From the NCBI GenBank assembly GCA_003999685.1, contig CP021220.1:3162001-3226000 (forward strand): DNA of 64,000 nucleotides, read 5' to 3'. Every line of letters begins with the position of its first letter. Position 1 is the first letter of the stretch. Position numbers and translations under genes: made by a program. The stretch is from Taiwanofungus camphoratus. Taxonomy: Eukaryota; Basidiomycota; Agaricomycetes; Polyporales; Taiwanofungaceae. The notes under the pieces were generated by a model that ran no database searches, was not told where the DNA came from, and saw only the letters and a program-made list of their open reading frames with translations. Positions 1 to 64,000 of this stretch are shown one piece after another.

Positions 1-308
1 AAGAAACAGCCAAGGAGGAGATAAAAGTGAAACGAGGTCGAGGCCGACCACGGAAGAATGTCAAAGCTACCGAGAACCAGAAACCGTCCACCGAGCACAC
101 GAAAAGTAAGAATAAAGGGAAAGCTCCTTCCAAGCCTTTACCTGCGCATGAAGAGTTGCAGGTAAAACTGAACGATGTGCTGGTAAAAGAGAACGAAGAG
201 CGTACAGGTGAATGGGATCTGGAACTACCCATCGGCTCCAATATCTTGGAGGTTGGTGAGAAAGGCAGTGTCCCATGGAAAATTTATTTGCAAAAAGTGG
301 CTTCTTGA
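1..308 (+). CDS. C-terminal end of an AT-hook protein (partial)
   Basis: The reading frame is open from the left window edge to a stop at 306-308, so only the last roughly 100 residues are present and no start codon should be assigned here; the first candidate start in frame is a GTG at 27, not an ATG. The segment begins with KRGRGRPRKN, a textbook AT-hook core (R-G-R-P) that binds the minor groove of AT-rich DNA. A lysine-rich stretch follows, then a short acidic and hydrophobic end. This suggests a nuclear DNA-binding or chromatin protein. The rest of the gene lies outside the window, so the family cannot be named. Confidence 0.6.
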   Translation, partial: ETAKEEIKVKRGRGRPRKNVKATENQKPSTEHTKSKNKGKAPSKPLPAHEELQVKLNDVLVKENEERTGEWDLELPIGSNILEVGEKGSVPWKIYLQKVAS

Positions 309-475
309 TACCTTTGTCGGATCTTTGGTTTCTGGTTAATGATGTACTTTGATATCCTATGTATTGTGTAACTTGCAAACAGACAACATTGTAACGCTAG
401 TCCCAATTAATAAGTCAATCTCTTGTAGTCCGATGTTAGTAGAAGTATAAGGTAGTGCGAATATAGTGCCATATC

Positions 476-2582
476 TCAAGGAGAGCCAGGGGATGCGGTC
501 CTCCATGCCGCTACTTTCTGCGCTAAGGGCATCTCCTCGTCTGACTCGTCTTCACTTGGAGGCTCTGGTAGATATCGCTGATATCTGCCAGGTTCATGTG
601 TTCGACCTTCTATGAACCTTTGCAACATCTCTTCCCTGTCAATCGTCTTCACCTCATAACCTTCCGAGCCCCTCCGGACACGAACGCGGCCCATTGGGCC
701 AGGCTTTTCGTCTTCGTTTCTACCAGTCTCGTCAACTGCCGCAGACGTGGTAGACGAGGATGATGAAATTGAATATGTGTCGTCTGCCTGGGCCTCGTGA
801 TAGTCAGGGTGATATGGCGGCAGGGATGAGAACGGGCCTTGCGCTGCAATGGTGTGTTTCGCGCGATGACGTCTCGAGGCCGAGTGCATATGAGTGTTGG
901 AAGGTGCAAGGTTCGGGTTCAAAGAGTCATTTTCATACGTCCATGGGGTCGAAGGCAGAGTAAATACATGGTTGGGATCTGGTTCAGGCAGTGTGTACAC
1001 CTCGGTGGGATCCTGGGGAGGCCACGCTTCGGCGTTATGAACTGTATGACGGTAATAAGTTACAAACAGCCCACTGGTGAAGAATTACATAAACAAGTGA
1101 AGGTAGGACTAGCGGAGACACAAAGAAGCTCATGAGTGCCGACATGACGATAGTATGCACCAGAATTGCGCATCTATGGCGCCCGGATGCTCTGCAGCTA
1201 TGGCTCCGGTAACTCGTCCCCGCCATACAAAGGAATTCGCATATGCCCGTCCTGACTAGTTGCATGAAGTGCTATCCACTTACCGTCACCCTCAGCAAGT
1301 TGATATTTCAATCCAGTGCCCGGAGTAACGGTTGGCCAACACCACAGGAGACGATTCTCCCCCAGAACCGATGAGATATTTCGTCGGACGCCGAGATTCT
1401 GTGAAGTCACTCAGAGCTGTCCTGGAGTACACTTTTTTTTGTAAAACGCACGTAAGGAAATTTAATCTGTCAGGATCAATAAAGGATGCTCAATACGGCA
1501 CCATGCACTACGCAGAGGGAGTAATACCTCATGAATTTTGCCATGCCGAACCAGTGTCGCGACCTTATCTTTCTCCCATCCTTCTATGGTAGTAGTATTG
1601 CCCATGAGGCGGTAGAAATGGTATAAGCTGATTTTATCCAGCAACAATGGGTTACTAAGATGAATGCATGTTGAAGTGATTACAACTAACCTGAATCCGC
1701 CGACTGCGAGGAGGACTGGTATACAAGTCGCATAATTGAGAATCACAAAAATAAGCTCAAGTCCGTCCATATTGTCCTTGAGGTAGACTACCTCAGCGCG
1801 TGCAGATGTCCATGAGGGGAGATTACGCGGGACGTACCCAATAGCGGGTGGCACTGTATACCCGTCGCGTAATCATTGAGACATGGTAGGAACATGCGAC
1901 ATCCACATAAAAGAGGAATCGAATGAAGTGACCATAGTTGAAATGACCAACACAGTTATTCACCCATGGACAATGGTGATCTGTCGTCTTATACATGGAC
2001 AACGAGGTGATGCTGTTATTAGACGGCTCACTCACCCATGCGCAAGACACAACTACGGCAAATGAGAAATCATTCTGGCCATTTGTCTGCGAGTATATCG
2101 TAGGAACAACCCACCGCTTGCATTGTCGGCAATGATGAGCCCGAGGAGGTTTGTACGCTTCACATGTTCGACAGTACCTCGGGCCTCGCGTCATCTTCTT
2201 CACTTCATATCCGTCACCACTTTGCAGGTCTGGTTGCTTTTCAAGACGGCACTTGCCTTAGATACGGCAGCGCTGAGAGGGATAAAATCATGACTACGGA
2301 CCCAATGACTAGGCACTCTGCCAGGATCGGTGACGATACAAAGATAGTAATTCCACAGCAGCATTCCTACCAGTGCACTAATTGGTCCGTCAAATATTAA
2401 CAACAGAATGACTCGATGGTTCACGTCTAGACGTACTTGAACGGCACCAAAAGAGAGAGAAGTTCAACAGATAGCTCCCGACCATACCATGGCCATATGA
2501 CAAAAATCTGTGACGAGTATGCAATGAAGAAAATAAGGCACAGCGTAAAGCCAACAAAGAGCCGACCAGTCAGACGACCCAT
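476..2582 (-). CDS. PFA4: DHHC palmitoyltransferase, PFA4 type
   Basis: Protein S-acyltransferase of the endoplasmic reticulum; yeast Pfa4 palmitoylates chitin synthase 3. Exons: 2582-2437, 2377-2302, 2236-2115, 2052-2036, 1980-1838, 1776-1691, 1627-1528, 1466-1452, 1398-1284, 1041-476. They sum to 1386 nt, giving 461 residues in one frame. Order: two N-terminal membrane helices ending in the VPFNALVG segment, the TDPGRVP motif, the cysteine-rich block ([16 protein letters not shown]), then [15 protein letters not shown] with the catalytic DHHC cysteine, two more helices, the [11 protein letters not shown] motif, and a low-complexity acidic tail. Exons of 17 and 15 nt make it easy to mispredict. 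The 242-nt intron before the last exon is unusually long and could hide another short exon. The start is the ATG at 2582, just ahead of the first helix. Confidence 0.93.
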
Positions 2583-2835
2583 GTAAATCAAAGCAGTCCA
2601 ATAAGGATGGGAAGTTTGCAAAATATATGTAGACGAAGTACTCGCAACACAAGTTGTCGACGGAAAAGGTCACGGTTGCGGATTTGCCACGACCGCGTAT
2701 GGGCGCGCGACATATTTTATATTTACATTTACTTATGTGCTTGGCGTAAGTTGCTCACTACAACCAGGATTGTCCATCTGCACACACCAACGTGTACTGT
2801 GGCGGACTCGGCATAGAGGGGCATTTTATCTACAA

Positions 2836-4021
2836 ATGCTAGCCCGGTCGTCATCGTCGACACTCAGCTGTTCTCGAGGGCATTTTGCACGCTGTCAGAC
2901 TCAGCTGTTCATACTGCCGTCGTCTCGGTCTGAATCCTCGCTCGCTGCGGCCTCAAAGATCCTCAGCAGCAGCGAACAAGACGCTTCATTACCCGTAAAG
3001 CGCTCTGTCCCAAAGGCGAGTAGCTTTGGTGACATATTAATCCGTAAGGACATCCACACCGCATTGTGTTAGGGTCATACTCATTAGACCTCCTTTCCGT
3101 ACAGCTACTGCCCGGAACGCTGCGAGACAGTCTGTCAGATCATCTTCCAATAATGAATTCAAGCCAGATGTAAGCTGGCTGGGAGATGACGAATTCGATG
3201 GTGCAACTCCTTTTGCACGTCGTCTGGCTCGTCGCAACCAGGCTATAACTAAAGAAGGCTCTAGCGCTCAGTCTGTCAGTGAAGATGCTCTTCCACCCCC
3301 GCGCAGTGCGAATGCACATTCTCCACTACCCCTCACACCTCGACATGGCCTAACGACACAACAGAGGCAGCACGAGAGAGGCCGACAGGCAGAAGGAAGG
3401 TTGCCTGATAGGCAAGCAGCGGCTAATAGGCAAACGGTGGCTGAGAGGAGAAAAGATGATGAGAGAAGGCAGGCTAATGAGGGGCGAAGGTCTGGCGAGG
3501 TTGAACGTGGGCAAAGACAACGTTCAGATCGTAACCGCCCTCGCGAACGGAAGCATGACATCAAGGGTCGCGGTGTCCAGACACAGAAAGTAACAGGCGA
3601 GCAGGAAAAAGATGAAACCGCCATTACGGCCGAGCCTCTGCTACAATCTGCAGTTCCCGAAATGCACATCCAGACGACCGACCTCGACAAGCTATTTGGA
3701 CCGGCTGAGGCTACACGAGCTTCGATGCGTACGGTCAATATTAAAGGTTCGTCCCAGCCGGCATTGGCTGTCGCCCGCCGCGTCCAATACACACTGGAGA
3801 ACACCGGCGGCGACTATACTCGCTATCTCTCTCCCACCTTAGGGACCGTCTTCCCCGAGAAGCTTGGTCCCCTTGGGTCCGCCCAACTGGCATTGGCACG
3901 AAGGAGGGATGCTGGTCTGAAAATGAGACACAATGGGCTAGGGCTGATTCAGAGCTTGGTGGTCCAAAAGGTTGCCGATACATCCAGCCAACACAACTCT
4001 GGACTTGGAGCGCCTGCATAG
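2836..4021 (+). CDS. Hypothetical protein with a likely mitochondrial presequence
   Basis: Two exons, 2836-3043 and 3105-4021, are joined across a 61-nt intron (GTAAGG to TACAG, phase 1) and encode 374 residues. The N-terminus (MLARSSSSTLSCSRG and on) is rich in Arg and Ser without acidic residues, as in mitochondrial targeting sequences. The middle is a highly charged, Arg/Gln-rich, probably disordered stretch. The C-terminal 90 residues are ordered-looking and include RRVQYTLENTGGDYTRYLSP. The basic composition would suit a mitochondrial ribosomal or RNA-associated protein, but I do not recognise the family. It is divergent from PFA4, with about 250 bp between the two starts, and converges with the next gene. 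Confidence 0.6.
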
Positions 4022-4153
4022 AACACATATACTTAAGTAATACAAAAGTGTTTAGAGACCGTATTACACACAAAGTCTTGTACGGATGAGTTACTGGGTA
4101 TGAGACAATTAAACGAAAATAAACGTAGCGACCGCCAGCAGTAAATAGTTTCA

Positions 4154-6151
4154 CTACTCGATGTACGCAGTCCAAGCAGGCATTGTCTGACTTTCTGCCA
4201 ACTGGTCTGCATCTGCAGATAGCAGTGATTCGTGCAAGATATCTGCAAGTCCACTCCGGTCAGGAGACATTGAACCGTTAGTGTCGAAGTGCCCATCCTG
4301 AGAATTCTCGGGCATGGGATCTCCCTCACTACTCCCCCTCCAATCATCCGGTTCCTTCGGACTTGGAACCATGTACACCCACTCGGGTATCTCGAAGTCC
4401 CTCACTTCCTCTATCTCCGGAGGAACCCTCGTCCCAAAGGCGGTGACGTGCCGCTGAGTCTTCCTTGCCGTTGGTGTAGCAGCATTGCGCAGCGCCGAAA
4501 CCATGAGCATGCAGGTCGTTCGTTCCGGTCTTCCAGCGGCTCCTGCGTAGGAAACGTACGGTCTTAAAGTAGATGGCGAAATGTTGAACGGCCGCTTCCC
4601 CATCACCGCAGAGATAGACTCTCCTCCTTCCGCGTCATGAGCCGACCTGTTTGCACGAATTTTTTTGCGAGGTCGTTTTAATGAGACCCCTTCTTCTAGA
4701 TCAATAGCCTTTCGCTTGCTCTTGGAGAGGAATTTACCGTCAGAGGAACGTACTGGCACCTGACCTGAGGATGCAGACGAGAAAGATGATGCCGTCGTTT
4801 TGATAGGTGTGCGCGTGTCGCTTTTCGGCAAGAGCGTAGTTTTCGCCATGAAAGGAGAGAGCATATCCTGCACCTGAGATGGTACTCGTGGTGGAAATTT
4901 AATCCTCAGCTTGAGCCCCTTCGAACGTTGGCGTTCCCTTTCTTCAAAATCGACTTCGGACTCTCCGTCGTCGTCTTGGTATGGTCTAGGTTTCCCCTCC
5001 TTCTGTTCCACCTCAGATTCGATCAGTTCATCCACTTCATCCTCCTCTTCGTCTTCTTCCTCATCTCCAGATGATCCGTGTCTAACGATGGGTGAAGTTG
5101 ATGTAGTGACACTGTCAAGTCGGCTGGACTTCTTCTCCATAAATCTCCTATCAGGGGGGAGAAGTGTTCGATATCGCTCCTCCAATGTCGATGCGACATC
5201 AAGCATCTCCTTCCTTCGTCTCTCGCCTTCGTTGTAAGCGGCGGCTCCATGGATGTGTGAGCCGGGTGATTCGCCAAAGCTGGTATCAACATCCAGCGTG
5301 CTGGTCGTTGTGCTGACAGGGTCGAAGAACTCAGACGCTGGCAGCGCCAAGAATGCAGACGCATCGATCCCCCGTAGCTGTTCGATGCGTTCCTTGAGTT
5401 TATACTGTTCATGTTTTAATTTCTCTTTCTCACGAAGTCGCTGCCGCTTCTCGAAAGTCTCATACTTTCGGTGACGTTTTTCGTAGGTAGCGTCTGAAGT
5501 ATCAACCGACTCCTATGGAGATACACCGCAATAAGAAAATAACATGATATATTGAGTGGCAGATGAGTAAGCACTGGATGACTTGTGTAGAGGAATAATG
5601 TAGACGAACGTCTTCTGCGCCTCTGGGCCGGAAACGACCTCCGACATTGGCATCTTCAGGTATTTGAGTAAATTCGGGAGTTTGAATGATCTGTTGTTCT
5701 CTGTAAGCCTTCTGAACTTCTGGCTGTTCAAAGTATCGCCCGAATGCTTGAGTATTTAGTTCAACTTCGAATGTCCCTGAGTCCGACGAAGAGGGAACTA
5801 AAGACGAGTTCGTCGTGAGTAGGAAGCTGGTTCCGGCAGGGACGAGAGGTTCGCTCTCGCCTGCAAACTGTGAGTACAATGAAAGGTCTACTCCAAACTC
5901 GGTAACGTACGTTTCCTCTTTAATGTTTCTAATATCATCACGTCAATGTCGCAGCTTCCAATGCCTGGACCACCTCTCCGAGAACGCGAAGGCAATACGC
6001 GCTTTTGGCGTGTCTGGACCCCCACTTTGTTTGGGACGCCTCTGGCAGCCCGAGGAGACAACATGACAGCGCCTGAAACATTCAATTCTGTTGTCGTGTC
6101 CTCAGAAGGTACGCGGTCGGTATCAACATGTTCGATATTTGACAGTGCCAT
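4154..6151 (-). CDS. Charged nuclear protein, possibly a SAS4/chromatin-type factor
   Basis: Exons 6151-5911, 5860-5610 and 5512-4154 sum to 1851 nt (616 residues). The N-terminus holds a conserved-looking block (VLPSRSRRGGPGIGSCDIDV) that leads into VPAGTSFLLTTNSS. Next comes a strongly charged helix (YEKRHRKYETFEKRQRLREK) followed by a KLKHEQYKLKERIEQLRGID segment, and then YNEGERRRKEMLDVASTLEE before a long acidic and basic low-complexity tail. From memory this arrangement resembles fungal proteins annotated as SAS4-domain (chromatin silencing complex) subunits, but that is a recollection, not a search. Nuclear localisation is inferred from basic clusters such as KRPRKKIR. The first internal intron uses GTACGT; the second uses the unusual donor GTTCGT. 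Confidence 0.72.
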
Positions 6152-6630
6152 GAGGGTCACAAACAGAGGAAATTCGACAAATTTACGCCACAGGACGTGA
6201 AGGGGACAAAGGGTAAGCAAGCCACTACAGTAGACAATGCACCGCTTCGCAACATTGAACTAGCCATGGGCTTTAGGCGTTCTATGCCAATTTTGGGATA
6301 TCGGAGGCCTTCGCCTTCTTCCACTCAACGCCTGCGAGTCTGTCCTTCCTGGTTATTATCACCGACTGTGAAGATCAGCAGTGGGATCAGATTCATATCA
6401 ATACCACGCCAAAAAACATAACAAAAGATGTCGATGAGAGTGTATGCTCTCCTTATCGATAACAAGCTTGCGACTATCCATACCGAGAGTAATGTATGCT
6501 CATATTTTCCATTGATGAGGAGCACTCGCATAATAAATACCCTATCGACGTTACTCATATTTCCAGTGTTCGAATTTCGTCTATACCGCGCAATGCATGA
6601 TACATGACAAGCTTCCAAAACACACTATTT

Positions 6631-8716
6631 TCACTTATCCACACCGAGAGTCTTCATGAAAGCCTCATATGAAGCTTCGTTCTCGAGCCTTGAGTGCATG
6701 CAGGGTCGGATGTATCCTTTATAAGCGGACTTAAAGTAGTTCCGGAGTCCGAAAACCCATCCTTCCACGAGAGTCTTGTAATCCTTATGAGCGTGCCTGG
6801 TGATGGTCTCATAGTCGGAGTGGAATAGGAGGAATCGACGCTTGAGACAGCCAATCAACACCAAATCCTGCCGTTGCGTGCACCAGGACGATATTTCCCC
6901 AATTGTCTTGCGTTCGGGGTTAAACGATACACAGAACGACACCAGCACATAGAAAAAGGATTCGAGGTCGTGGAAATATGTGTGGGTCGGCGCGGCCCCT
7001 GGTTGTAGAAGATCGATGGCCATGTAAACGCTTGTACCGAAGCGAGCCCCGTCATTCCGCCCTGTATGGGTAATTGCTAGATCCCAATCGCAGAGAACAC
7101 CGATGGCACGATTATGTTCTCTGTAAAACATGATGTTATACATGCTAATGTCGCGATGGAGTATATTCGCTACTTCCCATATACAGTGGTGGGCTGTGAG
7201 TGAAACGCTAGTCAACATATTCTCAAGTCGCAAAAAACGAGACCACACCTCGAACTACATCCGTAAAAATAACCTGGAACTCATGCGGGCTGACAACAAA
7301 GTTTAATGGAAGATACGCCTTGAGAACAAGTGTCCGGCAAACGCGTTCTTCTAAGCCTTTCGAACAGAGGCCCCCTAGAACATCCATTGACGCTCTAGGT
7401 AGCTTCATCTCTCCCATAGTACTCGTCAGTGAGTATTTGAGATCAACGACATGCTTTAGATAGTCAGGCTTTTTATGTCTGAGAGCATTACGAACGATCT
7501 TGATTTTCCCGTCTTCAGGTTGCCATGCCTTTACCAGCCACGAAGTCTTTACTACGAGCTTTTCGTTACCAAGATTCACTTTCGTTTCGCCAGCGGCAAC
7601 GACGGGAAATACCATCGTGCCCCGACTCACTGCGGCGTCACTGTTGAAAATTACTCCTTGTGGACCCGTCACAATATGGAATTCCAACTTCCCGGTCTTT
7701 TTGTTATCCACGTCGGTAGCGTGTGGCAAAATGATCGTGCCCCCACAATATCTGTCGAACTCCGGCACCGGTGGCCGCAGGAAAGGGAACATCCCAAACG
7801 AAGCAATATCGGCCTTCTGTATGGCAGCAACAATCAGCAGCAGTAAATGCGGATGCGTAGTAAAGTCAAATATGGCCGACTCGACGAATCCCATGCGGTC
7901 AGCATACCACAAGCTGACGTTAGTTTCATTGATAAAGAATCCAGTTGCATAAGAACGTGCTGAACGGGAAATGAGCGCGTCCAGACAAGCAATCGTTTGT
8001 AGGTCACGGTCGGACAAAGCATCCACACTTTCTGAGTGTAACTTCACCTTCTGCCGAGGGCTCTGGCGCGATGACTGTTGATCAGTGTCCTTACGCTCTG
8101 AGCGCCTGGATTTGCTAGGGACTTCCTCGTTATTGCTCGAATCGTCCCGGGGACGTTTTCTCAAGTTCCAAGGAACCTTCTGTCGGACATATCCAATGAG
8201 CACGTGTACATCGTACAATTGTAGCTTGCACTGGATCGAGGCACAACGCACTTTTCCTAAGGCCTCCAGAGAGATGCATATATCTTTGCGACGGCGTTTG
8301 GGTTGCGCCTCTTTTTTGACCAATCCGCAAAGGCATGACCATTGGATCCTATTTCGCCGCTTGTTAAGAGTCCCGTAGACAAAGTCTGGCTTGAGGGCTC
8401 CAAAATGGTTGTCGAATTGACAGTTATTGACGTCGATGAACTCCGCAGGTACTGATTGCTCTTCAAAGGACAACTGCCTGACTAGACTGTCAAATATAAC
8501 CTTTAGCCATGAACAGCAGCTCCCTTCCTGATTACCACTGGCCATATAGTTCGCGTAATGAGTGTTGGAAATCGAGTATCCTTCATCGCGCCTAGGAATG
8601 TTGTCCGAAGTAAAATTCCACACGTGACGGACGAAGTCGGTCACTGGATAACTGCGTACGATTGGGATTGCACGTTCATCCTTTCTCTTCAAGGAAGCAA
8701 CGATGTCCTGATTCAT
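6631..8716 (-). CDS. FunK1-family fungal-type protein kinase
   Basis: Two exons, 8716-7249 and 7193-6631, with a 55-nt intron (phase 1), encode 676 residues, full length for this family. FunK1 kinases are expanded in Agaricomycetes and are of largely unknown function. The N-terminal 400 residues hold the family-specific region with a basic disordered insert near residues 190-230 (RKRPRDDSSNNEE). The kinase C-lobe sits after the intron: HRDISMYNIMFY is the catalytic loop (HRD and Asn) and VLCDWDLA is the metal-binding motif, with DWD in place of DFG. A C-terminal helical tail follows (MKTLGVDK end). The start ATG at 8716 lies well inside a gene-free upstream region. No neighbour suggests a pathway. 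Confidence 0.92.
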
Positions 8717-9484
8717 GTTGATGCTTTTTGTTGTGTTGTGAATGAGTAGTGGTGTGAATGTTGTATTGCGAACTGGTTTTGTCGAGGATTTGAGTGGCAG
8801 CCTTCCCCCAAGGAAATGGACTCTCGCCGTTTTATACGATTGCAGCGAGCGTTTGTAGTAGGCAGAACAAGGGGGATTGTTTGTAGGCGGAGCTCACAAT
8901 TCTCAAAGTACTTTTATATGCCTCGTGGCTTTGTGGCCGCATAGTGACAATAGACCACTCACCCCTAGACAAAAGCACGCCCACGTGACTTGAATCAAAG
9001 TAAGGTATCACCATTTGACGGCGATCTTTAAAATCCTTTGTAGAACTCTAAAATGCCAGAAAGACTACGACAACGTCTCTGTGTTCAATATATTCAACAA
9101 TTCATGGGATTTAATGATCGGGAGCAAGTTCCCTGAGCGGGGAAACGTACCTCAGTGATCGCGTTGAACAAGTACACAAGCCAAGCTGTCTGGACCTGAT
9201 CGAGAAATCCCAAAATATTAGAAATCACGAAAGATCAATTACGTTGACGAAAGCGAAATCAATGCCGACACTGTTCCCAAGATAGCCAGGCCTTGGATCT
9301 GGGGGTTAGGGATGTGCGAATCATCCTCGATGCTATGATATCCTGCGCCGACAGATGTAACCGATGAGATTGAGAGTAACGTTTCTCGGCACAAGGTGAT
9401 TTAAACGGAACACTGTTGCCAGAGCAGGTAATGCATACGCTGAATTGCTAAGTCAAACAGAAGTATACATGCCGTATGGCATCT
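8717..9484. other. Intergenic, no gene seen
   Basis: About 770 bp between the start of FunK1 and the stop of NAF1. It contains no splice-compatible coding run, tRNA or clear repeat that I can support. The part nearest 8717 should hold the FunK1 promoter and the part nearest 9485 the 3' UTR of NAF1. Confidence 0.5.
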
Positions 9485-11470
9485 TTATGACTCAGGAACA
9501 TCTCCATGTTGTGAGCCATCCTCGGCCTTTACTGGCAACGTCCCATCACTTGGTCTCCATCCCTCATTCCGGTTTGCCGAGGCGCCAACGCCGTAGTTTT
9601 CATAAACATATGGAGTATATTGGTTGCCTTGCGAGAAACCAAAGTTGATTCCAAAGGCAGAGGCGAACCGCGGGTTGATATGCGGTTGCACATATTGGTT
9701 TTGCATATCATAAGGGAAATTGTACGACTGTTGTACCGGGTGTTGAGAGTATGACCACTCGGTCGCATTGTCCTGATGATGTACTGGGGGTGGAGAGGCA
9801 TGATGCATTTCTGGTCCTACGACGGTCCCATCAGAGTATTGTCCGGTAGCTCTTGCGATGGCGAGAGATGTCGGGGACAGCGAACGTCCCGTATGCGGAT
9901 CGTATTCATCTGAATATGTACCATTTGGCTGAGCCCTATCATCACCAGCCCAGGACCTCCGACCATCACCGCGCGCCCTTCCTCTGCCGCGCTCATTTCG
10001 TCGTCGATCACGGCCACGACCCCGGGCCCGGCCGCGATCTACCCGTTTTCCTGTTGCTCCTCTTGCTGGTCCTTTGTCATTTCTGCGAGCTTGCCCCCGG
10101 TCATTTTCGTCATACGCACTGCCGTTATCGGATAAGTGATCACCACGCATCTCTGTTCTGTCGATGGGTGGTCTGAGTGGGAACGACGTAGCAGTATTTG
10201 GTTGTTGAGGGTCCATGCCATAACTATCTGAGTACGGATCGTCATATGGAATGGGTGCTGGACGTGAAGGCCCAGCGCCAAAGTCCATATCATTGTATGA
10301 AGACTGCTCGTCATAGGGGTTTGGACCATATAAATCATCGATCATATCCTGATCTCGCATCTGAGACGGAGTTGGGGTCGCGTGCCTAGATGAAGAGACT
10401 GACTGCGACCGGTACCGTTCGCGTCTGTGAGGAGTCGTATAACTATCGGGCACATTTCTACTGGACCAAGTTCCGGACACACCTTTGAGTAAGCACCCTT
10501 TTATGAGCAGCTTCTTCTTCGTCATCAGAGAACTCCAGCTCATCCTCGGCCGGTTCTTCGTCATGCACATTGCTGGCATCGCTACCTTTCAAATGGCGTA
10601 GCTGTCTCACAAAGACGAAGTTGCTACGCTCTGGAACATGAAATACCGGCCGTAACACTCGTACTTTCTCCAGGTCAAGAGGATACTGTTTGTCAAATTT
10701 TACTTGGTAAAATGGTTGACTAGTTGGACCAAAAGTTTCATAGATCTGAAAACAATGCCATCAGATGATCAAGAGTCATAGGGGAGTGGGGCAGGACGCA
10801 CATAACCAAGCACTTTTCTATCTTCGAAAACGAGAAGAGTGTCGGAATCAAGCGCCCTCTCAGACGCTCTGTTGCTGATCTCTGATGCGGAACCCTTGAC
10901 GATTACCACTTTGTCAACTATGCTCATTACCTCTCCCACCTTCTCGAGCACCTCATCTGGGCCAACTTCTTCTACCTCGGGGACAACTATAGCAGCTTCG
11001 GAGATCTCGTTCTTTGATCTGGCCTCCGAAATCAAAGCCTGCTCCGCCTCTTCGTCGTAGTCCATATCTACTTCAGGCTTCACATGCTGGGCAAACTTGC
11101 CGCGACCAACTACATCCGAGTCTGAATCTGAGTCTGTATCAGACGAAGAATCTGATTCTGTGGCAAAATCGGAGGATATGGGACTGCGAATAAAAACATT
11201 ACATGAATCAGATCTTCAATGAAGTAGTCAAGTTTCGCACTTATTTGGAGACACTGAAATGTCCTCTTCCTCGAGACCAGTTAATATATCTGCCTCTACT
11301 TCTCGTTCGCTGTCCGAGCTTGCAATAGAATCATCATCATGGTCTGCATCCGGAATAGCAGGGGTTGTGCTGAGTGGCGGTATTGGCTCTTCTCCAATCA
11401 AATTGTGAATAAGCTGTAGATCCTGGAGGACTATCGAAGGGATTTTGAAAGGATATCCAGAAGTCATCAT
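9485..11470 (-). CDS. NAF1: H/ACA snoRNP assembly factor Naf1
   Basis: Naf1 is a nuclear chaperone that loads H/ACA snoRNPs and is exchanged for Gar1 on maturation. Exons 11470-11241, 11183-10802, 10745-10483 and 10424-9485 give 1815 nt (604 residues). The start is the ATG at 11470 (a second ATG follows at 11467). Acidic Ser/Asp-rich stretches precede the Gar1/Naf1 beta-barrel core: VDKVVIVKGSA, then LDSDTLLVFEDRKVLGY, continuing across the intron into YETFGPTSQPFYQVKF. The C-terminal third is disordered, with Arg/Gly-rich (GRARGRGRDRRR) and Tyr/Gln/Pro-rich parts typical of Naf1. The third intron (10425-10482) was placed by phase. It shares a 168-bp promoter region with the divergent EF-Ts gene. 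Confidence 0.93.
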
Positions 11471-11638
11471 GGATACCAATACGGAATAAGTTACAGACCG
11501 TAAAGGAGGCAGCGCAAGAGCTGAGCTAAGAAGATTAGCAGAGCGGCGCTAAGCCCTGGGAGCAAATTCTGAGAACCCAAAGAGGAAGCGGTCACGATCT
11601 TGGACGCGCCTGAAAAGTTTCGCAGGCGCGTCGCCACC

Positions 11639-12658
11639 ATGTTCACTGCAAGAAGAACAGCTCTGCTGTCACCACGGCTCTATTCTACTGCACCTCTCAA
11701 AAAGAGCCTCAAGGAGCTCGTAGCAGAGCTCAGAAATAAGACAGATGTCTCCCCTACTCAGGCCGGTCAAGCACTCAAAGCTTCGAGTATGGACGTTCCA
11801 GCAGCGTTACTCTGGCTGGAGAAGAACCGCGCGGAGTCAGCGGTGAAGAAGGTCGCAAAGGTGGAAGGCAGGACAACAAACGAAGGGCTGGTTGGAACTG
11901 CCGTGCTTTCAGGTGGTTCATCGAGTAGTATATCCGGTGTGCGGGCCGCGATGGTAGAACTTAACTGCGAGACGGACTTCGTGGCACGGAATGAGCTCTT
12001 TGGAAAACTGCTCGAAGACATTGCCCACACGGCGGCATTCATCTCGGAACCCGTTGACTCGGAAACCATCATGCAGTCATTTTCCTTGGACGTACTTCAG
12101 AATGCGCCTTTACTTTCCCATTCCAGCCCTGAGCAGGGCGGAAAGACATCAGTGTTGAATGCGATGCGCGACCTCACCGGTAGAGTTGGCGAGAAGATCT
12201 CATTGCGTCGTGTTATGACGGTTGTGCGCGACCAATTCCCGCCATCTCAGCGCGACCTTGCTCTGCGAGTCACCTCACGCGTGCACCAGTCTGTCCACAG
12301 CCCTAAACAAGGCCGGATAGGATGCCTTGCCCTCCTGGCGCTCAGATCGCCTCGGTTGTCCGAGTTGCTCGCTTCCAGAGTGTTCCAAGACGATTTCGAC
12401 AAGCTGTGTCAGGCGTTGGGTCGTCAGATCATTGGCTTCCCCACTACGATGGTCCGAGCAGCTGACGGAACACAAGATGAAAGCGCTTTGTACGAACAAC
12501 CGTTCTCGATGTACATTGGCCAAGGCAATGAGCAGCCAGTCCAGAAATTCCTGCAGAGCTGGGCACTCGAGCGGGGTTTGATGACTGAAGGAGCTGACTA
12601 CGCTGGAGGCGTGGAAGTGCTAGAATTCGCGAAATGGACTGTCGGTGAGAGCTTGTAG
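11639..12658 (+). CDS. TSF1: Mitochondrial elongation factor Ts
   Basis: EF-Ts recharges mitochondrial EF-Tu with GTP. One uninterrupted exon encodes 339 residues. The start is the ATG at 11639, preceded by GCCACC, a near-ideal context; the frame is open 13 codons further upstream but without a better start. A basic, Ser-rich presequence (MFTARRTALLSPRLYS) is followed by the N-terminal UBA-like domain (LKELVAELRNKTDVS to DVPAALLWLEKNRA) and the EF-Ts signature MVELNCETDFVARNE at about residues 104-118. The dimerisation region has several insertions, as usual in fungal mitochondrial EF-Ts. It is one of the few intronless genes in the window. Confidence 0.95.
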   Translation: MFTARRTALLSPRLYSTAPLKKSLKELVAELRNKTDVSPTQAGQALKASSMDVPAALLWLEKNRAESAVKKVAKVEGRTTNEGLVGTAVLSGGSSSSISGVRAAMVELNCETDFVARNELFGKLLEDIAHTAAFISEPVDSETIMQSFSLDVLQNAPLLSHSSPEQGGKTSVLNAMRDLTGRVGEKISLRRVMTVVRDQFPPSQRDLALRVTSRVHQSVHSPKQGRIGCLALLALRSPRLSELLASRVFQDDFDKLCQALGRQIIGFPTTMVRAADGTQDESALYEQPFSMYIGQGNEQPVQKFLQSWALERGLMTEGADYAGGVEVLEFAKWTVGESL

Positions 12659-12913
12659 GCCATTGACACATTGGCTTGGAGTCATGCATTCGTGATTTCG
12701 CATCATTTGCAAAAGGTACCCTTCTTGATAACGGTATCCAATTTAAGCTGACTCTATATTCCTTATAGTAGTGCTATGTCTGCATTGCATATTTTCAAAA
12801 CCCCCGCTCGCCATATCTTTCAACATTTTATCTAATTCATTATTGATATTCATGTTATCCGTTCAGTCTGCTCATAACAAAAGATCTCCTGAACTTAGAG
12901 CTTCTTGCAATCC

Positions 12914-13497
12914 TTAGTGTCTCTGGCAGTACTCATCACAGACCGGACGTATTTTCACCGGTATGACGTCCGTGTACAATTGTTCTGCAAAACAAGCCCA
13001 TCGTTCCTGGATTACCACGGCCGTATCGGTAGTTGTGGCTTTCCACAGCTGAAGGGCCATGTACGTTTTCTCTGCCCTATAATAGCGAGGATATGGCGCA
13101 ATCCAGGCGCTGCTGCGTCCATTCGTGTAGTTAGCTTTCGTATTGTAAAAGTATTCAACATCGACAATATGTCATGATTTCTTCAGACAGTCTACATATT
13201 GACAGCATGTGAACGTGTGTGCTTCAAAATATGTTGGGTATGTATCGGTTTTATGAAGACCTTCGTTAGCGCCAAATATCTGGTCCGGAGTCCGAAGGAC
13301 ATTTGTTATGTGCGTTGTGCGTGTAACTTTTGAGTAACTTTTGACAACCTGACTTGGCGACTGCAATCCATTTTGCGAACTTCTGGACGAGACGATCCAG
13401 TTCCAGGCTGTCATGGACGTGTGCGAAGGTGGGAACGAGCCCACACTTTAAAGCTGAGGTGCCTTTGCCACAAGTTACTCTAGTAAAAATACTCTAA
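12914..13497 (-). CDS. Candidate small gene or gene remnant (uncertain)
   Basis: Three protein-like runs lie in succession on the minus strand in different frames: about 13497-13280 (containing LVPTFAHVHDSLELDRLVQK), about 13318-13165 (containing NEGLHKTDTYPTYFEAHTF), and about 13170-12914 (containing ERWACFAEQLYTDVIPVK and ending at a stop at 12916-12914). They look like exons, but I could not find a set of splice sites joining all three in phase, and I do not recognise the protein. It may be a real gene with short introns, a decayed gene, or chance. The plus strand also has an open run here (12905-13177), which weakens the case. Confidence 0.28.
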
Positions 13498-13671
13498 GAC
13501 CCGGTAAGATGTAGCGATACAGGGCTGGTGGACAACGTGAAGAGCAGGCGCAATCTATGGTATGTCGTGAGGTCATAAAAGGCGTGTTCTTGCTCGTAGC
13601 ACAACAAAAATCCGTTCGAATAAAGAATGTCATAAAGACAGGACCGCTTGTAGCTTCTACAAGCAGGCCTG

Positions 13672-14921
13672 TCATTGCGCCTTGGTCTTGCCGACACGCA
13701 CGATGCACGGGATACCGAACTTGGATTGGATGGCGAAGTTTCGATGATCGTCCTTGAAGCAGAGCGTACTAAGGGGTGCCAGTGTAAGGGAATGATCCAT
13801 GGTATGATTACCATTCCGACTCACAAATCTGTGTGGTTTCATCAGAAAAGAACTGTGGAAAAATAGTGTGATCGACGCACAAGTGTCTCCTATTAGCATC
13901 AGATAAGTCCCGGATGCCTGTGCGAAATAATGATAGCATCAGCAGGCCACCATATCAACTTCGTAAAAAACTAACGGTCAAGATATGCCACCACGAGTGA
14001 CCTAGGATCATAGAAATAGCGTAAGGAATGATGTTCCCATCTACAGTACTAGACATCCTACCTTCCAAGATGAAGGCGACAGGCCAGCCCACCCCATGCT
14101 TCCAACCAGTGACAGTCTCACAAAAGATGTTGTCCAAATTCCAAACAAAGAACCCAAACGCGAAAGTTGCCGCGCCATACGTGAACAACCGGGCGACAAG
14201 TACCTTCGACGCATCGGGCACGAGCTTCGCGATCTCCGGGTCTCGTAACAAAAATATGGTGCGGGCCGCAGTGATAAACAGCAACGTGGCAAACACTACC
14301 TGATGGTATATCGGATTTCGGTTGATATAACTGATCGGGCGTCAGCATGCGCGCTCGCGCCGGAGGACACGGCAAACGTGCACATACTAAGACCAAGTAA
14401 AGAGCACGTTGAAGACAAGGACCGTCACGGCAAGAGGGATAGCATTAGAGCCACGCAGGCTAAATCCGCGCGTTGTGTCAAAGAGGATCGCGCAGCAATA
14501 GCTCGTGACATAGACCATGGGCAACTCATCCGCGAGTTGTGCCTCGAACTGCAAAGTCGCATGAAAAATGAAGCTGCCAACTCCAACCAAGGCAAAGCCC
14601 TACGCGAGTATAAGTGTACCAGAACTGGGATAGGTAAATAGCAGAACATACCACGTAACCGACAAGGTATCGTGGAGGTAACGACTGGTAGCTTGATTGA
14701 AAGGCTCCAAATAACGCCAAGCCGACAGTGAACAGATTGGAGAAAGAGTTCGCAACCTCCGCTATATAAGCAGAGAATTGGTAGTTGGCCTACGAAGGGT
14801 AAGCACACATCCTAGGTGGACCTCGCCGCTGACCGCTCACCTCACACCAATCTAGCGTGGCAGTGACTGGTCCCCAGAAGTGAGGATTCATCAGAGCGCT
14901 TGTCGCGTTACTGATCCCCAT
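13672..14921 (-). CDS. YDC1: Alkaline ceramidase (Ydc1/Ypc1 type)
   Basis: Membrane enzyme of the endoplasmic reticulum/Golgi that hydrolyses ceramide or dihydroceramide to sphingoid base and fatty acid. Exons: 14921-14841, 14789-14652, 14599-14388, 14330-14062, 14001-13976, 13917-13877, 13768-13672. The N-terminus carries WGPVTATLDWCE, then NYQFSAYIAEVANSFSN, then the histidine motif VGVGSFIFHATL with LADELPM, and later EGHSWWHILT, the second histidine cluster of the zinc site. The last intron (13769-13876) has a weak donor, GTCGAT, but it removes a stretch foreign to the family and restores LIGDTCATLCFKDD. The very short 26-nt exon 14001-13976 codes for the conserved HSWWHILT. The C-terminus is soluble and basic. 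Confidence 0.92.
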
Positions 14922-15092
14922 GGCTTGCGAGTTGGATGAAGGAAAAAGACTTGGACAGGTGCATATAGCGCGCCCGACGGCCGAGTGTCATCATGGATTT
15001 AGTCAAGTATATTTAGTTGCTCCGGACTCCTCCGCCGACATGTCGTATTATGAAAAATGAATATAAAAATACCATTTAAAGGCCATTACTGT

Positions 15093-15176
15093 GGCCTTAT
15101 AGCTCAGTGGTAGAGCATACGATTGCAGTGCCATCGCTTCTATCGTGCGGTCGCGTGTTCGAACCACGCTGAGGCC
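15093..15176 (+). tRNA. tRNA-Cys (GCA) with 13-nt intron
   Basis: The cloverleaf is complete: a 7-bp acceptor stem (GGCCTTA with TGAGGCC), a D arm containing AGCTCAGTGGTAGAGC, an anticodon loop with GCA at 15125-15127, a T arm GCGTG-TTCGAAC-CACGC, and a 5-nt variable loop. A 13-nt intron follows position 37 (15129-15141), the canonical place. A run of T residues directly after the gene (from 15177) is a pol III terminator. The start of the MPP alpha gene lies only 79 bp downstream, so the pol II promoter of that gene must overlap or flank the tRNA gene. Confidence 0.93.
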
Positions 15177-15254
15177 TTTTTGTCACAACATACTTATGTC
15201 AATTACTATTCATGCCGCTTACTGAGACTCGCCTCTTTGTCCATAACACCCACT

Positions 15255-17005
15255 ATGCGGAGAGCAACGACATCAATCCTCCGTAGTGGTCTCAGACGAC
15301 AGCGATATTCCCATGGCCTTTCCAAAGATTCTGTGAATCCTCCTGTGCAGATTACAACTCTGCCCAACAAAATCCGCGTAGCGACAGAGTCCACGCCTGG
15401 TCACTTCTCGTCTGTTGGACTGTATGTGGACGCAGGTTCTCGATATGAGACACCCTCCACCTCCGGCGTAAGTCATTTCTTGGACAGAATGGCGTTCAAG
15501 GTGAATTGTCTTGCTTGTGGTCTCACATATGTGTTAATGAGTTTGTCCTCGCGCAGACAACAGGCTTGCGTTCGGACGCAGATATGTCTTCGGCGATTGA
15601 CAAGCTTGGCGGCCAGATCCTCTGCTCGTCCTCACGCGAGTCAATAATGTATCAATCCTCCCATTTTCATCAAGCGACACCGCTCGCCGTGTCTCTCATT
15701 GCCGATACTGTCCTTAACGCATCCTTCCTTCCCGAAGAGATTGACGCACAGAGAGAAGCTGCCCGATACGAGATCCGCGAAGTGAGTGCGAAGCCAGAAA
15801 TGATCCTCCCTGAGATCTTGCACGAGGTTGCATATGATAACAGGACACTTGGGAACCCTCTGTTGTGTCCTGAGCATCAAATAGACCTCATCGACGAGTC
15901 GATCATGAGGCAATCAATGAAGGATTGGTACCGTCCGGAGCGAATAGTCATTGCGGGGGCTGGCATGCAACATGAGGAACTGGTCGAGCTTGCAGACAAA
16001 TATTTCTCGTCGCTCAAGTATGTTCCTATGCCTGCGCCTCAGTCGCAGGTCTCCCCCCGACCCGCTGCATCCACCCAGCAGATGCCTTCCCAGCTTCTTC
16101 CCTCCTCTTCACCTTCATTATACAAATCGCTCACTCGGGCAGCATCGTCGTACCTGTATCCGCCATCGTCCATCACCGGTCAGCCCCCCGCTCTCCTTTC
16201 GACACTAAACTCAAACGCGACATACACTGGTGGACACCGCTTCCTGCATGATCCTTCGTCTGAGTTCAACCATGTCTACCTCGCTTTCGAGGGCGTCGGC
16301 ATCCATCACGACGATGTCTATACTCTAGCGACCATACAAGTCCTCCTCGGAGGCGGCGGTAGCTTTTCGGCAGGTAATTTTGCATCGTTCTACCGTCATT
16401 TCTTGGTTTACAAAATTTTCCAGGCGGCCCTGGCAAGGGCATGTACTCCCGGCTATACACGCACATCCTGAACCACTACCCGCAGATTGACCACTGCGCG
16501 TCGTTCCATCATATTTACACCGACTCATCGCTCTTCGGGCTCTTTGCGTCGTTCGTACCTGCTGCGGGCCGGCACCAGGGCAATACGCCTGCGCAGATCC
16601 TCCCGCACCTCGTGCATCAGCTCAGCCTGCTACTCTACACGCCTACGTCGCAGACTGAACTAAACCGCGCGAAGAACCAGCTTAAGAGCAGCCTGATGAT
16701 GGCGCTTGAGAGCCGCGCGATCGAGGTAGAGGACCTTGGGCGGCAGGTGAGCGCTGCAGCTTAATATTGTGAACAAAGTTTGTTCATATAGCATGACGTA
16801 TTAGGTCCTTGTACACAATCGCAAGATCCCAGTGTCCGACATGTGTGATAAAATCGACGCGGTGACTTCAGAATCCCTTCGCAAGGTCGCTGCGCAAATC
16901 TTCAGTCCCGAGTCGGCGAAGAAGGCAACCGTGGTGTGCATGGGCCGGGAGGATCTCGGGGACTGGAAGGGCACTCTCAGGAAGTACGGTGTTGGAGGAT
17001 TTTAA
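15255..17005 (+). CDS. MAS2: Mitochondrial processing peptidase, alpha subunit
   Basis: The alpha subunit recognises presequences; the beta subunit supplies the zinc site. Exons 15255-15500, 15557-16373, 16424-16746 and 16805-17005 form one frame of 1587 nt (528 residues). The N-terminus (MRRATTSILRSGLRRQRYSH) is a typical presequence. M16 peptidase features: the LPNKIRVATESTPGHFSSVG strand, SHFLDRMAFK, and no HxxEH zinc motif, as expected of the alpha subunit. The glycine-rich loop that binds presequences is present ([20 protein letters not shown]), split by the second intron. A Pro/Ser/Gln-rich insert of roughly 60 residues (after SSLKYVPMP) sits between the two domain halves and is longer than in yeast Mas2. 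The gene converges with BRCA2, leaving 150 bp. Confidence 0.96.
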
Positions 17006-17155
17006 GTCGCGGCTTTCGGGGAACATTGTATCATTGCAACAAAACGTATGCACTTTACAACATCGAGCTAATACAGCATGCATGCTACAATAACCTAGTG
17101 CTATGATTCGACGAACGGACAAGGGCATTTGTCTTGGCCAAGTCAGGGCCTGAGT

Positions 17156-20100
17156 CTATTTATTTTTGACGCGTGTCCACCCTGTATCCCTTCTCGTGGT
17201 AAGATACACTTCTGCATCGTAATCCACCGCCATCCATGCGCTTTGTTTCGACGGCATTAAATTTGTCACCTATCATGGCGAGTATCAGCAAAGTTTCCGC
17301 ATGATTAGGACGTGGTACTCGCCAGAAACCTCTGGCCCGCCTCGAAGTGGCCGGCCCTTCCGCCCTCATCATGAGTGACGTTCAGGACGTCCCACACGGT
17401 AATCTGCGCATGACGCAGGGGTGGCCGCCTGAACCACCGTGCATCCTTCACAACCAGCACGCGGAAACTACGGACGTTCCGAGGCGGGCAGGTCGTCTGA
17501 CTCGTACTCAGCAATCTGAGAAGACAAAAATAGCGAGTGCACTCACGGTCAGTTCCCGCTGGACCTCTTCATACATCTGCTCCCTTTCCAACTGAACTTG
17601 GATGCGTATGTGCCTAGCAAGCCAACCGCATGCATCAGGGGTCAGTCGGAACAGATTCTCATCACCTTTCCCAGGTTCCTCTAGTTCTTCATAAAGACGG
17701 TCAGTGTCCCTCATAGGACATTCTACCCAGAGGGTCGTCATCATGAGATATCTGAGGGTAAGGGTTCGCCATACTCACCATCTCCAGTTGGGCGCCATTT
17801 TGGACCTGCGCGGTCCTCATATCGACTAGCAAAGTCCTCGAGCCTCTCGAATCTCTTCTCATAAACATGCCGCAACTTTTCCTCCTCTACACACCGTCGT
17901 TTCTGTGTTCCCAGTTCCCAGCTTCATAAAAGATTCGTGATGGGCAGCAACGACACATACCATCCATTTATCATCCCTCATCGCCTCATCGCGCTCATTG
18001 TATGGACCGTCGTGGATTTTACGATTGTTCTGCTCTGAGAACTCAATGAATGCAATGGGATATGCCTTTTTGTACAACAGCATGTTAGTAAGTGGATATA
18101 TGCAGACTTACTTGCTAACCTTGGTCACAGTAACATCCATAAGCGTGACGAGGCCGCCATCGCATGTCAGGCTGTCGAAAGTCGCAACGTAAGGTATTTT
18201 TACAAAACCTAATTTGGCGTGCCAAGGTGCCAAATGGGACGAATTTCCAAAGAACTGCAGGCGAGTTGAATCGTATACTTCCAAAATCTCAGCAGGTTCT
18301 TTACGCTCAGATACAAGCTTGTCACCTGTGTCAATCAAAGGAAGCAACCCAGGATACAGGAACTTACTCGGGCACCAGCAACGGCAATCTTCCTCCCAAC
18401 GCGAATGACACCTCGCTGCGTCGCTCGCTGGAGCGGCCCATCGACAGAGGCCCGCAGTCTGTACCACCCGTCTGTGACCTCCAGCTCAGGATAGGGTTCG
18501 CACTGTGTGCCGTCTTGGGTCATTCCTCCTTCGTGCCATATCACATCAGATATGCATAACACCATAGGACAGGAGGCCGGAGCATCATGGGTTGTTATAA
18601 GCCGGAGAGCAGGACGAGATGCGCCATTGAGTTCGCGTTCGTACCTAGGAATTCTATTTGAACACCTTCGCACATACCCTCAAAAACTGAAATCCACGGT
18701 ATACCTATAAATTAGCTGTTTCATGACTTCCCGCCAGCACCATCTTCTCATGTCAGGATTGCTCTCGTGTTCGGGCTGAAAACACACCATGCCGGCCAAT
18801 TTCCACAAAATCAAGCCCCAGTGATTATCAACCCAACTCTTCGTCACCAATGAGCAACCAATCTCCTTTAGTCTGTTAAGAGCAGCATCGGGGCCGAGAA
18901 ACGTAAGGGACGAAGAAGTTGAGTCCTCAGAATTTGACGATGACGGACAGTGGAAAGAGTAGTACAACGCTAGATTGGGTGTGATTCTGCTAAGCTCATC
19001 GACATCACTAGGACAATGCTGTGGTTAGTGACAGACCCGAGGGCGACGCAGACATGTACCTACATCCCCATGTAGTTCAGTTGGTAGAGATTGTACGACT
19101 GCGGGACGAGACCACACGAAGCCAAGGTCTGTCTATCAGCTGGCTTGGCTAAAATAGAGGAATAGGTTAGCTTATGGCGACCGAGTGGCAGAAAATGGAA
19201 AGAGAACACCTACTTAGGTCAAAGAACGTCGCTCTTCCCTTTCCCTTCGTGTGCGAAGATGTTTCCATCGTACCCCGATTTGATGCCTTAGCCGACATGT
19301 CAACAGCAATAACGTTAACCTCTTCCTGTGATCTAGCTTGGGTTTGTTCAAGCTGAGTCCCACCCGGTTCACCAGGCTTCATTCCCAGTTTGAATGGCGT
19401 GACAAACTTTGGCTTGCCTACTGCTGTTGTCACTCCAACGCGGCGAGGATTCAGGCCGAGCGCCTTAATAGGCGAAATAAACCCAGTCGCATTGGATGTA
19501 GTAGCACCTAGAGCGGTCGTAAAGGAGACAGGAAGCTTAGAACCCGAGCCGGTGTTGGAGGACTGGTTTGGGTTCAGTGGCGACCCGATGTAAGGTGACA
19601 TCCCAGTGGGCTTTAGCGGTGGACGAGTCAAGAGAGGCGGTTTGAACGCTTTACTCTTACCCATTATTCCCGGGCTTTCACCCGTGGTCCCCGGTCTGCT
19701 GAAGCCCATCCCCGTCGGGCTTGGACTAGCAGGCAGCTGAGCGGTAGAGAACGAATTTTCGACAGAGCGCAAAGCTGGTCGCGCAGGAGTCTGTATGGTA
19801 GATGTATTTGCCTTTCTACTCGACTCGAGATCGCTCTCCGATTCGAGCCTGGAGAGGTCGATGAAGTCTGCGTCCATCTCCTGCTCCCACTGCTTCATTC
19901 TTTGCTCTGCGCGAGCAAGAGCCTCGGCGGACGGGTTTGTCCAGTTATTGGCCTTCGCTCGTCCACTCTCCGTACTCTGGGCGGCACGCATCATGGTGAG
20001 TCCTGACGTAAAGCCAATCATGGCTGACTCTGAAGACATCGAGCCGCTTGGACCTTGAGCACCTTCAGAGGTTTGCGACTTGTTCAGAAGACTACGTCCT

Positions 20101-21021
20101 GACATAAAACCTGGCAGGGCCGTGATTGAGACTCCCGCTGGATCAGCAGAATCCTTAAGGGTCTTTGCCGACTGAAACCCGACTACAGCGCCTGAAGGAA
20201 TTGATGCTAAGCTAAACCAGGAAGAGTCATCCTGCTCAGGTTGACCATCTGGGGAGGATGATGGTGGGCAATCTGGAGCACCGCTGGGAGCATTTGTTAC
20301 TAAATCAAGAGCGGAAGCAAAGCCAAACCCGGAAAGTTTAGCTGGAGTCTTCATACCATTGACATCTGTACTACTTGTATGCGTTTGGTTGTCGGTCAAG
20401 GATTGTCCTGACTCCACCGATTGTATCAACAAGGCTGCTGATGTGAAGCCTGTTGGACGACCGTGCACTGATGGAGTGGAAGCATATTGTACATTGGTTT
20501 CATTCAGATAGTTTGCTGAAACAAATTCCGAACCAGCGGTTGTTGAATTAGCCCTATTAGTAACAGTCTTAATGGATTGTGGTTTGTTATTCAGCCGCGT
20601 AGGATCTCCCAAAGGTGAAGACGGAAATCCTAAAAGCCATTTAGCAAGAAAGTTAATCGTAACAAGCATTCGCGTACTGACCTTCTAGGCTACTGCAGTT
20701 ATCATCGGTATTTCCACTGTTACCATCTTTGAGCTCTTGTAAAGCAAAAGCAATGGCCTGGCTTCTTTTTTTACGGTCTGCCTGAGAAAGGGCTTGCGAT
20801 GGTCGTGGAGAAGATGAGTGCTGAGACTGAGACATTTGTGTCTCGAACGCGTCGAATGCTCGAATTTCCTCCTGATTAAAGCAGCATTGCTCCTCGTATG
20901 TAGGCGATGAGAGTCGCATCTTCTTCCTACTGCCAGTCCGCGATGGAGATCTGGAGTCTATCTCTACATGAGTTCTTAACCAACACACGTAGCAAGGAGA
21001 AGATTTACCTGAGCGAGGCAT
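17156..21021 (-). CDS. BRH2: BRCA2/Brh2 homologue, recombination mediator
   Basis: Loads Rad51 on single-stranded DNA in homologous recombination. Twelve exons sum to 3267 nt (1088 residues): 21021-21009, 20963-20682, 20629-19214, 19148-19064, 19007-18705, 18644-18368, 18317-18120, 18065-17961, 17902-17779, 17722-17547, 17496-17323, 17269-17156. The large third exon carries several BRC-like motifs (GFTSAALL near residue 159, GFASALDL near 201, GFQSAKTL near 249, GFMSGRSL near 272, GFTSGLTM near 304). The DNA-binding domain follows: helical domain with WVDNHWGLILWKLAGMV (about 657-673), OB1 with RPALRLITTHDAPAS, GNSSHLAPWHAKLGF, YPIAFIEFSEQ, and the OB3 segments WDVLNVTHDEGGRAGHFEAG and VTNLMPSKQSAWM. 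The last intron is GC-AG. Only the final four residues are Lys/Asn-rich; no long C-terminal extension is present. Confidence 0.95.
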
Positions 21022-21081
21022 TATATGAGCATAGATGAAGGACAAGTTTACAGAACGGGGGCATAAATAGTTGGCCTAGCC

Positions 21082-21135
21082 ACGCGTGCGCGCAGGCGTT
21101 TACACGCGACGCGTAGTGTCACGTGCATTACGCGT
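21082..21135. promoter_or_regulatory. Three MluI cell-cycle boxes upstream of BRCA2
   Basis: ACGCGT occurs three times within 54 bp, at 21082-21087, 21109-21114 and 21130-21135, together with a CACGTG E-box at 21120-21125. The cluster lies 61-114 bp upstream of the BRCA2 start at 21021. ACGCGT is the binding site of the fungal MBF (Mbp1/Swi6) complex, which drives G1/S transcription of replication and repair genes. The sites are palindromic, so they could also act on the other side, but the next plus-strand gene starts over 1.1 kb away. Confidence 0.75.
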
Positions 21136-22309
21136 CCGAAAGAAATCCAAGTTCATCAAGTTGCTCTTGGCAACTTACTGTAGTTGCCTTTTCATTGGTA
21201 TAAATCACTCAATTTCATGTCTCAACCACTTCACAATGTGCGGTCGAGTTCGCATAACCTGTATCATTATCATTATGTCCATCCGTTGAAATGTAATAAA
21301 CGCATTGAGCACAAGCTGCGACGCTTTGGTACTCTTGTACTGTGTACATGCACTCAGTCTTCCTTCGTTTTTTGGTGTAGCGCATTCAGATCTTCTCTGA
21401 GAGGGAAGACATACAAACGCGATGAGCTACGCATTGCAAATATGCCGATAAAAATTGTTCCTCCATTGTCAGTGGATCAGTGGGTCAGCGTAGCAGAAGA
21501 TACCATACAATGTATCTTCAGCACTTCAGCAGCCAAATTGTATCCGACTCACTGTGCGAAAAGTAGAAATCGCGAAGGTATAAGTAGTTCTGAATTTGGC
21601 TACCGCAGATACGTCTTCCACCGTTCGAAGGGTGTACACAGTCAGGACAGACATATCACCTGCGTTCGGGTCCCTGTAAACTCAGAGAGATCGCGATCAT
21701 GGCGACTGGTGCAGACATCCGACCAGGGCGAAATTCAAGCAGTGATAGTCTGCTAGAACGCGAACTTGATCGACACTAGAGCAATAATCGTGAAAATTTG
21801 CAACTCGCAAGGAACAAGGGGCGGGAAAGCATCGAGAGATAATGTTTGCCTCATCAAAAGCTTCCACTTCGACGTGTATATAGACGACCGAATTGACGCC
21901 TGTGAGACACAGAAAGGCTTCCGCGAACAGAGAGAAAGGACCGATGTTCCGAAAGTGAATACTGTCATAACGACCTGCAGTTGCCTGAGTCAAGAATAAG
22001 AATTGACGAAGGCCAAAGCACCAGTGCAGAAAACCAATTCACCAGCTGCATGAGCGATTTAAAAGAGTGTGTGCAAGGAGACATGGCTGTTCGAAAGAGA
22101 GGATCGTCGTGCGTGACCGCCGAGTTTCGTTTGCAGCAGTAAGGAAAACAAAGCGCTTTGCTTCTAGTCGCTCTGATCAACGTTCAAATTCAAAGCTCAT
22201 ACTGAGCCCCACCGGGACCATTCGTCTTTTAAGGCTTCTGTTTTGTTGTTTTCCAACAACCACTCCATCTCAGGCCGAGGCCGACCTCACCACCGCCAAG
22301 CATTTTGCC
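21136..22309. other. Intergenic, no supported gene
   Basis: About 1.2 kb between BRCA2 and taxilin. A 190-codon plus-strand open frame (21184-21756) and a 98-codon minus-strand frame (21697-21993) are present, but neither shows a recognisable domain or splice-compatible neighbours. The 3' part should hold the taxilin promoter. Confidence 0.45.
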
Positions 22310-24403
22310 ATGAACGGTGCACAGACAGCCAGACATGGTAGACCGGCACCAACAGGTGTTACACCCCCTGCACCCGCTGCAGCACCACCTGCACCACCTA
22401 ATCCCGTTCATGCACCCCCATCTAACCGCCAGCCAAACGGTACAGCGGTCAATGGCACACATGCTTCTGCCCATAAGGGTAAGAAGAAGGCTGCCGAGCA
22501 ACCCGTCGACCCTTCTCAGATGTATGAAACATTGAAGAACCGTATTGCTGCTCTCGAAGAGGAGGAGGTGCATGGAGAAGAAGAAGAAAGAAGAGTTGGT
22601 ACGCAACCAATTAATTCCGTCATGTTTCTCAATTTCATCATCGCTTCATAGCTGAGGATGCTCAGAATTCCGTCTCCGGAATGGGAGAGAATGCCATTCA
22701 TGCCAAATATATTGGGCTCGTTGGTGTCCAGCTAATTCTGGCCCGTTTCCGTAGTTTCTTATGGACTTCCCTCAGTTTGCAGAATTAAAGCGAGTTGAGC
22801 GAGATCATGCGAAGGAGAAGCAGAAGTTAGTGAAGGACAAGGATGCGGGTATGTCCCTTTGTCCATCCCCATGTGTCTGCACTGTCCTCAATAATATCCC
22901 CCCCAGCCAAGAGTCAGTTGACGAAGGCGAATCAAACTAAGACGAAGATGGAGAATCTGGCTCGCGAGTTGCAGAAGGTGAACTCGTATAAATAAACTAC
23001 CGGTTCACTTTTAACCATTTTGACAGGATAACAAAAGACTACGGGTAGGTCCTCTCCAGCGGCGAGTCGTTTTTTTCTCACCGGTCCCGTACAGGAGGAT
23101 AGCAAGCGCTTGGCAGCATGTGTGGAGGAGGCCCAGGAGGAGGTGCGTCTTCTGTCTCGTATCTCTTTGACATACGTGTCCGAGCTATCTCGGTAAGATC
23201 ACACAAATGAAGAACGACATGGCAAAACGTGCAGAACGCGCCAAAATCCAGGATTTGAAGTATCGCGAGGCACCTGACATTGTAGTCCGTGTCGTATGTA
23301 AATACCGCGCCGAGCTCTACTTCAAGATCTCGCGGAAGACGAAGTTGTCGCGGCTATTTAATGCATGGACGGAGCGCATGGAGTCAGGCAGCGGGAAGAA
23401 GGGTACACCAGGTCCGACTCCGCAGATGAATGGGACTGCTATGTCCAACGCGGCGAGTCCGAGCGCGACGTTCACAGCGTCGTCAAGTTCTATGCAGTTT
23501 GTCTTTACACACGGCGGACGGAGTCTAGAAGCGGATATGACCCCAGAGGACGCGAGTATCGACGACGGTGATGTGATTCTGGCGGTGGAGATTATGGACC
23601 TCACGGAAGGACCAGGAACTGAAGAGCTGGTGCGTATGTTTTGGTCTGCTATAGTTATGCGACCTACCGTGACACAGGATGAGGGGACGGAACCCCGCCG
23701 TCAGAAGCTAAAGAAAGAGTGGGTAGATAATCCCCGAGAGTAAGTGCGCCTTCGTCGTTGACCGACCTAGCTTGACGATTCTCTCTAGAGCGAGGAAAAC
23801 AATGGAGAGCATCTTTGATGGAGTGTAAGTCTCAATAGTCATTGTATGCGTGATGACAGGCACAAATATTCCACAGCGTCCGTGAGCGGCTGAAGGAGGT
23901 GCTACGACAGTATGAGCTCCGCGAACGACACTTCGAATGTGTTATTAGGTCCAAGGAACTGGAGGTTCTGTTGTCCCGTGCCAGGGCAGCAGAACAAAAA
24001 CAACTAGCGGAGGGTGAAAAGGCTCGAGCAGATAAGTGTGAAGAAGACGTATGTAGCATATCTCAGTTGCGCAGCGGCAGGGTTTTCTCACCGTTATATG
24101 CCCGTAGAACAAACAACTTCGAAAAGAACTGGAAGAAACAACTGAGCAGCAGACAGTCCTAGTAAACAAACTTTTGGCTTGTTGTCACGAAGTGCGTTCC
24201 TTTTCCCCTTTTCTCAAAGGGCAGCTTTGATCAGTTTCCAATGGCATAGCCAAACGAGGAGAAGACCCAACGGTTATTTGCCTCGCTCCGAGAAGAGCTA
24301 GAAACACGTAAGTGCAAGAGTCGTCCGCATCGAATATAACCTGATCTCCGAAACAGATGTCATTGGAATTCATAATCGTCCACCAGAAAGGGCGGTGATT
24401 TGA
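22310..24403 (+). CDS. Taxilin-family coiled-coil protein with an internal SUMO-like domain
   Basis: Taxilins are coiled-coil proteins that bind syntaxins in vesicle traffic. Exons: 22310-22598, 22652-22723, 22783-22848, 22907-22977, 23027-23044, 23095-23142, 23198-23629, 23678-23739, 23789-23824, 23877-24048, 24108-24191, 24250-24307, 24357-24403, giving 1455 nt (484 residues). A Pro/Ala-rich head is followed by taxilin segments (MYETLKNRIAALEEEE, GMGENAIHAKYI, ELKRVERDHAKEKQKL, LARELQKDNKRLR) and later the hallmark LRQYELRERHFECVIRSKEL. Between them, at about residues 215-325, is a ubiquitin-like fold of SUMO type: DIVVRVVCKYRAELYFKISR, TKLSRLFNAW, then FVFTHGGRSLEADMTPEDAS and DDGDVILAVEI, with a Ser/Thr/Pro insert in the middle. 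It lies within one uninterrupted exon, so it is not a chimeric gene call. It lacks a C-terminal diglycine. Confidence 0.86.
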
Positions 24404-24717
24404 CAGGAAGCGGACACTTCGTGCGATAGTGGGTTAAGAACTCGGGCGCGGACTGTATGCGTTTACTCGATGCTGGCGCGCTACTGTAACATGCAGTTTC
24501 TGAATCCCGCTACTTGCATCCTACGGACTATTAAAGGCATGCAAACAACCTGAGAGCGATGATGACGATTATGTGGGAGATATCCCAGAAGACTACAAAT
24601 GAACCGAGTACTAAACGTCCGTGCGAAGTCCATTTGATCCGAGTGACGAGAGCGAAATGAAGGGCCTAAGGTAGCTAACTGTACAATGTCCGTCTAAGCT
24701 AGCGATTATGCTGGATT
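24404..24717. other. Intergenic between convergent genes
   Basis: About 310 bp holding the 3' ends of the taxilin and UAP1 genes. I see no coding run or RNA gene. Confidence 0.5.
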
Positions 24718-26264
24718 TTATACTAGAGCGTCCAGTTCTTCCACCGACTCGACAAGACCCGATCGCGTGAATTTCTTGCCTCTGACGGACTCTAGGCCTT
24801 CGCCTGCATACGTTACGAGCGGGGAGAGTTCAATCTCCACGCTGTCTGCTACAGAAGCTCCTGCTCTCTCCAGGAAACGTTTGTGCTGAGCGAGCAGATC
24901 ACGACGGCTAGTTCCTGGGTCATCGGATCCAGTGCCAGGCGCGTTCTTGAGCGGACTGAACTCCTCGTTCCGTGCAACCTCCAGAACGGCAAAGTGTTTT
25001 GTGAAGGGAAATACGTCGAATACGAACATCTCGAGCTTCATCCCGTTCGGCTTCGCGGGCTTGACGGTGTCGCCGTTGTGCAGGTCGACGTACGAGATCT
25101 TCTTGCGTGCGATGTGGAACGCGAGCTCCTCCTCGAACGCGGCGGTGCTGTTCAGGAACGCGGTGGTGTAAAAGTGGTTGGCGATGTTGCCGGCGCGGAA
25201 GGCGAGCTCGCCGGTGCGGGGATCGCGGCGGTCGGCCTGCTCTTTAGAGATCTCAGAGTACTCAATGACGCTGTACTTGTCGCCGCGGCGGGCGACGACG
25301 CCGACAGACTCGGTGGGGTGTGCCTTGGGGACGACCTTGGCGGCGCAGTCGGCCTGCTTCTGGATGCAGTAGCCGAGGAAGACCGGGTCGGCGACGCGCA
25401 CGAGGCAATTGTCGACGCAGTAGCTGTGGACGTACTGGATGTTGCGTGCCGCGAGGTCGGAGAGGACGGTTCGCGATGAGGTCGAGGTTGAGAGTGGGCG
25501 GCGGAGGGCTGGGTAGAGGCCGCCGTTGCCGTCTGGTGCTACGGCGACGCGGGATGGTGTCTCGAGGATGACTTTGCCGTCCATAGTGAGACAAGGCAAA
25601 GTTCCTAGGGGGAAGACGTGAGCAGCAGCTAAGCGCATCGGCTTGAGGACGCGAAGCCTGTGAACTCACCTTGCTCGAAGAAAATGACGTTCTTGGGGGA
25701 AAGACCAAAGTAGGAGTTCTTCTTGAAGAAATCCTCGGTTTCGCGTCGCGTTGGGCCGCTGGTCATGACATACCAGGGGATGACGACAGAGCCAGCTGCC
25801 TTGCCATTTTCGCGTGCAGCAATGACCTCGAGGCGGGCGATTCTCTCTGCCTGGTACTGGAAGAGGGATTTGTGGGATGGCAGTCCGATATCGTAGCAAC
25901 CCTTGGGAGCGCTGCTACCTAACCTGGTGCCCTGGCCACCGGCCATCAAGAGGACACCTACCTGACCGCGAGCGATCGCCTGAAGGCCAATGGCTCGCCA
26001 TTCGCGCTCCTTGTCTGGTAGGCCGATGACAGTGTCGGCTGCATCCTCTGGGAGGGGCTCGATGGTATCCTTTCCAGCATGCCCTGCAGCTTGCTTCTCA
26101 AAGCTGATGGCTTTGTGGTAGATACGGTTGACGCGCTCTATGTCAAGGACATTCAGTTGCGCGAGGAGAGATGCACGCTCAGGGTCGGAAAGCTTTGGCC
26201 AGAATTGGAGGAGATGACCCTGACCGGCAGCCTCGTAACGTTGGCGTACTTTATCCAAAGACAT
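24718..26264 (-). CDS. UAP1: UDP-N-acetylglucosamine pyrophosphorylase
   Basis: Makes UDP-GlcNAc from UTP and GlcNAc-1-phosphate, the precursor of chitin, N-glycans and GPI anchors; cytosolic. Two exons, 26264-25670 and 25604-24718, with a 65-nt intron (phase 1), encode 493 residues, the usual length. The nucleotide-binding signature LLMAGGQGTRLGSSAPKG is at about residues 104-121. It is followed by SLFQYQAERI, VIPWYVMTSGPTRRETEDFF, FFEQGTLPCLTMDGK, and the sugar-binding part NGGLYPALR with YCVDNCLVRVADPVFLG and KLEMFVFDVFPF. The second exon is very GC-rich, which produces a long open frame on the opposite strand (24883-25479) that is only a shadow. Confidence 0.97.
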
Positions 26265-29058
26265 TGTCGTAGTGAAAGAACTGGAAGGAGAGAAATGAAT
26301 GTAGAAAGTCGGAATCGTGGCGGGGGTACGTTGCTTCCGCCTCCCGCGCTTAATATAGTAACTATCTTGTTTCGGACGATTCCGAAAATAGCAGGCGGTG
26401 CTGGCGACGCTGAGCGCTGCGTAGTGCGGTGGGCAAAACTCCGAGACACCTCGCCAATCGCCGGCGAGGCAATACTGTCGTCGGTGCTGCCTGGCGATGA
26501 TGGCGAAACTGGTGAAACTATGAAGCTGCTCGATTTAATGGTTGAAATCATACTGCAGGTAGCTACAAGCCTGAAGATGATAATAAATAATGTTGAATCC
26601 CGCTTCTCGGCGCCTGCTCCAGGCCTGGCACTACTAACCAGGTATTCGGCAGTAATGGGGCTGTCACAGATCATGTGAGCGCGCATTTTAGCCGAAACTC
26701 AGAGCATGATTCCAAGGTGTACCGAGAAAAAGCGACTCCTCAACCACCTTTTGTTTAAGCTCGAAAGGAGAGCAGGGATATGAAAAGATATGTATATAGA
26801 AAGAGAGGGGAAATTTGTGTAGTGAATGCAAGACTCATGAGGGTGCCGACTTTGGGGGGGCTGAATACTTCACAGCAGCTCCGGCGCTTATGAATTTCGC
26901 CAGGTATCGCCATAAGGAGGTGCTGGCGATCGCCGTCGCCGGCGACTTTTTGCCAACAACATCAGCACTGTGCTTTCTTACGTTGACGACAAGCATACTA
27001 GTAATGCACAGTCAATGATGTTCTTCACTGCCACCTTGGGTGACACTATTGGCGTATCACGGTTCAAGCTTATTGGGAGACAGATGCTGTCCACTCGGAA
27101 GCGTTTCGCATGGGAATGCATTGATAGCCTTTCGTGGACCTTGCTTTTACTGGCGTTCTTGGTATGTGGCAATAGCGTTATTCAGTACCGTCGAAAGTGA
27201 GGTGTTGTAAGGTGAGTCAGTTCACTAGCTTACGCGCGTACATACTATGCCTACGTATGGAGTCGGCACCCCAACTCAGTCGTTCTGATTGGCCAAAAGC
27301 TCATCTTTTTTGATGGCTTTCACAAATACCGAAAATGTTATTAGTGGAGGCCCTAGGTGCCGACTGAGGGAGTGTGCCGACTCTACCAGTAGGCGTAGTA
27401 TGGCCAGGCAAGGTGTCAAAATTATATTTGACGAGCTGCATCATCAGCCTTAGCGGTCCCCCACCTGTTGGGAACATCCTTTCACGAGTCACATCTTGCA
27501 TTGCATGTACATCGGGGGTGCGTTTTGAAAAGAGAACGCACCGAGATGCTCATATTGAGGGGCGAAAGGTGAAAACGGGCCTTAATTCTCTTCCGTGTGC
27601 TGCAATGACGAAGCTGCGAACACATTGAAGATAGAATGAGAGCCGATGCTCCCACTTGGGCATGCACACTTGCGGTGTGTACGCAATTCAACGGTATACA
27701 CGAGGATCGTGATCCAGCTTCACGGGTATATGCGCACTCGGTCTCTCGTATCAAGCACAGAACATATGAGAGCATCGGCAGGGTCATTTCTGGAAGCAGT
27801 CAAGCCATGAGAGCTGTGAAACATTAGAAGTATGCGAAGGCATCTTATGCTGGGACACATGATGCCCGCACGTTGTAAGCAAGGTGGTGCTTGGCTCGTC
27901 CCATACTGTGATTCTGTACGTTGCTCGCAATTTGATCATGGTCAGTGTTTCGGCGGTTATCCTCAATATCGCCCAATGTGAAGGCGCTGGAGGCGATAGA
28001 AAATCGCATGGAGGGTGTCTTTCGACAGACCTTGTGATCCTTGATACAGGCACATTGCTCCGTCCTTCTGTTGTGCTCCGCGGTGAGTCAGCATGATCGT
28101 TCTCCGCTCCCTGTGATCTTCATTACTTATCTCTTTCCATAGTCTGCGAAGAAGCAGAGATTGGGCTGCACACCCCAGCTCTTGAGGAGATTGCTCGCGT
28201 CTCATTGGTTGATTGGTCTACATTGCTATTTTTAGATCGCAGGGTCTAGGCCCCTGTCTGGGGTCGCACGTTCAGACTACTGCGATGCCTTTTCTGACCC
28301 GTCACTGGCGGATGCAATGTGCCTTGAAGACGCACATCAAAGCATGTACACTCAAGTAATCTACAGATGCGGGCGTAGGTAGTGGGCAAAGCTTCGTCAG
28401 TGCACCTTGAAGTTGAAACGCCCGGCTGAGAAAGGTTCCATTATTTCCGAACATGTCAGTGATTCTTCCGTGTTGTGACCATTACTGACACAAAGCCAGT
28501 CGCTTACTTGTCCAAGAATTGCCTAGCACTCCTTGAACTTTAGATGATGAGCAGAGAGTAGATGCTGTCGAAGAACCGTTAGGGTTTTTCCATGTGGTTC
28601 AAGCTGGCCCATCCTGGTCATCTGTGTCTGTGTTTATCGGATTAGCCTCATTTGTGTCGCCCATGGATGCTGAGCACTAAACCCCATATCGCATTCGCGT
28701 GGTGGAATTTACTCTGGAATGTCGTCATTGTATGATACACAGGCACGCTGCAGCTTCGTCGCACGGTCTCTGCACGCGAATTGACGGCGGGGTGCCAGCG
28801 GCTCTTGCGCACGAGGCATTCTTCCTAGCTGAGTGTCGGTTTGTCGCTACGAATCTCCGACGTTGCTGGCAGAGAACATCAGCGGAACTAGAGCTATCTT
28901 CCGTTCTCCTGGCTTGCCAGTGACTTGCCGAGCTTGCTGTTTGAGGAGTACCTGCGATCGCGCCGACACGTGCGGTAGGAATTATCAGAAGGGAGCTCCT
29001 CGATCGTCGTTTTTGGCGAGTAAGCACAGAACCGCATAAATGTTCCGTAATGAAAATG
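26265..29058. other. Gene-poor 2.8-kb stretch, no supported gene
   Basis: Scattered short open frames occur on both strands (for example 27482-27787 and 27784-28053 on the minus strand), but I found no family motif and no set of frames joined by convincing splice sites. No tRNA, terminal inverted repeat or tandem array is evident by eye. The left end should hold the UAP1 promoter and the right end that of the exo-glucanase. Confidence 0.45.
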
Positions 29059-29066
29059 TATAAAGG
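29059..29066 (+). promoter_or_regulatory. TATA box of the exo-glucanase gene
   Basis: TATAAAGG lies 40 bp upstream of the ATG at 29106, followed by a pyrimidine-rich stretch, as in strongly expressed fungal secreted-enzyme genes. The transcription start is not visible, so this is a motif call only. Confidence 0.5.
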
Positions 29067-29105
29067 CTGTCCCTCCTCATTCTACGTCCCTCAGTTGTAG
29101 CGACA

Positions 29106-30845
<1,740 letters not shown>

Positions 30846-31394
30846 AGAACCTGAACGACACCCTGGTCTGTTTTATCTGAGGATGGACTAGAAATGCTTG
30901 AGTTTCTCCATAAATGATTGCTCTTACTAGTATCTTTTTTGTCTTCCTCTCGCAATGTGCTGCACTACAACACGTCTACACCCTTCCCTCTCTTGCACGT
31001 ACGTAACGACATTGACACGATCTGTCTTCCACAGTTTACTGTAACTATCCGATTGGCCTGCCTGATAACCGATGATGACTGCAGTATGAAAGAGATTGAA
31101 GGAATACCCAAGCGGAAATCCTCGAGGCTCGCATACGTCTCTCACGTGATCGCCGACCCGGGCACGCGTCTCGCAAGTAGCACGGGTTCGCGCGTTCTGA
31201 TTATTTGAACAGTGATTCTGGAGGAATCGGAACATACTAGTACGGTCCTGGATCTCTTTTCCAGTTTGCGAGGCAAGCTGGCCTTGCTTCTCTTGACGTC
31301 TCTCAGCACGGTTGAAAACTAGTACTTTCTTGTCGGTCACTATCTTGGTCTAGGCCTGTCAATTTCCATTCACATCTTCTTGACTCACAGAGTC
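30846..31394. other. Intergenic, no gene seen
   Basis: About 550 bp between two plus-strand genes. It holds the 3' UTR of the exo-glucanase and the promoter of the next gene. Open frames on both strands (30918-31208, 30927-31340) overlap each other and show no motif. Confidence 0.5.
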
Positions 31395-32477
31395 ATGAGG
31401 CCGTATGTTCTTTTCTGTGCCGCAGGTCTGTTTCACGCGGTGGTCAATGCAGCCCCGGAAGGTCGTACTGCCCACCTCGCTCGTGTATCAAGATACGAAG
31501 ATAAACGGGACTTGACCGGCTTGTTCGGAGGCTGGGGTCCCGATGGTCAAGGAGCAGGGAACCAGCCAGATGGAACGCCAGGACAGTTTTCTTCCAAAGC
31601 AACGTTCACCGATACAGCTACTTCGACAGACAGCAACTCATTCGGCCTTTTTTCGCCATGGATGACCACGACACAGACTTCAAAATCTAAGGATACGGCC
31701 TCGTCCACGAGTCTAATCTCGCCGTCTGCCACTACTATCTCGGAATCTGAATCAGCATCGACTGCCGGAAAGCAATTGTCTGCCTCGCCAAGTAGTACTG
31801 CGACGCTCACAAGTGAAGGCCACTCATCAGTCTCAGCCTCGGGATCATCCTCTGACGGCCCGGCGACATGGAAAATCGTGGGTATCGCGGTCATCGCCTT
31901 CAGCACGGTGGCCCTTATGATCATGGCGACAGTGTTCTTCGACCACTGGTGGCGATTCGTGCGTGACCTTGTGGGTCGAAAACGGGCCAAGGACGGCGTC
32001 GAAGAACTCATACCGGACTGGGAGAAGGCGAGCTGGGAGGTGCGCTTCGGTGACGATCGACATCGATATCCGTCGTTCGCATCGGTGCCATCGGGTATCC
32101 TGGCACCACCACCAGTGCAAACACCGATGAAGAGCCAGTGCTCGCCCATGGTTCAGACGCAAGACCAGCGCATCTCTGGAGGGTATCGCCCAAGTCCTGC
32201 ACTCACGGATGGCCGGGCGGTTTCGCCCGGATCGATTGGGCCTCCGGACAATACCCTACTTAGTCCATATCCACGATACAGGGCCGAAGATGTCAGTCCA
32301 TTCATCGACTATGGGGGGACACCTATACCAGCGAACACTTCCGGACCATTTGTGCCAGCTACTAGTTCATTGCTTTGCCCTGATGCGCGAATTGACTCGG
32401 CAGTCGCAGATCCTTTCGTTGACAGGCACAAAGCACCGACGCCGACGGACGCGTACGGCGGGATTGAAGAAAAGTAA
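31395..32477 (+). CDS. Ser/Thr-rich single-pass membrane protein
   Basis: One exon encodes 360 residues; the ATG at 31395 begins a signal peptide (MRPYVLFCAAGLFHAVVNA). The extracellular part, about residues 25-155, is almost entirely Ser/Thr/Ala and probably heavily O-mannosylated. One membrane helix follows (IVGIAVIAFSTVALMIMATV, about 163-182), then a basic stop-transfer stretch (GRKRAK) and a Pro/Ser-rich cytoplasmic tail of about 160 residues. The layout is that of fungal wall-stress-sensor or Skg6/Axl2-like proteins, but there is no recognisable WSC or cadherin-like domain, so no function is assigned. Confidence 0.75.
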   Translation: MRPYVLFCAAGLFHAVVNAAPEGRTAHLARVSRYEDKRDLTGLFGGWGPDGQGAGNQPDGTPGQFSSKATFTDTATSTDSNSFGLFSPWMTTTQTSKSKDTASSTSLISPSATTISESESASTAGKQLSASPSSTATLTSEGHSSVSASGSSSDGPATWKIVGIAVIAFSTVALMIMATVFFDHWWRFVRDLVGRKRAKDGVEELIPDWEKASWEVRFGDDRHRYPSFASVPSGILAPPPVQTPMKSQCSPMVQTQDQRISGGYRPSPALTDGRAVSPGSIGPPDNTLLSPYPRYRAEDVSPFIDYGGTPIPANTSGPFVPATSSLLCPDARIDSAVADPFVDRHKAPTPTDAYGGIEEK

Positions 32478-32603
32478 GAGCAGACGTATCACGCGTATAT
32501 TCTGGCGGGCCTGTAGCGCTAGTCCACACCTATCCATACTCAATTGTATATTTGTGCAAGGTTCCTTGTCTTTGTTCTCCATTAGGATATTTGTATCATG
32601 GAA

Positions 32604-32948
32604 TTAATAGGGAGGTACATCCTTCGCCGCTCCCTCTGCAACAGGTGTAGCATCTTTCGTCGGTGTGGGTACCACCTTTTCAAGCTGGTCGGAAATTAAA
32701 ATGCCCGCTAGGGCGACGGCTGTAACCCCCAACGAGATACGAAGGCGTGTCTTTGGAGGTAGAACTACAGAATTGTCATGCCAACTGAGTTTCTACAAGA
32801 TACAGTTAACGCTGAGTGGACTTGACCCACCTGCCCATGATTCCCAGATCGACCGTTGTTGCACTGGCGCAGTACGGAATGACTGGCTGCTGCTTGTACC
32901 TGGTGCTGGTTTGTTATTCAACTTTTGGTCCATATGGTGAAGGTGCAT
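32604..32948 (-). CDS. Small single-pass membrane protein (100 aa)
   Basis: Two exons, 32948-32827 and 32784-32604, joined in phase 2 across a 42-nt intron (GTCAAG to CTCAG), give exactly 100 codons plus stop. The join yields WESWAGGWHDNSVVLPPKTR followed by a hydrophobic helix (ISLGVTAVALAGILI) and a short acidic and Pro-rich tail ending in VPPY. The start could also be the ATG at 32933. Family unknown; the size and single helix resemble small mitochondrial inner-membrane or ER proteins, but nothing decides this. It is divergent from riboflavin synthase with only 100 bp between start codons. Confidence 0.6.
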
Positions 32949-33048
32949 GAGCGCAATCGCGTCTTTGCCACGCTCCCCCAACTGACTACCTACGACCGTT
33001 GTATAGACGCTACTATCAGGACCGACTGACTTTTAAATAATAAGGGAC

Positions 33049-33980
33049 ATGTTCACAGGTCTGGTATGCTTGGGCGGTACCTCTTCGTCCCATCGCTAAT
33101 TGTATGGAGACGGTGTGATACAGATCGAGCATCTCGGGACCGTATCATCTATCGAACATGACAGCGGCGGCTGCACTCTCACCATCGTCGATTCCGCACC
33201 TATACTGCCAGACTGTCACACTGGCGATTCTATCGCTGTGAACGGCGCATGTTTAACTGTCACAGCGTTTGACAAAAATGAGCAAGGCGGGTGGTTCAAG
33301 GTGTGGCTAGCGAACGAGACGCTGGAGAGGACCGATCTCGGTGGGGTTTACCAGGTGTTGTCTGGGCGCAGCAGACGAGCTCACCACTTGTCATTCGTTC
33401 ATAGGAGAGCGCAAGGTCGGGGACCAAGTAAACCTCGAGCGCGCGATGGGTGCACATGTGCGCTTCGGTGGGCACTTTGTTCAGGTATGTACCTACCGGC
33501 ACCCGCTTGCAGTGGGCGGTATCTCGCCATTGCCCTAGCACAATCATCAAGGATGTGGTGCTGATTGCATGTTGCTCTCAGGCACACGTAGATACCACCG
33601 CGACAGTGGTCGACCGAACGCCAGACGGTGATTCCTTGCGTATCCTCTTCCAGCTACCCGAGCCGACGCCTTCGCGTCCTTCTCTTCTCCCCTACATCAT
33701 ACCAAAAGGCTATATAGCCATCGATGGCACATCTCTTACCATAACATCAGTGGACGATGCGCAGCGTACATTCGGTGTCATGCTCATTAAGCACACCCAA
33801 GAGAAGATCACACTGAGCAAGAAGCCTGTGGGAGCGAAAGTGAACATTGAGGTGGATATGGTGGGCAAATTTGTCGAGAAGAGTGTCCAGGCTGCCCTTA
33901 GCGGCGGAGGAGGTGAGGGAATGAGAGCTTTGATCGAGAAGGTTGTAGAAAATGTATTGGTCGCGAAGGGAATTGCATGA
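33049..33980 (+). CDS. RIB5: Riboflavin synthase
   Basis: Final step of riboflavin synthesis: dismutation of two 6,7-dimethyl-8-ribityllumazine molecules. Exons 33049-33063, 33124-33340, 33405-33484 and 33582-33980; 711 nt, 236 residues. The first coding exon is only 15 nt and encodes MFTGL; joined to the second it gives the family start MFTGLIEHLGTV. The two lumazine-binding repeats are visible: the first with GDSIAVNGACLTVT and GGHFVQAHVDTT, the second with GYIAIDGTSLTITS and GVMLIKHTQEKITL. The end (VVENVLVAKGIA) fits the C-terminal helix. The enzyme is a cytosolic trimer in fungi. Any prediction that misses the 15-nt exon will start too late. Confidence 0.96.
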
Positions 33981-34408
33981 TCTTATTACTCAGGCTATAA
34001 CCTTCTATGAAGAGGACTCTTAAGGGTCTGAGCCGAGTCAAATACAAGTAAGAGATTGAAGAAGACATTTGTTTGAGGGAATTGAATTCATTGAGGACAA
34101 AATGAAATGAGTCCGGCGCGCGTTGTCGAACCCGGCGCAGCTTCGGTCGATGAACGATCACTGCGCGACCAACTAGCCTTCCACCTGCGCCCACAGGCTA
34201 ATCCCCAGCTTTGCGCACGGCAAGACACTCTTTCTCAATCCTTCACATTGCTCATAGTTTACGCCGTGCTGTTATTTCTGTTTTTCTATTGCACTGGCTG
34301 GTTCTACCGTGACGTGCACGCTTCTACCACGCCGATATCACCCTTAGACCGCATTGTAGCACAGGATAGTCTTGTAGATCCAGGGGATACAGGTCTTCCA
34401 GTCACACC
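33981..34408. other. Upstream region of the myosin gene
   Basis: About 430 bp between riboflavin synthase and the myosin start codon. An open frame beginning at 34107 runs through the myosin ATG in another frame and looks like 5' UTR read by chance; no separate gene is supported. Confidence 0.5.
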
Positions 34409-37400
34409 ATGGTCAGTAAACTGGAAAGCTATGTGCTACTTTATCTTCATCCGCCGTTCATTCAGGCGCCTTCCAAGAAGGCTGGAAAGAAGGTCGCCGC
34501 AACCCCCAAGAAGGGTGGCGGCGGACCCACTAAGGTAGCGAAGGTATGAGTGACCGATCTACTTCTCAAGTTTATTAGCATAATGTCACAACAAAATGCA
34601 GGCAGACTGGAAGGAGGGTTTCAAGAAGAAACAAGTCGGCGTGTCTGATATGACATTGCTGACCACGATCACCAACGAGGCTATCAACGAGAATCTGCAA
34701 AAGCGATGGCTCAACGGCGAAATCTACACATATATTGGTTCTGTCTTGATCTCAGTCAATCCGTTTAAAGGTATCTAGTCACGAGTATTGTCCACGAGTC
34801 CAGCCTGCATACTTACTTCCTTAGATCTTGGTATATACACCGACGAGGTGCTACAGAGATACAAAGGCAAGAACAGGCTTGAGGTCCCCCCGCATGTTTT
34901 CGGAATCGCCGAATCGGCATATTACAATATGAATGCGTATCACGAGAACCAGTGCGTTATCATTTCTGGAGAATCAGGTGCCGGCAAGACAGAGGCAGCG
35001 AAGCGCATCATGCAGTACATAGCTGCCGTTTCTGGGGGCCAGGATAGCAGCATCCAAGAAATCAAGGACATGGTGTTAGCTACGAATCCTTTGCTAGAGA
35101 GTTTCGGGTGTGCCAAGACACTTCGTAACAACAATTCGAGTCGTCATGTAAGTTAGTGTATTGATGTCTGTTCCCGTGATTGACTATTTGTCAGGGAAAA
35201 TACCTGGAAATCATGTTCAATGATCACGGAGAACCTATCGGCGCGCAGACCACGAATTACTTACTGGAGAAGGGTCGTGTCGTAGGGCAAGTGGAGAATG
35301 AACGTAATTTCCACATATTCTACCAATTCACCAAGGGTGCATCTGATGAACAACGAGGTACGGAATTTCTTTGATTACACGAACGAATGGGCTTGTAACT
35401 TTAGTGTAGAGACCTACGGTCTTCAGGGGCCAGAAGCTTACGCTTATACCAGCTTAAGTAACTGTCTTGACGTCCAGGGCATTGACGACGTGCCTGACTT
35501 TAGTGAAACCATTGTGAGTTCTGCATTACGACTTAATGTACTTGCATTTCATGTCGTTACGTTACAGAGAGCCATGCAAGTCGTTGGTCTCACTGATTAT
35601 GAGCAAAGCGAGATATTCCGCATGTTGGCCATCATCCTTTGGCTTGGCAATGTCCAATACGAGGAGATGGACGACGGTAACGCAAAGGTCGCAGACACTG
35701 GCGTCACCGATTTCATTGCATACCTTATGGAAGTAGATGGAGCTCTCGTTCAGAAGGTGATGACAACGAAGGTCGTAGAGACGCAGCGGGGTGGCCGCAG
35801 AGGATCTATATATGACGTTCCTCTCAACCCTTCACAAGCTACTGCGGGACGGGACGCATTGGCCAAGGCAATATACAACAACCTCTTCGAGTGGATCGTC
35901 TCTAAAATCAACGTGTCCATGAAAGCACGCTCATCAACGGCGCAATTAATAGGCATTCTGGTACGTTGTCTAATTCATCAACAACGGATAGTTAGTGTCA
36001 TGTTTGTTGTGGTAGGATATTTTCGGCTTTGAAATATTCGAGGTGTGTTCTTCAACTTGTTTCAGCAAGGACGCTGCTGAAAGTGTCCACAGGACAACTC
36101 ATTTGAACAACTTTGCATCAACTACGTCAACGAGAAGTTGCAGCAAATCTTTATCGAACTTACCCTCAAGACAGAACAGGAAGAATACGTAAGGGAACAG
36201 ATCAAGTGGACCCCGATCAAGTACTTCAACAATAAGATCGTGTGCGATCTGATTGAAGAGAAACGACCACCAGGTATCTTCGCCGCTTTAAATGATGCCT
36301 GTGCTACAGCGCATGCAGACCCAAGTGCTGCGGACAACAGTTTCATACAACGAATGGCGTCTCTTTCCTCAAATCCCCACTTTGAGTCTCGCGGTGCACA
36401 ATTCCTGGTCAAGCATTACGCCGGCGATGTGATGTACAATGTAGCTGGAATGACAGACAAGAACAAGGACGTTTTGGTCAAAGATATTTTAGATCTAATC
36501 GCTAGCAGCGGCAATCAGTTCTTGCAGTCTCTCTTCCCTGACCGTCCAGACCCGAACAGCAAGAAGAGACCGCCAACTGCTGGTGACAGGATCAAGGTAA
36601 GCCTCAAGGGTACGTGCCAAAATCTATCAGCCTGATTGGTTACGAAGGCATCTGCTGGAGCTCTTGTCGAAAATCTCATGCGCGCACAACCTTCATACAT
36701 CAGGACTATCAAGCCGAACCAGAATCGCAGCTCCACTGAGTATGATACGAAGGCCGTCCTGCATCAGGTCAAGTACTTGGGTCTGCAAGAGAACATCCGT
36801 GTACGCAGAGCTGGCTTTGCGTACAGAAATACATTCGAGAAGATGGTGGAACGGTTCTACTTACTATCTCCCGCCACGTCATACGCCGGGGAATATACAT
36901 GGCAGGGTGACGCGAAGTCCGGATGTGAGAGGATACTCACCGATACTGGCATTGCAAGGGAAGAGTGGCAAATGGGTGTAACGAAAGCCTTCATCAAGAA
37001 CCCCGAAACGGTGAGAACTTTGACAAAACGGTGCTCTTATGTACTGATTTAGTTCAGCTCTTCGCTCTGGAAACTATGCGAGATCGATACTGGCATAATA
37101 TGGCTGCCCGCATACAACGAGCATGGCGCAATTACATGCGGTACAAGCATGAATGTGCCAGACGCATCCAACGGTTCTGGAAAAACAACAAGGAAGCCAT
37201 CGAATATGCAAAGGCTCGAGACTATGGGCACCAGATTTTGGCTGCTAGAAAGGAGAGAAGACGATTTAGTCTTCTCAGCTACCGCCGGTTCATGGGCGAC
37301 TATCTGAACGTCAACGGGCAGAGCGCTCTTGGTGAAATGTTGCAAGCCGCCTGTGGTCTTGGTGGTAAGCGTTTCAAGTTGTGATACTTATGAAGCCAAT

Positions 37401-39068
37401 GGCTGAAAAGTGTCCAGCCGAGAAGGTGACATTCAGCTCAAGGATTGAAGTCCTTGTGTCTAAGACGGGTCGCTCAAGCAAACCTAGCCCACGATTCCTC
37501 GTCGTGGTAGGTCTGGAGTGTATGAGGTTACAAGGCCGGTGATTGATTGATGTTTTCCTGTAGACTCAGAAGGCCATCCATATCATTGTTACCACAGCCA
37601 AGGACGGTCAAACATTCCAAACGCTTGAGCGCAAGATCCCGCTTATCACTATCAAAAGCATCGCTATGTCCAATATGAGAGACGACTGGATGGTTAGGAT
37701 CATAGTCGGGCTTCGGTGCTGTTTACTGATTCCGTTTAGGCTTTGAATTGTGGTGTCACTGAAGAAGGGGATCCGTTGATCAGCTGTGTTTTCAAGACGG
37801 AGCTTGCAGCTACGTTGTTGCAGCTCACTCAAGCAAGCATAAATCTACTAATAGGACCAACGTAAGTGCGGCTCGTTGAAGCTGCTTTCAAGTTGCTTAT
37901 AAGTCATCCAGAATGGACTATAACAAGAAGAAAGATAAGAAGGCGCAGATCAAATTCGTAAAGGATGAAACAGTTCCTAGAGGCGACCATTACAAGAGTC
38001 ATACTGTGCACGTACCTTCTGGTGAACCGCCAAATAGCACATCTCGTCCGCCCGCAAAGCGTAAAGAAGGTGTTGTGCGACCTATTACACAAGGAAAACT
38101 CTTACGCCGGGGTGGACCATCAGATGTATACTTGGCCTCGATCTTTCCTCTTGCAAACTGCTGACCTTGGAATTGTCTCTTCAGAAACCGGTAGCTTCAA
38201 GACCTAAACCTGCTGCTCAACCTCTTCCTGGCAAGTCAGCGCCTGCAGCAGCTGCCAAGCCTAGCGTTTCGTCGACTTCAAGCGCGGTGAGGGCTCCGCC
38301 GCCACCGCCAGGTCGTTCAGTTGCCCCTCCTCCGCCTCCGTCAGAGCCGGATGTCGACCTGTATCGCGCCAAGTACGCCTTCGAAGGTCAACAAGGCGAG
38401 ATGACTCTGAAGAAGGACGATGTGGTAGAACTGGTCGAGAAGAATGACAACGGTTGGTGGCTAATGAAGAAAGATGGTGTTGAAGGCTGGGCCCCCAGTA
38501 ATTATCTCGAATTAGTACCCAAGGCTACTCCTGCTCCGCCCCCGCCCCCGCTTCCTGCAAACCGTCGTCCACCCTCTATGGCTCCTGCACCCACTGCACC
38601 TGTTGCTCCGTCAGCGAAGGCAGCCGTGAAGTCTATTGTTGCCGATCCCTCAGCTAAACCGGTGGCTGTCTTCCCAGGAATGGCACCCTCCAATGGTTCT
38701 GCGGCGCCGTGGAAAAAGACATCGTCAACATCAACGAACGGGTCGGCCCATGTCCCAGCTCCTGCGAGCTCGACGGCACCGAAAGCGCCTCCATTGTCGA
38801 CGAAGCCAAAGCCTACTCCACCACCAGTGGCGAGTAAACCTGGTGCACCAAAGGTCGGAGCTAAGCCTCCTGTGCCCACTGCATCTAAGCCGGGAGGGGG
38901 AGCATCGATGCACAAACCGGGTGGAGCAGCAAGGCCGGCTGTAGTAGGTGGTCAGATGGACCTGGCAGCTGCTGTGAGTGTACAGTTTGTGGTATGCATC
39001 TATCCTAAAATAACTAATGCAATGTACAGTTGGCCAAACGAGCACAGAGAATAGCAGAAAATGAATAA
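34409..39068 (+). CDS. MYO1: Type I myosin
   Basis: Actin motor of endocytosis and polarised growth. Seventeen coding exons total 3816 nt (1271 residues). The first is just ATG (34409-34411) before an intron (GTCAGT); exon 2 starts at 34466 with APSKKAGKK. Motor: P-loop GESGAGKT (132-139), switch I NNNSSRHGKYLEI, switch II in a 27-nt exon (DIFGFEIFE, 36016-36042), and TEDS-site Ser near residue 360 ([11 protein letters not shown]), the target of PAK kinases. Two IQ-like helices follow ([22 protein letters not shown]), then the basic TH1 tail ([17 protein letters not shown]), a Pro-rich TH2, an SH3 domain ([14 protein letters not shown] to [10 protein letters not shown], about 1053-1108) and a central-like end ([11 protein letters not shown]). 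The acidic Arp2/3-binding tail ending in DDW-type residues is missing. Confidence 0.97.
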
Positions 39069-39353
39069 AGGTAGACAACTGGGAGCTAGGATTGGCTTGG
39101 ATTCATCACAGAATGACTGTCAAGGCATTCAGACCACATTGCAGAACCAGCGGACAATGTATGCACCTGTGCTAAGTGTAATGAGATTAGCTGCAACATG
39201 TAGACATGATGTTACTATGTTACTGTAAGACATTGATAACGATGCGATGTGACGGGACACGGGCAATTGCATGGGTATATACCTCCATAAAAAAGTACAA
39301 TCATGTGCGATGGTCGTCGAAAGCATAAATCGAGAATAATGATGAAATAGACT

Positions 39354-41127
39354 CTAAGATGATGAAGTGACCGTGATTGGAGGCAAAGTTGCAGAAACGC
39401 CGATGTCGGGCTCGAGCAACGACGCCTCGACTTCGTCCTCGCTACCCACGTCATCATCGCTGTTCGGCATCGCGACACGCGATGGTGTTAAAGGCCGGTC
39501 GTCGAAGTCCTCTTCAACGCCAAGATGTGAAGTATCATCAGCACCAACGTGCGGCATCGAGTGTGTCTCAGCGTTGTCGCCGCGCCATGTGCGCACCTCC
39601 TCGGCGGTAAGTACTTTGGCACCGCCCTTCCCGCCTTCGATGAAGTCTGCCGGCTTCGATTCCAGTGCCCGCCGGCATGATTCGAGCAATCCCTCGACCA
39701 TGATTTTCACTCGGCGGTACGGCTCATCGTCCTTGCCGCTTATGATAACTTGCTCATCTTCACCCCCGTCTTCATCTTCGTCCTCATCTTCAGCAATGTC
39801 CTCCGGCGGGAGGGAGGACTTCACGGCACGATAAGCGGGCGGGGGAAGGATGAGGCGCGACTCGCGAAGCTTCCGCCGCAGGTCCCGGATCTCCTTTGCT
39901 TGACGATGCTTGGTCGCCTCGAGCGAGGTGTTAATCACGAGAAGTGACCGGTTCGAGATCTCCAGGTCTTCTATCTGTGGAGAAGACGTATTGAAGAGTG
40001 AGCAGGTCGTGCCTCAGAGACATTCGTACCTTGCGATTGGACTTCGCCTCATCTTTCATCTTGCGGTCCGGGTCCTCCAAGTCGTCATCCAGTTCATGTG
40101 TTTCTGATCCTCCGTCACCATCCCAACTGCCGTCACTTGGCGATGAAGGCTCCCTTGATACAGGCTCATTGTGTATTCTTATGCCATCCGAGCTCGATCG
40201 CGGATGCGAGGCACCCTGTCGCGCGAAGCCATTAACACGTGAATGGACCGTCGGGGCAGTGCTCCGACTAACCTCTGAGGTTTGCGTCTCATATGAGACA
40301 GACGAACGAGAAGCGGAGGAACGCGACGAGAATGAGAGGGCAGACATTGGTGGGGAATGCGGAGGCAGGGGAATCGCCGCTGGATCAACCTTTGCCGCTA
40401 CAGTATAACCACTATACTTTATCGTGAGGTCATCGTTGGAAGAAAAAGTGTCAAAGTGATGCGGTCGATGGGTATGGCTCTCACGCGTGGTAGCGAAGCG
40501 GTGATGGTGGAGGGGGGATGCTGTCGCTGCCAATGGAGCATTCACGTTTGCAGGGTGTAAGGGAGGGGCTAGGGAAATGCTAGGGATAGACGGGATTCGA
40601 GAATGCCCGTTAGTCGGAAATGGTGGCGATGATGACACGGACGATGGAGGTTGAGGGCTCGATTCAGCTCCTCTGGAAACCTTCGACTTCACGCGAACTA
40701 GTCCCTTCCCTACGCTTGAAGTAGGAGAGCCATGCTCTTCAGTAGGCGATGCGCCAAGCCTAGACGAAGCCGGAGTATGCAGATCTAAATGAGAAGGCGA
40801 CGTAACATGAGACGATACACTTCCTCTCCGAGGCTTCGTCCTTGCTGATAGTGCCGAGTCCGAGGGTATCGTAGTCAATGCACGTTGTCGAAGTTCAGGC
40901 GCGGGATGTGCGGACTGTGCGGTATGTGGACGAGGAGTGAGACGCGCCTTGACAGCGTTTGAAGGCGATGTCGTCTGAGTGGGACCGGACTGAACTTGCT
41001 TGAACGGAGACGACGAGCGGGCGGGTATGCCACTGTTCCTATTCACGGGCGTAGTTGAAATTGTACTGGGTGCTTTACGAGTCACTAATGTCGCACCGCT
41101 GCTGACCTTTGCCTTTGGCCGAATCAT
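39354..41127 (-). CDS. Disordered protein with a short coiled coil
   Basis: Two exons, 41127-40030 and 39974-39354, with a 55-nt intron in phase 0, encode 572 residues. The first 350 residues are Ser/Pro/Thr-rich and basic, with many SP and SSxxSP sites, as in cytoskeleton or cell-polarity scaffold proteins regulated by proline-directed kinases. After the intron comes a predicted coiled coil (IEDLEISNRSLLVINTSLEA, then HRQAKEIRDLRRKLRESR) at about 360-405, a conserved-looking LPPPAYRAV motif, an acidic stretch, and a helical part (RRVKIMVEGLLESCRRALES). I do not recognise the family. The start ATG at 41127 is the first in frame. Confidence 0.74.
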
Positions 41128-41599
41128 GGTTGGAGGTGACAGCGACGTCGCCTGGGGTTTGAAGGGTGATTCGGGGCGGGACCTGTCATGATAGTCGACT
41201 TTAGTGACCTGGGCGCGCTGTTAGCTGAATAGAAGTCTTCTACAGTGCCTCGCAGCAAACCTTTGCCTTGACCTGGCCTTCCATGCGACCAGCATGCAGT
41301 TCGAGAGTATTTGTCGGGACGGACACGAAAGAAAACAGAGCGAGACCGAGTTACAGTGAATAAGTGGCGGCATGCTCCGACAGAGGAACTGTAGTCCTTA
41401 TATGGCAAGTCTCAGCTAGGCAAGTCACCCCGACGCCCGACAAATCCATAGTCCTATGTGTACGGCGGATTCTCCCGCATTTATATATCATGGTCTACTA
41501 CAGAAGTAGCATTAATGCGGGTTTCTCAGACAATGGTTGGTAGAGCTTGTGTACGTCTAAGCTATCGAGGGATTGAATCAGAGCAAATTGATCCTTATG
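41128..41599. other. Intergenic, no gene seen
   Basis: About 470 bp between the stop of the reductase and the start of the disordered-protein gene, both on the minus strand. No coding run or RNA gene is supported. Confidence 0.5.
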
Positions 41600-44500
41600 C
41601 TACTCCTGCGCTAGAAAGCCCACCGCGTCCCAGTGCTGCACCCATTTGCCAACAAGCTCCTCTGAAATCGCTGCGGCGTTGGAAATACTGGGGGAAACCT
41701 GGCACGTACGCTCAACGCGGAACATTGTCGGTGGTTGCCCATTGGACTTTCCAAACCGGTTACGATAGTACGCCTACGGAGGGAAGGAATATAAGTAACG
41801 AGGATGGTAGCACGCTGTGAGTGTAGCATCGACTTGCCAGTAGCTTTATAGCAGGATTACGTTCTCCATCAGGGTCAGACTTCGCTAGCTTATCGAGCCA
41901 TTCGACGCGTTCTACGACATCAAAGCGCAATCCTGCCCGCTTGAGGCCTGCGAGTATGGTAGGCCAGTCGCTGTGAACGTGATTGACGATGTGATAAACC
42001 GCAACTTTGGGCTTGTGCGGCCGCGTCACAATTTCGACTATCGCCTGGCCAGCAATGTTGACGGGAAGCCAAGATGGCGTCTGTGCCAAGTTGCGTCAAA
42101 ACCAGGCTAATGAAGAACGAATCGGCAAGAAAATGCACCTCATCAAGCTGAGGCAGGGTCCCTGTCACTTTTGCAGACTTGAACATCAGAGGCCAAGCTT
42201 CAGTCTCGTTCCAAATACCACTGCATGATTGTTAATTCCTTCAACAAGGCTCAATAACGTATATCCGCACTTCACTGTATCTCCGACAAGCTGGCCGATT
42301 CGAAGGACACCGACGTTGATGGACGTACTCTGGGCTACACGTTCACACAACTTTTCTGTCACCCATTTACTCCTGGCATATCCTGTAGAGGCTGCCGTGG
42401 CGGGTGACGTAGGAAAGTCCTCAGCACAGAATGCATCGCCAGAGCCCAAGCGGGCCGCAATGGATGAGCTGAAAAAGAATGTTGGCTGTGAAGATTTGGG
42501 AGAAAGAAGACAAAGGTTCATCAGGTTGACGGCACCACCAATATGCTCGTCGAAAGAGTCGACGCTCATAACGAAATTGACTGGCCAGGCATTCTGAAGT
42601 GCAGCCTTGTTGAGTAAATAGGATGAAATAGTAAGCGTTTGCGAATACAAACATGAATCACAGTTGTTGTTTGAGATATGAGGCGAGCATACTCGCCAGA
42701 GGTAAGTCCTAGTTGATCTTCATTTACGTTCGCTGCCAATGATTCGACCTTGTCCCATTCTTCGGAGGTGAGAACTAGCTGACGGAGTTGCAGAGATTGT
42801 CGCAGCCGCTCCCACGAATTTGCGTGTGATGTAGCACGAGAAAGACAGATCACTTTCGAGACCGACGAAGAAGAGACGAGCTGTTTGAGGATATGTGCGC
42901 CTAGTGACCCTGTAGCACCTGTAAGAATCTAAGAAAGTGAGCGTTATTATGTCCGTATACAAAACCACAACATGATATTCGAGCATACCACCGTGTGTGA
43001 GATAGATTCCATCTGACGACCATTCGCAGAGGAGACCTCTTCCTGGACGAGTTGAGCACTCCACTTCTCTACCATGGACAGCATTACAGAGCGCTGCTGC
43101 TCTTCAGACTTCGCCACATTGTCCCCAGATCGCAAAGCAATGATGTACTCGGCCAACCTGAAACTTTGGTGAGACAAATCGGAACATTGACAGGCGTAGA
43201 TCAGCATACTTCTCAATGGAGGGATTTTCATATACAACTACGTAGCTCCATCAGCCCCGGTATTACGGTAGCTTCTTAGTCACACACCATTCTGTCCGAG
43301 TGTGCTTCCGTTGAGCTCGAGTTCCTTCTGACAGATATTCCGGATCCTGGTCGCTTGCAGGGAGTCCACACCAAATGCAAACAAGTCAGACGCTTTAGTG
43401 AGCTTTGCTGCTTTGGATGCTCCTAGTGTTTGAGTAATTGCATTGAAGATGAAGTCCTCCAATTCGGGTCTGGATAGATCTAGCTTGGTTACCCCAGAAC
43501 CATTTTCGAAACGATTGTAGATATCATCTGGCACAGATGCGATTAGCAGGTACTATGCGGCCATATTTAGGCGAGATGGAAATATGCTTGGGAACATACC
43601 GATGATATCCTTGAACTTGGCATAGCAGGCCGGCCTCAAGATAGACATCTTCGTGGCCACCGGTATCTATCAGCATCGTGAGTTAGTTGTAGATGTCAAG
43701 TCCGCCATCGGTTACCTGAGTACCATACCTAATTATCACAGATTCCATGACTAAATGAGTGCAGAATTGTGATAAGATCACGTACTCGAGAATATGCACC
43801 ATCTCGGGCAGAAGTCGAGAATGGGTCGGGGCCTGTGCGTTGGCTTCTTCAACAACAGGCCATATCTTCTCCAGAAAAGTGTTTCGATCTTTCGACAGGT
43901 CCTTTCCAAGCTCGGATGGCAAGACCAGACACCCGACTTGCGGTCTACCTGCACCGAAGACGATCGCCTCCTCCACATAGGGGCTATTACCGCGAATGGC
44001 AAGCTCTATAGGGACTAATACGAAGGAATTCGAGGTCACTGAACGCAACATCAATAGCCAACTGAGTTAGCATACCAGGGTTCGTCTTCTCGCCCAATAC
44101 TTGCACGAGGGTATCATCCAGCCTCCCAACGTATTTGTACCAGTTGGGATGTTCCTTATGCCTTATGAAGAGGTCTTTTGTTGCATACGAGCCGTCGGGC
44201 CTGTTGCTCTCAATTTTGGCTGGCCAACCATCCCTGACAACAGACTCAAAGGTGTCAGATCCACGAGGCTCCATCATCAAGTAGTCCAAGATTAGGCCTT
44301 CTGCTCTGAGCCAGTTCCAGTCTTTGTCGACAGAAAAGTCGCGCTTGGACTTGAGTAGAGACCCTGTCTTCAGGAAGATTCATTTAGCCCCGACGGAAAT
44401 GAGAGGTAACGAAACATTACCTCAGTGCTACCATATGTGCTAATGAGATTGACACCAGCAGCTGTCAGCCGGTCTCCTAAGTCATCCTAAAAATTTACGT

Positions 44501-45772
44501 GAAGAAAAATCAGTCCCTGTACAGCGACAGAAATGCTGAGGTATGTACGGGCAACGCAGCACCGGAATAGGTGACAGTATCGAAGTTCGCGAGTGCAAGT
44601 GTGCCCTCCTCGGTCTCTCCAAGGAGCTGTAGACTACGTCAATGTTTTCTCTTCAGACTGCAATAGAGAAAAAGAGACCTTTATCACGTATGGCACAGCA
44701 CAACATTCACGACAATCGACAGGCGAGGATTTGATAACGTTGCATATATTGGCCGAGGTCAAAGGCAGATGCGGTGGCATCAGCACGAAAGGCACCGCAG
44801 CGTAATAACAACGGAACCTGCATATATCAATTGTTCGTTATGAACCCAAACTTAGCTTGGACGATTACGCACACGCTATAGTGACCGAAGCCGTGAAAAA
44901 CAGGAAGAGCGCTGAACCCGGCTTTGAACACAAAATCGTGAACGTTCGCAATGAAAGCTATGTGAGTGATGAACACGGGTTTAGGAAATCCGGTCTAAAG
45001 TATTGTGATTACAGAATTGAACGAAAAAGCGGGCGATAAGAGGCACACATACCGATCCAGAGGAATGAAGGATCACGGCGACTCTATTCATCTCATCTTT
45101 AGGCCTCAATACAGCGGGGAAAGGCACAATATTAGCCCTTTCAACCCCGTCTTGGCCCCAGAGAGGGAAGCGCTTCTCTGGCACAATCTCAATATCGTAG
45201 CCTTGATCGGCAAGCAGTTTCTGAGCTTGCTCTGCCTCAGCAGGAAATCTGGAACCGTAGACTAGGTGTGATGCCTTGGTCAATTTGCATAGATGGGCTA
45301 CCGCGGGCACAGAGTTGTTGACGGAGAGGAGAAGCGGTGATAACCCGAGTTTGGCTAATGCTATTTCAAGAAGAGATTCGTCGATCGCAGTTGAAGTCAG
45401 AACCGCGATTGAGCGAGGCGGAGGAAGCCCAGGACGTTCAATTGGAGGCAGCAGACCAAGGCCTGCATAATGTGCGCAAAGACGGTCTACCGCTCGTTCG
45501 ACTTGAGAGTATCTGGAAAACCATCGACACCGCTGTCATTCACTCTAGGCGTTTCAAAAGCTAGACTTAAGAGAACCGACGTTAGAGGTCTTAGGGGGTT
45601 TCCCGGTTCAGAAATGCCCGTATAGAAAGCGACATCATTAGGTTGGTCACCTGAGAGCCAGCGGATCAGCAGAGGGACGATAATACGGACAGTAGCGTAG
45701 CATCATTGACTTACGTGCACGTATGGCAACGAGTTCGGTCAAAGACGACGCAATAAATTTCGGAGCAGGCAT
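41600..45772 (-). CDS. Adenylate-forming reductase (A-T-R, aminoadipate-reductase-like)
   Basis: Multidomain enzyme that activates a carboxylic acid as its adenylate, binds it to phosphopantetheine and reduces it with NAD(P)H; this NRPS-like class is common in Agaricomycetes and its substrate cannot be read from sequence. A domain: VDRLCAHYAGLGLLPP, the P-loop SSGSTGFPKPV, GHYSVFRCYYAAVPF, VTYSGAALP, STYGSTE, WYKYVGRLDDTL. T domain: FAFGVDSLQATRIRN, with the modified Ser. R domain: LTGATGSLGAHIL (nucleotide binding), NAWPVNFVMSVDSF, and GYARSKWVTEKL with the YxxxK pair. The start is the ATG at 45772. Exons are short throughout; one intron near the end (41774-41837) is GC-AG. Between 45650 and 45512 the frame changes without a clearly good intron, so the N-terminal join is provisional. 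No typical biosynthetic partners flank it. Confidence 0.92.
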
Positions 45773-46468
45773 CGCGCGGACGACTATCGGACTGGTAGAT
45801 AGCTAGCATATTACCTGTGTGCTCTTAGTATATAACTATGAAGAACAAAGTATTTGTGTTTTAGTAAGTCATAGGGACACTCCGTGAGACTAAGCTCGCC
45901 ATACTCAGCCATACTGCGACTATATTTGATCGTACGAATGATCATGAGACCTAGAGAACAGACACAGCACGCGATAACCCTGCGGAACGGCTATCCAGCG
46001 GAATCTAACATTCCGTACTTCAAGCTTCCTCCCAGCCTGCAGGATCTTTGCATCGACCTTCGCAGGGCCCGGGCCTCCGTATTCAGGCCACAGACACTGG
46101 ATATCCGCTAGACATTGGAACAGTACTCACTGATCAGTCAGTATTATTTAGATTACTTCGGGTGCAGGATGTACATCCGAATTGTGCGGCGGTACCAAGT
46201 TCAATTGTGTATACTGAAGTATCTGGACGATGTCATGCTGATGATGCGGATTACGTTTCTTCGTTACCCCATGGGCTTGTGAAGTGATATCAGTCGGAAT
46301 TCAGTAGTCTCGAAGGTAAAAGGATAATAAATATTCCAACTTTTTCAGGCTCTGTATCTGATAGATATCGGCATTTATTTGTTACCTATCGATATGGCCG
46401 AGATGGTACACGGCCCGGTGCTTTTGCAAGGCGATGTAGCTCAAGCAACCTACGTTCACCGTGTGTCT
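45773..46468. other. Intergenic, no gene seen
   Basis: About 700 bp upstream of the reductase. Short open frames only, no motif. It should contain the reductase promoter. Confidence 0.45.
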
Positions 46469-46850
46469 CTACTTAGCTTGAGGGTCCTGCATTGCGAGCA
46501 TTCGGTACTTCTGAGTGTTCCTCTTAACATTGCAGTAGCGTAGGTTCTGGCAGCGCGCTCGACACCAACTGGTAGCCACGTAAGCATCGACAAGGTCATT
46601 AAAAATATCAAAAAAGAGCATGCTCTGGATAAATCATCATGTGTCAGTACCAAACCAAAACCTTCTTCAGGTGTGGCTCGCTTCGTTGGTAAGTTGGACA
46701 TTGCAAGGCAAACATTTTTTGTTTGATCGCCTCTACAATTGAGTCGATTACATCTAGGAATCTGAGGGAGGTTAAGACTTTTCTCAATTCGAATAGTTGT
46801 GATGAGTGACTTACTACATCTATAGACGTGTCGGTCTGCAGATAATGCAT
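46469..46850 (-). CDS. Candidate small gene (114 aa, uncertain)
   Basis: Two runs, 46850-46662 and 46624-46469, join in phase across a 37-nt putative intron (GTTTTG to ATCCAG). The first run includes FLDVIDSIVEAIKQKMFALQ and the second MLFFDIFNDLVDAYVATSW and RNTQKYRMLAMQ before the stop. Composition is protein-like, but the intron is shorter than any other in the window, there is no recognisable family, and upstream exons could be missing. It may equally be a remnant. Confidence 0.3.
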
Positions 46851-47051
46851 GGAATAAAGATTCTCAGATGTTCGCAGATTTCACCAACGACGAAGCCTGG
46901 GAGTCAGACGCGTCTGCCAGACCGTCAAGTCACAATTGATGTACTGGATATTGAGACAGTGTGGATTTGACTGAGATGTATAACTCGAACGCCGGCCCTG
47001 ATCAGTATAGCTTCATACAGAGGCATGTATGGCTATCTCAAATCTCCTGAA

Positions 47052-49151
47052 TCAAACAGTGACCTGTATGCCATTTTCGAGTAACCACTTGAGCGCCTCG
47101 GCCGTTGGTCTCAATACAGGAGAACTGCCATCTCCTGAGCAATCCTTGACGACGCTCACTAACGCCTGCACTAAGCCAGTGCGATCCGCCTCCGCGGCGA
47201 GCTCCTTCCGGGCAGAAGTGTCCCGAGTACCAAAAAATGTGTTCCGAATACAGACGACTCCCCGATGAGTGAGGCCGGGACTAGGTTTGGGGGACGAATC
47301 CACCTCAAGCAATTCTTCTTCCGGCGTACAGATTGATGGATTAATCAGCGATCCAAGTATTGATAAAGCTCGATGTCGTTCGCGCTGGAGTTCGACAAGG
47401 GACTGACATGCGTCTGGAGAAGAGGTCAAAGTAGCTACAGCACCGGATGCCGCAAGTTGAGTTGGTTCATCATCCACATCACACAGGGCAAGGAGAACTT
47501 GCAACTTCGACTTGGATGTGGAGGACTTTTTGCCACCATACTTGTTGAACACATCCTCACTTCCAGCAACAAGGTTACAAATCAGTTCGGTTGCAGCTCG
47601 TCGGACCAGAGTGTGTTCTTCTAGCATTAACAATTCAACCTTGTTCAAGAGTCCCTCTGCTCGAGCGATCCTACTAGCAACTTCTTCACTTTGAGACGAC
47701 AAATTGGTCAGCGCCATCAAAGCCTCAAACCGCTGCAAAAGGTTCGAAGAAGGATGTATGAGCATGAGTGAGAACGGACGAATGGCATCGTATAGCGCTC
47801 CTTCATTTGGACCGAAAACTTGGACAGGAGAAGCAGTAATAGCAAGCTTTGCGAGGGCCTGTATGCACTCGATCTCTGAGGCATGTAAGTCGGGCAACTT
47901 TGCAGGTTGTGAAGATGAGTTTGCTGGTAAGAATCCTTGGATGATCGACGCCAACGATTTCGCTCCTCCTGCCTGTAGAACTTTTCCACGATTCTCCTTG
48001 TCTTCAATGAGACTGAGGAAAGTCTTCCCGGCAGTCAATCTGACGGCACGACTTTCTGTAGACCGAACAGCGGCCGTTAACGTGTCCAACACGCCGCAGT
48101 TAACCAATTTTCTCCCCCGCTGCCGCACGTGGTCATCATCTTCCAAGATATTGGCTTCTTGCCTTTGGCCTGAGCCCGCAGGGCCCTTGGCCACGCGCCT
48201 AAGCTTGGCAATTTGAGCTTCTTCATCTGTGAGGCGGGGTCGATAAGAGCATATGTTTGATGTAATGACAACCACTCCATGGAGAGGTGACTTGGTAATG
48301 TCGTCGTAGCTTTGACTGCTACCGCCTTTACGATGAGGGATGATTGAGAATAAGCGTGATAGAAATGGTGAATCGTTGACCAGCATCTCCTTGACCGTCG
48401 GATCGGTACTCAGGTATGCCAACCCTTCTACGGCATCTGCGAGAGGTGCTGAGTCATGCTTATCAATTACAAGCTCCTTCATCAAATTCATAAGTCCCTC
48501 ATCATCGGTTGCAGATTCTCCTTGCGAGCTAACAACCTCTGCAGCATCTGCTGTGGACCCCCTTGAAAGTTTGACAAGTGCGACAGCAGCAGCAGCGCGG
48601 AGGGCGGTGTCATTTGTCTGATGCGACTTTGCAGTGAGCCATTGCAGATGTCGAGGAGATAAGAGTGCACGACAGGATTTATGTCCACTAGCTTGTGCCA
48701 ACAAATGAGCAACAGCGAGTGCGATTTGAGGCGAAGAGGAAAACATATCCAGGGCATCCATTATCCAATCGAGCACGCCATCCTCTTGAAAGATAGCTGA
48801 AGCTGATTGCCAATCCACCTCAAATAAAGCTGTCAGGAATGAAAGGCCCACAAGGACCTCTTTATGGGTAACGTCTGATATCCTAGATGTCACGGAGGGC
48901 CCGAATGCCTTGCATATCGATAGAGTCGCTCTATCGATTTGCTCTTTGCTGGCAGAAGGGGATAAAGTGCTGCGAATTTTCTGACAGAATGCGGACAGAA
49001 CGACATAAGCCTTGGAGCGGAGCGAGGAGGGTTGAGAGGGAAGGAAGGCAGAGAAAAGGGAAGACGACTCGTCTGGGAGGAAGGAAGTCAGTGCACCATC
49101 CCGAGATTTACTCAAAATTATGTCCAGCTCGTCGTCGAGAGAATCGGTCAT
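47052..49151 (-). CDS. SHE4: UCS-domain myosin chaperone (She4/UNC-45-like)
   Basis: UCS proteins fold and stabilise myosin motor domains. One exon encodes 699 residues from the ATG at 49151; the frame continues 19 codons upstream, but only to a GTG. The protein is almost all alpha-helical armadillo-type repeats. Typical pieces are LRAAAAVALVKLSRG, LADAVEGLAYLSTDPTVKE, VVVITSNICSYRPRLT, IECIQALAKLAITASPVQVF, RFEALMALTNLSSQSEEV and VRRAATELICNLVAGSEDVF; the last segments match the central UCS core as I know it. There is no TPR domain, as in fungal She4/Rng3 and unlike animal UNC-45. The type I myosin gene lies 8 kb away in the window. It is divergent from TRM6, with 117 bp between starts. Confidence 0.88.
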   Translation of the reverse strand: MTDSLDDELDIILSKSRDGALTSFLPDESSSLFSAFLPSQPSSLRSKAYVVLSAFCQKIRSTLSPSASKEQIDRATLSICKAFGPSVTSRISDVTHKEVLVGLSFLTALFEVDWQSASAIFQEDGVLDWIMDALDMFSSSPQIALAVAHLLAQASGHKSCRALLSPRHLQWLTAKSHQTNDTALRAAAAVALVKLSRGSTADAAEVVSSQGESATDDEGLMNLMKELVIDKHDSAPLADAVEGLAYLSTDPTVKEMLVNDSPFLSRLFSIIPHRKGGSSQSYDDITKSPLHGVVVITSNICSYRPRLTDEEAQIAKLRRVAKGPAGSGQRQEANILEDDDHVRQRGRKLVNCGVLDTLTAAVRSTESRAVRLTAGKTFLSLIEDKENRGKVLQAGGAKSLASIIQGFLPANSSSQPAKLPDLHASEIECIQALAKLAITASPVQVFGPNEGALYDAIRPFSLMLIHPSSNLLQRFEALMALTNLSSQSEEVASRIARAEGLLNKVELLMLEEHTLVRRAATELICNLVAGSEDVFNKYGGKKSSTSKSKLQVLLALCDVDDEPTQLAASGAVATLTSSPDACQSLVELQRERHRALSILGSLINPSICTPEEELLEVDSSPKPSPGLTHRGVVCIRNTFFGTRDTSARKELAAEADRTGLVQALVSVVKDCSGDGSSPVLRPTAEALKWLLENGIQVTV

Positions 49152-49268
49152 GGCCACACTATTGAGCGCTCTTTGAACGGTAGCCTGAAATAAAGTACGA
49201 CCGCGCACGTGCCCATTAGAACGAGTTCACGTCTCAGGTCACTATTTTGTAGTACATATCCTTTCGAA

Positions 49269-51194
49269 ATGGACCAGGGCGAAGGATGCTGTCAATCCGC
49301 CCTGAGCGAAATGAGAGAGGAAACGATCCAAATTGGAAACACTATCCTTCTAAAGTTACCCAGCGGCGACATCAAGACATTGAAGCTAGAGAAAGACTCG
49401 TGCGACCTCCGGCTTCCTCACTCCTTTGCTCACGCTCAACGAATGAATAGTACAGTGAATCTAGGAAAATTCGGATTGTTCTATTCAAATGAACTTGTCG
49501 GTCAACCATATGGCCTGACATACGACATCGTGGACAAGAAGCTGAAAGTCATCCCTCCTCGCACTTTACAGGAAGTAGGTATGCACCCTGTCTTTATGTG
49601 TGGTCCGAAGTCTGACCCGCCGAGCAGAGGACACTGATGCAACAAACGAACTTATCAATGATGGTCAGTTTGTCCAGCCGTTGACTTCGGAAGAAATTGA
49701 GGCTTTAAAGAAATCTGGTCTGCATGCATCGGTACACACACATCCGACGAGTGTCGTAAAAATACTTACGTATTTTTTGATGTAGGAAATCATCAAGAAA
49801 CAAATCGAACAGCATGCAAACTACTCCCTCAAGACGGAATATAGCAAGGAGAAGTACAAAAAGCGCAAAGAAGCGAAGTCGGTGACAATCCAAATTTCTG
49901 TCTGTCAGTCCAATTTTAAATGATACTCATAGATATTCAAAATCTTTCACGATTGTGGAACCAACCCTATTCAATGTTTGTGACTACTGGTTCAACAAGG
50001 ATCAGAATAGACTTCGCGATATACGCACAGATGCATTGTCGCATATACTAAATCTAGCAAATATCCGCCCGGGCGGCAGATATCTTGCTGTCGATGACGC
50101 TTCTGGCATAGTCGTCGCAGGCATACTAGAACGTCTGGGTGGTAAATTTCTCTAAGGGATAACCGACGAAAGCAAAGCATGACTTATTCTGTTGCAGGAA
50201 CTGGACGTCTCATCACGGTATGCGATGTCGATTCACCCCCCGCCTATCCGGTAATGGTGCATATGAACTTTAAAAAAGAAGTTATGGTTTCAGTTTTGTC
50301 ATCACTCAATTGGGCAACCGCCGATGAAGAATATACACCGAGTGAGCGTCCATTATTGGAAATCACAGTCTAAGACAGCCAACTTATCAGCAAATAGTAT
50401 TGCCGCCTTCCGAGACCTCAGGGAAATCGAAGTCAGATGCACAAAAATTACGGCTTAGCAAACGCAAAATCGCTTCAGACTCGCTCATGCAAACCAGAGA
50501 CGAACTCTTCGCCGGAGAATTTGACGGGTATGTTCTGTGCAACATTCCCGTTTTTTAGGCCTGATCGTTTTGTAGTTTGATTGTAGCCAGCGAATACGAT
50601 CCTTATTCGATATTGGAGAAACTTTCTCCGTATCTTGCAGGCTCCGCATCCATTGTGGTACATAGTCCGCACATCCAGGTTAGTTAAGCCGCAATTGATG
50701 CGACTCTAATCACTGACAAAAGTTGTTCAAGATATTGGCGGATCTGCAAACTGCTTTGCGTGAACTCCCTCAATACTTAGGCGCGACTGTGACGGAATTG
50801 TGGTCACGACGTTATCAGGTGCATTTCGAGAGAGCCATTCATTTGGGACACCTTAATGATCAATTTGCAGGTGTTACCCGGACGTACTCACCCGTTGATG
50901 AACATGTCTGGCTCAGGTGGTTTCCTCCTGCATACCATTAAAGTGTATGTGATTGTGTCCCTGAGAATTGTGCTTCACCTAACATGGCTGCATACTAGCT
51001 ACGATGATCCTTCTGCTTCGTCAGTTATGGCTCATCGCTACAAGGCTAAGAAGGCTAAACTAGAAGGTGAGGTTACTGGGGACCCTTCTGTCGGAGCAGA
51101 GGAGTCGGACATGTGTCTGCCCAATCGTTCAAAGAGCGCCGAACCATCGAGTACCATTCCAAATAGCAGTGACAATAATCAGATGGTGAGCTGA
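49269..51194 (+). CDS. TRM6: tRNA m1A58 methyltransferase, non-catalytic subunit
   Basis: Trm6 (Gcd10) pairs with Trm61 to methylate adenosine 58 of tRNA, needed for initiator tRNA stability. Exons: 49269-49399, 49451-49578, 49628-49731, 49786-49877, 49933-50141, 50198-50341, 50398-50527, 50576-50678, 50723-50818, 50871-50944, 50999-51194; 1407 nt, 468 residues. Family segments: LLKLPSGDIKTLKLEKDSTV, LGKFGLFYSNELVGQPYGLT, VIPPRTLQEVEDTDATNE, LIN and QFVQPLTSEEIEALK, VEPTLFNVCDYWF, IRPGGRYLAVDDASGIVVAG and MNMSGSGGFLLHTIKV. The nucleotide-binding region resembles a methyltransferase fold but lacks the usual AdoMet motif, as expected of the partner subunit. The C-terminus is a disordered Lys/Ser-rich tail. 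Confidence 0.95.
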
Positions 51195-51359
51195 CCATGA
51201 AAGGGATGCCTTCCTCCTCTTTTATGGATGACAAGATAAAATTACGGCGATATACGATATATATGGGTATATTGGTCATTATATTCGTGCTAATGTTCAG
51301 TGTCATGTTGGCGTATCAGAGAATAGAGCAGTAAATACCTAGGCAGTGACATTCAGACT

Positions 51360-54300
51360 CTAGGCTAGCTCAGAATGATCGATTATCGTACGTACCTCGT
51401 CCACTATAGTATACAGAAGGTGTTGATTCAGACGTCGATTTTGAAGGACTGCAAATATCCTTCGTGCGCCACGGCGTGCATTTGACCGCCCAATCATGTT
51501 TGCAACTAGATCTATACAATGGCGGTCGAAAATCAGGTTTAATCTTCCTATGCTTGTTTCAAGTTGCATACCTGGCACGAGTGCTGATAATTTACGGTTC
51601 GCTTCGTCCCTGGTTCGTAGTCTTTCCTCGGCTGTTCGTGGCACTCCCGAAGGTTTCAATTGACCACCGGGCCATAAACTATCTCGAAATATATTGACGT
51701 ATGACATCAAATGTGGCTCATCCAGGTATACTTTGAAGGTCTCGCGCAATTTACTGGATTAACGATTTCCGTTAGCAACAACATACGAGGTCAAAGAATA
51801 CTACTCACCGTTCGATAGTACCGCCGAATACCTGCTGCAGAATAATCACAATGGCCTGCCGTCGAAGCCAATTGTTCTTTTTATCGAGCTCGAATACCGC
51901 TAGAACCAGATCACATATAGGAGAGGAAAAGGTTGAAGTGCTCGTTTCTCCCTCGAGAGGTTTCAAGTCCCCGGACAACTGAAGAAGAGTGTCTTCTGAC
52001 GTCGACTTCCCAGAAGCCTTCAAGGCTTGAGCAACAAGATCTTCGTCGTGAATTCCAGTGCCAACGATTCCAGCAAACTCGGCAGCCTGCGTAGTAAGAC
52101 GCTGGATAATAACGTCCAACATAGACGGTCCGAAGAACATGTCGTCAATGCTCTCCGCCACAGACTGATACATCGTGCGGACGAGGTCCTTCCCCGGAAA
52201 GGCTGGTACAACCCTTGCATTTGATGGCGGAGACTCCGATGCAATGAATGGGGAGTCGCGCGATAAGAAATTGCGAAGCTCATCACTCTCACAAACCGCC
52301 GGTATTGCAATCAAACTCTGGTCATGGCGTCAGATACTCGTATGAATGACGCTCACATTTTACTCACTTGCACATATTTCTCCAGAGCGACTCGACGGGA
52401 ATCAACAAAGCTTCCGGAGAGCGACGTCACGAGTCGCTTCCCTGGAAAATCTAGATTCCGTACCAAAGCATAACGGTCCCGCAGCTTGTTGTGCATATTG
52501 AAGAATTCATTGTACCTGCGCGCAACGACCCATCCAGAAGTGAAAGTGCCATCTGGCGCAAGCTGCTGAACCTCAATCAGATAGCGAACTACAGATTTAC
52601 CGTCCTCTTCAGCTATTGTGGAGTTCACTATTGCGACCCTTGTGCGATCAGAAAGGAGGCGATTGGCAGACTCTTGCTGCTCGTATTGAGTTTTTTGAAA
52701 CTTTAGCTCTCGCAGCTCTCGAGTTAATGAAGACTTTGAACGACGAAGGAGTCGTAATTCCTGAGCATCCCCTGTCAATTCTGCCTTCTTGATCAAAGTG
52801 TCCAGCAGTGTGTCCTGTGACTGTAGCTTCTCGATCTTGTTCGCAAGACGTACGATCTCGTGAGAGAGCTGGAGATCACCGGGCCCCGCAAGCTGGAACG
52901 AGCCATGACTTTTGTCACTGTCGTCATCCGGCCTTTCCTCCCCTTCATCAGGTTCCTCATCGACAGTGCTGCTTCGCTTCCCAGTCTCGAATATACGACT
53001 TCCGGACAACCCAACGTTCTGGGCACTCCGACTATCGGATGAGCTTGCGTTTTGTTTATCATCATGTTGCTTATCCAACGCAATAATATCTGTCAAGGCT
53101 GCTTGAATGGCCTCCATTCTTCTAGATTGCTCGCTGAGCCTCGCATCTTCAGGATCGTCAAACAGTGGGGCTCGAGAAGATGGAGCAGACGGTGAATCAG
53201 GAACTGGCGACATAAGAAGTTCCAGATTGGACGTTGATGCTCGGGGGATAGTGGTTGATGGTGAAGAGTTTCCGGTAAGCACTGGCTTCTGGGGAGGCGG
53301 TGCGCTCAACAAAGGCGATGAGTTCGACCTTGGGACAGGGCGTGCATGTTGCGTTGAGAACAATCGTGCACCGTCTCGACCGGATCCTAACGACACTTGT
53401 GAAGCCTCCGACGCAGCTCGCGACATGATCAGATAATCATCAGTCTTCGCCTGCTGTGACGTAGAGTCTGTCCCCCCCTTCCGACCTTCGATGTCTCCAA
53501 CAACACGAAACCAAAGTTCAGATCTTTGGAACTCCTCAAAGTCTAACTCCATTTCCCGTTCCACTTGTCTCTGGGCTAACATAACGCTTCTTCGCACTCT
53601 CCTCTCCGCGACGGGAGAGGGAAGCTCTTCCCCAAGCCCAAAGCAGCGAATGGAGGTAACGTGCTTCTGAGAAATACATGCCAGCACAGAATCTGGAGCA
53701 GGACCTGAGAAATATAGCTCATTCAACATGGATATATCCTCTAGTGTTGCGGAACGGGCAGGGTCCAGAACAGGCTCATCTTCTTCGTCAGAGGAACCCG
53801 AGTCAACTGATTCAAGCGGGTTTTTGAAGCTCTCCACTGTGAGCCAGAATTGCACGAGTAAAGCACGGTGGCGGCGATCCATGAATTCCATGAAGTATGA
53901 CAGTGAACTCGGATTCGTGAGAACGTCGCGTAAGGTGAGACGAGAGGCTGTGCCCGCCTCCTGGTACGTGGATTGTCGCTAATTGCGGATGGAAGCTTCA
54001 GCAAGTGGTCCGACAGACATCGCGAAGGCACCTTACAGAGTCAAATTCGCCTCCTAACAAAACAATCCGCTTCTCCACTTTACGTTTAGCGGTGTAAAGT
54101 CTGTCAAGAAATGCCACTATGTCTTCTGTCTTCTGTCCATTGATCCAGTCTTCCTTTTCGTGGTTAGCTATTATCGAGTGTCGAATTAGGTCACATATAC
54201 GAGTTCAAAAAATTGTAGAACACGCTTACCCAACAATGCCCGAGTTCGCCTGATTTCACCCATGATATCATTCTTGAGCCTTCTGGCGTCTAGCAACGAA

Positions 54301-55478
54301 GAACATCGGTTGATGCTGCGAAGAAAAGACTCAAACTGTCGTGAGTCGGTATGGATGGTGATTGTCTCAGTGGTCGGAGCCCTGGGTTCGACCGAACGAG
54401 TATGAGGACGCGGTAACTGGGCTTCCAATATATTCCGGACTTTTGATACCAATTTCCTACAAGTGTACCCAAATGCATAAACGCAGTACCGATTATCTCA
54501 AAATGAGACGTACTGCTGGCGTATAGCCGCTCCTGCCTAAAAGAAGTGTGATCACCAAGGAACAATGATGTATAGACATATGCTCACGATTTGGTCAATG
54601 GTCCGATTCCAGAAGTCGGGGTCTGCGAGCATATCCATTACAGGGTACAGAACTGAACATGCCAGTATTTCCCTGATCACTGTCCTTAAGGCCTGGCTTC
54701 TGGCTTCTTTCTCGGGTAAGATAGATGGTAGGACCTTATCCACCAGCTCCCTTAAATGATTTTCTTCCGTCTGCTTTGTGAATGTAGAGGAGAGGTTGTC
54801 CACCGCACGATGCAATTTTCCTCCACCCTTGCCCGCATAGCGACTGGCTAACAAGATGTCAAGCTCCTCAGACTGGGTAAGCCTTCGCTCGAGTCCCGCT
54901 CCACGGAGGGCAACTTCAGACTGCCGAAACTGGTCTATGTGGTCCGTGACTTTGGGAAGCAGGCGCTTGACAGCAAGTGCAGAGATGTCGATGTTTGTTA
55001 CTCTTGCCAGCAATTGTTCCGTAGAGCTATGCAGAACGGAAGACACTGCGGTGGGGAACGATGGGGACGACGATATCTCCTTGTACCAAACGAGTACGAA
55101 GTCTCTCACAACCATGATCAGTATATCATTCAAAGCAGCAGAAATGACGGGGGACTCTGGGTAGAGAGGCGGCAACGACTGAGGAGGTTTGTGAGACCAT
55201 TGAGATCGTGTGAGGACAGCTTGCCAAGCCGCTGGTGTAGAGAAAGCGAGTGGCCTGGCTGCAGTTGGGAGAGCATTCTGTGCGGCAGGTCTGGTAGCGT
55301 CCAATACATAGCCTAGAATAATATTCAGTGCCAGAAAACCAACTGCAGCGACTACAGCTAGCAGGGGCAACAAGAGAACAATGGTGAACGGCGACGATAC
55401 TATCCGCACGGCCGTAGGTAGCACTAATCCCAAGAAGACTATGAACAGGAAGGCCTGCTTGCTCAATAGTGGTGCCAT
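51360..55478 (-). CDS. MDM1: Mdm1-like sorting nexin (PXA-RGS-PX-PXC)
   Basis: ER-anchored tether at ER-vacuole and lipid-droplet contacts. Exons 55478-54588, 54536-54514, 54456-54230, 54167-54037, 53978-52368, 52317-51809, 51753-51360; 3786 nt, 1261 residues. Two N-terminal membrane helices (AFLFIVFLGLVLPTAV; LLLPLLAVVAAVGFLALNII) come first. The PXA domain spans about 90-310 (LNDILIMVVRDFVLVWYKEI, ending in WNRTIDQIAGAAIRQQ). An RGS-like domain begins near 425 (RLTLRDVLTNPSSLSYFMEF, HRALLVQFWLTVESF). A long acidic Ser-rich linker with a coiled coil precedes the PX domain (VRYLIEVQQL, WVVARRYNEFFNMHNKLRDR) at about 870-961. The C-terminal nexin domain ends the protein (LDEPHLMSYVNIFRDSLWPG). 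An in-frame ATG at 55610 would add 44 residues; the inner start fits the family better. Confidence 0.91.
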
Positions 55479-55833
55479 CCAGCAGTAATTATTGCAGTAG
55501 GCTAGAGACTTTACATCCGTGGAGGGATTTGAGAGATATGTCCCAGAGAGTGTGTGTGTTGCAGACCGTGAGGCTGAGGTCAGAGGTTCAGGCATCGCCT
55601 CGCGCCTCATGTGATCGCAATGAGCGCTGGATATTCCGAATTTCTGTCTCTCATATCTGTCCTCAAGACCTTGACTAGCTCGACTATCCGTAACTCGGTG
55701 GAAGTGGGCTATAAGTGCGCCAGTATACCCTGAAAAACCTCGGTCTGCGTGTGCACATCAGAGTGTCCCCGCAAATTGAGCTAAAGACAGGCCTAGTCTC
55801 AGTTGGTGTCCAGTGACTCATATTCTGGGCTCG

Positions 55834-57393
55834 ATGAGTGTAGCTGGCAACAGCCGACCCTTATCTACTGCAGAAGGCTTCATCTGTGGCGGGATAGCAG
55901 CTTGTGTTGCTGTACGTCAATTATTCCTCCATATAGTTTCCACTTACACCATACGATCGATACAGGTCACTATATCCAACCCTGCAGAAGTCGCGAAGAC
56001 GCGTCTTCAGTTACAAGGAGAATTGGCCAAGGATGGTGGCGTCAGGGTGTACAAGAATACCCTGGATGTCGTCACGAAGACATTTCAGAATGAGGGTATC
56101 AGAGGTGTGCAACGTGGTCTTGGTCCCGCCGTGAGTTCCTTTCAAGGACAGTGACTTGTCACGAGCTCACTGTAGATGTAGTACATCTATCAAGTAAGTT
56201 GATGTTTGATGCTTGCAAATTGTTTGCTGGAATGTCATACAGATTCTGTTGAATGGATCTCGCCTTGGTAAGCTGCCGTCACATATAAACAATCATATGA
56301 ATCGAATGGGCTGCCAGGTTTCTACGAACCGTTCAGACGGACGTGTAACAGCCTCCTAGGTTATTCGCCATCCGAACAAAGACCTATGACCTCAGTCCTA
56401 GCGGGAGCTGTCAGCGGAGCCGTTGGTGGTAAGTTATACTTTCGGTGTATGTTGTTTAGTCTCACGCCTCGCTCTTCATTCCTCAGCATCGCTCGGTAAT
56501 CCACTGTTCTTGATAAAAGCACGAATGCAGGTCCGTAAACCACCCTTCGTCCTGTCTGACAACTTCGTTACGCAACTCTTCAGGCATATTCTCCTGCCCT
56601 TCCAGTAGGCGCCCAACGTCATTACAAGAGTTCATTCGATGCTCTCATTACGATATACCGTGCCGAAAATTTTCGCGGTCTAATACGTGGTATAGATGCC
56701 GCCATTCTCCGGACAACTATGGGATCATCGGTTCGTCCAGATATGCCAGTGTATGCGCGACGTTTTTCATCGCTGCTGCCCAGGTCCAACTGCCTACCTA
56801 TAACTGGACAAAGAGCCAGCTCATTCAGCGTGGGATTCTTCCAGCGGACAGTATTTGGACATTTTTGGCGAGCAGTTCAGTTTCAGGCATGTGTGTTGTA
56901 TGTGGAATGTTGCTGAAACACCTTTCAACGTGCTGATCATGATATGAAGCTTGCTATGATGCAACCAGCGGATACGGTACAGTCCTCAGTAATAGCTCGC
57001 TATTGTCAACACGCCTCACAGACTACTGTAGGCACTGACGCGAATGTATAATCAACCGACAAAACTCATGCCCGACGGCAAATATGTCGGCACACTATAC
57101 AAAAATCCCATAGACTGCCTATGGAAGACGTTCAAAACGGAAGGTCCCTTGGGATGGTACAAAGGTAAAATGCTATCGATGTTTCTGTCTCACCCGCCAT
57201 GCTGAAACGTATGTCGCAGGATCGACCGCACACTTCTTCCGTATAGCACCCCATACGTGAGTCTTTATAAGAAGTTAAGTGTGGCAAGACATAGATTAAC
57301 GTCCGACGATCCTATCCAAACAGAATTGTCACTCTGACCGCAAATGACGTGATAGTCGGTCTATACAAGAGGTACCGCGATCGGGACATGTAG
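55834..57393 (+). CDS. OAC1: Mitochondrial carrier, Oac1-like (oxaloacetate/sulfate)
   Basis: Inner-membrane solute carrier of the SLC25 family; yeast Oac1 carries oxaloacetate, sulfate and isopropylmalate. Exons: 55834-55911, 55966-56130, 56182-56193, 56243-56267, 56318-56428, 56487-56530, 56584-56730, 56784-56897, 56950-56976, 57032-57164, 57220-57256, 57324-57393; 963 nt, 320 residues. Three repeats each carry a carrier motif: SNPAEVAKTRLQLQG, GNPLFLIKARMQ, and MQPADTALTRMYNQ. Oac1-type features are AYVYQ-like YIYQILLNGSRLGFYEPFR, FRGLIRGIDAAILRTTMGSS, GWYKGSTAHFFRIAPHTIVT. The 12-nt exon coding YIYQ is easily missed. In the third motif the usual PXD/EXX(K/R) is PADTALTR, i.e. the acidic residue is kept. 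It is divergent from the sorting nexin. Confidence 0.92.
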
Positions 57394-59848
57394 GGTCGGC
57401 TGTGGGCCAGTACCTTATCTACACTACTGTGGAAGGTTAATCTAGCCTTCTTTATGCTAATGCCTCACGTCCGCAAATGCTGTGGAGTCTAACGCTCATT
57501 GGATTTCCGTGAAATTATCTTTGAGATGATTGAAAATAATAAATGGGTACGACTGGAATTCCGAATGATGATTGCGCTACATATAAATATGTGTACGGAG
57601 AATCAAATAGGAACCCGTGGCACAGTGGTAGCGCGTGAGATTCCAGTTGTGGAAATCCTCAAGGTCATCCGTTCAATCCGGGTCGGGTTCATGTGTTTTC
57701 CTCCTTGGAGCTGCTCATTTTGTTCAACAGCAGCTTCATTATGTAGCTCATGATACATTCACTAGAAGGGACACGATACTGTGTGAGACAGATTCAACAG
57801 GAACAATCTGTGCAGGATGAACCACAAGAGGCTTGTCCTTAGTAGATAGTTTCTTGTGAGAAACCTCCGTTTCCCGAGATGCTGATCAAAACAAGGTCAT
57901 GTAAATACTAAGCCACTACATGAAGGAACAGACTGATCATGTCTGCAGCGCCGTGAAGGACCTGGATAATACAAGACATTTAGTGTGGATGACAACCAGC
58001 GAAAGACACAGGAAGCTCTTCCGGCCAAAGGACTTGTCCAAAAACAGCTCCTGGCACAAAAAAATCAGTAATACCCTGCAGGTAGGGGATAATAAAGGCG
58101 CATACTATCGATCATAGTACCTGTAATTCTTAGCAAGCTAACAGGTAACCAAACGAGCGGGTCCCGTACGTACAGGCCATTCTTCTTCGTGTTGCATGAC
58201 AAACCCTGCATTCGACCTGGAACCAACGAACAGTCGACAGCATGCCTCGGGTTTATTCTTGATCGGCGTCCCTGAGTAAGGCATCATTGAGCAGGTGCAT
58301 CTCCTCCTACAATTTTGATGGGAGCATGCACTCTAAAGCCATAGCCAATGAGCCCCAACAAGAGGTAGAGTATATATCTGAGGCCGGGGCTCTCCGCAGG
58401 TCATAAACGCTAGGATCAGTCCACCTACTCAGTGAGACAAATCTGAATGGAGGTGCTCTCCGGAGTACACATTGCCTTCCATACCGAGGGAGATGCTCAT
58501 CAAAGATCAAGAAGCCTTGATAAATTGGTCATGAATATGCTTGACAGCCTAAGTATTTTATACCACGTAGCTAAAATTTCCGGCTCGTTCTGGTGTAGAA
58601 GCGTTCTTGCTTTTCCTGTGCAGATTTGGAGCGACGCAGCCAAAGCCACGTCAATCATAGCGAGAACGGTGGTACCGTGCTAAGCACAGAGCGGATGAAT
58701 GTCCGTATACAAGAACCTCTTGAGGCGCCGGTGCTGGTGCGAATCAGGTGCGAGTGAAAAAAATAAGTCGATGAGAGATTAGCGAACCACGGTTCGGTAT
58801 GACTGGGCATGGCAGATATTCAGAGATTACTTGCAGAATCCGAGAATGCGGGAGAATGGCAAAATATTGCTTTCCATATCTGCAAGCATTCCCGCCATAG
58901 CGCAGATGGACACAACATGGACCCACAGTTCTAAGAATGCATGAAATCCGAAATGGATATAGACAGCCGAGAAATTTTACCTATCGCTGTTAGCGAAACA
59001 AACAATGAGGCTTCTGAGATGAAATATATATCCGGAATCTCGTCACCGTAATTGAATGTTCAACCCTCTGGAAGATGAGAATGTGCCCACTGTTAAAGAG
59101 TAGTGAGCTTCGAATTAAACAGTCTGTCGCTAGAGTCATTTAGCTTGGTGCCGCTCATCATCAGCGTTCATTTTAATTCAATTGTTGTGAGGGTACAGGT
59201 CTGCGCGCGGCAACAGAAATTTGACTGTACCGTGACGTATCGCAGGGAAGACGCGCGAGGTTGGCGGGAGGGCCCGGAGACTTCCGACAATAATCTATTT
59301 GGCATTCGTACAGACTCACGAGGCAAGCGTGTTCTGGCGCGGTTTTTGACCTTTTCAGTGTCACCCGTTCTACCGCGAACGTAAGCGCGGCACACACTGC
59401 CCGTCGCGTAAGTATTCAAAATGTTCAGAATGAACAGACTAGCGAGATTGGATACTCGCCGAAACTCGCTACTCCGCTGGTTCTTTCTAGACGAGCTTAT
59501 TGCATTGAGACCGCTACGCTCGGAGCTTCATCCTGTGATGAGTGAATCAGCGCGATCACGAAAGGAAGCGGTCTCCCTTCGGACAATTAAGTAGCCTCGC
59601 AGATAGCAGTAGTCAATACTTGGTAGGTCTTCGCTTACGCGTACATCAGATTCAGCAGTCTGACAGAGCTGAACACAGAAAGAAAACTGCGCCCTTGAAA
59701 CCTGTGTTTTGCGGAGGAATCTGGCCCAGTTGTCGTGTAACAACTGTAAACTCATTGAGCACGTTACACACTTGCACTAACACTAGAAACGAGTGATGGG
59801 TAGTGTATAGGAACGAACGTCACGAAATCGACAGCACAACTGTACGCT
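57394..59848. other. Gene-poor stretch with one tRNA
   Basis: About 2.4 kb. Apart from the tRNA-like gene at 57611 I see only short unsupported frames. A minus-strand run near 58300-58400 can be read as a hydrophobic segment (LYLLLGLIGYGF), but no partner exons were found. Confidence 0.4.
57611..57691 (+). tRNA. tRNA-Trp (CCA) with a short intron, imperfect
   Basis: A perfect 7-bp acceptor stem (GAACCCG with CGGGTTC) and a T arm (ATCCG-TTCAATC-CGGGT, one G-U pair) frame a D arm GGCACAGTGGTAGCGC and an anticodon loop containing TTCCAG. The anticodon CCA (57643-57645) reads Trp. About 9 nt after position 37 are extra and would be the intron. The D stem has an A-C mismatch and the anticodon stem another one at its base next to the loop, so this may be a decaying copy. 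A short T run follows the gene. Confidence 0.65.
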
Positions 59849-62008
59849 TTACAGACGTGGAGGCTTCCGCATGGTACCTCCCTTTTCCAGCGCCCCTGGT
59901 GGTGTAGGTACTCCGTCATCTCGAATTACTTCCTTCGTAAGCATTATTCGTGTGCGTGAGATGGATGGCGTTTGCGTTGGCCGAGATCTATCGAATAGTG
60001 CGCATGGTAAGTGAGTTATAATGCATGGTCAAACAGACAAAATGAACGAAAATACCTTGTCATACGTGTTGACGAGGAATGATTTGGGCCCACACTGTCG
60101 AGAGGGATGACATCGACTGAATAGTCCGTGGTGGCATGTGACGATCCACCTTCTCTTAGACGACGCCGGACATTCAAGCTGTTGTAGATAATCAAGATAA
60201 GAAACCGAACCAAACGACTTCGGTACATACACCGCGAGTAAAGAATTGACATATACTGGATGTGCGTCCTGTAGTATCAGTGAACCTGGTCGAACTAGCA
60301 ACGAGATACTTACTTTTGCTTCCTGGAATGTGAAACACCATCCAAATCAAGGTACCGTTGTCATGAATAGTGCTGATATACTGTAAAGCGACAACATAAT
60401 AAGCATACGCAATTATCATGCTAAACGACTCACTGTAGCGAAATGACAGAGCTGCACAACACTATACGACCGACAAGAGGAGACATAATTACAACAAATC
60501 ATGATGAAACAGAGGATAGAGGTACTAACGAAGTGATTATGCCTCGGTGAATAGCATAAAGCATTAGCTTCGAGAGAAGGGTCTCAGTGCTGTCAAACAG
60601 AAGTATCAGGACTGCACACCCAAAGCATTCCATTGTCAAGAACTGACCGCTTGAATCCGGTCCCCTCCCCATACAATATCAGGCACAAACAAGTTGTGAT
60701 ATAGGCATCCGTGACAAAAGCAGTCACAGTTTGTATTGATGCTGGAATCTGTAAGCGATATTAACGATATATACCCATCGTATATTGTGTATACTTGCGC
60801 ACCGTTGCCGCGATGACTGCATTTGTGACCCCAGGATTCTGAGAGCTACAAAATTGTCTATCAGCATGTGCTATTGTACATCCTAGAGGCTGACTCACAT
60901 AAAGTATACAGTGGCTGATAACGTAAGTGACTGAGTCTCACAAATATATGACATGGATTGTTGAAATTTACGAACCGGTGCCGCCAGCTATAAGGATCGA
61001 CTTTTAGCGCATAATTTATTATAGCTTGAGACCTAAAATGACATACCGAATGACATTGTAGACAGCGCAATCTAAGATAGGAGGTCGGCTGATGTAATTT
61101 TCTATTCAATGAACAAACGTACCGCAGCGGTGCTTAGGAGTAGTTGGAACCACCTCCCCGCGAGCACTAGCCATCAGTCAGTCAATTGAGTCCCTATCTC
61201 GGCGCAGTCGGCGACTTACACCTCCAAATGGTATATATGTAATAGCTGATAATGCGAGTAGGAAGTGTATACCTGAATATATCAATACAAATGAAACATA
61301 CAGTTGTACTATCCAGACTGTCAATGACTGATAGATGTCAGAGATTTGTCAAAAAAAGCTCATTGAACGCACTCACGGCCAGAAAAAATTCAGCCTGTAT
61401 CCGATAATTGGTGAAACGATGTACAGCACGACGAAATCGGAATTATCTTACTGTGAAAGTGCTGTATAATTCTGGCACGTGAGAACGCTGCAAAAACATA
61501 TTCCCTTGAAAGCACTTGCCTTTGGAATATCTCGAGAGCGGCAATATCGGCATGATGAGGAACAGTATAATGCCAGAGAAACTGAGTACATAGACAGGTT
61601 AATCTCTGAGTGTGAAACCAGAGTAATAAATGTATTACCGCTATATCTAGTCCTGTTCTTGAGGTATCGAGGAGCCTGATGAATCATTTTATAAGAAATT
61701 GGCACAAGGAATTACACTATGAATATATTGCGAACCATAAGGCTCCAACCTGCGAGGATGAAAAATGGAGCAATGGAACAATGCTTGAGAGCTTGCTACA
61801 CACCAAGGTTTTCAAAAAAATTGTGTCTTTGGGATACTCTTGAATATAGAACATCGTTTGAGCACATGAACATCCGTAAAGCCTACACCATGTTCTTGTC
61901 AACTGTGCTCGAGTATCGCCGATGTATATGGACGTACACCACAGCGAACAGCACGCCGACTAGGACGCACCCCATGGTATTGTCGAGGTGAATGTTAAGC
62001 CCAGTCAT
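59849..62008 (-). CDS. DUF6534-type seven-helix membrane protein
   Basis: The family is expanded in Agaricomycetes; function unknown. The coding sequence is broken into many very short exons. Those I can support, in order: N-terminus at 62008 with context GCCACC (MTGLNIHLDNTMGCVLVGVL), then LYGCSCAQTMFYIQEYPKDT (from 61882), VGALW joined to LLDTSRTGLDIA, FLWHYTVPHHADIAALEIF, AEFFLA, SLTVWIVQLYYIYTIW, later SQNPGVTNAVIAAT, IPASIQTVTAFVTDAYITTC, STETLLSKLMLYAIHRGI, VVQLCHFAT, YISTIHDNGTLIWMVFHIPG, IYVNSLLAVLNVRRRLREGG, and a basic C-terminal tail ending at 59849. The exons between about 61200 and 60950 could not be joined with certainty. Whether the gene is intact is therefore open. Confidence 0.72.
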
Positions 62009-62257
62009 GGTGGCATCGAGCAAGCAAACTGTCTGTGGCCCTCACATTAAGTAAGAGTAGACAGAGTCACAGTCGTCAAGACTTTCTTCTGGATGACCCA
62101 GGCAGGGTCGTACTCCGCCCAGCCCTCTGTCTGTGTATGGATAAAAGTTTCTGCTCTTCACTCTAGTCCTAATTTAGAAACAGCCGACGACGGTACCTTG
62201 GCGCTGATCGATGCCGCTTGCATTATGGCAGTCCTCTACACGGCCAAAACGGGCTGG

Positions 62258-62285
62258 TACCGGAAAATCATAGGACGAAAAGGGT
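62258..62285 (+). repeat. Dispersed repeat, copy 1
   Basis: A 28-bp segment containing AAAATCATAGGACGAAAAGG recurs at 63696-63723 in the same orientation with one mismatch. Flanks differ, though both are followed within 100 bp by GC-rich sequence with a GGGGC or CCCCG core. Confidence 0.6.
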
Positions 62286-63695
62286 GGGAACGGTCAAAAT
62301 GGTGGCATGAATCGGGCCCACATAAGTCCCGTGTCTGTAATTTGGACACACGGTATCGGGCCAGGTCAGAGTCATCGGAACGGCCCCGTATCTCCAGTGT
62401 GGTTTCGGGGCGTTGAACGGGTCGATTCCAGGCCGTGAGAAGGCAAATGCGCCCAGATACTTCAGCCTGGCATGGCTGCTGCAGCCACGGCATTCATCAC
62501 ATGCTGAGCGTGCAATACCGAAGCAGTGCTTGTATGGCCCCCAATCAGCCCTCACTGCTGCCCGCTTCAGCCCGGGGATTACATCATGAGATCTGCAGCT
62601 CATTGTAACGGAAAAGCTAGCACCATTCGTTGCACCGTGGCACAACATAAATTGTAATAATCTCATAATAAAGTAGGCAGTAACGGCTTTTGTTATATTT
62701 GTTGATAGTACAGGCCATTTGCCAGTGGGGAAGTCAGAGTGAGCAGAAACAAATGTGATCTCCATGGCATGAATTTATTTTCCAATTTGTACAGTAGTAA
62801 TAAAATCAAAAGTCTTGTCGTGAACTTCAGTCTTTCCGTTACTGGTGAGCAGCCACTAAAACAAACATGCACAAATACAAGCACTTGTTCGATTCAAGTT
62901 CACCGTAACAGCGCAACAGCGATGTCTGGAATTCTGTCGCAATTCAGTCCATACATCCCAAGCATAATCTCTTGCTCTGACCTCTGGCAGGTTGGTGCTA
63001 TCCATTCCTTCTAATCTCTCTTGAACATCCTTTGAAGCTTCATCCAGTACTAGTGTTTTGACTTACTTACTACTCAACGCAGTTCACAAGGATGGTCACG
63101 CTCATGGAGTAACACGGGAGGAAGATTATCTCAAAATGTACGTCCAGTCTCTGCTTCGATGGCATTCAACTGACACACCATTATTTAGGTTCTTTACTGA
63201 AATTTTCCAGAACACTATTCTGCGTTGAATGATGCAGAGAGCCAGGCGTTGACAGTGGGTTGGCAGGTCGCAATTTAAGACCATTTCAGGTGGTCAATCC
63301 CTATCTTCACGGCTGAGCTCATCCACTGCCAGTGGCAGCATGTCGAACATCATTCCTGTATAATAATTACTGTCTGTTGTTTCATGCCATTATATGTTAA
63401 TTTCATCTACTGGATGCTACTGTTGTGCTTCCAATGCTGCAATGACCCTGGAAAAAGCCTGTAATGTCACGAGAAAGAGCACCAGTGCCGGTATATTGGT
63501 AGTAAATAATGTTGTAGCTGCCTCGACCCTCGGTCGATTTCCGGGACGCTGCAGTGCCATAACGGTATGCCAACCAGATGCTGGTTTCGGGCCTGCCTGC
63601 CTGCCCCGAAACGGGGCTGCATACGGGAAGTAACCGGCCTGTTTACATGTTACATCAACCATAATTTCAAGCACTACATAAGGGATTTACAAAAT

Positions 63696-63723
63696 TACCG
63701 TAAAATCATAGGACGAAAAGGGT
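63696..63723 (+). repeat. Dispersed repeat, copy 2
   Basis: Second copy of the 28-bp segment at 62258-62285; followed at about 63754 by an inverted pair (CGGGG-A-CCTC with GAGGCCCCG) that could form a hairpin. Confidence 0.6.
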
Positions 63724-64000
63724 AGTAATCATGACGGCTATGGGCCGTTACGGGGACCTCGCTCTGAGGCCCCGTTTCCATGCCGCAGAGTTCTGGCCGT
63801 GTACGTGAAATCCTTGACACAAAACTTATCTTCTATGTCTATAGTCGGTCTTGCCAGTTCTACTTTGCTGATGTTCAGCGATGTGACTGTTTATGTACCG
63901 AGCCCTGAGTCGGTGATCATCTTGATCCTGTCTCTAAGTTGAGAACACCTTTGTATGACCTATTATTTTAGTGGTCGAAAGACAATCGTAACAATGGCGC

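Follow-up and report, generated by a model that had tools for sequence, protein, structure and literature searches.

A predicted taxilin of Taiwanofungus camphoratus with a SUMO-like domain encoded by a single symmetric exon

A gene predicted to encode a taxilin in Taiwanofungus camphoratus contains, within the sequence specifying its coiled coil, one exon that encodes a SUMO-like domain. The reading we favour, to which we assign a probability of about one half on the strength of the sequence, is that this domain is a built-in, non-conjugatable SUMO-like docking module, acquired by the taxilin in the form of a symmetric exon (phase 0/0). The arrangement looks like the clean gain of a folded domain as a single symmetric exon within a coiled coil, and the form of the protein from which the exon is skipped still fits the Taxilin profile across the same span. 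If the mature message does include the exon, and if the groove of its domain works, the product would be a taxilin bearing its own SUMO signal, built in and non-conjugated, and a natural genetic fusion that couples the SUMO system to membrane traffic or to co-translational factors.

Structure of the predicted gene

The gene is predicted at 22310-24404 on the forward strand of the window, by which we mean the entire 64,000 nucleotide stretch analysed, positions 3162001-3226000 of C1. It comprises 13 exons, all on that strand, with a 484 amino acid product, and its 12 introns are each 48-59 nt in length and all GT..AG. Exon 1 (22310..22598), placed through its GT donor and reading frame, supplies the start codon and a Pro/Ala-rich N-terminus. 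The N-terminal region of the taxilin is encoded by exon 2 (22652..22723), which is delimited by AG and GT in frame, the match to the Pfam Taxilin family (PF09728) starting at residue 110. The coiled coil then extends through exon 3 (22783..22848), assigned on splice sites and frame as well as on the profile match, and exon 4 (22907..22977), which includes the motif LARELQ, before continuing into two very short exons also covered by the match: exon 5 (23027..23044; 18 nt) and exon 6 (23095..23142; 48 nt). Next is the inserted SUMO-like exon, exon 7 (23198..23629), which spans 432 nt and encodes residues 189-332. The taxilin picks up again at around profile position 113 in exon 8 (23678..23739) and is followed through exon 9 (23789..23824; splice sites, frame and profile match) and exon 10 (23877..24048) to exon 11 (24108..24191), which takes it to approximately position 212 of 302. 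The taxilin hallmark LRQYELRERHF, expected a few exons beyond the insertion, is indeed found three exons on, in exon 10. Exon 12 (24250..24307) is assigned from the gene model, and exon 13 (24357..24404), which provides the stop codon, is the least certain of all; reading through exon 12 instead results in a tail about as short as that with exon 13.

Exon 7 is an open frame with an AG acceptor and a GT donor, entered and left in phase 0, in keeping with the original prediction of a single continuous 432 nt exon in phase 0 at both ends. When the exon was scrambled by segment swaps that kept its dinucleotides, 5 of 300 scrambles were still open. Its acceptor is AAG, as against CAG or TAG in the other 11 introns, and a second in-frame AAG, which would put the exon start at 23213, leaves 15 nt of uncertainty over the position of the 5' edge. 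The exon has an ATG of its own at 23207, and its GC3 of 0.611, compared with 0.472 for the remaining coding sequence, is a weak sign of a different origin.

Several other genes could be recognised in the window. Convergent with the taxilin gene, on the reverse strand, lies a UTP--glucose-1-phosphate uridylyltransferase (PF01704; 24721-26534) comprised of two overlapping open frames. The reverse strand also harbours a kinase-like gene of the Pkinase_fungal type (PF17667; 7226-8893) and a SAS4-like match (PF15460; 4157-5512), possibly a SAS complex subunit, while Elongation factor Ts (PF00889; 11573-12655) and an M16 peptidase (PF00675 and PF05193; 15449-16468) are found on the forward strand. 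The Pkinase_fungal match, along with eight six-frame matches to DUF6534, five of which exceed the cut-off, is in keeping with a basidiomycete genome.

The host protein is a taxilin

Taxilin in animals is a coiled-coil protein linked to vesicle traffic, and syntaxins are binding partners of animal taxilins. An association of gamma-taxilin with alpha-NAC in animal work is described in PMC4650556. The whole 484 residue protein from T. camphoratus matches the Taxilin profile with an E value of 9e-18 (64.9 bits; cut-off 30.3), and the parts lying N-terminal and C-terminal of exon 7, scanned alone, score 37.3 and 38.0 bits respectively against the same cut-off. The Pfam scans of the whole protein, of the N-terminal part and of the exon-omitted forms used the 484 residue gene model; those of the C-terminal part, of the exon alone and of the loop-shortened domain used a 460 residue model without exon 2. 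The C-terminal part had no match over a cut-off in NCBIfam, and its best match among PDB sequences reached only E 0.6.

An uninterrupted coiled coil over the length of the Taxilin family is absent here, as exon 7 breaks the coil. The match terminates at position 212 of the 302 in the profile, and no coiled-coil-like frame was seen among the open reading frames just downstream of 24404, so the taxilin looks short at its C-terminus. A profile search of the genome (33.2 Mb in 15 contigs) returned one Taxilin match, that to exon 10 of this gene; as such a search runs exon by exon, a second taxilin built of short exons could escape it.

A SUMO-like domain in exon 7

Exon 7 alone matches the Rad60-SLD family (PF11976) with an E value of 6.3e-8 (32.8 bits), and the whole protein does so with an E value of 1.3e-6 (28.6 bits), the cut-off being 23.8 bits. 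With Taxilin matches on both flanks likewise above their cut-off, the Pfam check supports the proposal that a SUMO-type domain lies inside a taxilin. We estimate that the domain covers residues 215-322 (23276..23599), also on the basis of matches to SUMOs in the PDB, which agrees with the limits of 215-325 originally put forward. It is split after the helix by a 35 residue loop (23387..23491) rich in Ser, Gly, Thr, Pro and Ala, and when this was shortened the Rad60-SLD match took in positions 3-68 of the 72 in the profile and scored 43.8 bits. The loop is also the likely reason why a six-frame scan of the genome scored only profile positions 40-68 at exon 7, at 17.9 bits and below the cut-off. 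In phmmer searches of PDB chains with exon 7, SUMOs came first (best E 2.3e-6, to 5gjl, the SUMO of P. falciparum), and with the loop shortened the best E value was 1.1e-11, to 4bkg, a chain named SUMO-2. Nothing in NCBIfam matched exon 7. Two single-sequence AlphaFold2 models were weak (mean pLDDT 50.2 and 55.1), with an order of strands and helix that fits a beta-grasp, and neither of these low-pLDDT models had a Foldseek match with an E value as low as 0.001.

The domain ends EIMDLTEGPGTEEL and the protein runs on beyond it, such that there is no C-terminal diglycine; this absence and the internal position together mean that the domain cannot be conjugated, as the original prediction had held.

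Relationship to SUMO, the Esc2-type domain and ubiquitin

The genome's own SUMO gene (C14:1093400-1095400) has, as read, five exons encoding a 101 amino acid product that ends in VGGSA and scores 87.4 bits against Rad60-SLD. The inserted domain, its loop shortened, is identical to this SUMO at 21 of 67 positions, with an alignment score of 98 where the maximum among 500 shuffles was 46. Neither of two further comparisons was significant: the score was 24 against ubiquitin (shuffle maximum 46) and 37 against the genome's Esc2-type domain (shuffle maximum 40), the latter being possibly depressed by the loop having been shortened in the taxilin domain and kept whole in the Esc2-type one. An origin of the Rad60/Esc2 type, hinted at by the name of the Pfam family, was rejected on the scores of 98 and 37. 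Hence, in the earlier description of the domain as SUMO/Rad60-type, the SUMO part holds and the Rad60 part survives as a Pfam label only.

The Esc2/Rad60-type C-terminal domain used here is located at C7:1901800-1904800 and was named by eye; its helix is followed by a loop, basic and of low complexity, in a place similar to that of the loop in the taxilin domain. In total, the genome contains 23 matches to PF11976, one in the window, nine within seven regions and 13 forming two tandem clusters, one on C1 and one on C4, both taken for polyubiquitin. By eye, the seven regions represent the SUMO gene, the Esc2-type gene, two genes for ubiquitin fusions and three further genes of ubiquitin-like type.

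Exon 7 as a probable insertion

Omitting exon 7 keeps the frame and leaves one Taxilin match in which 191 residues lie on 192 profile positions (21-212), scoring 69.4 bits as against 64.9 bits with the exon included. The N-terminal match stops at profile position 107, four residues inside exon 7, and the insertion point falls at approximately positions 107-113. The first 24 residues of the exon (23198..23269) form a helix-like lead-in, ITQMKND...KYRE, and are dispensable for the taxilin match: keeping the first 24 or 27 residues together with everything 3' of the exon lowers the score to 58.7 or 59.7 bits. The start of the exon, MKNDMAKRAERAKIQDLKYR, had been taken for taxilin sequence, a view that is not supported by the profile, which fits best with the whole exon removed. 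Given that the frame is kept and that the taxilin is near-gapless without it, insertion of the entire exon, its start included, fits best, and the simplest reading of the sequence is that the whole of exon 7 was added to a complete taxilin. Alternatively, the first helix of exon 7 may have replaced the adjoining stretch of taxilin, which scores slightly worse (67.1 or 65.8 bits when the first 24 residues are kept and the 21 or 32 residues that follow exon 7 are dropped); as 67.1 is close to 69.4 and Taxilin scores are poorly informative in this part of the coil, the exact stretch inserted or replaced is not certain.

The genome's SUMO gene has introns inside its domain, and the inserted domain has none. 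Searched against the genome, the exon matched itself and one other place, the latter with an E value of 4.48, and no further copy of the inserted domain was found.

Groove and Ubc9-contact positions

Eight groove positions were chosen by us and read from the alignment with the genome's SUMO, their residue numbers being what we take to be those of SUMO-1. Seven of these are kept or conservatively replaced in the inserted domain (F36 as F, K37 as K, V38 as I, H43 as K, K46 as R, L47 as L and R54 as R), and one is lost, K39 being replaced by S. According to passages of PMC8616421, SIMs sit in a groove that SUMO forms between its helix and strand 2, and basic side chains of SUMO touch acidic SIM residues, with K37, K39, H43 and K46 being named.

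On the other face, passages of PMC7891725 identify E380 of Rad60 and D430 of Esc2 as the acid that binds Ubc9. The corresponding position is a glycine in the taxilin domain and D in both the genome's SUMO and its Esc2-type domain, an equivalence inferred from the alignment and from the distance to the C-terminus, which is 26 residues in Rad60 (E380 to 406, where a passage of PMC2946365 places the end of SLD2); the D of the Esc2-type domain lies at the same distance before the domain end. With most of the chosen groove positions kept or conservative and Gly aligned with the Ubc9 acid, docking of SIMs is preferred as an explanation and recruitment of the E2 becomes the weaker rival.

Proposed function and alternative explanations

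In the explanation we prefer, a complete SUMO-type domain would have entered the taxilin gene as one symmetric phase 0/0 exon, and exon 7 would now encode a type-II (non-conjugated) SUMO-like domain projecting from the coiled coil. The groove between strand 2 and helix 1 would dock SIM-carrying proteins, much in the way that FANCI is held by UAF1 through a SIM-like loop, and SIM-bearing partners would thereby be brought to the cargo of the coiled coil, represented in animals by syntaxins and alpha-NAC; recruitment of Ubc9 via the back face of the E2 would be less likely. Since skipping exon 7 preserves the frame, taxilin could be made in two forms, with and without the module, which is perhaps switchable in this way; exon 7 may also be seldom included in the mature message, or be missing from it. 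A bolder form of the proposal, which we advance tentatively and consider doubtful, is that an exon-shuffled SUMO domain in the only taxilin that a fungal lineage possesses constitutes a permanent, non-removable SUMO mark, recruiting SIM-bearing proteins to the vesicle or nascent-chain machinery and turned on and off by exon skipping.

The domain could alternatively have a structural or self-association role, as a folded spacer or a dimer or oligomer element with no link to SUMO biology. Many ubiquitin-like domains serve merely as protein-binding modules, and both the location at the middle of the coiled coil and the loss of one groove lysine and of the Ubc9 acid would suit such a role; a spacer, however, needs neither a groove in which seven of eight positions are kept or conservative nor a significant alignment with SUMO that is not shared with the Esc2-type domain or ubiquitin, and on these grounds we regard it as rather unlikely, if the most credible of the rivals. 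A role in Ubc9 recruitment, in which the domain would bind the back of the SUMO E2 in the manner of SLD2 of Esc2 and Rad60 and so bring sumoylation to the cargo, has the precedent of the SUMO-like domains of Rad60, Esc2 and NIP45, which bind Ubc9 according to passages of PMC2946365, PMC7891725 and PMC12687455, and the acidic IDDGDVI block is retained. The glycine at the position inferred to be that of Rad60 E380 and Esc2 D430, which is D in the genome's SUMO and Esc2-type domain, nevertheless makes this function improbable.

It is less probable again that exon 7 is an exonised passenger, nested or recently captured, that is usually skipped or belongs to a separate transcript starting from the ATG at 23207, leaving a plain taxilin as the working protein. 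The symmetry of the exon, the near-gapless taxilin restored by skipping it, its own ATG, its elevated GC3 (0.611 versus 0.472) and its AAG acceptor among 11 introns ending in CAG or TAG are all features that a passenger might display. They are countered by 144 codons that remain open, as did just 5 of 300 scrambles, by two splice junctions in frame, and by the preservation of a whole domain sequence with its SUMO-like core and groove residues.

Comparison with known systems

Relatives of the SUMO-like exon or of taxilin exon 10 were not found in collections of prokaryote and virus contigs, which by their composition say nothing on fungi. A taxilin with a SUMO-like domain did not come to light in searches of the open-licence PMC literature. 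The papers that surfaced included a canine vesicle proteome and work on animal cells, PMC10158837 proved irrelevant, and the passages retrieved from PMC12751080 contain nothing on built-in SUMO-like domains. InterPro or UniProt may record the architecture, which is quite possibly widespread among basidiomycetes and entered in protein databases.

With the Taxilin family (PF09728) the protein shares two flanks above the cut-off and, once the exon is removed, a match of 191 residues to 192 positions of the profile; it differs in its SUMO-like insert at around positions 107-113 and in a match that ends at 212 of 302. The inserted domain resembles SUMO/Smt3 in its sequence, in a strand-strand-helix-strand order in the weak models and in seven of the eight groove positions chosen, which are kept or conservatively replaced, but departs from it in lacking a diglycine, in being internal to a coiled coil, in its 35 residue loop and in having Gly for the acid that contacts Ubc9. 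The RENi proteins (Rad60, Esc2 and NIP45) similarly possess a non-conjugatable SUMO-like domain in a larger protein, recognised by the same Pfam model, but according to passages of PMC2946365 they carry a C-terminal pair of these domains, as opposed to one that is internal and closer to SUMO. Unlike the taxilin host, they have roles in DNA repair and gene regulation. UAF1 (WDR48), a host protein unrelated to taxilin in itself and in its function, is likened to the present case by description and not by sequence, in that it has a SUMO-like domain within another protein. Both UAF1 and NIP45/ESC2 are cited as examples of built-in SUMO-like domains in passages of PMC12687455, which also describe the SUMO-like domain of UAF1 as binding a SIM-like loop of FANCI, and by analogy the pairing of UAF1 with FANCI would be the best precedent for the mechanism proposed here.
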